From Phycisphaeraceae bacterium (GTDB taxonomy: Bacteria; Planctomycetota; Phycisphaerae; Phycisphaerales; Phycisphaeraceae), in assembly GCA_028280965.1 (NCBI GenBank), contig JANQKT010000099.1, positions 1-40,813 on the forward strand: a stretch of DNA of 40,813 nucleotides, read 5' to 3'. Under the pieces are notes generated by a model, which had not been told where the DNA came from, searched no databases, and worked only from the letters and a program-made list of their open reading frames with translations. Below are positions 1 through 40,813 of the stretch, piece by piece. The number at the start of each line of letters is the position of its first letter. Positions within the stretch are counted from its first letter, which is position 1. Made by a program: the position numbers and the translations under genes.

Positions 1-35
1 AGGTCCATCGCGAGGATCGGATCGACCTGTTCTAA
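1..35 (+). CDS. rplW: Ribosomal protein uL23 (L23), C-terminal end only
   Basis: The window opens inside a reading frame (third base onward) that ends with TAA at 33-35 and reads VHREDRIDLF at its C-terminus. L23 proteins typically end in a short strand of the form GDRIDLF, and rplW is the usual gene immediately before rplB. Only about ten residues are visible, so the call rests on position and this tail. The remaining 70 bases to rplB hold no further reading frame. Confidence 0.6.
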   Translation, partial: VHREDRIDLF

Positions 36-105
36 ACGAAACATGAATCGCTGGGAAAAGCCCGGCGGCTAATAGCTCATCGCCCACGGCGAAAGGCTCA
101 ATACC

Positions 106-966
106 ATGGCAGTCCGCATCTACAAACGAACCTCGGCAGGCCGGCGCAACGCCTCGGTCAACCTCTACAGCGAGGTGACCAAGACCAAGCCCGAGAAGAC
201 CCTGCTCGAGAAGAAGACCAAGACCGGCGGCCGCAACCACCACGGCAAGCTGACCGACCGCAACATCGGCGGCGGCAACAAGCAGCGCTACCGCCGGATC
301 GACTGGTCGCGCAAGAAGGACGATATCGTCGCCACCGTGATCGGCATCGAGTACGACCCGAACCGCTCGGCGAACATCGCGCTCTTGCAGTATGAGGACG
401 GCGAGAAGCGGTACATCATCGCCCCGCGCGAGCTGACGGATGGCGACAAGGTCATCTCGTCCAGCGAGAAGTGCGAGCCCAAGCCCGGCAACTGCATGCC
501 GATCAAGTACATCCCCACCGGCCTGAACCTCTACTGCGTGGAGATCCAGCCGGGCAAGGGCGGGCAGTTGTGCCGCTCGGCCGGGACGTACGCCAGGCTG
601 ACCAACCGCGAGGGCAAGTGGGCGACGCTCGTGCTGCCGTCCGGCGAGGTGCGTCAGGTGTCGGTCAACTGCCGGGCGACGATCGGCGGGGTCGGCAACA
701 CCGATCACAACAAGACGCGGCTGGGCAAGGCGGGTATCAGCCGCAAGCTCGGCCGCCGACCGCACGTCCGCGGCATGGCCAAGAACCACCACGAGCACCC
801 GATGGGTGGCGGTGATAACAGCTCGTCGGGCAACCGGCCGCCTTCGTCGAAGACCGGCGTGCTGGCCAAGGGCGGCGGCACGCGTAAGCGCGGCAAGAAC
901 TCGAACAAGCGGATCATCCGCCGGCGTACGTCCAAGCGTTACGGCCAGCTCAAACTCCGCGGCTAA
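106..966 (+). CDS. rplB: 50S ribosomal protein L2 (uL2)
   Basis: Large-subunit protein that binds 23S rRNA next to the peptidyl transferase centre and helps subunit association. At 286 residues it is about a dozen longer than the E. coli protein. The N-terminal GGRNHHGKLT segment and the C-terminal basic tail (RRRTSKRYGQLKLRG) are typical. The usual DHPHGGG loop reads EHPMGGG here: the key histidine (H231) is kept, but the second His is Met and the preceding NPVD is NHHE. It follows rplW and precedes rpsS, the normal S10-operon order. Confidence 0.97.
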   Translation: MAVRIYKRTSAGRRNASVNLYSEVTKTKPEKTLLEKKTKTGGRNHHGKLTDRNIGGGNKQRYRRIDWSRKKDDIVATVIGIEYDPNRSANIALLQYEDGEKRYIIAPRELTDGDKVISSSEKCEPKPGNCMPIKYIPTGLNLYCVEIQPGKGGQLCRSAGTYARLTNREGKWATLVLPSGEVRQVSVNCRATIGGVGNTDHNKTRLGKAGISRKLGRRPHVRGMAKNHHEHPMGGGDNSSSGNRPPSSKTGVLAKGGGTRKRGKNSNKRIIRRRTSKRYGQLKLRG

Positions 967-999
967 GTGATACGAACAAGAAACCCTTAGGAACAGCGA

Positions 1000-1290
1000 A
1001 TGTCACGCTCCCTGAAAAAAGGCCCGTATGTTGATCTGAAGCTCTACCGCAAGGTGGAGAAGCTCAACCAGCAGGACCGGCACGAGCCGGTGAAGACCTG
1101 GGCCCGCGCCTGCACGATCGTGCCCGAGTTTGTCGGCCACACGTTCCTGGTGCACAACGGCAAGCAGCACCTGCCGGTGCTGGTCACCGAAGACATGGTC
1201 GGGCACAAGCTCGGCGAGTTCGCGCTGACCCGCAGCTTCCGCTCGCACACCACCGGCACCAAGGCCCAGCGCGCCGCGGGCATCAAGTAA
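1000..1290 (+). CDS. rpsS: 30S ribosomal protein S19 (uS19)
   Basis: Head protein of the small subunit that contacts 16S rRNA and partners S13. The 96-residue product has the family start [12 protein letters not shown] and the conserved [15 protein letters not shown] segment. It lies 33 bases after rplB in the same operon. No anomalies were seen. Confidence 0.98.
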
Positions 1291-1295
1291 TCAGC

Positions 1296-1312
1296 AGCCG
1301 ATTGCGGCTTAG
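1296..1312 (+). repeat. Short intergenic palindrome AGCCG-ATTG-CGGCTTAG
   Basis: In the rpsS-rplV spacer a 5-bp perfect stem (AGCCG/CGGCT) closes a 4-base loop and is followed by TTAGCAC. The same core with different loops recurs at 2905, 5021 and 25973. The function is unknown. It lacks a T-run, so it does not look like an intrinsic terminator. Confidence 0.6.
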
Positions 1313-1327
1313 CACAGAGACACCACG

Positions 1328-1657
1328 ATGGCTTACACCAGCAAATACCGCATGGCCCGGATCAGCCCGACGAAGGCTCGGCCGGTGATGGACCTGATCC
1401 GCGGCAAGCGGATCGACGAGGCGTCGACGATTTTGTCGATGTCCAAGCGCCGCGCCGCGGTGCTGATCAAGGGCGTGCTCGACTCGGCGATCGCCAACGC
1501 CGATCAGGCCGAGGCCAACCTCCGCGGGCTGGTCGTGACCGACGCCCGCGTGGATGCCGGCCCGACGATCAAGCGGTACCAGCCGAAAGACCGCGGGCGG
1601 GCGCACCCGATCCTCAAGCGGACCAGCCACCTGACCGTGGCGGTGGACAGCCAGTAA
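1328..1657 (+). CDS. rplV: 50S ribosomal protein L22 (uL22)
   Basis: L22 lines the peptide exit tunnel. The 109-residue product shows the family features: an N-terminal KYRMARISPTKARPVMDLIRG segment, a central helix (RAAVLIKGVLDSAIANA) and the extended beta-hairpin region ending in RGRAHPILKRTSHLTV. Length and operon position (after rpsS, before rpsC) are standard. Confidence 0.97.
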   Translation: MAYTSKYRMARISPTKARPVMDLIRGKRIDEASTILSMSKRRAAVLIKGVLDSAIANADQAEANLRGLVVTDARVDAGPTIKRYQPKDRGRAHPILKRTSHLTVAVDSQ

Positions 1658-1686
1658 AGCAAGCAAACGGAACGACCCCAACGACG

Positions 1687-1697
1687 CGGCTTGGCCG
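1687..1697 (+). repeat. Mini-hairpin CGGC-TTG-GCCG in rplV-rpsC spacer
   Basis: This is a 4-bp perfect stem with a TTG triloop between rplV and rpsC. Short G+C palindromes with 3-4 base loops occur in many spacers of this operon, which is why it is listed. On its own it would be weak. Confidence 0.35.
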
Positions 1698-1718
1698 TGC
1701 AACACCCGAGACACACGC

Positions 1719-2423
1719 ATGGGACAGAAAGTTCATCCATTCGGATTCCGCGTCGGGATCACCGAGGCCCACAAGAGCCGCTGGTATGCGCCCAAGGCGC
1801 TGTACGGCGAGCTGCTTGTTGAGGACTTCAAGATCCGCAAGTTCCTGGACAAGGAACTGAACCGCCGCGGGCCCTTCGCCGCCGTCTCGGACATCCACAT
1901 CGAGCGGACGCGCGAAGAGCTGAAGATCATCGTCAAGACCGCCCGGCCGGGCCTGGTGATCGGGCCCAAGGGCGCGAACATCGACGCCCTGACCGCGCAG
2001 CTGCAGCAGATGACCGGCCGGAACGTGTCCCTGAACTGCGTCGAGGTGACCAACCCGGATGCGGACGCCCAGCTGGTTGGCGAGTCGATCGCCGAGCAGC
2101 TCGCCAAGCGTGCCAGCTTCCGCCGGGTGATGAAGATGAAGGCCGAGGCCGCGATCAACGCCGGCGCGAAGGGCGTGAAGATCCAGCTGTCGGGTCGGTT
2201 GGGCGGCCACGAGATGTCGCGGACCGAGGACATCCGCATGGGCGCGGTCCCGCTGCAGACGTTGCAGGCGGAAGTGGACTACGGCTTCGCCGAGTCGCTG
2301 ACGACCTACGGGATCATCGGCGTGAAGGTGTGGATCTACAAAGGCATGTACCACGAGGTCGAAGAGGGCGAGATCACCTCGAAGGCCGCCGGCGCCCGCC
2401 CGCGTGCACGAGGCCGCCGCTAA
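1719..2423 (+). CDS. rpsC: 30S ribosomal protein S3 (uS3)
   Basis: Small-subunit head protein at the mRNA entry, also part of the ribosomal helicase activity. The 234-residue product starts MGQKVHPFGFRVG, contains the KH-type motif VIGPKGANID (around residue 87) and the C-terminal domain with SGRLGGHEMSRTE. It ends in a basic tail (RPRARGRR). It sits between rplV and rplP as expected. Confidence 0.98.
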   Translation: MGQKVHPFGFRVGITEAHKSRWYAPKALYGELLVEDFKIRKFLDKELNRRGPFAAVSDIHIERTREELKIIVKTARPGLVIGPKGANIDALTAQLQQMTGRNVSLNCVEVTNPDADAQLVGESIAEQLAKRASFRRVMKMKAEAAINAGAKGVKIQLSGRLGGHEMSRTEDIRMGAVPLQTLQAEVDYGFAESLTTYGIIGVKVWIYKGMYHEVEEGEITSKAAGARPRARGRR

Positions 2424-2482
2424 CCCCCGGAATTTTTGAAACAACGATCGCTTGAAGCAGGCGATGAATCGGAGCATAAACG

Positions 2483-2899
2483 ATGCCCCTGATGCCAAAA
2501 AGAGTGAAGTTCCGCAAGGAGCACCGCGGGAACCTGAAGGGTGAAGCGGGCCGCGGGAACTACGTCGCGTACGGCGAGTACGGCCTGCAGCTGACGCAGG
2601 GCGGCTGGCTGACCGCGCGGCAGATCGAGGCCGGCCGAATCGCCGCGCGTCAGTACGTGTCGCGTGAGGGCAAGCTGTTTGTGCGTGTCTTCCCCGACAA
2701 GCCGGTCTCGAAGAAGCCGCTTGAAACGCGTATGGGCAAGGGCAAGGCCGAGCCGGAGTACTGGGCGGCCCGCGTCAAGCCCGGCACGATCGTATACGAG
2801 ATCTCGGGCGTGCCCCGCGATCTGGCCAAGGCGGCGTTCGCACGTGTCGCGCACAAGATGCCGTTCAAGTGCCGCTTCGTGGAGCGCCGCCACGCATAG
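2483..2899 (+). CDS. rplP: 50S ribosomal protein L16 (uL16)
   Basis: L16 organises the A-site tRNA region of the large subunit. The 138-residue product has PKRVKFRKEHRG at its N-terminus and the conserved arginine-rich and FPDKPV segments. ATG at 2483 (MPLMPKRV) and ATG at 2492 (MPKRV) are both possible starts. The first gives the length nearest the family norm. It is followed by rpmC in the usual order. Confidence 0.97.
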   Translation: MPLMPKRVKFRKEHRGNLKGEAGRGNYVAYGEYGLQLTQGGWLTARQIEAGRIAARQYVSREGKLFVRVFPDKPVSKKPLETRMGKGKAEPEYWAARVKPGTIVYEISGVPRDLAKAAFARVAHKMPFKCRFVERRHA

Positions 2900-2904
2900 A
2901 CAGC

Positions 2905-2921
2905 AGCCGTTTACGGCTTAG
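2905..2921 (+). repeat. Short intergenic palindrome AGCCG-TTTA-CGGCTTAG
   Basis: A second copy of the AGCCG-N4-CGGCTTAG element, in the rplP-rpmC spacer directly after the rplP stop. The stem is 5 bp and perfect, and the loop is TTTA. See also 1296, 5021 and 25973. Confidence 0.6.
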
Positions 2922-2951
2922 AACGCATCAAGCAACGACTAGGTAAGAACG

Positions 2952-3164
2952 ATGCCGATTAAAAAAGACGAACTACACAAGATGAGCGACGCGGAGATCG
3001 TCGAAGAGACGGCGCGGCTGCGTGACCGGCTCTACACCCTGCGGCAGCAGGCGGTGACCGAGCAGCTCGAGAACAACCGCGAGCCGGGCAACATCCGCAA
3101 GGACATCGCCCGGTTGCTGACCGAAGCCCGCACGCGCGAACTGAAGACGAAGGAAACGGCCTAA
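2952..3164 (+). CDS. rpmC: 50S ribosomal protein L29 (uL29)
   Basis: Small two-helix protein at the tunnel exit, part of the docking site for trigger factor and SRP. It is 70 residues with the typical pattern MSDAEIVEE...LYTLRQQAVTEQLEN...IRKDIARLLTE. Its stop codon (3162-3164) abuts the rpsQ start at 3165, which suggests translational coupling. Confidence 0.96.
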   Translation: MPIKKDELHKMSDAEIVEETARLRDRLYTLRQQAVTEQLENNREPGNIRKDIARLLTEARTRELKTKETA

Positions 3165-3479
3165 ATGAGCGACAGCACCACTACCAGCACCCGCCGGCTG
3201 ACCGGCACGAAGGTCGGCATCGTGACCAGCGACAAGCGCGACAAGACGCGCACGGTCGCGGTGGACTACCAGAAGGTCCACCCCAAGTACGGCAAGCGCC
3301 TCCGCCGGCAGGCCAAGTTCCAGGTGCACGACGAGTCGAACGAGAGCGGCGCGGGCGACCGCGTCGAGATCGCCGAGTGCCGCCCGCTGAGCAAGACCAA
3401 GAGCTGGCGGCTGGTGCGTGTGATCGAGAAGGCCCCGGCCGCGGTGACGCACGACGCCGAGGCCCCTGCGACCGAGTAA
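3165..3479 (+). CDS. rpsQ: 30S ribosomal protein S17 (uS17)
   Basis: Primary 16S rRNA-binding protein with an OB fold. The 104-residue product has the motifs [27 protein letters not shown] and [16 protein letters not shown]. It is about 20 residues longer than usual because of an N-terminal Ser/Thr-rich stretch and an Ala/Glu-rich tail ([11 protein letters not shown]), a mild form of the acidic tails seen on S5 and L17 in this operon. Confidence 0.97.
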
Positions 3480-3497
3480 GCAACAGAGATGAAGCGC

Positions 3498-3511
3498 CGC
3501 GGCTTGCCGCG
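3498..3511 (+). repeat. Mini-hairpin CGCGG-CTTG-CCGCG in rpsQ-rplN spacer
   Basis: A 5-bp perfect G+C stem with loop CTTG in the 79-base spacer between rpsQ and rplN. The loop and setting match the palindrome at 5021 (GCCG-CTTG-CGGC). Confidence 0.5.
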
Positions 3512-3558
3512 TGAAATGAGAAGCAATAACTACCCGCGCAGAGCGTGAGGAACCGACG

Positions 3559-3954
3559 ATGATCCAGCAGGAATCCCGAGTTGATGTGGCCGACAACAGC
3601 GGCGCGAAGGTCGCGTATGTGATCCGCGTGCTCGGCCGGACCACCGCCCGCGGCCGGTCCACCCGCCCGTGTGCTTCGCTGGGCGACCGCGTGGTCTGCT
3701 CGGTCAAGAAGGCGCTGCCGGGCAGCGATGTGAAGTCGGGAACGATCGTCAAGGGGATCGTGGTCCGCACCAACTACCCGGTCCGCCGCAAGGACGGCAG
3801 CTACGTGCGTTTTGACAAGAACGCGATCGTGCTGGTGGACGACAACGGCAACCCGCGGGGCACGCGCATCTTCGGTGCGGTGGCCCGTGAGCTGCGTGAG
3901 CAGGGCGACGGGGGCAAGATGAAGATCGTCTCGCTGGCCAGCGAGGTGGTGTAA
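3559..3954 (+). CDS. rplN: 50S ribosomal protein L14 (uL14)
   Basis: Large-subunit protein at the subunit interface (bridge B8). The 131-residue product starts [17 protein letters not shown] and contains [19 protein letters not shown] and [14 protein letters not shown]. It is about nine residues longer than the E. coli form, with extra sequence near residues 27-37 ([11 protein letters not shown]). The operon position is standard. Confidence 0.97.
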
Positions 3955-4003
3955 GAACCTTTAGGCGTGCGGGCCCGCCCGCATCGACAGATAAGGATTG
4001 ACA

Positions 4004-4333
4004 ATGGCACGACACGTACGCAAAGACGACCAGGTCATGGTGACCGCCGGCAGGGACAAGGGCAAGATCGGCCGGGTCATGCGCGTCCTGACGAAAGAGG
4101 ACCGCGTGATCGTGGACGGCGTGAACGTCCGCCGCAAGCACGTCAAGCCGACGCAGTCCAACCCGCAGGGCGGGGTGGTGAGCGTGGCGATGCCGATCCA
4201 CATCTCCAACGTCTCGCCCGTCGACAAGGCCGGCAAGCCGACCCGCGTGCGTTTCGAGGAGCGCGACGGCGCGAAGGTCCGCGTCGCCGTGACGACCGGC
4301 GAGGTGCTGTCCACCCTGAAGAAGGCGCGCTGA
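4004..4333 (+). CDS. rplX: 50S ribosomal protein L24 (uL24)
   Basis: Assembly-initiator protein near the 5' end of 23S rRNA, with a KOW motif. The start is placed at ATG 4004 because AAGGA (3993-3997) sits six bases upstream. A TTG two codons earlier lacks this spacing. The 109-residue product has the KOW region VMVTAGRDKGKIGRVMRVL and the conserved GVNVRRKHVKP. It lies between rplN and rplE. Confidence 0.96.
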   Translation: MARHVRKDDQVMVTAGRDKGKIGRVMRVLTKEDRVIVDGVNVRRKHVKPTQSNPQGGVVSVAMPIHISNVSPVDKAGKPTRVRFEERDGAKVRVAVTTGEVLSTLKKAR

Positions 4334-4409
4334 GTCACGCCGAGTAAAGAAGCAACCCACCGCGTAAGCCGGCCACGCACACCCCGTGGCGCCGCATGAG
4401 AGACTGATT

Positions 4410-4988
4410 ATGACCCCCCGCTTGAAGACACATTTCGAAGGCCCGGTCCACGAGAAGATCAAGGCCGACTTCGGGATCGCCAACCCGATGGCGCTGCCGC
4501 GCCTCGAGAAGATCGTGATCACCGTCGGCATGGGCAACCAGCTCGACGGCACGAAGCTCAACCCCAAGGCCCGCGAGCAGGTCATCCAGGACCTGGGCCT
4601 GATCACCGGCCAGCGCCCGATCATGAAGAAGGCGAAGAAGGCGGTGTCGAACTTCAAGCTGCGTATCGGCTACGAGGTCGGCGCGATGGTCACCCTCCGC
4701 GGCACGCGGATGTGGGAGTTCTACGACCGGCTGGTCAACCTCGCCATCCCGCGGATCAAGGACTTCCGCGGCATGAAGGACACCAGCTTCGACGGCCGGG
4801 GCAGCTACTCGTTCGGCCTGACCGAGCAGGGCATCTTCCCCGAGGTCGATATGGCCGCCGCCCAGTACACCCACGGGATGAACATCACGCTGGTCTTCAA
4901 GAACTCGACCAACGAGATCACCAAGACCTGCCTGACCGAGCTGGGCTTCCCGTTTGTCAAACCCGAAGAGAAGAAGAAACGCAACTAA
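4410..4988 (+). CDS. rplE: 50S ribosomal protein L5 (uL5)
   Basis: 5S rRNA-binding protein of the central protuberance. ATG at 4410 (MTPRLKTHF) gives 192 residues. An upstream in-frame GTG at 4386 would add eight residues with no family support. Conserved segments include PRLEKIVITVGMG, LITGQRPIMKKAKKAVSNFKLR and the C-terminal GMNITLVF. It is followed by rpsN. Confidence 0.96.
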   Translation: MTPRLKTHFEGPVHEKIKADFGIANPMALPRLEKIVITVGMGNQLDGTKLNPKAREQVIQDLGLITGQRPIMKKAKKAVSNFKLRIGYEVGAMVTLRGTRMWEFYDRLVNLAIPRIKDFRGMKDTSFDGRGSYSFGLTEQGIFPEVDMAAAQYTHGMNITLVFKNSTNEITKTCLTELGFPFVKPEEKKKRN

Positions 4989-5020
4989 CCAGACAAGGCA
5001 GGCGCCCCGCTCGCCGAACC

Positions 5021-5038
5021 GCCGCTTGCGGCTTAGCA
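5021..5038 (+). repeat. Short intergenic palindrome GCCG-CTTG-CGGCTTAGCAC
   Basis: Third member of the AGCCG-N4-CGGCTTAG family, just before rpsN. The stem is 4 bp here (the outer A-T pair is lost), with the same TTAGCAC flank as the copy at 1296. Confidence 0.55.
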
Positions 5039-5051
5039 CCGAGAACCGACC

Positions 5052-5321
5052 ATGAGCTCGAAATCCACCATCGAACGCAACCGGCGTGTCAAGAAGACGG
5101 TCGCCAAGTACGCCGAGGCCCGCAAGAAGTACAAGGCCGAGGGCGACCAGGAGGCGCTGCAGAAGCTGCCGCGCGACGCGAGCCCGACCCGCGTGCGGAC
5201 GCTCTGCGAGCTGACCGGCCGGTCGCGCGGCGTGTACCGCAAGTTCAAGCTCTCGCGGATCAAGCTCCGTGAGCTCGCCCTGCAGGGCAAGATCCCCGGG
5301 ATGCGTAAGGCCTCCTGGTAA
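5052..5321 (+). CDS. rpsN: 30S ribosomal protein S14 (uS14), zinc-free type
   Basis: Small-subunit head protein. It is 89 residues, i.e. the long form. The C-terminal half reads [28 protein letters not shown], with one Cys where zinc-type S14 has two CxxC pairs, so no zinc ribbon can form. The order rplE-rpsN-rpsH is the normal spc-operon order. Confidence 0.96.
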
Positions 5322-5378
5322 CCGACCAAACGAAACGAACACACCAGCGCACTTGCAACAGGCAGGAGCCCGACCCGA

Positions 5379-5777
5379 ATGTCCATGACCGACCCTATTG
5401 CCGACATGCTCACCCGCATCCGCAACGCGGCCCGAAACCAGGCCGAGCAGGTGCGCGTGCTCAACTCCAAGGTGTGCCGCGGGATCGCCGAGGTCCTCAA
5501 GACCGAGGGCTACATCGCCGGCTACGACGTGATCGACGATGGCCGGCAGGGCCTGATCCGCATCGACCTGAAGTACGGCCCGGCGGGCGAGCAACTCATC
5601 CACGTGCTCAAGCGCGAGTCCAAGCCCGGCAAGCGCGTCTACACCAAGGTCGCCGACCTGCCGCGCCCCCTGGCCGGCTTGGGGATCGCGATCCTCACCA
5701 CGCCGCGCGGCGTGCTGTCCGACCGTCAGTGCCGCGAGCAGAAGGTCGGCGGCGAGCTGCTGTGTACCGTTGAGTAA
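5379..5777 (+). CDS. rpsH: 30S ribosomal protein S8 (uS8)
   Basis: 16S rRNA-binding protein of the platform, and the translational repressor of the spc operon in E. coli. The 132-residue product begins MSMTDPIADMLTRIRNA and ends with the conserved GIAILTTPRGVLSDRQCREQKVGGELLCTVE. ATG at 5379 fits the family start. Confidence 0.98.
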   Translation: MSMTDPIADMLTRIRNAARNQAEQVRVLNSKVCRGIAEVLKTEGYIAGYDVIDDGRQGLIRIDLKYGPAGEQLIHVLKRESKPGKRVYTKVADLPRPLAGLGIAILTTPRGVLSDRQCREQKVGGELLCTVE

Positions 5778-5845
5778 ACGAACGAACCCACCCCGTTTTG
5801 CATGAAGGAAGGCCGACCAACAGGCCGCCTGAAAGGAACGAGACC

Positions 5846-6388
5846 GTGTCGAGAAACGGAAAGAAACCCGTCAGCGTCGTCAGCGGCGTGGCCGTCAAGG
5901 TCAACGGCGACGAGGTGTCGGTGAGCGGCCCCAAGGGCAACCTCGCCATCAACACCAAGCCGGAAGTCAAGGTCACCCTGTCGGACGACGGCAAAGAAGT
6001 CAGCGTCGAGCGTGTCGAAGAGACCCGTTTTGCCCGCGCGATGCACGGCACAACCCGCGCGCTGATCCAGAACATGGTCACCGGCGTTGCGCAGGGCTAC
6101 GAGAAGTCGCTCAAGATCGTCGGCGTCGGCTGGTCGGCGAACCTCAAAGGCAATAAGGTCGAACTGAGCGTCGGCTACGCGGACACGCGCGTCGTCGAGG
6201 TGCCCCAGGGCGTGACCGCTGAGGTCAAGGGCCAGGACATCAAGATCAGCGGCGCGGACAAGCAGCTGGTCGGCCAAACCGCCGCGAAGATCCGCGAGCA
6301 CCGCAAGCCCGAGCCCTACAACGGCAAGGGCATCATGTACACCGATGAGAAGATCCTCCGCAAGCAGGGCAAGGCCTTCGGCGGCTGA
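5846..6388 (+). CDS. rplF: 50S ribosomal protein L6 (uL6), GTG start
   Basis: Large-subunit protein near the factor-binding site. The start is placed at GTG 5846 (MSRNGKKPV), preceded by AAAGGA at 5832-5837, giving 180 residues, the family length. An in-frame ATG at 5798 would add a 16-residue leader with no similarity to L6. Conserved features are VSGPKGNL, the duplicated alpha/beta domain and the C-terminal [20 protein letters not shown]. Confidence 0.96.
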
Positions 6389-6426
6389 CCCCGGAAGTTG
6401 CTTTGCTAAAGGCTAAAGGCTTAAAA

Positions 6427-6783
6427 ATGAACGCACAGAAACTCAACAACCTCCGCCGCCGACGCCGCAAGACCGGCATCCGCAAGGGCGTGTTCGGCTC
6501 GGCCGAGAAGCCCCGGCTGTCGGTGTACCGCAGCTCCAAGCACATCTACGCCCAGCTGATCAACGACTTCGAGGGCAAGACGGTTGCGTCGGCGAGCACG
6601 GTGCAAGCCAAGGCCGAGAAGGGCGGCAACATCGACGCGGCCAAGCAGGTCGGCAGCGCGATCGCCGAGAAGGCCAAGGCCGCGGGCATCGAAACGGTCG
6701 CGTTTGACCGCAACGGCTTTAAGTACCACGGCCGGGTCAAGGCCCTGGCCGCCGCGGCACGCGAGGGCGGGCTGAAGTTCTGA
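6427..6783 (+). CDS. rplR: 50S ribosomal protein L18 (uL18)
   Basis: 5S rRNA-binding protein that delivers 5S rRNA with L5. ATG 6427 ([21 protein letters not shown]) is preferred over a TTG at 6403. It gives 118 residues, the normal length. [18 protein letters not shown] and the C-terminal [17 protein letters not shown] are classic L18 segments. Confidence 0.97.
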
Positions 6784-6822
6784 TCCCCGGAAGCTGAACG
6801 AATACACCGCGGCACGCAACGA

Positions 6823-6833
6823 GCGGCTGCCGC
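6823..6833 (+). repeat. Mini-hairpin GCGG-CTG-CCGC in rplR-rpsE spacer
   Basis: A 4-bp perfect stem with a three-base loop, 20 bases before rpsE. It is listed as one of the series of short palindromes in this operon's spacers, and is weak alone. Confidence 0.35.
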
Positions 6834-6852
6834 AAAACACACGAGACGACAC

Positions 6853-7602
6853 ATGGCAGAAGTCCTCGACGAATCACAGGCACTCGAGTCCACGACCGTG
6901 GCGATCAACCGCACGGCAACGACCGTGAAGGGCGGCAGGCGCATGAGCTTTAGCGCGCTCGTCGTCGTCGGCGACCGCAACGGCCGCGTCGGCGTGGGCT
7001 ACGGCAAGGGCCGGGGCGTCCCCGCCGCGATCGAGAAGGCCCAGAAGGCCGCGAAGAAGAACATCTTCAAGATCACCAGCCGAGGCGGCACGCTGCCGCA
7101 CCAGGTCACCGGCAAGTTCGGCGCCAGCCAGGTCCGACTGATCCCCGCGGCGCCGGGTACCGGCGTCATCGCCGGCGGCACCGTCCGCGCCGTGCTCGAG
7201 ATGGCCGGCGTGCAGGACGTGCTGACCAAGAGCTACGGCTCGACCAACTCCATCAACCTGACCAAAGCGGTTGTCGATGGTCTCAAGGCCCTGCGCAGCC
7301 GCGAATCGGTCGCCGAACTCCGCGGGGTCGAGATTGCTTCGACGACGGTGGACGAGATGCTCGACGCGTCCAAGAAGCTCATGGAAGAGGCGGCGGAAGT
7401 CGCCCCGGCCAAGTCGCTGAAGGAAGCCAACGACTCGGTCAAGCCGAAGGAAGAGCCCAAGAAAGAAGAGCCGAAGGCCGAAGCGCCTGCCGAAGAAGCT
7501 CCCGCCGAGGCTGTTACCGAAGCCGCCGCTGAACCAGCGGCGGACGAGCCGGCTGAAGCCCCCACCGAAGCCTCGGCCGAGGAAGAAAAGAGAGAAGACT
7601 GA
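6853..7602 (+). CDS. rpsE: 30S ribosomal protein S5 (uS5) with long acidic C-terminal tail
   Basis: Decoding-fidelity protein of the small-subunit body. The 249-residue product has the RNA-binding domain (KGGRRMSFSALVVVGDRNGRVG) and the second S5 domain (GTGVIAGGTVRAVLEMAGVQDVLTKSYGSTN). After about residue 185 it carries a 60-65 residue low-complexity tail of Ala, Glu, Pro and Lys, absent from E. coli S5 (about 166 residues). Normally rpmD follows, but the 89 bases to rplO hold no L30 reading frame. Confidence 0.97.
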   Translation: MAEVLDESQALESTTVAINRTATTVKGGRRMSFSALVVVGDRNGRVGVGYGKGRGVPAAIEKAQKAAKKNIFKITSRGGTLPHQVTGKFGASQVRLIPAAPGTGVIAGGTVRAVLEMAGVQDVLTKSYGSTNSINLTKAVVDGLKALRSRESVAELRGVEIASTTVDEMLDASKKLMEEAAEVAPAKSLKEANDSVKPKEEPKKEEPKAEAPAEEAPAEAVTEAAAEPAADEPAEAPTEASAEEEKRED

Positions 7603-7691
7603 TCGGCCGGGCGCGACCGCGCTACGATCACCAACCGACCCTGGATACAACCCGGCGGACAACGCCGGACGATGGAAAGGACTGACCCGCC

Positions 7692-8135
7692 ATGATGATC
7701 CACGAGATCACCGAGAAAGTCGGCCGGCACAAGCGCCGCAAGCGCATCGGCCGCGGCCCGGGCTCGGGCACCGGCAAGACCGCCGGCCGGGGCCACAAGG
7801 GCTACGGCTCGCGCTCGGGCAACTCCAACCCGCACAACGGCGGGGGCACGCCCCTGTTCAAGATGCTGCCCAAGCGCGGCTTCTCCAACGCGATGTTCAA
7901 GAAGCATTACGCGGTGGTCAACCTCTCAGCGATCGACGCGCGCTTCGAAGACGGCTCGGAAGTGAACCCCGAAATGCTGGTCAAGCACGGCCTGATCCGC
8001 GACACGAAGCTGCCGGTCAAGGTGCTCGGCAGCGGCGAGACGAGCAAGAAGCTCACCGTCAGCGCGGCTAAATTCTCCAAATCCGCCGAAGAAAAGATCA
8101 AAGGCGCCGGCGGCAGCGTCACCGTCCTCGCCTAA
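7692..8135 (+). CDS. rplO: 50S ribosomal protein L15 (uL15)
   Basis: Late-assembly large-subunit protein. It is 147 residues with the signature basic glycine-rich N-terminal half (KRIGRGPGSGTGKTAGRGHKG, NPHNGGGTPLFKMLPKRGF). ATG at 7692 or 7695 could be used. AAAGGA (7676-7681) is upstream. It is followed 18 bases later by secY. Confidence 0.97.
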   Translation: MMIHEITEKVGRHKRRKRIGRGPGSGTGKTAGRGHKGYGSRSGNSNPHNGGGTPLFKMLPKRGFSNAMFKKHYAVVNLSAIDARFEDGSEVNPEMLVKHGLIRDTKLPVKVLGSGETSKKLTVSAAKFSKSAEEKIKGAGGSVTVLA

Positions 8136-8153
8136 GTGGGATAGACTCCGCCG

Positions 8154-9560
8154 ATGCTTCAAGCGTTCTTCAACATGTGGCGGATCAAGGAGCTGCGCAA
8201 AAAGCTCCTGTTCACGCTGTCGATGCTGGCGATCTACCGGATCGGCTTTTTTATCCCGCTGCCCGGTGTGGATCAGGTCTCTCTTAAGGATGCGATGGAG
8301 GGCCAGACCGGCGGGATCGGCACCGCGCTGGCCTACATGCAGATGTTCACCGGTGGGTCGCTGAGCCAGTCCACCGTGTTCGGCCTGGGCATCATGCCCT
8401 ACATCTCCGCCGCGATTATCTTCCAGCTTTTGGGCAGCGTCTCCGAACGCCTCAAGGCGCTGAAAAAAGAGGGCCCGGTCGGCCACCAGAAGATCCAGGA
8501 GTACACCCGCTATACGACCGTCGCGCTGTGCGCGATTCAGGCGGTGTTTTGGCTGCAGTACCTGCCCCGCATCGGCGCGGTGTATCCGGCTTATGTCAAT
8601 AGCCCGATCTACTGGGTCTGTGGCGTGCTCGGCCTTACCGCCGGCTCGGTCTTCCTGATGTGGCTTGGCGAGCAGATCGACAAGTACGGCATCGGCAACG
8701 GCATCTCGCTGATTATTACCGCCGGCATCATCGCCTACATGCCCAACGCGATCATGTCGATCGCCGGTGACTTCTCGGTGTCCGGCGGGTCGAAGTACGA
8801 CATGATGACGGTGATCTTCCTTGTGATGACGTTCATCATTGTCACCGCCGGGTCGGTCATCATCACCCAGGGCCAGCGCCGCATCCCGATCCAGCAGGCC
8901 AAGCACACACGTGGCCGCCGCGTGTTCGGCGGGCAGAAGTCCTACCTGCCGCTGCGTGTTAACCACGGCGGGGTGATGCCGATCATCTTCGCGTCCTCGC
9001 TGATGATCTTCCCATCCATCGGTTTGGGCTACCTCGCCAGCGCGATGCCGCCGGAGAACTACAGCGAGAGCGGCGGGTTCATGCTGTTCCTCGCCAACAC
9101 GATGGACTTCCTCAACGCCGAGTTGGCGTCGATGAACGGGTACCTGTATGCCTTGGTCTACATCGTGCTGATCTACTTCTTCAGCTACTTCTGGACCACC
9201 GTCCAGTTCAACCCCGAGGAGACGGCGACGAACCTCCGCGATCACGGCAGCTTCATCCCCGGCCTGCGGCCCGGGCCGCGCACGGCGGAATACCTTGAGA
9301 CCGTCATGGAGCGGATCACCTATGTCGGCGCCGGCTTCCTCTGTGTCATCGCGGTAGTCCCGACGATCGTGTCCGGGCTGTTCGACATCGACTTCATGGT
9401 GACCCAGTTCCTTGGCGGGACGGGGCTCTTGATCACCGTCAGCGTGATGCTGGACTTTGTCCAGCGGATCGATGCCCAGCTGATGATGCGTAACTACAAG
9501 GGCTTCCTCGGCGGCGGCGAGGGCAGCGGCGGCGGGCGGATCCGGCCGACACGAGGCTAG
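8154..9560 (+). CDS. secY: Preprotein translocase subunit SecY
   Basis: Central pore of the Sec translocon, with about ten membrane helices. The 468-residue product shows the conserved first helix region (IGFFIPLPGVD), LGIMPYISAAIIFQLL near helix 2, GNGISLIITAGI, the cytoplasmic loop QRRIPIQQAKHTRGRR and the LRPGPRTAEYLE loop. The C-terminus is a Gly-rich tail (GGGEGSGGGRIRPTRG). adk usually follows in bacterial spc operons but is absent, and map comes next. Confidence 0.98.
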   Translation: MLQAFFNMWRIKELRKKLLFTLSMLAIYRIGFFIPLPGVDQVSLKDAMEGQTGGIGTALAYMQMFTGGSLSQSTVFGLGIMPYISAAIIFQLLGSVSERLKALKKEGPVGHQKIQEYTRYTTVALCAIQAVFWLQYLPRIGAVYPAYVNSPIYWVCGVLGLTAGSVFLMWLGEQIDKYGIGNGISLIITAGIIAYMPNAIMSIAGDFSVSGGSKYDMMTVIFLVMTFIIVTAGSVIITQGQRRIPIQQAKHTRGRRVFGGQKSYLPLRVNHGGVMPIIFASSLMIFPSIGLGYLASAMPPENYSESGGFMLFLANTMDFLNAELASMNGYLYALVYIVLIYFFSYFWTTVQFNPEETATNLRDHGSFIPGLRPGPRTAEYLETVMERITYVGAGFLCVIAVVPTIVSGLFDIDFMVTQFLGGTGLLITVSVMLDFVQRIDAQLMMRNYKGFLGGGEGSGGGRIRPTRG

Positions 9561-9575
9561 AACGGCATGAACCAG

Positions 9576-9604
9576 TTGAGCGGCCCATCGGGGTCGGGTA
9601 CAAT
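9576..9604 (+). promoter_or_regulatory. Candidate sigma70-type promoter upstream of map
   Basis: TTGAGC (9576-9581), a 17-base spacer and TACAAT (9599-9604) match the -35/-10 pattern (4/6 and 5/6). The predicted start near 9611 lies about 37 bases before the ATG of map chosen at 9648. This would give map-infA-rpmJ-rpsM-rpsK-rpoA-rplQ an internal promoter. It is predicted from sequence only. Confidence 0.45.
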
Positions 9605-9647
9605 CCCCGGTTCGCCGCCGGCCCGCTCAGGCGTGCGTGGTGGCGAC

Positions 9648-10436
9648 ATGGCGAGCCAAAAGATCAAGCTGAAGTCGCCGGAAGACATCGAGAAGATGCG
9701 TGCCGCGGGCCGGGTGGTCCGCAAGGTGCACGAACGGGTCGCCGAGGTCTGCAGGCCCGGCGTCACGACCCGTGAGATCGACAACGAGGCCCAGCGGGTC
9801 ATCGACGAAAACGGGGCCGAGGGCCTCTTCAAGTGGTACCCGACCTACAAGGTCGGGCAGGGCTTCCCCGGGACGCTCTGCATCAGCGTGAACGAAGAAG
9901 TCGTTCACGGCATCGCCGGCGATCGGCAGATCAAGGACGGCGATGTGGTCGGGGTCGACTGCGGTGTGCGGGTCGACGGGTGGTGCGGCGACGCGGCGAA
10001 CACGATCCTCGTCGGCGACGTGAAGGAAGACGTCAGGCGGATGTGCGAAGCGACGCAGCGCTGCCTGGAGATCGCGATTGAAAATGTCAGGCCCGGCCGC
10101 AAATGGAGCCAGGTCGCCCGCCTGATGCAGAAGTACGCGGAGAACCGGGGCTACGGCGTCGTCCGCGAGTTCGTCGGCCACGGCATCGGCCAGCGGATGC
10201 ACGAAGAACCGAAGGTGCCCAACTACGCGGACCGCAACACCCTCCGCGACGACATCGAACTGCGGGAGGGCATCGTCCTCGCCATCGAGCCGATGCTCAC
10301 GCTCGGCGGCAGGCACGTGAAGACACTCGGCGACGGCTGGACCGTCGTCACCAAGGACGGCAAGGCCTCGGCCCACTACGAGCACACCGTGGCCGTGACA
10401 AGAGACGGCGCCGATGTGCTGACCGACGGACGATAG
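9648..10436 (+). CDS. map: Methionine aminopeptidase, type I
   Basis: Removes the initiator methionine from new proteins, using two metal ions. ATG 9648 ([23 protein letters not shown]) gives 262 residues, the type I length. A longer frame from 9567 adds 27 residues without similarity and would overlap the candidate promoter. Metal ligands are visible: D and D in [17 protein letters not shown] in VGHGIG, E in [10 protein letters not shown] and E in HYEHTVAV. The substrate histidine is in EEVVHGI. It follows secY, the usual location. Confidence 0.96.
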
Positions 10437-10450
10437 AAAAACAGGTAGGA

Positions 10451-10465
10451 CGGGCGTCCCGCCCG
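10451..10465 (+). repeat. Palindrome CGGGCG-TCC-CGCCCG in map-infA spacer
   Basis: A 6-bp perfect stem with a TCC triloop within GGACGGGCGTCCCGCCCGCC, between map and infA. Self-complementary G+C elements of this design also occur at 10937 and 13275. It has no T-run. Confidence 0.6.
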
Positions 10466-10501
10466 CCACGAACGAAGACCGACGCAACGGAAAGACAGAG
10501 C

Positions 10502-10717
10502 TTGCCCAAAGAAGACGCGATCCAACTCGAAGGCGAAGTGATCGACACCCTGCCCAACGCGATGTTCCGCGTGAAGCTGGAGAACGACCACGAGATCATC
10601 GCCCACATCTCCGGCAAGATGCGTAAGTTTTATATCCGCATCCTCCCCGGCGACCGGGTGACCGTCGAGGTGAGCCCGTACGACGTGACCAAGGGCCGGA
10701 TCACGTACCGACATTAG
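10502..10717 (+). CDS. infA: Translation initiation factor IF-1, TTG start
   Basis: IF-1 occupies the A site during initiation. The frame reads [24 protein letters not shown] from a TTG at 10502, giving 71 residues, essentially the family length. No ATG or GTG at a sensible place exists in this frame. GGAAAGACAGAG (10490-10501) provides a weak ribosome-binding site. The OB-fold segments [16 protein letters not shown] and [13 protein letters not shown] are diagnostic. The order map-infA-rpmJ-rpsM is standard. Confidence 0.96.
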
Positions 10718-10764
10718 CAGCCTTTAGCCATTAGCAAGACCAAGCCAGAGAAAGGCAGAATGAT

Positions 10765-10890
10765 ATGAAGATCCTTAGTTCCCTCCGCAGCGCCAAGGTG
10801 CGTCACGCCGACTGCAAGGTCGTGCGTCGTCGCGGCAAGGTGTTTGTTATCTGTAAGAGCAATCCAAAGTTCAAGGCGCGCCAGCGCTGA
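10765..10890 (+). CDS. rpmJ: 50S ribosomal protein L36 (bL36), 41-residue form
   Basis: Very short reading frame found by eye: [20 protein letters not shown], then [21 protein letters not shown]. At 41 residues it matches the longer L36 paralog type (E. coli YkgM-like) rather than the 37-38-residue zinc form. Only two cysteines (C17, C30) remain of the usual C-C-C-H zinc set. It sits in the normal rpmJ place between infA and rpsM. Confidence 0.94.
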
Positions 10891-10936
10891 TGTGTTGGTA
10901 GGTGGGCCGGCCTCTCGGCTGCCCGTTGTGCGTGGT

Positions 10937-10955
10937 GGCAGGCGAGGCGCCTGCC
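10937..10955 (+). repeat. Palindrome GGCAGGCG-AGG-CGCCTGCC in rpmJ-rpsM spacer
   Basis: An 8-bp perfect stem with an AGG triloop in the 144-base spacer before rpsM. No T-run follows, so it is not a standard terminator. Its design resembles the palindromes at 10451 and 13275. Confidence 0.65.
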
Positions 10956-11034
10956 CCAGCTGAGATCAACCCCGAAGCCAGGTTCCCGCCCATTGTGTGG
11001 GAGAGCGGAACCGACCAACTTCAAGGAAACGATT

Positions 11035-11418
11035 ATGCCCCGTATCGCAGGTATCGACGTCCCGGACAACAAGCCGCTTCGCATCGCGATGCGCTACATC
11101 TATGGCATCGGCCCGAAGTTCGCCGAGGACATCGTCAAGGAGGCGGGCCTGGACGGCCAGATGCGTGCCAAGGAACTGACCGAGGATGACATCGCGAAGA
11201 TCAACGGCATTATCGAGGGCGGCTACGTCATCGAGGGTGCGCTGCGTCGTCAGGTCGGCCAGAACATCCAACGCCTGCGCGACATCCGCAGCTACCGCGG
11301 CGACCGCCATCGCCACGGCCTGCCGGTTCGTGGTCAGCGCACGCAGACCAACGCCCGTACGCGCAAGGGCCGCAAGAAGACCGTCGCCGGCAAGAAGTCG
11401 GTGAAGGGGATGAAGTAA
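11035..11418 (+). CDS. rpsM: 30S ribosomal protein S13 (uS13)
   Basis: Head protein that contacts P-site tRNA and forms intersubunit bridges. ATG 11035 (MPRIAGIDVPDNKPLRIAMRYIYGIG) is the family start, preceded by AAGGAA at 11023-11028. It is 127 residues, with a helix-two-turn-helix region and a basic C-terminus (RGQRTQTNARTRKGRKKTVAGKK). A frame extension to 10993 has no similarity. Confidence 0.97.
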   Translation: MPRIAGIDVPDNKPLRIAMRYIYGIGPKFAEDIVKEAGLDGQMRAKELTEDDIAKINGIIEGGYVIEGALRRQVGQNIQRLRDIRSYRGDRHRHGLPVRGQRTQTNARTRKGRKKTVAGKKSVKGMK

Positions 11419-11433
11419 CGCGCAGCCTTACCC

Positions 11434-11486
11434 GCTGCGAAGCGGCTCATTGCGTAGCAATGGTTTCGTGGCAGGCCCGAAGGGCT
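11434..11486 (+). repeat. Triple mini-hairpin element with GNA triloops (rpsM-rpsK spacer)
   Basis: Three consecutive short hairpins: GCTGC-GAA-GCGGC (11434-11446, one G-T pair), ATTGC-GTA-GCAAT (11449-11461) and GCCC-GAA-GGGC (11475-11485). Every loop is GNA closed by C-G. The third sits inside a longer interrupted pairing, TTCGTG (11465-11470) with CACGAA (11490-11495). The element resembles the one at 11961-12039. Confidence 0.8.
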
Positions 11487-11596
11487 CCGCACGAACACCA
11501 TCAACCGAACACCCCGATCGCGCCGTGCGATCACAACAAGCCAGAAACCCGCCCATCAGGGAGAGTCGGTTTCGCCAAGCTTAAGGAACGCCAGCC

Positions 11597-11974
11597 ATGG
11601 CCAAGAAGTCCAAGAAAGTCCGCAAGAACGTGACCCGCGGCGTCGCCCACGTCAAGGCCTCGTTCAACAACACGATCGTGACCATCACCGATGTCAACGG
11701 CGAGACCCTGTGCTGGGACTCGGCGGGCACGGTCAACTTCAAAGGCTCGCGCAAGTCCACCCCCTTCGCCGCGACCCGCGCCGCCGAAGAGGCTGCCGCG
11801 AAGGCCAAGAAGTTCGGCATGCAGGAGGTCGAGGTCAAGGTCCGTGGCGCCGGCCCGGGCCGTGAGTCGGCCGTGACCGCGCTGCAGCGTGCGGGCCTGA
11901 AGGTCACCGCGATCGAGGACCACACCGCCGTCCCGCACAACGGTTGCCGGCCGCGCAAGAAGCGTCGGGTGTAA
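11597..11974 (+). CDS. rpsK: 30S ribosomal protein S11 (uS11)
   Basis: Platform protein lining the E-site mRNA path. The 125-residue product has the motifs [18 protein letters not shown], the [12 protein letters not shown] segment, [10 protein letters not shown] and the C-terminal [18 protein letters not shown]. The last codons and the TAA stop form one arm and the loop of a 10-bp hairpin (11961-11983). rpsD, often the next gene, is absent. Confidence 0.98.
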
Positions 11975-12039
11975 CCCGACGCTCAGACGCGAAGCGTCTC
12001 TATTGCGTAGCGAAGGCTTAACAGGCGGCCCGTAGGGCC
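11961..12039 (+). repeat. Quadruple mini-hairpin element with GNA triloops across the rpsK stop
   Basis: Four tandem hairpins: AGCGTCGGGT-GTA-ACCCGACGCT (11961-11983, 10 bp perfect, containing the rpsK stop TAA), AGACGC-GAA-GCGTCT (11985-11999), TTGC-GTA-GCGA (12003-12013, one G-T pair) and GGCCC-GTA-GGGCC (12027-12039). All loops are GAA or GTA. The last three correspond in order to the three hairpins at 11434-11486, with different stems but the same loop logic. Confidence 0.85.
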
Positions 12040-12172
12040 CCATTCTCTTCCAGTTTACAACACCAACCCGCGAACAGAAGCAGACAGCGGCCATCGCAGC
12101 GGCCGCCTGATGCGTGAATCTCGGGTTGTCTTCCTCCTCCCCCGGACCGCTGCGATTGATAGGAGCACACCC

Positions 12173-13204
12173 ATGCGTATCCGCTGGCGTGGCCTGGAAC
12201 TTCCCCACCGTGTGATCGCCGACGAACAGACATTGTCGGACACCTACGGCAAATTCACCATCGAACCGTTTGAGCGCGGCTTCGGCACGACCGTCGGCAA
12301 CTCGCTCCGCCGGATCCTGCTGTCCTCGCTCGAGGGCGCGTCGATCACCGGCGTGAAGATCAAGGGCGCCCCGCACGAGTTCACCTCGCTCGAGGGCGTC
12401 ATGGAAGATGTCACCGACATCATCCTCAACGTTAAGAACATGGTCGTCTCGCTCGAAGGCGAAGAGGACGCGACCCAGACCATGCGCCTCCAGGCCGAGG
12501 GCCCCGGCGAGGTGACCTGCGACCTGATCGAGGCCGACACTTCCGTCACGATCCACAACCCCGAGAGCGTGCTGGCGACGCTGACCAAGCAGGTCGACTT
12601 CGACATGGAGTTCGTCGTCGAGAAGGGCCGCGGCTACGTCCCCGCGTCCGAGCAGTATGCCAACCCGGGCGAAGAGGTCGAGGTCGGCCTGATCCCGGTC
12701 GACGCGATCTACTCGCCCGTGACGCGCGTGCGGTACAAGGTCGAGGACACCCGCGTTGGCCAGAAGACCAACTACGACAAGCTGACGCTCGAGGTCTGGA
12801 CCAACGGCACGGTCACGCCGGAGATGGCCTTGGTCGAGGCCGCGAAGATCCTGCGCAAGCACCTCAACCCGTTCGTGCAGTACTTCGAGCTGGGTAAGGA
12901 GCTTGCCAGCGAGACCGCCGCCGCCGCCGCGAAGGTGGACGAGGACCTGGTCCGCAAGCTGCAGATGTCGGTCAACGAATTGGACCTGTCGGTCCGCGCG
13001 GGCAACTGCCTGGAGTCGGCGAAGGTCTTGACGGTCGCCGAGCTCGTGTCGATGTCCGAGCCGGAACTGCTGAAGGTCCGCAGCTTCGGCCGCACCTCGC
13101 TGCGTGAGGTCAAGCGCAAGCTCTCGGATATGGGCCTGGAGCTGGGGATGGAGATCCCTGAAGAAGCCGAGGCCGAGCTCGAAGCGGCGGAAGCCGCGGA
13201 GTAA
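12173..13204 (+). CDS. rpoA: RNA polymerase alpha subunit
   Basis: Alpha subunits dimerise to nucleate RNA polymerase assembly, and their C-terminal domain contacts DNA and activators. The start is ATG 12173 (MRIRWRGLELPHRV), seven bases after AGGAG (12161-12165), giving 343 residues. The N-terminal domain shows GKFTIEPFERGFGTTVGNSLRRILLSS, and the C-terminal domain shows LDLSVRAGNCLESA and VRSFGRTSLREVKRKL. The protein ends in an Ala/Glu-rich tail. It follows rpsK directly. Confidence 0.98.
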   Translation: MRIRWRGLELPHRVIADEQTLSDTYGKFTIEPFERGFGTTVGNSLRRILLSSLEGASITGVKIKGAPHEFTSLEGVMEDVTDIILNVKNMVVSLEGEEDATQTMRLQAEGPGEVTCDLIEADTSVTIHNPESVLATLTKQVDFDMEFVVEKGRGYVPASEQYANPGEEVEVGLIPVDAIYSPVTRVRYKVEDTRVGQKTNYDKLTLEVWTNGTVTPEMALVEAAKILRKHLNPFVQYFELGKELASETAAAAAKVDEDLVRKLQMSVNELDLSVRAGNCLESAKVLTVAELVSMSEPELLKVRSFGRTSLREVKRKLSDMGLELGMEIPEEAEAELEAAEAAE

Positions 13205-13236
13205 ATCCGCCAGGTGTGATGGGCCTCCACCCGTCG

Positions 13237-13253
13237 TCAGGCCGAAGGTCTGA
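13237..13253 (+). repeat. GNA-triloop mini-hairpin TCAGGCC-GAA-GGTCTGA
   Basis: A 7-bp stem (one G-T pair) closed by C-G with loop GAA, in the rpoA-rplQ spacer. It has the same C-GNA-G design as the elements at 11434 and 11961. Confidence 0.6.
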
Positions 13254-13274
13254 ATCGATAGATGACCGATGAAT

Positions 13275-13293
13275 GACAGGCAAGATGCCTGTC
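13275..13293 (+). repeat. Palindrome GACAGGC-AAGAT-GCCTGTC
   Basis: A 7-bp perfect stem with a 5-base loop, in the rpoA-rplQ spacer. No T-run follows. It is one of several palindromic intergenic elements (compare 10451 and 10937). Confidence 0.65.
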
Positions 13294-13423
13294 CCACCCT
13301 ATCAATGGGGCCACCGAAAGCCCCGGGCCCGCGTTGGGCCCTTTGCCTCAACGCTTGATGCGCTGGGAGTGGATCGCAGGCGGGATGTCTCACCCCGCCA
13401 TGCCCGACCAAAAGGAGACCACG

Positions 13424-14083
13424 ATGAGACACCGCGTTTACGGCCGCATCCTCGGCCGACGAACCAACCACCGCAAGGCCATGTTCCGCAATATGGCGGT
13501 CGCGCTGTTCACCCACGGCCAGATCACCACCACCGTGCCCAAGGCCAAGGCCCTGCGCCCCTTCGTCGAGAGGCTGATCACCATGGCGAAGAAGGGCGAC
13601 CTGCACAGCCGCCGTCGCGCCATCAGCGCGCTCGGCGGGGACAAGCACATGATGACCGATGAGGAGGGCGAGGGCGTTGTCCGCAACCGCTTCGGCGAGC
13701 TGAAGAAGGCGCCGAAAATCGTCAAACACTTGTTCGATGAGATCGGCCCGAGGTTCGCAGACCGCGAAGGCGGCTACACCCGCATCTTCCGCCTGGGCAA
13801 CAACCGGCTGGGCGACGGCGCCGATCTGTGTGTGATCCAACTCATCGGCGAAGAAGACACCGATGCCCCGCAGCTTGCCGGCGACCGCAAGCGCCGCGCG
13901 AAGTCCAACAAGCGCATGGAGTTCGCCGCGAAGCTCAACAAGGCGGGCGGCGCGACCGCGGTTGCAGAGCCCGAGGAGGCTTTGGCAGACGACGCTTCAG
14001 CGGCCGAGGAAGAAACACCGGAAACCGAAGCCGCGGCTGAAGAAGACGCGGAAACCGAAGAAGAAACCAAAGAAGACGCGTGA
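13424..14083 (+). CDS. rplQ: 50S ribosomal protein L17 (bL17) with long acidic C-terminal tail
   Basis: Large-subunit protein near the tunnel exit, classically the last gene of the alpha operon. ATG 13424 (MRHRVYGRILGRRTNHRKAMFRNM) follows AAAGGAG (13411-13417) by six bases. It has 219 residues where 115-130 is usual. The family part ends near residue 145, and a tail rich in Ala, Glu, Asp and Thr follows (about residues 170-219, strongly acidic). The operon ends here with a terminator. Confidence 0.96.
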   Translation: MRHRVYGRILGRRTNHRKAMFRNMAVALFTHGQITTTVPKAKALRPFVERLITMAKKGDLHSRRRAISALGGDKHMMTDEEGEGVVRNRFGELKKAPKIVKHLFDEIGPRFADREGGYTRIFRLGNNRLGDGADLCVIQLIGEEDTDAPQLAGDRKRRAKSNKRMEFAAKLNKAGGATAVAEPEEALADDASAAEEETPETEAAAEEDAETEEETKEDA

Positions 14084-14110
14084 TCAAGCACGCATCTCGA
14101 TGCATCGATC

Positions 14111-14141
14111 AAACCGGTCCGGCGTTGCGGGCCGGTTTTTT
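14111..14141 (+). terminator. Intrinsic terminator after rplQ
   Basis: AACCGGTCC (14112-14120) pairs with GGGCCGGTT (14129-14137) as a 9-bp stem with one G-T pair and an 8-base loop. It runs into six T residues (14136-14141). It lies 28 bases after the rplQ stop and ends the ribosomal operon. Confidence 0.85.
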
Positions 14142-14150
14142 CATGTGTCG

Positions 14151-14217
14151 CGGGTGACGCGTAGTGTCCCATACGAAGCGCCGTTCATGATTTGCACGGG
14201 ACGCTTCGCGTCACCCG
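14151..14217 (+). repeat. Large inverted repeat with GNA mini-hairpins upstream of surE
   Basis: CGGGTGACGCGTAGTGTCCC (14151-14170) is complementary at 18 of 20 positions to 14198-14217, with a 27-base loop. Each arm also folds on itself: GACGC-GTA-GTGTC in the left arm, and on the opposite strand GACGC-GAA-GCGTC in the right arm. The second core is identical to the hairpin at 11986-11998. There is no T-run. It may be a mobile palindromic unit or a regulatory structure for surE. Confidence 0.7.
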
Positions 14218-14249
14218 CTAAACTGATTACTTGTGGAATCCAGATCATC

Positions 14250-15014
14250 ATGAAAATCCTCCTCACCAACGACGACGGCATCGACGCCGCTGGGCTGCAC
14301 GCGACCTACGACGCGATCCAGGGCCTCGGCGAGATCCTTGTCGTCGCGCCATCGAAAGTGCAATCCGCGACAAGCCATGCGATTACGTTGCATCGGCCGA
14401 TGGCGGTCACGCCGTATGTGTGTGGGAAGTTCAAGGGCCACGCTGTTGACGGCCGGCCCGCCGACTGCGTCAAGCTCGCGATCGCTGAGCTCGTGGGCCC
14501 GGTCGATCTGGTGATCAGCGGGATCAACCACGGCGCGAATGTCGGCGTCAACGTCCACTACTCCGGCACCGTCGGCGCGGCGCGCGAAGCCGCCTTCCAG
14601 GGCATCCCGGCGATCGCGCTGAGCCTGCACTTGGGCGATAAGACGCAGGACCACTACAAGCGTGCCGCCGGTCATGCCCGGGCCGCGATCGACGAAGTGC
14701 TCAAGGTCGGCATCGACAAGGGCGTGCTCGTCAACATCAACGTGCCGATCCTGGATGGCGGGGCCGAGCCGCGGGGCATGAAGGCCGTGCCGCTGAACGT
14801 CTCGCCGATGCACGACCGGTTTGACCGGGAAGCGGGTGCCGATGGCCGCGTGTATTTTCAGGCGCAGGACTCGATGGCGTTTACCGACCGCGGCAAAGGG
14901 ACGGACGTCGACTCGCTCTACGACGGGTACACGACGCTGACGCCGCTGCACTACGAGCAGACGGACGCGGCGGCGCTCTCACGCATGCAGGCGGCGGTGA
15001 ACGCATCCGATTAA
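14250..15014 (+). CDS. surE: 5'/3'-nucleotidase SurE
   Basis: Metal-dependent survival-protein phosphatase acting on nucleoside monophosphates. The 254-residue product starts MKILLTNDDGIDAAGL, whose NDD pair binds the metal. It keeps the S in VVAPSKVQSATSHAIT and the N of SGINHGANVG. A longer open frame from 13863 runs through the terminator and is not real. mgtE follows nine bases later. There is no strong Shine-Dalgarno sequence before the ATG. Confidence 0.95.
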   Translation: MKILLTNDDGIDAAGLHATYDAIQGLGEILVVAPSKVQSATSHAITLHRPMAVTPYVCGKFKGHAVDGRPADCVKLAIAELVGPVDLVISGINHGANVGVNVHYSGTVGAAREAAFQGIPAIALSLHLGDKTQDHYKRAAGHARAAIDEVLKVGIDKGVLVNINVPILDGGAEPRGMKAVPLNVSPMHDRFDREAGADGRVYFQAQDSMAFTDRGKGTDVDSLYDGYTTLTPLHYEQTDAAALSRMQAAVNASD

Positions 15015-15023
15015 ACTCACCGC

Positions 15024-16403
15024 ATGTCCCCCGACGCCGCAGACAGCACCGACGCGATGGGCGAACTCGAGGCCCTGATCCAGGCGGGTAACGGCCAGGC
15101 GGTCGCGACGTTCCTCCGCCTGCTCCCGCCGGAGGACACTGCGTACACCGTATCGCACCTGCACGTCGAAACGCGCACAGCGATGTTCGAGCAGCTCTCG
15201 TCCGCGGATGCGGACTTGGGCGCCGACCTGCTCGAGCACTTTGTTGACGAGTACGCCGCCGACGTCATCGAGCAGCTCGAGCCCGAGCACGCCGCAGCGC
15301 TTGTGGACGAGATGGACTCGGACGAGCAGGCGGATGTGCTTTCCGAGCTCGAGCCCGAAGACGCCGAGGCGATCCTCGACGCGATGGACCCGGCCGAGGC
15401 GATCGACACGCGTCAGCGGATGGCGTACGACGAGGACGTCGCCGGCGGGCTGATGATCACCGAGTACCTGGTGTTCAATCAGGGCCAGACGGTCAACGAG
15501 GTTACCGCCGACCTGCACGCGAACGCAGAGGAGTACGCCGAGTACGAGGTGCGTTACGTCTATGTCGTTGATGATGCGGGCAGGCTCACCGGCGTCGTGC
15601 CGATGCGGTCGCTGGTCCTGGTTCCGGGGGTGAGCAGGGTCGAGACGCAGCAGGTCCGCGAGCCGGTCACGGTCGCGGTCGATACGCACCTCGACGACCT
15701 GCACGACCTCTTTGACCGCGTCGATATCTCGGCGGTGCCGGTCATCGATCACAAGGGCACGCTCGTCGGTGTTATCCAGCGCGCCGCGGTCGAAGAAGCC
15801 GTCGGCGAACGCGAGACCGATCAGTTCCTTAAATTCGGCGGCATCATCGGCGGCGAAGAGCTGCGGTCAATGTCCATCGGCTCGCGCGCCGTGCGACGGC
15901 TCACTTTCCTGCTGCCGATCATGGGGTTGCTGCTCGCGTCGGCCACCGTGATCGCGCTGTTTGAAGAAACAGTCAAGAAGCTGCCGATCCTTGCGGCGTT
16001 CCTGCCGGTCGTCGCCGGGATCTGCGGCAGCGGCGGCAACCAGGCCGTCGCCGTGAGCATCCGCGAGCTGTCGCTGGGCCTGATCGATTCGAGCGATTTT
16101 GTCCGTGTGCTGATGAAGGAGCTGATCGTCGCGCTGCTGATCGGCCTGGTCCTCGGTGCGGTCCTGTTCATCGTCGTCTACGCCTGGCAGCACAATATCC
16201 ACCTGGCCCTGGTGCTTGGCGCCGCGGTGCCGTTTGTTGTGACCGTCAGCAAAACCATCGGCGGGACCGTGCCGGTGCTCTTGCGCAAAGTCGGCGTCGA
16301 CCCCGCGATGGCGTCCGGACCGATCGTAACGACGGTGGTGGATTTGGTCGGCTTTTTCACGGTGCTGATGCTGGCGACGCTGATGATCGAGAAGCTGCAG
16401 TAG
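15024..16403 (+). CDS. mgtE: Magnesium transporter MgtE
   Basis: Mg2+ channel gated by cytosolic Mg2+. The 459 residues show the acidic N-domain of helical repeats (LEHFVDEYAADVIEQLEPEHAAALVDEMDSDEQ). A pair of CBS domains follows (about 135-260; MTRQRMAYDEDVAGGLM-like linker, then VVDDAGRLTGVVPMRSLV and AVPVIDHKGTLVGVIQ). The C-terminal membrane domain of five helices (about 285-459) has GICGSGGNQAVAVSIRELSLG, the pore signature. No Mg riboswitch is possible here, since only nine bases separate it from surE. Confidence 0.96.
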   Translation: MSPDAADSTDAMGELEALIQAGNGQAVATFLRLLPPEDTAYTVSHLHVETRTAMFEQLSSADADLGADLLEHFVDEYAADVIEQLEPEHAAALVDEMDSDEQADVLSELEPEDAEAILDAMDPAEAIDTRQRMAYDEDVAGGLMITEYLVFNQGQTVNEVTADLHANAEEYAEYEVRYVYVVDDAGRLTGVVPMRSLVLVPGVSRVETQQVREPVTVAVDTHLDDLHDLFDRVDISAVPVIDHKGTLVGVIQRAAVEEAVGERETDQFLKFGGIIGGEELRSMSIGSRAVRRLTFLLPIMGLLLASATVIALFEETVKKLPILAAFLPVVAGICGSGGNQAVAVSIRELSLGLIDSSDFVRVLMKELIVALLIGLVLGAVLFIVVYAWQHNIHLALVLGAAVPFVVTVSKTIGGTVPVLLRKVGVDPAMASGPIVTTVVDLVGFFTVLMLATLMIEKLQ

Positions 16404-16428
16404 CTAGGATGGAACACCAAAACATAAG

Positions 16429-17442
16429 ATGCCCAAAAAGAAAGCCACTACCCGTAAAGCAGCCGCGACCGTGTCCGCCGACACGCGTGCCCTTGTCCTG
16501 CACGGCCCCGAGCAGATGGTCATGCAGGAGCACCTGGATGCGCTCAAGGCCGCGATCGCCAACGAACACGGCGACTACGAGACCTTCCGCTTCGATGGCA
16601 AGACCGCGACGCTCGCTGATGTATTCGATGAGCTGCGGGGGTACTCTCTCATGTCGACGTACAAGCTGGTGGTGGTCGATGACGCCGAACCGTTTGTGAA
16701 GGCGCACCGGGCGGCGCTGGAGCGGTACGCCGAGTCGGTGGTGGACCATGCGACGCTGGTGCTGCGGACGCCGGCCTGGCACAAGGGCAACCTGGACAAG
16801 AAGATCGCGAAGGTCGGTGCGGTGATCAAGTGCGAGCCGCCTAAGCCCGCAGAAGCGGCGCGTTGGCTGGTCGCGCGGGCGGCATCGCATCATCATGCTG
16901 AAATCATGCAAAACGCGGCTTCGGCGCTCGTCGAACGCATCGGTCCGCACCTGATGCTGCTGGACGCTGAACTCGGTAAGCTGGCCGTGATGGCCGAGCC
17001 GAGCAAGCCGATCGATTTGGCCCTCGTCGAGCAGGCCGTCGGTCAATCCAGCGACGCAAAGGCGTGGGTGATGCAGGAGCCCTTGCTGGCGGGCATGGCC
17101 AGGCACTCGGCCAGACCGCCCCTGGAAATGGTGCGGGAGCTGATCGACCTGGCCGGGCACGACCCGGTGCCGGTGATGTGGGCGGCGATGGACCTGTGCC
17201 GTAAGCTGTCGGTCGCCTGGGCGATGAAGTCGGCGGGCGACAACGATGCGGCGATCGGCAAGGCGATGAGGCTGTGGGGCCCGCAGGTCCGCCCGTTCAT
17301 GGACATTGTTCGCAGGCTCGACGGGCCGACGGCGACGGTGCTTCTTCAGGCCGCATTGCACGCCGATACACGCACGAAACGCGGCCTGGGCGAGGCCCGG
17401 CGGAATCTTGAAGCGCTCTGCGTCACCCTGGCCGATAAGTAA
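16429..17442 (+). CDS. holA: DNA polymerase III delta subunit (HolA)
   Basis: Clamp-loader subunit that opens the beta sliding clamp. The 337-residue product has a Lys-rich N-terminus and then a delta-type AAA-like fold (LVLHGPEQMVMQEHLDALKAAI). It continues with the conserved VVVDDAEPFVK region, lid domain (EAARWLVARAASH) and collar domain (LMLLDAELGKLAVMA). There is no Walker A, as expected for delta. The gene lies 25 bases after mgtE in a run of + strand genes. Confidence 0.88.
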   Translation: MPKKKATTRKAAATVSADTRALVLHGPEQMVMQEHLDALKAAIANEHGDYETFRFDGKTATLADVFDELRGYSLMSTYKLVVVDDAEPFVKAHRAALERYAESVVDHATLVLRTPAWHKGNLDKKIAKVGAVIKCEPPKPAEAARWLVARAASHHHAEIMQNAASALVERIGPHLMLLDAELGKLAVMAEPSKPIDLALVEQAVGQSSDAKAWVMQEPLLAGMARHSARPPLEMVRELIDLAGHDPVPVMWAAMDLCRKLSVAWAMKSAGDNDAAIGKAMRLWGPQVRPFMDIVRRLDGPTATVLLQAALHADTRTKRGLGEARRNLEALCVTLADK

Positions 17443-17534
17443 ACCACGCGCAAGGGCTGCGCACCGCCCGGGTCGGGCGATGGTGTTCATGGATGAACGG
17501 TCGCAGAACCGCTGCGGCAGATGCTGGAGGCATC

Positions 17535-18665
17535 ATGGATCGCCCGATTCGTTTCGTTTTGAGTTGTGCCTGCTTGGCATCCGCTCTGGCCGCGGTCGGC
17601 TGTGGCGGTGGCTCGCGTCAGCCGGCGCTCTACGACCAGCCACAGCCGCCGACAACGTTTCAAACACCCGCCGAGCGGAACGCACAAGCACAGGCCGCGC
17701 AGGCCCCGCCGGACGCGGAGATGCAGCGGCTGCTGGCCCGGCTGGACTCGCTTGAGTTCGACAACAAACAACTCAAGCAGCAGCTCAGCGACCAATACAT
17801 GCAGGCCGTCCGTGAGCGGCAGGCCCAGCGCGCGGCCCAGGCGAACGGCGGGGTGGGTGGTACCGAGGCCGCCCGATCGGACAGTGGCAACCCCGCCGAA
17901 GCCCCGCTGAATGCCGCGGCGTCAAACGCGGGCCGCGGCATCGACGGCCTGGCCCGCGCGGAGCTGATGCAGGCGCTGATCAACAAAATCGTCGAAGGCA
18001 AAGACCCCGCGCGGACCAAGGCACTGATCATCGCCGCGATCGGCGTCGCCGACCAGCGCGAGAAGCTGGACCACGACCTGCTGGATCAGCTCGACCCAAG
18101 GTCGCGTGAGCAGGTCGCACGCTTCCACCAGATGGTCGCGGTCGCGTTTGACGAGTTGGTCGGAGACGAGAAGCGTACGCTGACCCGGCGGGAGATGATC
18201 GAGCAGATCGACAAGGTCTTCGGTGCCCAGCCGCTGCATATCCAGGCACTCGAGCTCTGCCGGCGTGTGGACAGCTACGGCGTCTACGAACCGTTCGTGT
18301 CCAACCGCTTCCTCTCGGGCCGCAAGAACCGGGTGCTGGTCTACGTCGAGCTCGAAAACTTTCACCACGAGCCGACCGAGGATGGGCGGTTCAAGGTCAC
18401 GCTCGAGCAGCAGGTCGAGCTCTACGACGCGGCCGGCGAGACCACCGTCTGGAGACAGGGCCCGGTCACGCTCGAGGATGTCTCACGCAACAAGCGGCGC
18501 GACTTCTTCATCGTGCACCCGATCGACCTGCCCGCCGACCTGACCGCGGGCGGGTATCGTCTGAAAGTCCGAGTCGCCGATAAACACACCGGTTCGATTT
18601 GCGAGCAGACGATGCACGACATCCAGATCGTCGCGGACCGCGCGATGGTGGGTGGTGAGCGGTGA
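17535..18665 (+). CDS. Predicted lipoprotein with coiled-coil segment, function unknown
   Basis: ATG 17535 is preceded by a good Shine-Dalgarno (GGAGG, 17526-17530). The 376-residue product begins with a signal peptide ending in ALAAVGC, so C23 is the likely lipidated residue. A Pro/Gln/Ala-rich linker follows, then a short coiled coil (MQRLLARLDSLEFDNKQLKQQL). The second half is a globular region (about 140-370), beta-rich and charged. No family was recognised. It is the last gene of the surE-mgtE-holA run and nearly abuts the convergent DeoR gene. Confidence 0.85.
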   Translation: MDRPIRFVLSCACLASALAAVGCGGGSRQPALYDQPQPPTTFQTPAERNAQAQAAQAPPDAEMQRLLARLDSLEFDNKQLKQQLSDQYMQAVRERQAQRAAQANGGVGGTEAARSDSGNPAEAPLNAAASNAGRGIDGLARAELMQALINKIVEGKDPARTKALIIAAIGVADQREKLDHDLLDQLDPRSREQVARFHQMVAVAFDELVGDEKRTLTRREMIEQIDKVFGAQPLHIQALELCRRVDSYGVYEPFVSNRFLSGRKNRVLVYVELENFHHEPTEDGRFKVTLEQQVELYDAAGETTVWRQGPVTLEDVSRNKRRDFFIVHPIDLPADLTAGGYRLKVRVADKHTGSICEQTMHDIQIVADRAMVGGER

Positions 18666-18679
18666 CCAGGGCGGCAGGC

Positions 18680-19486
18680 CTAGCGCGGCAGTGATTCATC
18701 CGCTACCACCAGCCTCGGACCGATCCTGTCCAGCCAGGCCGGGCTGATCCCCGCGTCGGTCACGATCTGGTCGACCTCCGCAACCCCGCATGTGCGGACC
18801 AAGCTCTTTCGGCCGAACTTACCCGAGTCCATGAGCATCACGCTGCGGGTGGATTGCCGCATCATCGCCTGCTCGACGCGCGCGAGGTCGAGGTTGATGT
18901 TGAATGCCGACGCGCTCGGCTTCAGTGCATCAACAGAATCGTCCACCTCGATGCCGGCCAGACTAAAAAGCAACAGGTCGCCGTGCAGGTTGGCGAGTGT
19001 AGCCAGCGTCAGTGAGCCGAACGTGACTTCGGTGCGCGGGTAGACGGTCCCGCCGACGAGGATCACCTCGGCCTGGTCGTCTTCATGAAAAAGCTGGGCG
19101 ATCGACAGCGAGGTCGTGACGATCTGGATCGGCCTGGCGGTGATCTGCTTGGCGGCGATGACGACGGTCGAGCCGCCGTCCATCAGCACGGTCATGTTCG
19201 GCTTGACCAGCGAGGCGGCGTACTTCCCGATCGTCTCCTTCTGCGCAACGTGCTCGGTCATACGCGTCGCGAGCGCGATGCTGGCGGGCTTGAGATCAGT
19301 AGATGCGCCGGTGTAGATCGCCCCGCCGTGTGTGCGCTGGACGGTGCCAGACTGTTCGAGCGCTTCGAGGTCCCGCCGGACGGTAGACGCCGAAACACCG
19401 AGCTGCGCCGCAAGCTCATCGAGCTGGGCGCTGCCGTGCTGCTGAAGGATCGTCAGCAGGCGTTGCTGGCGTTCGACAATGAGCAT
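18680..19486 (-). CDS. DeoR-family transcriptional regulator, distal gene of the BMC operon
   Basis: Sugar-phosphate-responsive repressor family. It has an N-terminal winged helix (RQQRLLTILQQHGSAQLDELAAQLGVSASTVRRDLEALEQSG, about residues 5-50) and then the characteristic RTHGGAIYTG. The C-terminal isomerase-like sensor domain includes VLMDGGSTVVIAAK and MLMDSGKFGRKSLVRTC. ATG 19486 is chosen; a TTG one codon earlier is possible. It has 268 residues. It sits nine bases after the dehydrogenase gene on the same strand, so it is co-transcribed with the microcompartment genes and is a candidate autoregulator. Confidence 0.92.
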   Translation of the reverse strand: MLIVERQQRLLTILQQHGSAQLDELAAQLGVSASTVRRDLEALEQSGTVQRTHGGAIYTGASTDLKPASIALATRMTEHVAQKETIGKYAASLVKPNMTVLMDGGSTVVIAAKQITARPIQIVTTSLSIAQLFHEDDQAEVILVGGTVYPRTEVTFGSLTLATLANLHGDLLLFSLAGIEVDDSVDALKPSASAFNINLDLARVEQAMMRQSTRSVMLMDSGKFGRKSLVRTCGVAEVDQIVTDAGISPAWLDRIGPRLVVADESLPR

Positions 19487-19498
19487 CAACTGTGCCCT

Positions 19499-20422
19499 CT
19501 AGCCCAGCTGTTTCCAAGTCGCGTCCAGGGCCTGCGCGGACTTGCGGATGCCCGCGACTTCTTTGGGCCACAGCTCAGGCGTGTAGGTATCGAGCACGCC
19601 GCTGCGCCCGACGACGGTGGGGATGCTCAGCGCGACGCTGCGTACGCCGTACTGGCCGCTCATCTGCGAGCTGACCGGCAGGACGCGCCGCTGATCGAGC
19701 GCGATCGAGTGGATCACCTCGGCGATGGTCAGGCCGACGGCGTACCCCGCGCCGCCCTTGCGCTTGATGACCTCCGCGCCGCTGCCGCGGGTGCGTTCGA
19801 AGATCTGGCGCTGCTCGTTGGCCGAGAGGACCGAGGTCAGGGCGACGCCGCCGACCTGGGCGCTGGACCAGATGGGTGTCATCGAGTCGCCGTGCTCGCC
19901 GAGGATGAGCGCCCGGACCTGCGAGGCGGGCAGGCCCTTGGCATCCGCGATCATCGAGCAGAAACGCGAGGTATCGAGCACCGTGCCCAGGCCGATCACG
20001 CGCTTCGGGCACCAGTCCAGGTGTTCGCGGGCCAGGCGGGTCAGCACATCCACTGGGTTAGAGACGACGAAGATGATCGCGTCCTTCTTGAGGTTCGCGG
20101 CCTTGAGGTCCTCGAGGATGCCCTTGAAGATCGAGACATTGCGGTTGATCAGGTCCAGGCGCGACTCGTCCGGCTTGCGACGCGAGCCGGCGGTGATGCA
20201 GACGACGTCCGCGTCCGCGGCCTCGGCGGTCGTGCCCGAAGTAATTACCTGGTCGGCGCAGAATGATGCGCCATGCAAAAGGTCAAGCGCCTCGCCCGCG
20301 GCCATGTCGGCGTTGACATCGATGAGGTGGATCTCACGCACGATCTTGCCCAGCTGCAGCGCGAACGCCGCGTTCGAGCCGACGCGCCCGCCGCCGCCGA
20401 TGATGGCTGTCTTGAATCCCAT
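19499..20422 (-). CDS. Lactate/malate-type NAD-dependent dehydrogenase of the BMC operon
   Basis: A 307-residue 2-hydroxyacid dehydrogenase. It has a Rossmann motif (IIGGGGRVGS, residues 7-16), D35 at the end of strand beta2 (NAD preference), the catalytic-loop arginine R88, the Asp of SNPVDVLTRL, substrate R in LDTSRF and the catalytic His in GEHGDS. The residue equivalent to LDH Gln102 is arginine (R82 in SRRKPDESR), which is malate-dehydrogenase-like. No encapsulation helix is visible at either end. The known role of this gene in PV-type loci is proposed to be NAD(H) recycling, possibly by lactaldehyde reduction. That substrate is inference. Confidence 0.88.
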   Translation of the reverse strand: MGFKTAIIGGGGRVGSNAAFALQLGKIVREIHLIDVNADMAAGEALDLLHGASFCADQVITSGTTAEAADADVVCITAGSRRKPDESRLDLINRNVSIFKGILEDLKAANLKKDAIIFVVSNPVDVLTRLAREHLDWCPKRVIGLGTVLDTSRFCSMIADAKGLPASQVRALILGEHGDSMTPIWSSAQVGGVALTSVLSANEQRQIFERTRGSGAEVIKRKGGAGYAVGLTIAEVIHSIALDQRRVLPVSSQMSGQYGVRSVALSIPTVVGRSGVLDTYTPELWPKEVAGIRKSAQALDATWKQLG

Positions 20423-20479
20423 GGCGTAGCCTCTCTATCCCTCGGCCTCGCAACCGAGTCAATGGTTCTATCGAGTGGC

Positions 20480-21391
20480 TCAGGCCTTCAGCCCGGCCAT
20501 GATCTGATCGGTAATCGTCTGTACGAGCAGCTCAAACGACGCATCGCCCCCGCCCCCGGAAGGACCCGAGCCGCCGCTCGGCTTCTCATCGCAGCCGCAT
20601 ACCGGTCCGCCGTCGCAAGCGCACTGGGCGCTAGCGGGCTGGACGCCGAAGCTCGTGAGGAACGGCTGGTCTTCGGTGCCGACGCAGCCGTCCAGGGCAC
20701 ATTCCTTACGCTCGTCCGGAAAACCGAAACGCTCTTTGATTTCCAGCAACTCCGACATCTGGCCCTTGTCGAGTACGTTGACATTCCCCAGCCCGCGGGC
20801 GAGCAGCAGCTGCTTGCAGTAGTTGTCCAGGATCTCCAGCCGGTAGTAGGCGATCTCCATCGTGTCCGCGAAATTGATCGAGCCGTGGTTGCCCATCAGC
20901 ACGGTGTTGCTCTGCTCGGTGAGCTTGTCGATAAAGCTCGCGGGCAGGGCGGGCGTGCCGGGCGCGGCGTAGGCGGCGTGCACGATCTTGCCGAGGAAGA
21001 CCTCCGCCTCGGGGTGGATCGAATGCGGCACCTCCATCCCCGCCAGGCAGAACGCGACGGCGTGCGGCGGGTGGCTGTGGATCACGGCGTTCACGTCCGG
21101 CCGCTTCTTGTAGATCGCCAGGTGGATCAGCACCTCGCTTGATCGCTTCCGGCCCTTCGCGTTACGCTCGACCTGATTGCCGTCGATATCGACCACGCAG
21201 ATGTCCGCGGGGTCAAGGAAGCCCTTGGAGATGCCCGTCGGCGTGCAGAGGAAACGCTCCTGACCCGGCCGGCATCCGGGGACGCGCACCGAGTGGTTGC
21301 CCTCGTTCCCGGCGCAGAAGCCGCGCTGCCAGATGCGCTTGCCGTACTCGCACATTTCTTTCTTGAGTTGCCAGAGCGATGCTTGTGGCAT
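20480..21391 (-). CDS. Class II aldolase with Cys-rich linker and C-terminal encapsulation peptide
   Basis: Zinc aldolase of the fuculose/rhamnulose-1-phosphate family, which splits a deoxyketose 1-phosphate to DHAP and lactaldehyde. Catalytic E86 and zinc ligands H105, H107 (HSHPPH) and H169 (GNHGSI) are all present. The catalytic domain ends near residue 225. Six cysteines follow (C231, C236, C257, C259, C265, C267), then a Gly/Ser/Pro linker (271-282) and a predicted amphipathic helix (284-303, ASFELLVQTITDQIM), the form of a BMC targeting peptide. It is the downstream neighbour of the BMC-P genes. Confidence 0.93.
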   Translation of the reverse strand: MPQASLWQLKKEMCEYGKRIWQRGFCAGNEGNHSVRVPGCRPGQERFLCTPTGISKGFLDPADICVVDIDGNQVERNAKGRKRSSEVLIHLAIYKKRPDVNAVIHSHPPHAVAFCLAGMEVPHSIHPEAEVFLGKIVHAAYAAPGTPALPASFIDKLTEQSNTVLMGNHGSINFADTMEIAYYRLEILDNYCKQLLLARGLGNVNVLDKGQMSELLEIKERFGFPDERKECALDGCVGTEDQPFLTSFGVQPASAQCACDGGPVCGCDEKPSGGSGPSGGGGDASFELLVQTITDQIMAGLKA

Positions 21392-21395
21392 GGTT

Positions 21396-21698
21396 TCAAT
21401 CCTTTAGAGACAACGTATCGAGGATGGCGGCGCAATACGCATCGACCGGCACGCGGTCGGGCCGAAACGGCTGGGTTGCCTCGCCGCCTTCACTGAGCGC
21501 GATAAGCTGGCCCTCGTGGGCGCCGAGTTCGTCATAGACCACCAGCGACTGCGGCATCGGCGTCGCACGCGGGGCGTGTTCGGAGTGGCCCTGCAAAGCG
21601 TCGCCGTCGAGCGTCTCGACGATCGCCAGCCGGCCGTCTTTCAACTCGGGCAGGCGCGGGACCAAAGTCACATGGCCGGTCACACGGGCGATGCGCAT
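21396..21698 (-). CDS. BMC-P pentameric shell protein (EutN/CcmL family), copy 1
   Basis: Pentamer that caps shell vertices. The 100-residue product starts at the ATG whose complement is 21696-21698, preceded by a near-perfect ribosome-binding site (21706-21713). Family features are MRIARVTGHVTLVPR, LAIVETLD, VVYDELGAHEGQLIALSEGG and a C-terminal PVDAYCAAILD. A longer open frame to 21908 runs through the neighbouring gene in another frame and is not real. Its start follows the previous BMC-P stop by one base. Confidence 0.93.
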   Translation of the reverse strand: MRIARVTGHVTLVPRLPELKDGRLAIVETLDGDALQGHSEHAPRATPMPQSLVVYDELGAHEGQLIALSEGGEATQPFRPDRVPVDAYCAAILDTLSLKD

Positions 21699-21699
21699 A

Positions 21700-22005
21700 T
21701 CAGACACCTCCTTGCGCGGTGGCCGGTTGTTGCTGGCCAAACGGTTGGCCCGCGTCAATGATGCCCAGCGTCCACCATCGCGCGGGGCTGCGGGGCTTGC
21801 CGAGCAGATCACGCAGGCCACGCCCGTCGCTGGAGAGGATGACGCGGTCGCCGATCGATGCGCCGTGGCGGTCGAGTGCGAGGAATACATCGCCGTCGTC
21901 ACTGCCATCCACCTTCAGCGGCTGGCAGATCAACAGCCGCTGGCCCGCGAGCGTCATATGCTTGCGGGTCGATGTGGCTCGGCCTAGGACGGCGGCTTGC
22001 AGCAT
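21700..22005 (-). CDS. BMC-P pentameric shell protein (EutN/CcmL family), copy 2
   Basis: A 101-residue vertex protein, more divergent than the other two: MLQAAVLGRATSTRKHMTLAGQRLLICQPL, then FLALDRHGASIGDRVILSSDG and LGIIDAG. It has a Gln/Ala-rich end. It starts five bases after the aldehyde dehydrogenase stop and ends one base before copy 1. Having three BMC-P paralogs is a known trait of PV-type loci. Confidence 0.9.
   Translation of the reverse strand: MLQAAVLGRATSTRKHMTLAGQRLLICQPLKVDGSDDGDVFLALDRHGASIGDRVILSSDGRGLRDLLGKPRSPARWWTLGIIDAGQPFGQQQPATAQGGV
21706..21713 (-). promoter_or_regulatory. Strong ribosome-binding site AAGGAGGT for BMC-P copy 1
   Basis: The complement of ACCTCCTT lies seven bases upstream of the ATG at 21698, inside the end of the preceding BMC-P gene. 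It decides the start of this gene and is one of the strongest Shine-Dalgarno matches in the window. Confidence 0.85.
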
Positions 22006-22010
22006 GCGGG

Positions 22011-23465
22011 TCAGACAATCCTCAGCGCTTGGGCGATGGTATTGCGGCGGAACCGTGTAAAGGTCAACGGCGTTGTAATCCCTTCACCCGTCGGCGTGGC
22101 GATCGAGTAGCTCGCGTAGCCCTCGCCGCCCATGCCCAGGCCCGCGGTGCACGGGCCGTTGGCGACAAAAATGGTTGTTTTCATCTCCTGGCCCATCCGG
22201 GTGATGTTCGTCAGGTTGTTCGAATGAATGATCGCGGTGTGCCCGAAGCCGTGCTCGTGCTTGAGCGCGAGGTTGAGCGCGGTGTCGAAGTTCGGCACAC
22301 GGACGAACGGAACGAAAGGCATCATCTGCTCGGTCGGGACAAACGGGTTGCTTTCCTGTGTTTCACCGAAGAGGAGGTCGGTGTTGCCCGCGTTCACGCC
22401 CGCAGCGGAGGCCAGGACGGACGCGTCCTTGCCGACAAAGTCCTTGTTCGGCACATGGTGATCCTTGTGCCAGCTGAACGCCGCGTCGGTCAGCTTGGCG
22501 ACCTGGCCGGCATCGAGCCCGGCCGCACCGACGCGGGCCATCGCATCCATCATCTTGTCAAAAACCGACGCGACAACGAAGACTTCCTTCTCGCCGATAC
22601 ACAAGAGGTTGTTGTCGAAAGCGGCGCCGTCGATGATCGAACGCGCAGCGACGTCGAGGTCCGCGGTCTCATCGACCACGACCGGCGGGTTGCCCGGCCC
22701 GGCGACGATGGCGCGCTTGGGCTGCTTGAGCGCGGCACGGGCCACGGCCGGACCGCCGGTGACGACGAGCATCGGGATCCCACGGTGCCGGAAGATGGCG
22801 TTTGCGGATTCGAGTGTCGGCGGGTCGATCACACAGCACAGCGGGCCGATGCCGAAGGCCTCCTGGACCGCCTTGTTGTAAACAGACGCGGCGAGCGCCG
22901 CGGACTTCGCGCCCGACGGGTGCGGGTTGACGACCATGCTGTTGCCCGAGGCGATCATGTTGATCGCATTGGCGGTCATGGTCGGGATCGAGTGCGTGAC
23001 GGGCGTGATGCAGCCGATGACGCCGAACGGCGCGGCCTCGTCAAGCGCGATGCCTTCGTCGCCGGAGTGGGCGGTGGTCGCGTGGGCCTGGAGGTATTCA
23101 ACGCCGGGCACACGTTCAAGCAATTCAAGCTTGGCGATCTTGTGATCCAGCCGGCCGACCTGTGTCTCGTCCAGCTCGAACCGGCCCCAGGCATCGGCGT
23201 TCTCCGCGGCGATCTTCTTGATCAGTTTGCAGATGCCGTCTCGCGCCTCCATACCCGCCCGGGCGAGCTTCTCCTGCGCCGCGGTCGCGGCGAGCACGGC
23301 CTGATCCACATCTGCGAACAGGCCGTCACCGTTGCTGCTCCGGACGGCCGGCGTGGGTGCAGGAGCGGGGGCCACAACATTTTCGGGGGCACTTCCCGGG
23401 GCGTTGAGTTTGTTCAGCACCTCCGTGACGATGTCCTGAATAATCTGGGTGTCGGTCGCGCTCAT
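22011..23465 (-). CDS. CoA-acylating aldehyde dehydrogenase with N-terminal encapsulation peptide
   Basis: PduP/EutE-like enzyme that would convert lactaldehyde to lactyl-CoA with NAD+. It is 484 residues. Residues 3-20 (ATDTQIIQDIVTEVLNKL) form a typical BMC-targeting amphipathic helix, followed by an Ala/Pro linker (21-43). The dehydrogenase body follows, with catalytic C289 in DNNLLCIGEK and the cofactor loop VTGGPAVARAA. It lies between BMC-P genes. The substrate is inferred from the neighbouring aldolase, and propionaldehyde or acetaldehyde use is not excluded. Confidence 0.94.
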   Translation of the reverse strand: MSATDTQIIQDIVTEVLNKLNAPGSAPENVVAPAPAPTPAVRSSNGDGLFADVDQAVLAATAAQEKLARAGMEARDGICKLIKKIAAENADAWGRFELDETQVGRLDHKIAKLELLERVPGVEYLQAHATTAHSGDEGIALDEAAPFGVIGCITPVTHSIPTMTANAINMIASGNSMVVNPHPSGAKSAALAASVYNKAVQEAFGIGPLCCVIDPPTLESANAIFRHRGIPMLVVTGGPAVARAALKQPKRAIVAGPGNPPVVVDETADLDVAARSIIDGAAFDNNLLCIGEKEVFVVASVFDKMMDAMARVGAAGLDAGQVAKLTDAAFSWHKDHHVPNKDFVGKDASVLASAAGVNAGNTDLLFGETQESNPFVPTEQMMPFVPFVRVPNFDTALNLALKHEHGFGHTAIIHSNNLTNITRMGQEMKTTIFVANGPCTAGLGMGGEGYASYSIATPTGEGITTPLTFTRFRRNTIAQALRIV

Positions 23466-23484
23466 ATCGCTCTCTTGTCTTCAA

Positions 23485-23799
23485 TCAGGCCAGTGCGTTC
23501 CCGTCGGCGATCGCCTCGTCGATGATGCCAACAACGACCGCGTCGATCGGCGCATCCCCACAGCCCTGGGCCATGCGGGCACTGGAGCCCTGCGTGATCA
23601 ACACCAGTTGCCCTTCACCCGCGCCGACACGGTCCAGCGCGACGATCGCCCGGCCGGTCGGCTCGAAACCCGAAGCCTTGCCGCCCCCCGAATCGGCGTA
23701 GCCGATCTTCAGCGGCTCGATCATGAGCAGCTTGTGGCCGACGATCGCTTGGTCCTTGGCGCTGGACACGACGTGCCCCTGTACTCGGCCGATGAACAT
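23485..23799 (-). CDS. BMC-P pentameric shell protein (EutN/CcmL family), copy 3
   Basis: A 104-residue vertex protein, the most canonical of the three: MFIGRVQGHVVSSAKD, KLLMIEPL, RAIVALDRVGAGEGQLVLITQGSSARMA and APIDAVVVGIID. A GGAG ribosome-binding site lies upstream. It sits between the BMC-H copy A gene and the aldehyde dehydrogenase gene. Confidence 0.95.
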   Translation of the reverse strand: MFIGRVQGHVVSSAKDQAIVGHKLLMIEPLKIGYADSGGGKASGFEPTGRAIVALDRVGAGEGQLVLITQGSSARMAQGCGDAPIDAVVVGIIDEAIADGNALA

Positions 23800-23838
23800 G
23801 GCGGTCTCCTGTTCGCGTGGGCTTCAACAGCTAGGTGG

Positions 23839-24102
23839 TCAGACCGAGTCCACGCCGTCCTGCGGGCGCGGGATCACGTGCACGCTGACGACCTCGCCGA
23901 CCTGGCCGGCGGCCGAGGCGCCCGCGTCTACCGCGGCCTGCACGGACGCGACGTCGCCGGTCAGCGACACGGCGACGAAGCCGCTGCCAACCTTGTCCTG
24001 CTTGATGTACTTCACATCCGCGGCCTTGAGCGCCGCGTCCGTCGCGACGACCGCGGGGACGATGCCTTTGGTTTCGATCATGCCGAGGGCTTGAATCGCC
24101 AT
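23839..24102 (-). CDS. BMC-H hexameric shell protein, copy A (pore KVGSG)
   Basis: An 87-residue PduA-like facet protein. ATG at 24102 (MAIQALGMIETKG) is preceded by TTGGAGC; an in-frame ATG six codons earlier is less likely. The pore loop K37-V38-G39-S40-G41 is close to PduA (KIGSG), which suggests passage of small polar metabolites. The C-terminus VHVIPRPQDGV is typical. It lies between ackA and BMC-P copy 3. Confidence 0.95.
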   Translation of the reverse strand: MAIQALGMIETKGIVPAVVATDAALKAADVKYIKQDKVGSGFVAVSLTGDVASVQAAVDAGASAAGQVGEVVSVHVIPRPQDGVDSV

Positions 24103-24141
24103 GGGTTTGCTCCAATTCAATGCGCAGCGGTACGCGCCACG

Positions 24142-25338
24142 CTAGACGGTGAGTTCGTTCAACACGCCCAGTGTTTGGCGGGCGACAACCAGTTCTTCGT
24201 TTGTCGGCACGACCCAGACCTGCGCGCCGTTATCGGCGGGGTCATCGAGCCGTGCATCGGTCTTGCCTGTCGCTTCTGCGTTGCGCGCCGGGTCGAGGCG
24301 GATGCCCGCGAAGTCGAGCCCATCACAGATCGCGGCGCGGATCGTCGGCTCGTACTGACCGATGCCGGCGGTGAACGTCACCGCATCAACGCCGCCCAAG
24401 GCCGCGAGGTAGGCCCCGAGGTAGTGCCGGCAGTGCTCGACAAACGCGCCGATCGCGAGCCGTGCCCGCTCGTTGCCTTCGCTGGCGGCGGCACGGATGT
24501 CACGCAGGTCGGCCCCGACGCCGGAGAGACCCAACAGCCCGCCTTGCTTGCCCAGGCCTTTGTAGATCGCCTCGTCATCCAGGCCGTTTTCACGCAGCGC
24601 GAGCACGGCGAAGGGGTCGAAGTCGCCGACGCGGTTCGCGTGGAACAGGCCGGTCTGCGGTGTCGAACCCATCGAGTGGGCAACGCTCTTGCCGTCCTTG
24701 ATCGCGCAGACACTGCACGACCCGCCGAGATGCAGGTTGATGATGCGCTTGCAGTCGGGGGCGAGCTCGGCCATGCGTGAAGCGACGTAAGCGTTCGATG
24801 CGCCGTGGAAGCCGTATCGACGGACACCGTGTTGCTCGAACCACGCATAAGGCACACCGTAGAGCTGCCGTGTCAGCGGGATGTCGGCGTGGAAGCCGGT
24901 CTCGAACGCGGCGACCTGCTCGGCACCCGGCAGCGCCTCGCGGAACGCGACCATCGCCTCGACATAGGGCGGGTTGTGCGCCGGGGCGAGCGGGTAGAGC
25001 GACCGCATTATGTCCAGCACGTTGTCATCAGCACGCACCGCGCCACTGATCGGTCCGCCGTGCACGGCCTTGAACCCGATCGCGTCGATCGCCTCGGCGG
25101 AGTCGATCACGCCCGCTTTAATTAGCTTAGCCAAATGCAGCTCGATCGATGCCTTGTGATCGCGCTGCTCGGCCTGTCCCTCGGCCCCGGCAGTGTCGTT
25201 GCCCACAGACCACGACCATGCGCCGACCGCTTCGCCGATCCGGTCGGACGCGCCGACAGCAAGCACGCGCTCCGACGGCATGTCGTAGAGCTTGTACTTG
25301 AAGCTGGTCGAACCGAGATTGGCGACGAAGATCAGCAT
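24142..25338 (-). CDS. ackA: Acetate/acyl kinase of the BMC operon
   Basis: Transfers phosphate from acyl phosphate to ADP, the ATP-yielding last step after PduL. The 398-residue product starts MLIFVANLGSTSFKYKLYD (the N-x-GSTSxK motif). It keeps VHGG, the ETGFHADIP and RYGFHGAS blocks, NLHLGGSCSV and FTAGIGQYEP. No targeting helix is seen, so it may act outside the shell. It begins four bases after the BMC-H copy B stop. Lactyl phosphate as substrate is inference from context. Confidence 0.94.
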   Translation of the reverse strand: MLIFVANLGSTSFKYKLYDMPSERVLAVGASDRIGEAVGAWSWSVGNDTAGAEGQAEQRDHKASIELHLAKLIKAGVIDSAEAIDAIGFKAVHGGPISGAVRADDNVLDIMRSLYPLAPAHNPPYVEAMVAFREALPGAEQVAAFETGFHADIPLTRQLYGVPYAWFEQHGVRRYGFHGASNAYVASRMAELAPDCKRIINLHLGGSCSVCAIKDGKSVAHSMGSTPQTGLFHANRVGDFDPFAVLALRENGLDDEAIYKGLGKQGGLLGLSGVGADLRDIRAAASEGNERARLAIGAFVEHCRHYLGAYLAALGGVDAVTFTAGIGQYEPTIRAAICDGLDFAGIRLDPARNAEATGKTDARLDDPADNGAQVWVVPTNEELVVARQTLGVLNELTV

Positions 25339-25342
25339 CGGT

Positions 25343-25606
25343 TTAGCCGAAGGCGCTCAGCAAGGATTCATGCGGGCGGGGGATGATGTGCGCCGCAACG
25401 AGTTCGCCGACCCGGCCGGCGGCCTCGGCGCCCGCGTCCACCGCGGACTTGATACTGCCGACGTCGCCCTGGACGACGACGGTGATCAGCCCACCGCCGA
25501 TCGGGATGGTGCGGACCAGCTCGACGCTGGCGGCCTTGAGCATCGCGTCGGTCGCCTCGACGACGCCGACGTGCCCACGGGTTTCGATCATGCCAATGGC
25601 TTTCAT
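25343..25606 (-). CDS. BMC-H hexameric shell protein, copy B (pore PIGGG)
   Basis: An 87-residue facet protein (MKAIGMIETRGHVGVVEATDAMLKAA). The pore loop is P35-I36-G37-G38-G39, uncharged and glycine-rich compared with KIGSG of PduA, which predicts a different permeability. The C-terminus is AAHIIPRPHESLLSAFG. GGGAG lies upstream of the ATG. It is between BMC-H copy C and ackA. Confidence 0.95.
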   Translation of the reverse strand: MKAIGMIETRGHVGVVEATDAMLKAASVELVRTIPIGGGLITVVVQGDVGSIKSAVDAGAEAAGRVGELVAAHIIPRPHESLLSAFG

Positions 25607-25665
25607 AGCTAGGCTCCCGCCGCGCGGTGCGCGGCCGTTAAAGGGTTGAGGGTGTAGCGATGCGC

Positions 25666-25959
25666 TTACTTCTTGCCGCCAGCCTTGGGCTTGGGCGGCA
25701 TCATGCCCTTCAGCTCACCGTGCGGGCGGGGGATGACCTGGATGCTGACGACTTCGCCGACCCGGCCGCCTGCTTCGGCGCCCGCATCGACGGCGGCCTT
25801 GACCGCCGCGACATCGCCACCGACAAAGGCGGTCACCAGCCCGGCGCCGCACTTGTCCCAGCCGAGCATGTCCACGCTCGCGGTCTTCATCATCGCGTCC
25901 AGCGCCTCGATCATGGCGACGACGCCCTTGGTCTCAATCATGCCCAGTGCCTGGTTCAT
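25666..25959 (-). CDS. BMC-H hexameric shell protein, copy C (pore KCGAG) with basic tail
   Basis: A 97-residue facet protein (MNQALGMIETKGVVAMIEALDAMM). ATG 25959 is supported by AAGGAGA (25965-25971). The pore loop is K36-C37-G38-A39-G40, so a hexamer would place six cysteines around the pore. After IPRPHGELKG a tail MMPPKPKAGGKK extends about 12 residues beyond the usual end. It is the first shell gene after pduL, 58 bases downstream of it. Confidence 0.94.
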   Translation of the reverse strand: MNQALGMIETKGVVAMIEALDAMMKTASVDMLGWDKCGAGLVTAFVGGDVAAVKAAVDAGAEAGGRVGEVVSIQVIPRPHGELKGMMPPKPKAGGKK

Positions 25960-25972
25960 CGTGGTCTCCTTA

Positions 25973-25990
25973 AAGCCGTTCACGGCTTAG
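25973..25990 (+). repeat. Short palindrome AAGCCG-TTCA-CGGCTTAG in the BMC operon
   Basis: A 6-bp perfect stem with a 4-base loop in the pduL-BMC-H spacer, directly upstream of the ribosome-binding site at 25965-25971. The core and TTAG flank match the ribosomal-operon palindromes at 1296, 2905 and 5021. Here it lies in the opposite orientation to the transcribed strand. Confidence 0.6.
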
Positions 25991-26017
25991 CGTGTGTTCG
26001 TGTGGTCTCGAAGCTGA

Positions 26018-26710
26018 TTACTTGATCAATTCCATATGGGTCGCCGACGACAGGTGGCACGCGTTGCCCTCGTCCGTATCGATGTGTACCTCGAGCTTGA
26101 CCTTCGGGTGGTACCGCACGCGCACGCGGTCGAGCACCACGCCACAGGGCCCGTCGATCTTGAGCTTCATCTGGTCGCCGTCCATGACGCCGAAGTGATC
26201 CAGGTCGGGCTGGCCCATGTGCACATGGCGCTCGGCGCGGATCACGCCCGAGCGCAGCGTCACCGAGCCGTGCGGCCCGACCAGCACGCAGCCGGGAGTG
26301 CCTTCGTGGTCGCCGCTGATGCGCAGCGGCAGCTCGATTCCCATATAGATCCCGTCGGTGTAGGACAGTTCGACCTGTGTGTAGCTGCGCGTCGGCCCGA
26401 GGATGCGGATGCCCGGGATCATCCGGTTGCGCGGGCCGATGAGGTTGACTTGCTGTTCACTCGCGAACTCGCCGTCCTGATAGAGGTCTTTGAGTTTCGA
26501 GAGCTGCGCGCCCGGCCCGAACAGCGCCTCGAGGTCTTCCTGGGTGACATGGACATGCCGGGCCGAGACGTTGACGACCAGCGGATTCGGCCCGCCGGAT
26601 GCATGCGGCGCACTGCTACCGGCCCGGGCGGAGCCGCTGCCCAGACGCCGGCCGAGCGCTTCGCGGACGAGCTGTTCGATCTGTTCGCGTTGAATTGTCT
26701 GGGTGGCCAT
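26018..26710 (-). CDS. pduL: Phosphate acyltransferase PduL with N-terminal encapsulation peptide
   Basis: Moves the acyl group from CoA to phosphate, regenerating CoA inside the compartment. It is 230 residues. Residues 3-22 (QTIQREQIEQLVREALGRR) form a targeting helix, followed by a Gly/Ser/Ala linker. Zinc-site histidines are visible as H52 and H54 (RHVHV), H162 and H164 (RHVHM) and H209, matching the known two-barrel PduL fold. It is the first gene of the operon, 31 bases after the predicted transcription start. No convincing Shine-Dalgarno precedes the ATG. Confidence 0.95.
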   Translation of the reverse strand: MATQTIQREQIEQLVREALGRRLGSGSARAGSSAPHASGGPNPLVVNVSARHVHVTQEDLEALFGPGAQLSKLKDLYQDGEFASEQQVNLIGPRNRMIPGIRILGPTRSYTQVELSYTDGIYMGIELPLRISGDHEGTPGCVLVGPHGSVTLRSGVIRAERHVHMGQPDLDHFGVMDGDQMKLKIDGPCGVVLDRVRVRYHPKVKLEVHIDTDEGNACHLSSATHMELIK

Positions 26711-26747
26711 ACGGGCGATCCGGTCGGACGGGGTGTCAATCTAGACA

Positions 26748-26775
26748 ACTATACAGAAATGGCAAAAAATGTCAA
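26748..26775 (-). promoter_or_regulatory. Near-consensus promoter of the BMC operon
   Basis: On the - strand, TTGACA (26770-26775) is followed by a 16-base spacer and TATAGT (26748-26753), 6/6 and 5/6 matches to sigma70 boxes. Transcription would start near 26741, giving a leader of about 31 bases to pduL. The -35 box overlaps the direct repeat at 26772-26791, which would allow a repressor to occlude it. Confidence 0.75.
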
Positions 26776-26791
26776 ATACTATCAAAATACT
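26772..26791 (+). promoter_or_regulatory. Candidate operator: tandem 10-base repeat TCAAATACTA-TCAAAATACT
   Basis: Two near-identical ten-base units in direct repeat, one helical turn apart, overlapping the -35 box of the BMC promoter. A further ATCAA follows at 26794. The ATCAAA core recurs in inverted orientation at 26835 and 26868. Spaced repeats of this kind suit DeoR-family repressors. Binding is inferred. Confidence 0.55.
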
Positions 26792-26834
26792 TCATCAATT
26801 CCCAAACAAGGCCATGTGGCTGGAGAAATAGTGG

Positions 26835-26882
26835 TTTATTGTTTGATTTTTTAGAAAAATTTTGTATTTTATTGTTTTGATT
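26835..26882 (+). promoter_or_regulatory. Candidate operator: direct repeat TTTATTGTTTGATT / TTTATTGTTTTGATT
   Basis: Copies at 26835-26848 and 26868-26882 are 33 bases apart (about three helical turns) and differ by one inserted T. They contain TTTGAT, the inverse complement of the ATCAAA core on the BMC side. They lie upstream of the divergent DeoR gene. A weak promoter, TTGTTT (26872-26877), 17 bases, TAATTC (26895-26900), overlaps the second copy. Confidence 0.6.
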
Positions 26883-26955
26883 GGCTATTTGTGGTAATTC
26901 TCCGGGGCAAAGCCAGGCTGATACACGACCACAAACACCGCCGCCGGGAGGCCCC

Positions 26956-27720
26956 ATGCTGCCCGCACACCGCCACAACCTGATCCTCGAACGGCTCGAG
27001 CGGCAGTCGATCGTCCGAGTCGCGGACCTGTCCCGCGAGTTCGATGTGACCACCGAGACGATCCGACGGGACCTGGAGCAACTCAGCGAGGCCGGGTTGG
27101 TCGCGCGGACGCACGGCGGGGCGGTGGCGACTGAGGCCCTGCACCATGACCGGCCGTACCGAGACCGGAGCACCCAGCGCCTCGAAGAAAAACGAGCAAT
27201 CGCCCAAGCGGTGGTCGGTGATATCCAGCCGGGTGAGGTCCTCGGGCTCGACGCGAGCACGACCTGCAACGTTCTGGCCGACCTGCTGCCCGATGTCGCC
27301 ATCACGGTGGTCACCAACTCCGCGGCGATCGTGCAGACGCTGGGTTCTCGACCGAATGTGACCGTCGTCGCGACCGGCGGGGTGCTCGACCCGCCGACGA
27401 TGGCCTTCTCCGGCACGATCGCCGAAGCAACGATCGGCCGATTCACTTTCGACCGTCTGTTCTTCTCCTGCCGGGGCATCGACGTCAAGCGCGGCGTCGG
27501 CGAGGCCAGCGACGAGCGTGCCCGCCTGAAGCAGCGTATGATCGAAGCCGCGAGCACGGTCTACGTGCTCGCGGACCACACTAAGTTTGATCGCCGGCCC
27601 GCGTTTCAATGTGCGGCCTGGGGCGAGATCGACCGGCTGGTGACGACACCCGGCGCGCCGCAGCAGGCAATCGAAGCCATCTCGTCCGGCCCGACCACGG
27701 TCACCGTAGCCGGCGCGTAG
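26956..27720 (+). CDS. DeoR-family transcriptional regulator, divergent from the BMC operon
   Basis: 254-residue regulator with an N-terminal winged helix (RHNLILERLERQSIVRVADLSREFDVTTETIRRDLEQLSEAGL, about residues 5-48), then RTHGGAVATEA and the C-terminal sugar-phosphate sensor domain (GLDASTTCNVLADLL, LADHTKFDRRPAF). ATG 26956 follows GGGAGG (26946-26951). A longer frame from 26881 would read through the A+T-rich control region. Its placement opposite pduL makes it the most likely local repressor of the BMC operon, with the fucose/rhamnose pathway phosphate as likely inducer (inference). Confidence 0.93.
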   Translation: MLPAHRHNLILERLERQSIVRVADLSREFDVTTETIRRDLEQLSEAGLVARTHGGAVATEALHHDRPYRDRSTQRLEEKRAIAQAVVGDIQPGEVLGLDASTTCNVLADLLPDVAITVVTNSAAIVQTLGSRPNVTVVATGGVLDPPTMAFSGTIAEATIGRFTFDRLFFSCRGIDVKRGVGEASDERARLKQRMIEAASTVYVLADHTKFDRRPAFQCAAWGEIDRLVTTPGAPQQAIEAISSGPTTVTVAGA

Positions 27721-27755
27721 CACCGAAGGCATCAGCGCTCGGTTGTTGCTCGGCC

Positions 27756-28061
27756 CTACTGATCCAGCTTGATCTCGCCAAAGCGTTTTTCGTGCGCCTG
27801 CACGAGATTGACCAGCGTGCCCGCCAGGCGCTTGGCGGTCAGGTAGTTCAGCACGAGCCGGTTGTCGATCTGGAAGCTCATCTGTGCGGTCGCCGGGTCG
27901 TCGCCTTCCGCAGGCTTGCTCTGTGTCACAACGTTGATGCCAAAATCAACGATCAACTCCTGCGGCGTCGCATGGTGGCGGAAAGCATTGGCGTAGGTCG
28001 TGCGGGTCTTGCTCTCGTCGATCCGCATCTGCACGTTGGTCTTGTTCTGTTCGTCGGCCAT
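27756..28061 (-). CDS. DUF3467-like small protein
   Basis: A 101-residue soluble protein (MADEQNKTNVQMRIDESKTRTTYANAFRHHATPQELIVDFG, then MSFQIDNRLVLNYLTAKRLAGTLVNLVQAHEKRFG). The pattern of an N-terminal beta segment with YANAF, VDFG and a C-terminal helix with TAKRLAGTL resembles DUF3467, a family of unknown function. It lies 39 bases after xylB on the same strand and is probably co-transcribed with it. It converges on the DeoR gene with 35 bases between stops. Confidence 0.8.
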   Translation of the reverse strand: MADEQNKTNVQMRIDESKTRTTYANAFRHHATPQELIVDFGINVVTQSKPAEGDDPATAQMSFQIDNRLVLNYLTAKRLAGTLVNLVQAHEKRFGEIKLDQ

Positions 28062-28100
28062 GGGAGTGTCTTTCGGGTTTGATGGTGGATAGGAATAAAA

Positions 28101-29630
28101 CTAAGCCAGGGCGGCGACCGCCTTGAACTCTTTCTTGAGCGCGCCGTACAGGCGCTGGTATTGCGGATGGTACTCGGCGTAACGGCTTGCCGTCTTGCGG
28201 TCGGGCTTGATGATCTGCACATCGCGGATCGCCGCCTTGCACGCCGCTGGGACGCTGGGCCAGACTTTGACGCCCACACCCGCCAGGAGCGCCGCGCCGT
28301 AGGCCGGGCCCTCGTCCGCATTGATCAGCGCAACCTGCTTGCCATAGATGTCGGCCTGGAGCTGGCGCCAGAACCCACTCTTCGCGCCGCCGCCGGAGAG
28401 GCGGGCCTTGGTGATCTTGACGCCCATCTCTTCGAAGATGACAAACTGATCCTTCATGCCGTAGGTCACGCCTTCGAGGACGGACCGGATGATCGCGCTG
28501 CGGTCGGTGCGTGAGGTCAGGCCGATGAACGCGCCGCGGGCGTCCGGGTCGGGGTACGGGCAGCGTTCGCCGGTGAGGTAGGGCAGGAAGAACAGCCCTT
28601 CGCAGCCGGCGGGGGCTTTCGATGCCTTGCGGGTGAGCAGGTCGTACGGGTCGGCCTTGCGTTTCTTGGCTTCCTCGATCTCGATGTGGCCCAGCTGGTT
28701 CTTGAACCACTGCAGCGAGCCGGCGGCGCTGAGCATGCAGCCGAAGACGCACCACTGGCCCTTGACCGCCGAGCACATGGTGTGCACCCGTCCTTCGGGG
28801 TCGTAGGCGGGCTCGGAGGCGTGCGCGAAGACGACACCGGAGGTGCCGAGTGTTGCGCTGACGATACCGGCCTTGACCACGCCGTTGCCGACCGCGCCGC
28901 AGGCCTGGTCGCCGCCGCCCCCGACGACGGGTGTGCCCTCTGCCAACCCCAAGTGGCGGGCGCCCTTGGCGTGTAGCTGGCCTGTGACTTCCTGCGACTC
29001 GTAGCAGGGCGGCATCAGCCCGGGGTCGAGCCTGAGCTTCTTCATCAAGGCCTTGTTCCACGCCCGCTTTTTGACGTCCAGCAGCAGCGTGCCCGAAGCG
29101 TCGGAAACTTCCGTGGCGTACTCGCCGGTCATGCACAGGCGGATGTAGTCCTTGGGCAGCAGGACGCGCTGGGTCTTCTTGAACACCGCCGGCTCGTTGT
29201 CGCGGACCCAGAGGATCTTGGGCGCGGTGAAGCCGGTCAGCGCCGGGTTGCCGACCATGTTAATGAGCTTGCGTCGCCCGCCCGCGGCCTTCTCGATGCT
29301 AGCGCACTGCCTGGCGGTGCGCTGGTCGTTCCACAGGATCGCCGGCCGCAGGACGTTGTCCTCGCCATCAAGGAAGACCGAGCCGTGCATCTGCCCGGAC
29401 AGGCCGACGCCGATGATGTCTTCTTTGGTGGCCCCGGCTTCGCGGAGCACAGCACGGGTCGCTTTACCGACGGCGGCCCACCACATCGCCGGGTCCTGCT
29501 CGGACCAGCCGGGGTGTGGCGTCGAGATTGTGTGCGGCGCGGTCGTGGTGGCGACGACGCTGCCGCGCGTGTTGCACAGCAGGGTCTTGGTGCCGGAGGT
29601 GCCGATATCGATGCCGAGCAGCAGTGCCAT
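28101..29630 (-). CDS. xylB: Xylulokinase
   Basis: Phosphorylates D-xylulose for entry to the pentose phosphate pathway. The 509-residue product starts at 29630 (MALLLGIDIGTSGTKTLL). The FGGY-kinase phosphate motif DIGTSGTK, the xylulose-type GLSGQMHG, ALTGFTAPKILWV, LPKDYIRLCMTGE and GGGGDQACGAVGNG identify xylulokinase rather than fuculo- or rhamnulokinase. An open-frame extension to 29732 is not supported. No xylose isomerase or transporter is in the window. Confidence 0.94.
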   Translation of the reverse strand: MALLLGIDIGTSGTKTLLCNTRGSVVATTTAPHTISTPHPGWSEQDPAMWWAAVGKATRAVLREAGATKEDIIGVGLSGQMHGSVFLDGEDNVLRPAILWNDQRTARQCASIEKAAGGRRKLINMVGNPALTGFTAPKILWVRDNEPAVFKKTQRVLLPKDYIRLCMTGEYATEVSDASGTLLLDVKKRAWNKALMKKLRLDPGLMPPCYESQEVTGQLHAKGARHLGLAEGTPVVGGGGDQACGAVGNGVVKAGIVSATLGTSGVVFAHASEPAYDPEGRVHTMCSAVKGQWCVFGCMLSAAGSLQWFKNQLGHIEIEEAKKRKADPYDLLTRKASKAPAGCEGLFFLPYLTGERCPYPDPDARGAFIGLTSRTDRSAIIRSVLEGVTYGMKDQFVIFEEMGVKITKARLSGGGAKSGFWRQLQADIYGKQVALINADEGPAYGAALLAGVGVKVWPSVPAACKAAIRDVQIIKPDRKTASRYAEYHPQYQRLYGALKKEFKAVAALA

Positions 29631-29706
29631 GGTTCGTCCCTGGTTCCAACCGAATCGCGGAGCGGAGAGTTTACCGCAATCGCGCTTGGAAGGCCGGGGA
29701 ACACAG

Positions 29707-32037
29707 TTAGGGTTCGACGACTTCCAGCACACCGATCATCGACGTGTAATGCCCGGGGTATGTGCACACGTAGTCGTACCGGCCGGGCGCGCCGGGCGCG
29801 AAGAAACGCAGCGTCGTTGACTCGCCTGCGCGGAGCATGGGTGTGTGCTGGAGCACCACGTCGCTGTCGGGGATATAGCCGATTGCCGCAGCTTCTGCGG
29901 GCGGCATCGCCGAGATCGTCACACCGATCTCTTGCGCCCGGCCGGGTCTGGTGATCACCAGGTTGTGCTCCATCGTGTCGGGGTTGACCAGCGTGATCTC
30001 GACCGGCCGACCGGCAGCCACAGTCAGCCTCGTCTTGTCATACGCCATCTTCCCCGGCACCGCGGACAGCGTGTGTTGCGTCAGCGTCAGATCATCAATG
30101 TCGCCCGGCTTAAACGGTTCGGGCAACGCATGGACCGCGCGGATCGCGGCGAAACGCAGGTCAATCTGTTCTGCGGTGCGCGCAAGCGTAAGCACCTTTT
30201 CGGCTTGCTCCTGCCCAATCGAGTTTGCCGGCAGGTAGCGAATCGCGCCCAGCGCGGCGACCCGGCTTGGTAAATGCTGATCCGGAGCCGTGAATGCGAC
30301 CTCGAATAGGAACGCCGGGCAGTCTTCAGGCAGCTGAGCCGGATCGACCCACGCGATGCCTTCAAACACCACGGGCTGTAGACCGGCCTCTTCGATGACG
30401 CCGCTGGAAAACGAGGGTGATGATCGGATAAACGCACCCGCAGCCGCGGCCCGCAGATCAGTCGTTCGGTTTTCTTGATTGATCAGGCCAACAAGCCGTT
30501 GCCGCTGTGCACCAAGTTCGGCGGCCGGCCACCGCGCAAGCGTCTGTAACAGTGCCGGCCGATCGGCTAGCGTGCGTGGGTTCATCGCTTCCAGCATGTT
30601 CAGCAGCGTGATGATCGGCGCGGTGGCGTTCGCCTCGGCGAGTTGACCGAGCATCTCGCCGATCATGTCGTCAGGCAGGTCCGCCCGTTCAAGCAGGATC
30701 GTGCAGACGATCGTGTCGCGCTCCTCGGCGAGCAGTTCATCCAGCGGCATCCGGCGCAGCCGATCGGCGCGGCTGTCGGCCGGGATCGGGTCGCCATAGG
30801 CGAGCATCTCGGCCATTGTGCTGCTGTAGAGCGCTCGCATGTCGTCGGTCATCGTGTAGGGCCCGGCGAGTTGCGCGACACCCGCGGCGCGTCGGCCGGG
30901 TATCGCGCGGGTTGTGGCCAGCGCTTCGTAACGCACCCGCATGTCCTTGTCTTCGGCCAACGGGGTGAGCCTGCCCAGCGGGTCAGTCGTGACGCCGGCC
31001 AGGTCCCCGATTGCGCGGGCGGCAAGGGCGCGGAGCGCCGGGTTGTCGGATGCAGCGGCGCGGTCGACGAGGTCGTCGGCGTGGACACCGAGGGCGCGGG
31101 ACAGGAGCAACGCTTGCGCGTTGTAATGTTCAGCCAGTGAGCCGCCGAATGTCTTCGTCCACTTTTCTGCACGATCGCGTTCATGCAGTGCTGGGACAAG
31201 TTCATAGGGCCCGCGGGCCAGCAGTTCCCATTGCTGTTTTGCGTATCTGCCACGGTCGGCGATGAGGTCCAGGTCCAGCAGCAACTCAACTGCCGAGGGT
31301 TTCATATCGATCGGCCAATCCGATGTCTCAAGATCCAGCCACGCCTTGAGGTACCCGCTGCCCGGTTTGCCCGGCAGGTCCTTGGCCGGTTCGATCTCAA
31401 CGAAGTCCAGCACATCCGTCTTCTCATCGAGCATCACGAAGGTCCAGTCGTAGGGGAACTCGTCCTCGCCGCGCGGCGTCGGGCCGGGCAGCGGGGCGAG
31501 GACGAGGATGGCCTCCGCATCCGCGAGTGTTTCGAGGTGCCGCTGGATCGCGGTGGCGAATTCGGTTTCCGGGTCGCCGCCGGCGTGGTCCACCGAAACA
31601 ATCGCGAGCGCGGGCGGTGCGTCTTGTTCGGCTGCATCAAGCGTGATCGGCGAGACATCGATGACGGTTAGCGCACCGCCGTCCCATTCCACTGACTGAA
31701 CCAACAGCCGGCCGTCGGGTTTGATCCCTGTTGCAACGATCTCGGCGAGCGCCGCAAGGCCCGACTCGTGTGACCACACGCCCCCAGCGAAAAACATCGG
31801 CTCGGGTGGCTCGGATTCGGCTTCACTGGGTTCATGCTGCCCGCTGAGTCGGGTTGACCGCGGCTCCGGTGCGAGCGTCCCGCACTCAACACCCCTGTCG
31901 CGCTTTGTGCTCTGCGGCGCTCCGGTTCGGAATGCCGCGCTGAACAGCAAGGCCGCTGCGATAGCGACGAAGACAAGCATCATGCTCGGCATCAGCCGGG
32001 CGGCATCTGGCGGGGGTTGATCGGTCGCGTGGGTCAT
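29707..32037 (-). CDS. Membrane-anchored HEAT-like protein with C-terminal cupredoxin domain
   Basis: A 776-residue protein. ATG 32037 (MTHATDQPPP) follows GGAG; an in-frame TTG at 32064 is less likely. One membrane helix (about residues 17-36) anchors it, followed by a Pro/Glu-rich linker. The middle is helical and resembles HEAT repeats (NPALRALAARAIGDLAG, RVRYEALATTRAI, LRFAAIRAVHAL). The last 110 residues form a type I copper domain, with His in TMEHNLVI and Cys, His and Met in YVCTYPGHYTSM, an azurin/plastocyanin-like ligand set. It is divergent from the Rieske operon and probably a periplasmic electron carrier. Confidence 0.88.
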   Translation of the reverse strand: MTHATDQPPPDAARLMPSMMLVFVAIAAALLFSAAFRTGAPQSTKRDRGVECGTLAPEPRSTRLSGQHEPSEAESEPPEPMFFAGGVWSHESGLAALAEIVATGIKPDGRLLVQSVEWDGGALTVIDVSPITLDAAEQDAPPALAIVSVDHAGGDPETEFATAIQRHLETLADAEAILVLAPLPGPTPRGEDEFPYDWTFVMLDEKTDVLDFVEIEPAKDLPGKPGSGYLKAWLDLETSDWPIDMKPSAVELLLDLDLIADRGRYAKQQWELLARGPYELVPALHERDRAEKWTKTFGGSLAEHYNAQALLLSRALGVHADDLVDRAAASDNPALRALAARAIGDLAGVTTDPLGRLTPLAEDKDMRVRYEALATTRAIPGRRAAGVAQLAGPYTMTDDMRALYSSTMAEMLAYGDPIPADSRADRLRRMPLDELLAEERDTIVCTILLERADLPDDMIGEMLGQLAEANATAPIITLLNMLEAMNPRTLADRPALLQTLARWPAAELGAQRQRLVGLINQENRTTDLRAAAAGAFIRSSPSFSSGVIEEAGLQPVVFEGIAWVDPAQLPEDCPAFLFEVAFTAPDQHLPSRVAALGAIRYLPANSIGQEQAEKVLTLARTAEQIDLRFAAIRAVHALPEPFKPGDIDDLTLTQHTLSAVPGKMAYDKTRLTVAAGRPVEITLVNPDTMEHNLVITRPGRAQEIGVTISAMPPAEAAAIGYIPDSDVVLQHTPMLRAGESTTLRFFAPGAPGRYDYVCTYPGHYTSMIGVLEVVEP

Positions 32038-32112
32038 CGGTTGATTGCTCCGGCGGTCAAACAATTCAGATATCAGGATAACCCGCCGCGGGAATAGAGC
32101 GGTGCCTCGGCG

Positions 32113-32121
32113 TGTTACAAT
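32113..32121 (+). promoter_or_regulatory. Extended -10 promoter candidate for the Rieske operon
   Basis: TGTTACAAT is an extended -10 element (TGn-TACAAT) 76 bases before the first small membrane protein. No matching -35 box is obvious. It lies in the 159-base divergent spacer, which otherwise shows no strong structure. Confidence 0.35.
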
Positions 32122-32196
32122 CCCGACGCTTCGGCCCGGTCTGCCTTACGTCCCGTCTTGCGAAGGTCTCGCGCCGCTCAAAGAAAGGTGCCACTG

Positions 32197-32400
32197 ATGC
32201 TTTTGCTCCCACTGCTGGTCTACGCCGCGATCGGTTTGTTGGTCGGCTTGGGCTTCGTAACGCGTGGTGTGAATCGGGTCGACCCAGCCGCCGCCGGCTC
32301 GCCGTTTATTTTCAGGCTTGTGATCCTGCCCGGCTGTATCGGGCTGTGGCCGCTGATCTTACTCAAGTGGGCCCGTGTGGAGAAGGGCGGTGACGCATGA
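32197..32400 (+). CDS. Small membrane protein (67 aa), first gene of Rieske operon
   Basis: MLLLPLLVYAAIGLLVGLGFVTRG forms one membrane helix and LVILPGCIGLWPLILLKWARV a second. The C-terminus is short and charged. ATG 32197 follows AAAGG. Its TGA overlaps the next start as ATGA (32397-32400), which suggests coupled translation. The family was not recognised. Its context suggests an accessory subunit of the redox complex encoded downstream. Confidence 0.8.
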   Translation: MLLLPLLVYAAIGLLVGLGFVTRGVNRVDPAAAGSPFIFRLVILPGCIGLWPLILLKWARVEKGGDA

Positions 32401-32576
32401 CCGGTCCGCAGCGCAAGGCGCACGTGTTGCTCTGGCTGGTGCTCGGGCCGATCGCGCTGATCGGGCTCGTGTTCGCGGTACAGTGGCGGCCGGCCGAACC
32501 GGTGCAGGATGGTGGTTTGCCCGGTGTTGAGTCGTCCATTCAATCAGGTGCCGCCGAGCCGGAGAACGCGCCATGA
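32397..32576 (+). CDS. Single-pass membrane protein (59 aa), second gene of Rieske operon
   Basis: Short frame found by eye: a basic start (MTGPQRKAHV), one membrane helix (LLWLVLGPIALIGLVFAV) and a Pro/Glu/Gly tail of about 30 residues. It overlaps both neighbours by ATGA (32397-32400 and 32573-32576), strong evidence that it is translated. No family is known to me. Confidence 0.8.
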   Translation: MTGPQRKAHVLLWLVLGPIALIGLVFAVQWRPAEPVQDGGLPGVESSIQSGAAEPENAP

Positions 32577-33649
32577 GCGTCCGCTACACCTGGGTCCAGT
32601 GGAACAAACACAAAAAGGTCTACGACCTCGTTCTGCTGCTCGGCGTCGCGGCATTCATCACGGTCTACATCGGCGTGAGTGTGCTGACGACGCCGCAGGG
32701 CCAGGCGACCAGCCCGCCGATCCTGATCATCCGTGCGACCGGCTCGTGTGCGATCGTGATGCTGCACCTGATCCTCGCGATCGGCCCGCTCGCGCGCCTG
32801 TACCCAAGCAGGTTCGCGCCGCTGCTCTACAACCGTAGGCACTTCGGCGTCACGATGTTCTTCGTCGCCCTTGTGCATGCCGTACTGCAGACGATGTGGT
32901 ACGGCGGGTTCGGCGTCGTCGATCCAATCACCGCGATGTTCACGATGAACACCCGCTACGACTCCTGGGTCGGCTTCCCGTTCGAGGCCTTCGGCGCCCT
33001 GGCGCTGACGATCCTCTTTTTCATGGCGGCGACCAGTCACGACTTCTGGCTCAAGAACCTCTCACCACGCTGGTGGAAGACGCTGCACATGGGCGTCTAC
33101 GTCGCGTACGCGTCGCTGGTCCTGCACGTCGCGCTCGGCACGATCCAGGCCGAGCGGAGCCTTGTCTATCCGCTGCTCATCGGAGGCGGGGCGGTGACGC
33201 TAATCGCGCTGCACCTGATCGCGGGGGTGCGTGAGGTCAGGGCGGATGCGGGTGCCAAGCCGGCGAGCGGTTGGGTGGACGTCGCATCAGTCGATGAAAT
33301 CCCGGCCGATCGGGCGAAGGTTGTCAGGCTCAAGACGCAAGGCGGCTGTGACCGCGTCGCGGTGTTCCGGCATGGCGAGCGGGGCGAGAAACTCTCCGCC
33401 GTTGCGAATGTTTGTGCCCACCAGGGCGGCCCCTTGGGCGAGGGCAAGGTCGTGGACGGCTGCATTACTTGTCCTTGGCACGGTTACCAGTACCGCCCGG
33501 AGGATGGTCAGTCCCCGCCGCCGTACACCGAGAAGATCCCAACTTATGAACTCCGGGTGGAGGGCGAGCGCGTGATGCTCAACCCCGAGGCGTTCGTGCC
33601 GGGCACGCCGATTGAGCCGGTGGTGATCGGAGGTATCAACGATGCATGA
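32573..33649 (+). CDS. Ferric-reductase-like membrane domain fused to a Rieske [2Fe-2S] domain
   Basis: A 358-residue protein. Residues 1-220 hold about six membrane helices with histidines H65, H90, H102, H172, H185 and H214, the arrangement expected for b-type haem binding in a ferric-reductase/YedZ-like domain. Residues about 235-345 form a Rieske domain with ligands C281-x-H283 and C300-x2-H303 (VCAHQGGPLG, TCPWHGYQ). The fusion would pass electrons between membrane haem and an iron-sulfur cluster. It overlaps both neighbours (ATGA upstream; eight bases downstream). Confidence 0.9.
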   Translation: MSVRYTWVQWNKHKKVYDLVLLLGVAAFITVYIGVSVLTTPQGQATSPPILIIRATGSCAIVMLHLILAIGPLARLYPSRFAPLLYNRRHFGVTMFFVALVHAVLQTMWYGGFGVVDPITAMFTMNTRYDSWVGFPFEAFGALALTILFFMAATSHDFWLKNLSPRWWKTLHMGVYVAYASLVLHVALGTIQAERSLVYPLLIGGGAVTLIALHLIAGVREVRADAGAKPASGWVDVASVDEIPADRAKVVRLKTQGGCDRVAVFRHGERGEKLSAVANVCAHQGGPLGEGKVVDGCITCPWHGYQYRPEDGQSPPPYTEKIPTYELRVEGERVMLNPEAFVPGTPIEPVVIGGINDA

Positions 33650-34421
33650 GCAAGACAAAGACCCGTTCTATGTCGGCTACCTCCCGCTGCCGCCGGCGAT
33701 CCGCAGTTTCATCCTGCCCTGGCTGGTCGGCAACCTCGTGCTCGCGGTCGGCATCGCGGCGGTGGTCGCGCAGCAGCACCGTCCGCCGGGGGATGGGACA
33801 TGGCAGACTTGGGAAGGGATATCAGTTGAAGGCCAATTCTTCATGAACCCCTATCCCGTCTTGCGTACTGATGATGCAACTTACATCTTGGTTGGGCAGG
33901 GGAAAGTTGGCATCCAGGATGATGTTCGGGCAATGAAGCTATCGGACGGCGATCTTGTCGTTGTAACGGGTAGTCCCATTGAACGAGAGGGGCGCAGTGT
34001 TTTGGAAGTCTATGAGCCGGCAGTCGATATTGTGCGTTCGAATGCAAATGCGGGGCCGTCATACTTCACGTCCTTTACTCGTATTGATCCACTTGTTCGC
34101 GAAGACCTCGGCACCCACACCCTTCGTGGCGAGATCGTCGACCCCAAGTGCTACCTCGGTGTCATGCAGCCCGGCGACGGCAAGACGCACAAGGCCTGCG
34201 CGACGCTCTGCATCAAGGGCGGCATCCCGCCCATGTTCCTGGTCCGCGATACGCAGGGGCGGGCCGCGGCGTACCTGCTGACCGACGCCGAGGGAGGCGC
34301 GATCCCCGAGTCGGTCCACCCGTACATCGCCGACCCGATCGAGCTGACCGGGCAAGTGCTGCGCGACGGTGACCTGCTGGTCCTGCAGGCGGACCTGGGC
34401 AGCATCAAGCGGCTGGATTGA
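33642..34421 (+). CDS. Membrane-anchored protein with Cys/His motif, last gene of Rieske operon
   Basis: A 259-residue protein with one N-terminal membrane helix (about 23-43, SFILPWLVGNLVLAVGIAAVV), then an extracytoplasmic beta-rich region. Near the C-terminus is C170-x12-H183-x2-C186-x3-C190 (DPKCYLGVMQPG, THKACATLCIKGGIPPM), a plausible metal or cluster site. It starts inside the Rieske gene's end. Bases about 33805-34090 are clearly less G+C-rich than the rest. No named family was recognised. Confidence 0.85.
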   Translation: MHEQDKDPFYVGYLPLPPAIRSFILPWLVGNLVLAVGIAAVVAQQHRPPGDGTWQTWEGISVEGQFFMNPYPVLRTDDATYILVGQGKVGIQDDVRAMKLSDGDLVVVTGSPIEREGRSVLEVYEPAVDIVRSNANAGPSYFTSFTRIDPLVREDLGTHTLRGEIVDPKCYLGVMQPGDGKTHKACATLCIKGGIPPMFLVRDTQGRAAAYLLTDAEGGAIPESVHPYIADPIELTGQVLRDGDLLVLQADLGSIKRLD

Positions 34422-34582
34422 TCGCCGTGCCCAAGGACGCGTGGTTTCGTGCCGTCTGCCTCTCAAGGCCGGGAATATCGCGGCCCCCGAGGCCATTAGA
34501 CCGATACCGAGGGTGTTGACTTGCGAAACCCCGCTCCGCGAGCGAAAATCGATTCTTTGATCACGACCTCAGGGGAAGGCGC

Positions 34583-35152
34583 ATGCCCGATCCGACCAAC
34601 GGCTCCGAAAACAACAACACCGCGACGCACACCGTGCCCTGGTCCACCAGCCCGCTGGCCCAGCTGATGACTCAGCTCAGCGACCTGGTCGCCACGCTCG
34701 ACGCCGAGCAGTACAACGCCCGGCCCGAGTCCACCAAGTGCGGCGCGGTCGGCGGGCACGTCCGCCACGTGCTGGACCACCTGGTCGCCTGGCTCGGCGG
34801 CGTCGAGGGCGGCCAAGTCAACTACGACGACCGCCAGCGCGACACCGATATCGAGCACGACCCAACCGCGGCGCTGCACGCCATCAAGCACCACACCGCG
34901 CGCCTTGCCGAGGTCAACGACGAGCAGCTCGCCGAGCGCGTCACCGTGCTGACGAGCATGACGTCCTGCGGTGCCTTGGTCGAGCTGCCCTCGACGCACG
35001 CGCGCGAGTTGGCCTTCGTCTTCAGCCACACGATCCACCACAACGCGATCATCGGCACGATCGCCCGCGCGCTCGGCGTCGCGCTGCCCGACAACTTCGG
35101 CACCGCGCCCTCGACCATCGCGTACCGGAACCAGAGCGGATGTGCACGGTAA
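34583..35152 (+). CDS. DinB-like four-helix protein
   Basis: A 189-residue soluble protein. Histidines placed in the DinB/YfiT manner are seen in GGHVRHVLDHLVAW and in FSHTIHHNAIIGTIARALG. The family is a metal-binding four-helix bundle, often a thiol-dependent transferase or of unknown role. ATG 34583 follows AGGGGAAGG. Its end overlaps the next gene by 13 bases in another frame. Confidence 0.82.
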   Translation: MPDPTNGSENNNTATHTVPWSTSPLAQLMTQLSDLVATLDAEQYNARPESTKCGAVGGHVRHVLDHLVAWLGGVEGGQVNYDDRQRDTDIEHDPTAALHAIKHHTARLAEVNDEQLAERVTVLTSMTSCGALVELPSTHARELAFVFSHTIHHNAIIGTIARALGVALPDNFGTAPSTIAYRNQSGCAR

Positions 35153-35880
35153 CCATCGTCCCGGCGGGCGGCGGTGGTTCGTTCCGCATGGCGTGCAACC
35201 GCGATGAAAGCCACGGCAGACCGCCCGCGCTGCCACCACAACAGCAAACCATTAACGGGATGACCTGCCTGCTGCCGATCGACCCCGGCTCGGGCGGGAC
35301 CTGGGTCGGTGTCAACGAAGCCGGGCTTGCGCTGACGCTGCTCAACTACAACCTGATCGATCCGCCAACGGGACGCGACCGCAGCCGGGGATCGGTCATC
35401 CCGCAACTCCTCGTGGCGCGCAGCGTCGACGAAGTGATCTCTCTCGCCAGGCCGATCGAACGTGAGCGGATGATGCCGTTCCGCCTGGTCGTTTCCGATG
35501 GGCAATCGCTGCTGCTCTGGCGGAGTACCGACCCGATCGAGCAGGCCGAGCGCTCGGCGTGGAGCGGCGCGCCCGTCATGTTTACTTCGTCCGGCCTGGG
35601 CGATCACCTTGTCGAGGGCCCGCGTCGCGATTTATTCGATGGCTGGTTCGGCGATGACCCCTCGGTTTACTTGGATGAGCAGCTCGCTTTCCACCGCCAC
35701 CAATGGACCGGCCGGGAGCACTTGAGCGTCTGCATGCACCGCGCGGACGCCCGCACCGTTAGCTACACGACGGTCGATGTGGATCCCGACGCGATCACGA
35801 TGACTTACCACCCCGATCGGCCCGACCTCAATGCCGCTGAGACGACCGCAAGCCTTCAACGCGGGCTGGCCGCGCGATGA
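35140..35880 (+). CDS. NRDE (TANGO2) family protein
   Basis: A 246-residue protein starting MCTVTIVPAGGG. Cys2 could act as an N-terminal nucleophile after Met removal, and the family signature NRDE is present in ACNRDESHGR. TWVGVNEAGLALTLLNYN is also conserved. TANGO2 homologues are linked to haem or lipid handling in eukaryotes, and the bacterial role is unknown. It overlaps the DinB-like gene at its start and the fusion gene at its end (ATGA, 35877-35880), so the three genes are translated together. Confidence 0.88.
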   Translation: MCTVTIVPAGGGGSFRMACNRDESHGRPPALPPQQQTINGMTCLLPIDPGSGGTWVGVNEAGLALTLLNYNLIDPPTGRDRSRGSVIPQLLVARSVDEVISLARPIERERMMPFRLVVSDGQSLLLWRSTDPIEQAERSAWSGAPVMFTSSGLGDHLVEGPRRDLFDGWFGDDPSVYLDEQLAFHRHQWTGREHLSVCMHRADARTVSYTTVDVDPDAITMTYHPDRPDLNAAETTASLQRGLAAR

Positions 35881-38660
35881 GTGCGGACACGCCGAGCGCA
35901 GAGCCGGGGGCATCGGCCGGAGCGGATGCGCCTAAGCGTCGTCGGGTGCGCTGGTGGTACTTCTACCTGCCGTTGTTGGTTGCGTCGTTTATCTGGCAAC
36001 TGCCAAACGACAAGCCCAAGCCACTGCCCGCGGGGTATCAATCAATCGATCTGCAGACGCAGCGGCGCGACGGGCCGGTGGTTGGGCCGTCGATCGAGCG
36101 CGAAGGCGATCGCCCGATCCGCGTCGCGCCGGACACGGTCCGCCTGGCCTATCAGGACGCCGGGCCGGATGATGGACCAGCCGTCGTGCTGCTGCACGGA
36201 AGCCCCGGCGACAGCGCAAACTTCGCGATGACCGACAACGGCCTGATCAAGACGCTCGCCGAGGAGGGCTACCGCGTCATCGCGCCCGACCTCCCCGGCT
36301 TCGGTGCCTCCGAGCGTTACGTGCCCGACTACTCCAACCGCGCCCACGCGCGCTACGTCCTCGCGCTGCTTGATGAACTCGACATCGAGTCCGCGCAATT
36401 CCTCGGCTTCTCCATGGGCGGCGGCGTCGCCATCAACCTCTACGACCTCGCCCCCGATCGCGTCGGATCCATCACGATGCTCGCGGCGATCGGCGTGCAG
36501 GAGGCCGAAGGCTCGGGCGATTACTACTTCGAGCACCTCAAGTATGGCATCGGATACCTGCTGCTGGTCGGCGGCGTTGAGTTCATCCCGCACTTCGGAT
36601 GGCTTGGCGACCGGTCGTTCCGCCACGCCTGGTTAAGAAATTTTTGGGACACGGACCAGCGGCCTAACCGCGCGATACTTCAACGCTACAACGAAGATCG
36701 CAAGCCGATGCTCATCATTCATGGCGAGGCCGACCCGCTTGCCCCGGCCCGCGTCGCTTACGATCACCACGAGATCGTGGAGAACAGCGAACTGGTTCTT
36801 TATGCTCGGGACGAATTCAATGACGAATCGAATCGCAGTAAGAACACCGCTTTTTTAAATCATGCAATGGTTTGGGATCAGCACGCGAATCAACTAGTAC
36901 TTGATGCGCTGCTGCCGTTCCTGAACAAGCATCGCAATCTGGACACCCCGGCCGAGCGTTCCACCCTCGACCGCGGCGGCGGGATGGAAGACAACGTCCT
37001 CCAACTGCCCGGCGACCTCGAGCTCCGTCGGGCGATGAGCCCCTGGGCGAAGATCGGCGTGATCATGCTCGGCACGTTCATCCTCGAAGACCCGACCTCG
37101 ATCGCCGTCGGGCTCTTCATCAAGGCCGGGCAGATCGACCCGTTCGTCGGCGGCTTCGCGATCCTCCTGGGCATCTTCCTCGGCGACCTCGGGCTCTACC
37201 TCATCGGCTACATCGTCGGCCGACGGGCGCTGGCCTGGCGGCCGATCGCCGCGTGGGTGCCGACGCGCCACGTCGAATCGCTCGGCGCGTGGTTCGACCA
37301 GAAGGGATGGAAGGCCGTGCTTGCCAGTCGGTTTATCCCCGGCTCACGCCTGCCGCTCTACGTCGCCGCGGGTGTTACCGGCAACAAGCCCGGCCGGTTC
37401 ATGCTCTGGACCTTCCTCGCCGTAAGCATCTGGGCCCCGGTGATCCTCATCGCCGTCGTCTTGCTGGGCAACGCGGCACGCTCTCCGTTCCAGCTCATCC
37501 TCGACCTCGGCGGCTGGCCCGCCTTCATCGCCGTGGTCCTCGTCCTGATGGTTCTGATCAACGCGCTCCTGTCGCTGTTCAGCCGCACCGGCCGACGCAA
37601 GCTCGCGATCCGGCTGCAGAAACAATGGAAGCACGAGTACTGGCCCGGCTGGAAGTTCTACCTCCCGCTGGTCCCGTACTTCGCCTCGCTGTGCTTGAAG
37701 TACCGCTCGTTCACCGTCTGGACCCTCGCCGACCCGTGCATGCCCGACGGCGGGGTGGTCGGCGAGTCCAAGAGCGACATCCTCGACCAGATCGATGACC
37801 CCGCGGTGTTGAAGCACGCGCTGATCTCAGGCGATGGGGAAGCAAATGAAAAGGAAAAGGCCGAGACAGCGAAGCGCATCATCGTCGAGCGCGGCTGGTC
37901 GTACCCGTTGATCCTCAAACCCGACGCCGCGCAGCGCGGCGCGGGCGTCGCCCTGATCAAGACCGCCGATGACATCGGCGGCTATTTCGAGAAGACCCAC
38001 GGGCCCGTCCAGCTCCAGCAGTACCACCCCGGACCCGAGGAGTGCGGCATCTTCTACGTCCGCATGCCCCACGAGCCGGCCGGGCGGATCTTCTCAATCA
38101 CCGACAAGGTCTTCCCCGTCCTCGTCGGCGACGGCCGATCGACGCTCGAAGAGCTGATCTGGCGGCACCCGCGCTTCCGCTTCCAGCACGATGTCTTCCA
38201 CATCCGCTGGGCCGACGAGTTGGACCGCGTGCTGGAAGAAGGCGAAGAACTCAGGCTCGCCGAGGCCGGCAACCACTGTCAGGGCACGCTCTTTCAGGAT
38301 GGCTCACGCCTGATCACACCAGTACTCGAAGAGCGCATCGACGCACTCGCCAAGCGGCTGGACGGCTTCTACTTCGGCCGGATCGATGTGCGGTACACCG
38401 ACGAAGAATCGCTCAAGCGCGGCGAGGGCTTCGCCGTCATCGAGCTCAACGGCGTCACCAGCGAATCGACCAACCTCTACGACCCGGCCTGGTCCCTCTG
38501 GCAGGCCCACGCGGTGCTGCGCAAGCAGTGGGCCGCCTGCTTCGCCATCGGCGACGCGATCCGTAAACGCGACAGGATCAAGCCCAAGCCGCCCCTGCGC
38601 CTGCTACGCGACATCCTGCGCTACTACCGCGGCCGCCACATCGCGGCGGTGTCGGATTAA
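35877..38660 (+). CDS. Three-part fusion: alpha/beta hydrolase, DedA membrane domain, ATP-grasp-like domain
   Basis: A 927-residue protein. After a membrane helix (about 26-42), residues 85-350 are an alpha/beta hydrolase with HGSPG oxyanion motif (107-111), nucleophile S179 in GFSMGG, acid D286 (HGEADP) and H329 as the likely base. Residues about 385-570 are a DedA/SNARE-associated membrane domain with SRFIPGSRLPLY. Residues about 600-890 resemble an ATP-grasp ligase (LILKPDAAQRGAGVALIK, QLQQYHPGPEECGIFYVR, FAVIELNGVTSESTNLYDP). Each part is recognisable, but the combination is not one I know. It is coupled to the NRDE gene and ends three bases from a convergent gene. Confidence 0.88.
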   Translation: MSADTPSAEPGASAGADAPKRRRVRWWYFYLPLLVASFIWQLPNDKPKPLPAGYQSIDLQTQRRDGPVVGPSIEREGDRPIRVAPDTVRLAYQDAGPDDGPAVVLLHGSPGDSANFAMTDNGLIKTLAEEGYRVIAPDLPGFGASERYVPDYSNRAHARYVLALLDELDIESAQFLGFSMGGGVAINLYDLAPDRVGSITMLAAIGVQEAEGSGDYYFEHLKYGIGYLLLVGGVEFIPHFGWLGDRSFRHAWLRNFWDTDQRPNRAILQRYNEDRKPMLIIHGEADPLAPARVAYDHHEIVENSELVLYARDEFNDESNRSKNTAFLNHAMVWDQHANQLVLDALLPFLNKHRNLDTPAERSTLDRGGGMEDNVLQLPGDLELRRAMSPWAKIGVIMLGTFILEDPTSIAVGLFIKAGQIDPFVGGFAILLGIFLGDLGLYLIGYIVGRRALAWRPIAAWVPTRHVESLGAWFDQKGWKAVLASRFIPGSRLPLYVAAGVTGNKPGRFMLWTFLAVSIWAPVILIAVVLLGNAARSPFQLILDLGGWPAFIAVVLVLMVLINALLSLFSRTGRRKLAIRLQKQWKHEYWPGWKFYLPLVPYFASLCLKYRSFTVWTLADPCMPDGGVVGESKSDILDQIDDPAVLKHALISGDGEANEKEKAETAKRIIVERGWSYPLILKPDAAQRGAGVALIKTADDIGGYFEKTHGPVQLQQYHPGPEECGIFYVRMPHEPAGRIFSITDKVFPVLVGDGRSTLEELIWRHPRFRFQHDVFHIRWADELDRVLEEGEELRLAEAGNHCQGTLFQDGSRLITPVLEERIDALAKRLDGFYFGRIDVRYTDEESLKRGEGFAVIELNGVTSESTNLYDPAWSLWQAHAVLRKQWAACFAIGDAIRKRDRIKPKPPLRLLRDILRYYRGRHIAAVSD

Positions 38661-38663
38661 GGA

Positions 38664-38921
38664 TCAGTTCATCCATAGCTCAATGTAAGTGGCAATGCCA
38701 ACAAAAATGCCGACTACAAAAAATGACCAACCGATGAATCGTGAAACCAAAACAATGTCTTTGTCAGAGAACCGCATTTTCTCCCACTCGCTTACGTAAT
38801 TGGTGCAGAAGTTCCATGCTTGGCGAGGCCACATTGTCGTTATTAAGCCAGTGACAATCAATATAAGTGAGAGTGTGTAAAACAAGATTTGCTCAACAAC
38901 AGTCACAACAAAGGCCCTCAA
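38664..38921 (-). CDS. Small two-helix membrane protein (85 aa), A+T-rich
   Basis: MRAFVVTVVEQILFYTLSLILIVTGLITTMW is one membrane helix and FIGWSFFVVGIFVGIATYIEL the other, with a charged middle. The start overlaps the stop of the upstream acyltransferase gene (ATGA, 38918-38921), so it is likely co-translated. Base composition is far lower in G+C than both neighbours. No family was recognised. Recent acquisition or relaxed constraint are both possible. Confidence 0.7.
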   Translation of the reverse strand: MRAFVVTVVEQILFYTLSLILIVTGLITTMWPRQAWNFCTNYVSEWEKMRFSDKDIVLVSRFIGWSFFVVGIFVGIATYIELWMN

Positions 38922-40714
38922 TCTGAGTGACGCCTTACCTCGTGATACCTCAAATAAACCTCACCCGTCTCGTTCCCGAGATACTTCTTCATCACCCGCT
39001 CATCGATGCTGGGCACGTCGATCAGGATCAGGCCGTCCAGCACATCGCCAAAATCAGGGTCGACGTTAAAGCCCATCAACTGCCCGTTTAGTTTCAGGTA
39101 CTGCTTGAGCAGGATCGGGATCGGCTTGCCGTCCGCTTCGAGCTCACTGACCAATTCGTTGATCTCCTCCATCGAGCCGGCGACGGTCGAGAACGCTCGG
39201 CGGTCGAACTTGCGGACCTCCTTGCGTTTCATCGGGTTGCGCGGGGAGACCAGCTTCGCCAGATCCGGCAGGAACTTGTGCAGCGTCAGGAACGCGGTGA
39301 GCAGGTGCTTGCTCATCGAGGTGTACTCGGCGGAGATCGACACCGGGCCGAATAACCGGCGGTACCGCGGGTTCTTGCACAGGTACGCGCCGATGCCTTT
39401 CCACAAGAGCATCAGCGGGGCGTAGCTGCGCTGGTACTCGACGGCGACCCACGACCGGCCGAGCTCGAGCGCGGGGTCGATCTGCTGCAACAGGTTCTTG
39501 CGGAACTTAAACAGGGTGTTCGTGTACAGCCCGTCCTTGCCCTGGTTGGGCAGGATCTCATCGGTCGGGCCCAGGCGGTAACCGCCGACGACCTCGGACT
39601 TGTCTCGGTGCCAGACGACGAGCTGGATGTAGGTGTCGTCGAAGCGGTCGATGTCGGTCTCGAGCCCGGTGCCCTCGCCGACATCGCGGAAGGTGAGCTC
39701 GCGGAGCCGGCCGAGCTCGCGCATCAGGCCGGGCGATTGGTGCTTGCGCATGTACAACACATCGAACTCGCCCTGCGTGAGCAGGTGCTGGTCGCTCGGC
39801 AGGTCGGCGACCTCGTCAACAAGCGTCTGCTTCGGCGTCGGGCCGATGACGGGCACGGCGTCGGTCAGGTTCTCGGGGGCGGTGTCGCGTTTACCCTCGG
39901 GCTTGAGCAGGTACGTGCGGACGCGGAGATAGTCGTTGAGGTTGTTCGGGTCGTCGAACCGGGCCAGCCGCTTGGGCGGGATCGGGCTGCCGATGCGGAC
40001 GGTGACCGTCGCGTTGCGTTTGCGCAGCATCTCGGTCGGCAGCATGGCGGTGCGCAGCCGCGGGTGGATCAGCCCGGCGACCTGGAACAACCGGCTGTTG
40101 TGCCCGTCGAAGAAGATCGGCACGACGGTCGCGCCCGTCTTCTGCACGATGCGCGCGACTGTCGGGTTCCAGTCCGGGTCCACGACCGCGCGCTTGCGGA
40201 GCTTGAGGTGCGAGACCTCCCCGGCGGGGAATGCGCCCATCAGGTGCCCGTCCCTGACCCACTTCATCGCCTGCCGGGTCGGGCCGATATTCCGGCCGAT
40301 CGCGCTTCGCGACTCGAAAGGGTCAACAAAGAAGAAGCTGTCGCGCAGGTCGGGGATCATCGACAGCAGCAGGTTCGCCATGAGCTTGCTGTCCGGGCGG
40401 ACCCCACGGAGCAGCGAGCAGAGGATGAGCCCCTCGATCCCGCCGAACGGGTGGTTGGCGATGACGACGACCGGGCCTTCTTTGGGGACGCGATCGAGCT
40501 GCTCATCGATCGTGTCCACCGTGATGCCCAGAGCGGTGAGCGTCTTGTCGGAGAAGTGACGGCCGTCGTTTTCCCAGGACTGGATCTCTTCGTAGATCGC
40601 GTTCATCGCCGGGAACCGCAGGGCGCGCTCGACGATCGGGCGGGAAGCCCGCAGCACCGTGTCGCGAAGCGGGTGGCTTTTGCCGACGGGGATCTTGAAG
40701 GGTTTGGCGGTCAT
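38918..40714 (-). CDS. olsF: OlsF-like bifunctional acyltransferase (PlsC-type + GNAT-type)
   Basis: A 598-residue fusion. Residues about 20-270 form a PlsC-like O-acyltransferase with NHPFGG (N87-G92) and FPAGE (161-165). Residues about 310-560 resemble the hemolysin/OlsB-type N-acyltransferase (LGRLRELTFRDVGEGTG, LVVWHRDKSEVVGGYRLG, RSWVAVEYQ). This domain order is that of OlsF, which makes ornithine (amino-acid) lipids in two steps. The acceptor amino acid cannot be read from sequence. The gene converges on the hydrolase/DedA/ATP-grasp fusion. Part of its 5' region is duplicated upstream at 40745-40813. Confidence 0.88.
   Translation of the reverse strand: MTAKPFKIPVGKSHPLRDTVLRASRPIVERALRFPAMNAIYEEIQSWENDGRHFSDKTLTALGITVDTIDEQLDRVPKEGPVVVIANHPFGGIEGLILCSLLRGVRPDSKLMANLLLSMIPDLRDSFFFVDPFESRSAIGRNIGPTRQAMKWVRDGHLMGAFPAGEVSHLKLRKRAVVDPDWNPTVARIVQKTGATVVPIFFDGHNSRLFQVAGLIHPRLRTAMLPTEMLRKRNATVTVRIGSPIPPKRLARFDDPNNLNDYLRVRTYLLKPEGKRDTAPENLTDAVPVIGPTPKQTLVDEVADLPSDQHLLTQGEFDVLYMRKHQSPGLMRELGRLRELTFRDVGEGTGLETDIDRFDDTYIQLVVWHRDKSEVVGGYRLGPTDEILPNQGKDGLYTNTLFKFRKNLLQQIDPALELGRSWVAVEYQRSYAPLMLLWKGIGAYLCKNPRYRRLFGPVSISAEYTSMSKHLLTAFLTLHKFLPDLAKLVSPRNPMKRKEVRKFDRRAFSTVAGSMEEINELVSELEADGKPIPILLKQYLKLNGQLMGFNVDPDFGDVLDGLILIDVPSIDERVMKKYLGNETGEVYLRYHEVRRHSD
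40523..40591. repeat. 69-base duplicated segment, copy inside olsF-like gene
   Basis: This segment encodes residues 42-64 of the acyltransferase (EEIQSWENDGRHFSDKTLTALGI). It matches 40745-40813 at 67 of 69 positions, in the same orientation, 222 bases apart. Confidence 0.9.
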
Positions 40715-40723
40715 AGTGGTGAA

Positions 40724-40813
40724 CTACGCAGGCTGCCCGTCCCGGATGCCCAGAGCGGTGAGCGTCTTGTCGGAGGAGTGACGGCCGGCGTTTTCCCAGG
40801 ACTGGATCTCTTC
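40724..40813 (-). pseudogene. Truncated olsF-like fragment at the window edge
   Basis: Reading in from the right edge, the - strand frame encodes EEIQSWENAGRHSSDKTLTALGI, nearly identical to residues 42-64 of the adjacent olsF-like protein (D50A, F54S). It then diverges into RDGQPA and stops at TAG (40724-40726). The match is 67 of 69 bases (40745-40813) and runs off the window. It is either the end of a truncated second copy or the mark of a recent partial duplication. Confidence 0.65.

Follow-up and report, generated by a model that had tools for sequence, protein, structure and literature searches.

The genes sm1, sm2, FRD-Rieske and anch form a genuine, broadly conserved operon, and the divergent copper-protein gene beside them is a local chance neighbour and not a component. 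We analyzed this operon in a contig of 40,813 nucleotides from a Phycisphaeraceae bacterium (JANQKT010000099.1), hereafter referred to as the window. An earlier note on this DNA knew of no named complex of such composition, and the open-access literature that we searched likewise holds no description of the four-gene composition, the only neighbouring work being a survey of ferric-reductase domain (FRD) architectures (PMC3591440). This is apparently the first description of the four-gene cassette as a system.

A conserved operon and its divergent neighbour

The five open reading frames of the operon and its neighbour lie exactly at the coordinates given in Table 1. The four operon genes successively overlap by 4, 4 and 8 bases, and the divergent cupredoxin gene lies 132 bases upstream of sm1. 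Coordinates and Pfam searches thus bore out the pieces as first described, from reading frames and domains to tight coupling. Nothing in Pfam or NCBIfam scored above cut-off for sm1, sm2 or anch, three of the four cassette proteins, which are annotated as hypothetical in their carriers.

Table 1. Genes of the cassette and adjoining features in the window
Feature	Coordinates	Strand	Description
Cupredoxin-HEAT neighbour	29707..32064	-	Membrane-anchored, weak HEAT-like repeats; judged non-member
sm1	32197..32400	+	67 aa, two predicted TM helices; no Pfam/NCBIfam family
sm2	32397..32576	+	59 aa, single TM; basic N-terminal RRxH-type motif (QRKAH here)
FRD-Rieske	32573..33649	+	Six-TM ferric-reductase (YedZ/MsrQ/STEAP-type) domain and C-terminal ferredoxin-type Rieske [2Fe-2S] domain
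anch	33642..34421	+	Single TM, two OB-like domains, second with Cys/His motif
DinB-family gene	34583..35152	+	Pfam DinB 5.9e-9; in 20/102 cassette loci vs 0/20 control stretches
TANGO2-family gene	35140..35880	+	Pfam TANGO2 7.2e-10; in 19/102 cassette loci vs 0/20 controls
Alpha/beta-hydrolase, VTT (DedA-like) and ATP-grasp-like fusion	35877..38660	+	Abhydrolase_1 1.7e-27, VTT 1.2e-15

Out of 246 Planctomycetota genomes, 17 encode a full-length FRD-Rieske protein or its two parts, and each of the 16 neighbourhoods besides that of the window has sm1 upstream of this gene and anch immediately after it. A profile scan of approximately 85,000 species genomes identified 540 loci with an anch relative. 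We examined the neighbourhoods of the best 80 of these, which by MAG title fall in the Planctomycetota, Alpha- and Gammaproteobacteria, Acidobacteriota, Verrucomicrobiota and Rhodothermia. Among these 80 the partners are nearly always the same where the contig permits: FRD-Rieske adjoins anch in 75 and sm1 is present in 73, and of the five loci that lack the FRD, four lie at contig ends (L038, L068, L104 and L107) and the fifth is L096. An sm2 candidate occurs between sm1 and the FRD in 90 of 91 loci; three of these candidates (L031, L034 and L052) lie in the frame of sm1 itself and are not counted as sm2. The order sm1-sm2-FRD/Rieske-anch recurs in about 90 distinct loci across the phyla named above, indicating that the four plus-strand genes are not chance reading frames and upholding the earlier picture of a tightly coupled membrane redox operon with haem-type, Rieske and Cys/His parts. 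The locus set includes two pairs of loci that each duplicate one contig (L021/L065 and L022/L106), and the contigs of L152 and L039 are equally long. Scans of IMG/VR with FRD-Rieske and anch returned zero viral copies.

The divergent neighbour had been counted as a fifth part, in a complex whose Rieske cluster and haem would pass electrons to a cupredoxin at the cell surface. Its copper site is intact, with a Copper-bind match (2.7e-9, residues 667-782) and the type I ligands H700, C767, H772 and M776, whereas its HEAT_2 match (7.6e-5, 23.4 bits) stays below the cut-off of 27.7. Among 102 cassette loci, a full-length cupredoxin-HEAT protein was found in one, the nearest relative (L037), where it retains 46% identity over its whole length and the same divergent position. 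G260 and G295, two genomes from the window's genus, encode the operon with 67-71% identity and gave no cupredoxin-HEAT match at E<=1e-20. Across the 81 genomes of the order, a cupredoxin-domain match occurs in 12, FRD-Rieske in 20 and both in two. Synteny, co-occurrence and the absence from G260 and G295 rule the cupredoxin out as a member, so that the gene-neighbourhood search proposed in the earlier note confirmed the four plus-strand genes and failed for the fifth. The copper protein is no required partner in this genome. The five-part complex is therefore highly improbable despite the copper site and the placement kept in the nearest relative, all the more as the Rieske domain is predicted to be cytoplasmic.

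The cassette proteins and their known relatives

The FRD-Rieske protein joins a Pfam Ferric_reduct domain (4.2e-14, residues 56-182) to a Rieske domain (2.2e-14, residues 234-325) in a single chain. The membrane part qualifies as PF01794 by its score (53.1 bits against a cut-off of 28), its six TM helices and the TM3/TM5 haem-ligand residues R88/H102/H172/H185, and the Rieske part has the C-x-H...C-x2-H ligands C281/H283/C300/H303. R88, H90, H102, H156, H172, H185 and all four Rieske ligands are invariant in 54 sequences. The spacings of R88/H102 (14) and H172/H185 (13) equal those of the YedZ/STEAP1 pattern R/H115 and H209/H222 (PMC3591440), and H90 and H156 are invariant beyond the Arg and His/His/His set of YedZ/STEAP1. 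The AF2 model (pLDDT 90) contains six predicted helices. Loops assigned to the inside carry 1.3, 4.3 and 1.7 K+R and those assigned to the outside 0.3, 0.7 and 0.5; because of these positive charges and the six helices, both termini, and hence the Rieske domain, are predicted to be cytoplasmic. This prediction speaks against a Rieske domain at the cell surface.

The closest known system is MsrPQ, the periplasmic methionine sulfoxide reductase whose haem subunit is MsrQ/YedZ. Of the NCBIfam models, MsrQ matched the membrane part best (1.8e-10), but the score fell below the cut-off of the MsrQ equivalog NF003831 (40.7 against 130 bits), and the MsrP family (PF00174) had no match in the window genome, with 9 of 14 control genomes positive. 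The protein is thus MsrQ-like and not MsrQ. It shares the FRD fold and the Arg and His/His/His pattern with MsrQ/YedZ, and its proposed task, a membrane haem handing electrons to a periplasmic partner, is also that of MsrQ. Unlike MsrQ, it bears a C-terminal Rieske domain, and unlike in MsrPQ, its partner is an OB-domain Cys/His protein and no molybdoenzyme, accompanied by two small subunits. NOX, bacterial long FRE and STEAP proteins likewise use a six-TM FRD to export electrons supplied by a cytosolic donor domain, as proposed for the cassette. However, the FAD/NAD(P)H domain of NOX and FRE is absent, and a Rieske [2Fe-2S] domain holds its position. A Rieske module is already listed as domain model M4 in the survey of FRD architectures (PMC3591440), where it appears with an FMN domain and where no operon, partners or function are described.

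The Rieske domain itself is of the ferredoxin type, its nearest solved relatives being soluble dioxygenase ferredoxins such as CarAc, BphF and NdoA as opposed to bc1-type proteins. Unlike these ferredoxins, it forms one chain with a membrane haem domain, and the linked enzymes are GltS-like and ThDP-dependent. The cassette resembles cytochrome bc1, b6f and Alternative Complex III in being a membrane redox system, and bc complexes also pair membrane haem with a Rieske protein. However, its Rieske domain, unlike that of bc1/b6f, is predicted on the cytoplasmic side, and searches for cytochrome b (Pfam and NCBIfam), cytochrome c and multihaem subunit families (Pfam) gave no match in the cassette. 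FRD-based transmembrane electron transfer is already known; judging from the sequences, the new element is apparently a Rieske-input variant with its own partners.

The second domain of anch contains the motif E-x2-D-x-K-C-x2-G-x-M-x-P...H-x2-C-A-x2-C-x2-GG-x-PP, in which D167, K169, C170, G173, M175, P177, H183, C186, A187 and C190 are invariant in 60 sequences. In the AF2 model (pLDDT 90), a single N-terminal TM helix is followed by two OB-like domains, the second of which has the conserved Cys/His stretch as a predicted helical insert. Given the N-terminal TM helix, this domain should face the periplasm. An alignment combining fusion, FRD and anch sequences misplaced its short rows and was left out of the structure predictions. 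Matches of anch to solved OB folds reached at most Z 7.8 (rmsd 3.0 over 90 residues), with Foldseek E above 1e-3, and no sequence relative was found in the PDB. As these matches are to generic OB folds alone (Z<8), no function was assigned from the fold search. We also considered a likeness of the C-x3-C/His/Met pattern to a CuA site, which we do not claim because the fold differs.

The small protein sm1 has the motif Y-x3-G...G-x4-DP...FR...PG...LWP...W, with Y9, G13, G24, D29, F39, P45, L50, W51, P52 and W58 invariant. Relatives of sm2 sometimes reach 120-190 aa with a C-terminal domain. Both proteins would serve as assembly or structural subunits.

Linked genes and a proposed electron path

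Two kinds of Rieske enzyme accompany the cassette. RieGltS, a 540-aa protein with a Rieske domain, an FMN glutamate-synthase domain and 3Fe-4S cysteines (motif present in 17 of 17 full-length copies), ends -8 to +25 bases from sm1, upstream and on the same strand, in 12 mostly alphaproteobacterial loci. The other is a 650-aa Rieske-ThDP protein whose nearest relatives are pyruvate oxidases; it occurs in more than 20 cassette neighbourhoods, and its Rieske ligands are kept in all 20 copies examined. Across the 246 Planctomycetota genomes, the cassette is present in 7 of 10 Rieske-ThDP carriers (Fisher p=2e-7) and 7 of 21 RieGltS carriers (p=1e-4), both values ignoring phylogeny. The link to Rieske flavoenzymes is missing from most Planctomycetota loci; the window genome encodes a Rieske-ThDP protein on another contig and gave no RieGltS match at E<=1e-120.

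Downstream of anch, the DinB, TANGO2 and hydrolase-VTT genes make up a conserved module (34583-38660) that accompanies the cassette in about 20 loci, those of Rhodothermia and Acidobacteriota MAGs among them. The VTT part lies near 20 of 102 cassette loci compared with 0 of 20 controls. The C-terminal ATP-grasp label of the fusion was given by eye, with no Pfam hit. Bacterial TANGO2 homologues bind haem (PMC10470608), although it is contested whether TANGO2 acts in haem biology (PMC12782551). ABC transporter, SDR, YHS and DoxX genes were rejected as linked genes, being not clearly above control frequency.

The conserved gene order, the FRD-Rieske-anch fusions, the invariant haem-type and Rieske ligands, the predicted topology and the RieGltS, ThDP and TANGO2 links suggest that the cassette probably encodes an MsrQ/STEAP-type transmembrane electron conduit that has a cytosolic input domain built in and delivers to a periplasmic output protein of its own. 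The sequences themselves show the operon, how it is conserved, the ligand sets and the gene links; from these we infer a donor, a haem path and the reduction of anch. The cytoplasmic Rieske domain would be reduced by a soluble donor, which the linked Rieske-containing flavoenzymes either share or supply, and would pass the electrons on to haem b, with H102/H185 as ligands and R88/H90/H172, nearer the cytoplasm, as possible further ones. After crossing the membrane, the electrons would arrive at anch and reduce a metal or thiol site that its second OB domain forms from C170, H183, C186, C190 and possibly M175. The final step may be a repair or detoxification reaction in the envelope. The direction of electron flow could also be opposite to this outward conduit, and the anch site could instead be a structural Zn site or a disulphide relay. 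More tentatively, and with the balance of our judgement against it, Rieske domains may be a shared cytosolic electron currency, with RieGltS, the Rieske-pyruvate-oxidase-like enzyme and Rieske-FRD forming one widespread chain that exports electrons to the periplasmic anch centre.

Two other functions can be weighed against the outward conduit. One is repair of oxidative damage in the envelope by an analogue of MsrPQ, with anch in the place of MsrP and Rieske replacing Fre or quinol as donor. The absence of an MsrP-family protein from the window genome is consistent with this, as are stress genes near the three Rhizobium plasmid copies examined: DsbD/DsbA near two of them, sigma-70/NrsF/DUF1109 near two, and DoxX or YHS near two. 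In Caulobacter and Brucella, MsrP(Q) is under the control of NrsF-type systems (PMC3511200, PMC8315932). However, sigma-factor hits occur in 4 of 102 loci alone, YHS genes are found near 17 of 102 loci but also in 1 of 20 controls, and anch is unlike any known reductase. The idea is reasonable but weakly supported because sigma-factor links are rare outside the Rhizobium plasmids, and we consider it unlikely. The other is a cell-surface metal reductase of the STEAP/FRE type, passing electrons from Rieske through haem to Fe(III) or Cu(II), with anch serving as a metal-binding site that hands the ions over for uptake. The FRD family does include ferric and cupric reductases (PMC3591440), the Cys/His/Met cluster of anch is conserved, and some loci have an ABC ATPase gene nearby. 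Yet that gene is equally frequent in controls (15/102 against 3/20), no conserved metal importer adjoins the cassette and the FAD/NAD(P)H domain is missing, making a metal reductase quite unlikely.

If the outward conduit is correct, it would add a route of transmembrane electron export that has a Rieske input, make anch a new family of periplasmic Cys/His redox proteins, and help to explain why GltS-like and pyruvate-oxidase-like enzymes carry Rieske domains.

Variant cassettes and individual loci

FRD-Rieske is fused to anch as one protein in two Planctomycetota loci (L023 and L034) and one from Thermoanaerobaculia (L105), and L034 additionally has an sm1-sm2 fusion. At L096 (9601-9999), a 132-aa Rieske protein directly precedes anch, and sm1, sm2 and the FRD are missing. 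This protein consists of the N half of a GltS-type Rieske joined to the C half of an FRD-type Rieske, which looks as if either two Rieske genes had recombined, causing a deletion, or the assembly had collapsed. In three Planctomycetota genomes (G245, G128 and G045), RieGltS contains one in-frame TGA each, which could reflect sequencing error, decay or recoding.

One Marinicaulis genome (contig JANQRY010000003.1) carries two cassettes about 0.48 Mb apart (L069 and L075), just one of which has an adjacent RieGltS gene. The cassette also occurs on large replicons, the plasmids of the Rhizobium leguminosarum group (L164-L166), which makes genetics directly possible. All three of these copies have a block of ThDP-enzyme, CoA-transferase, OpgC and TPR genes upstream of the cassette and an additional 70-aa hypothetical gene overlapping the end of anch.
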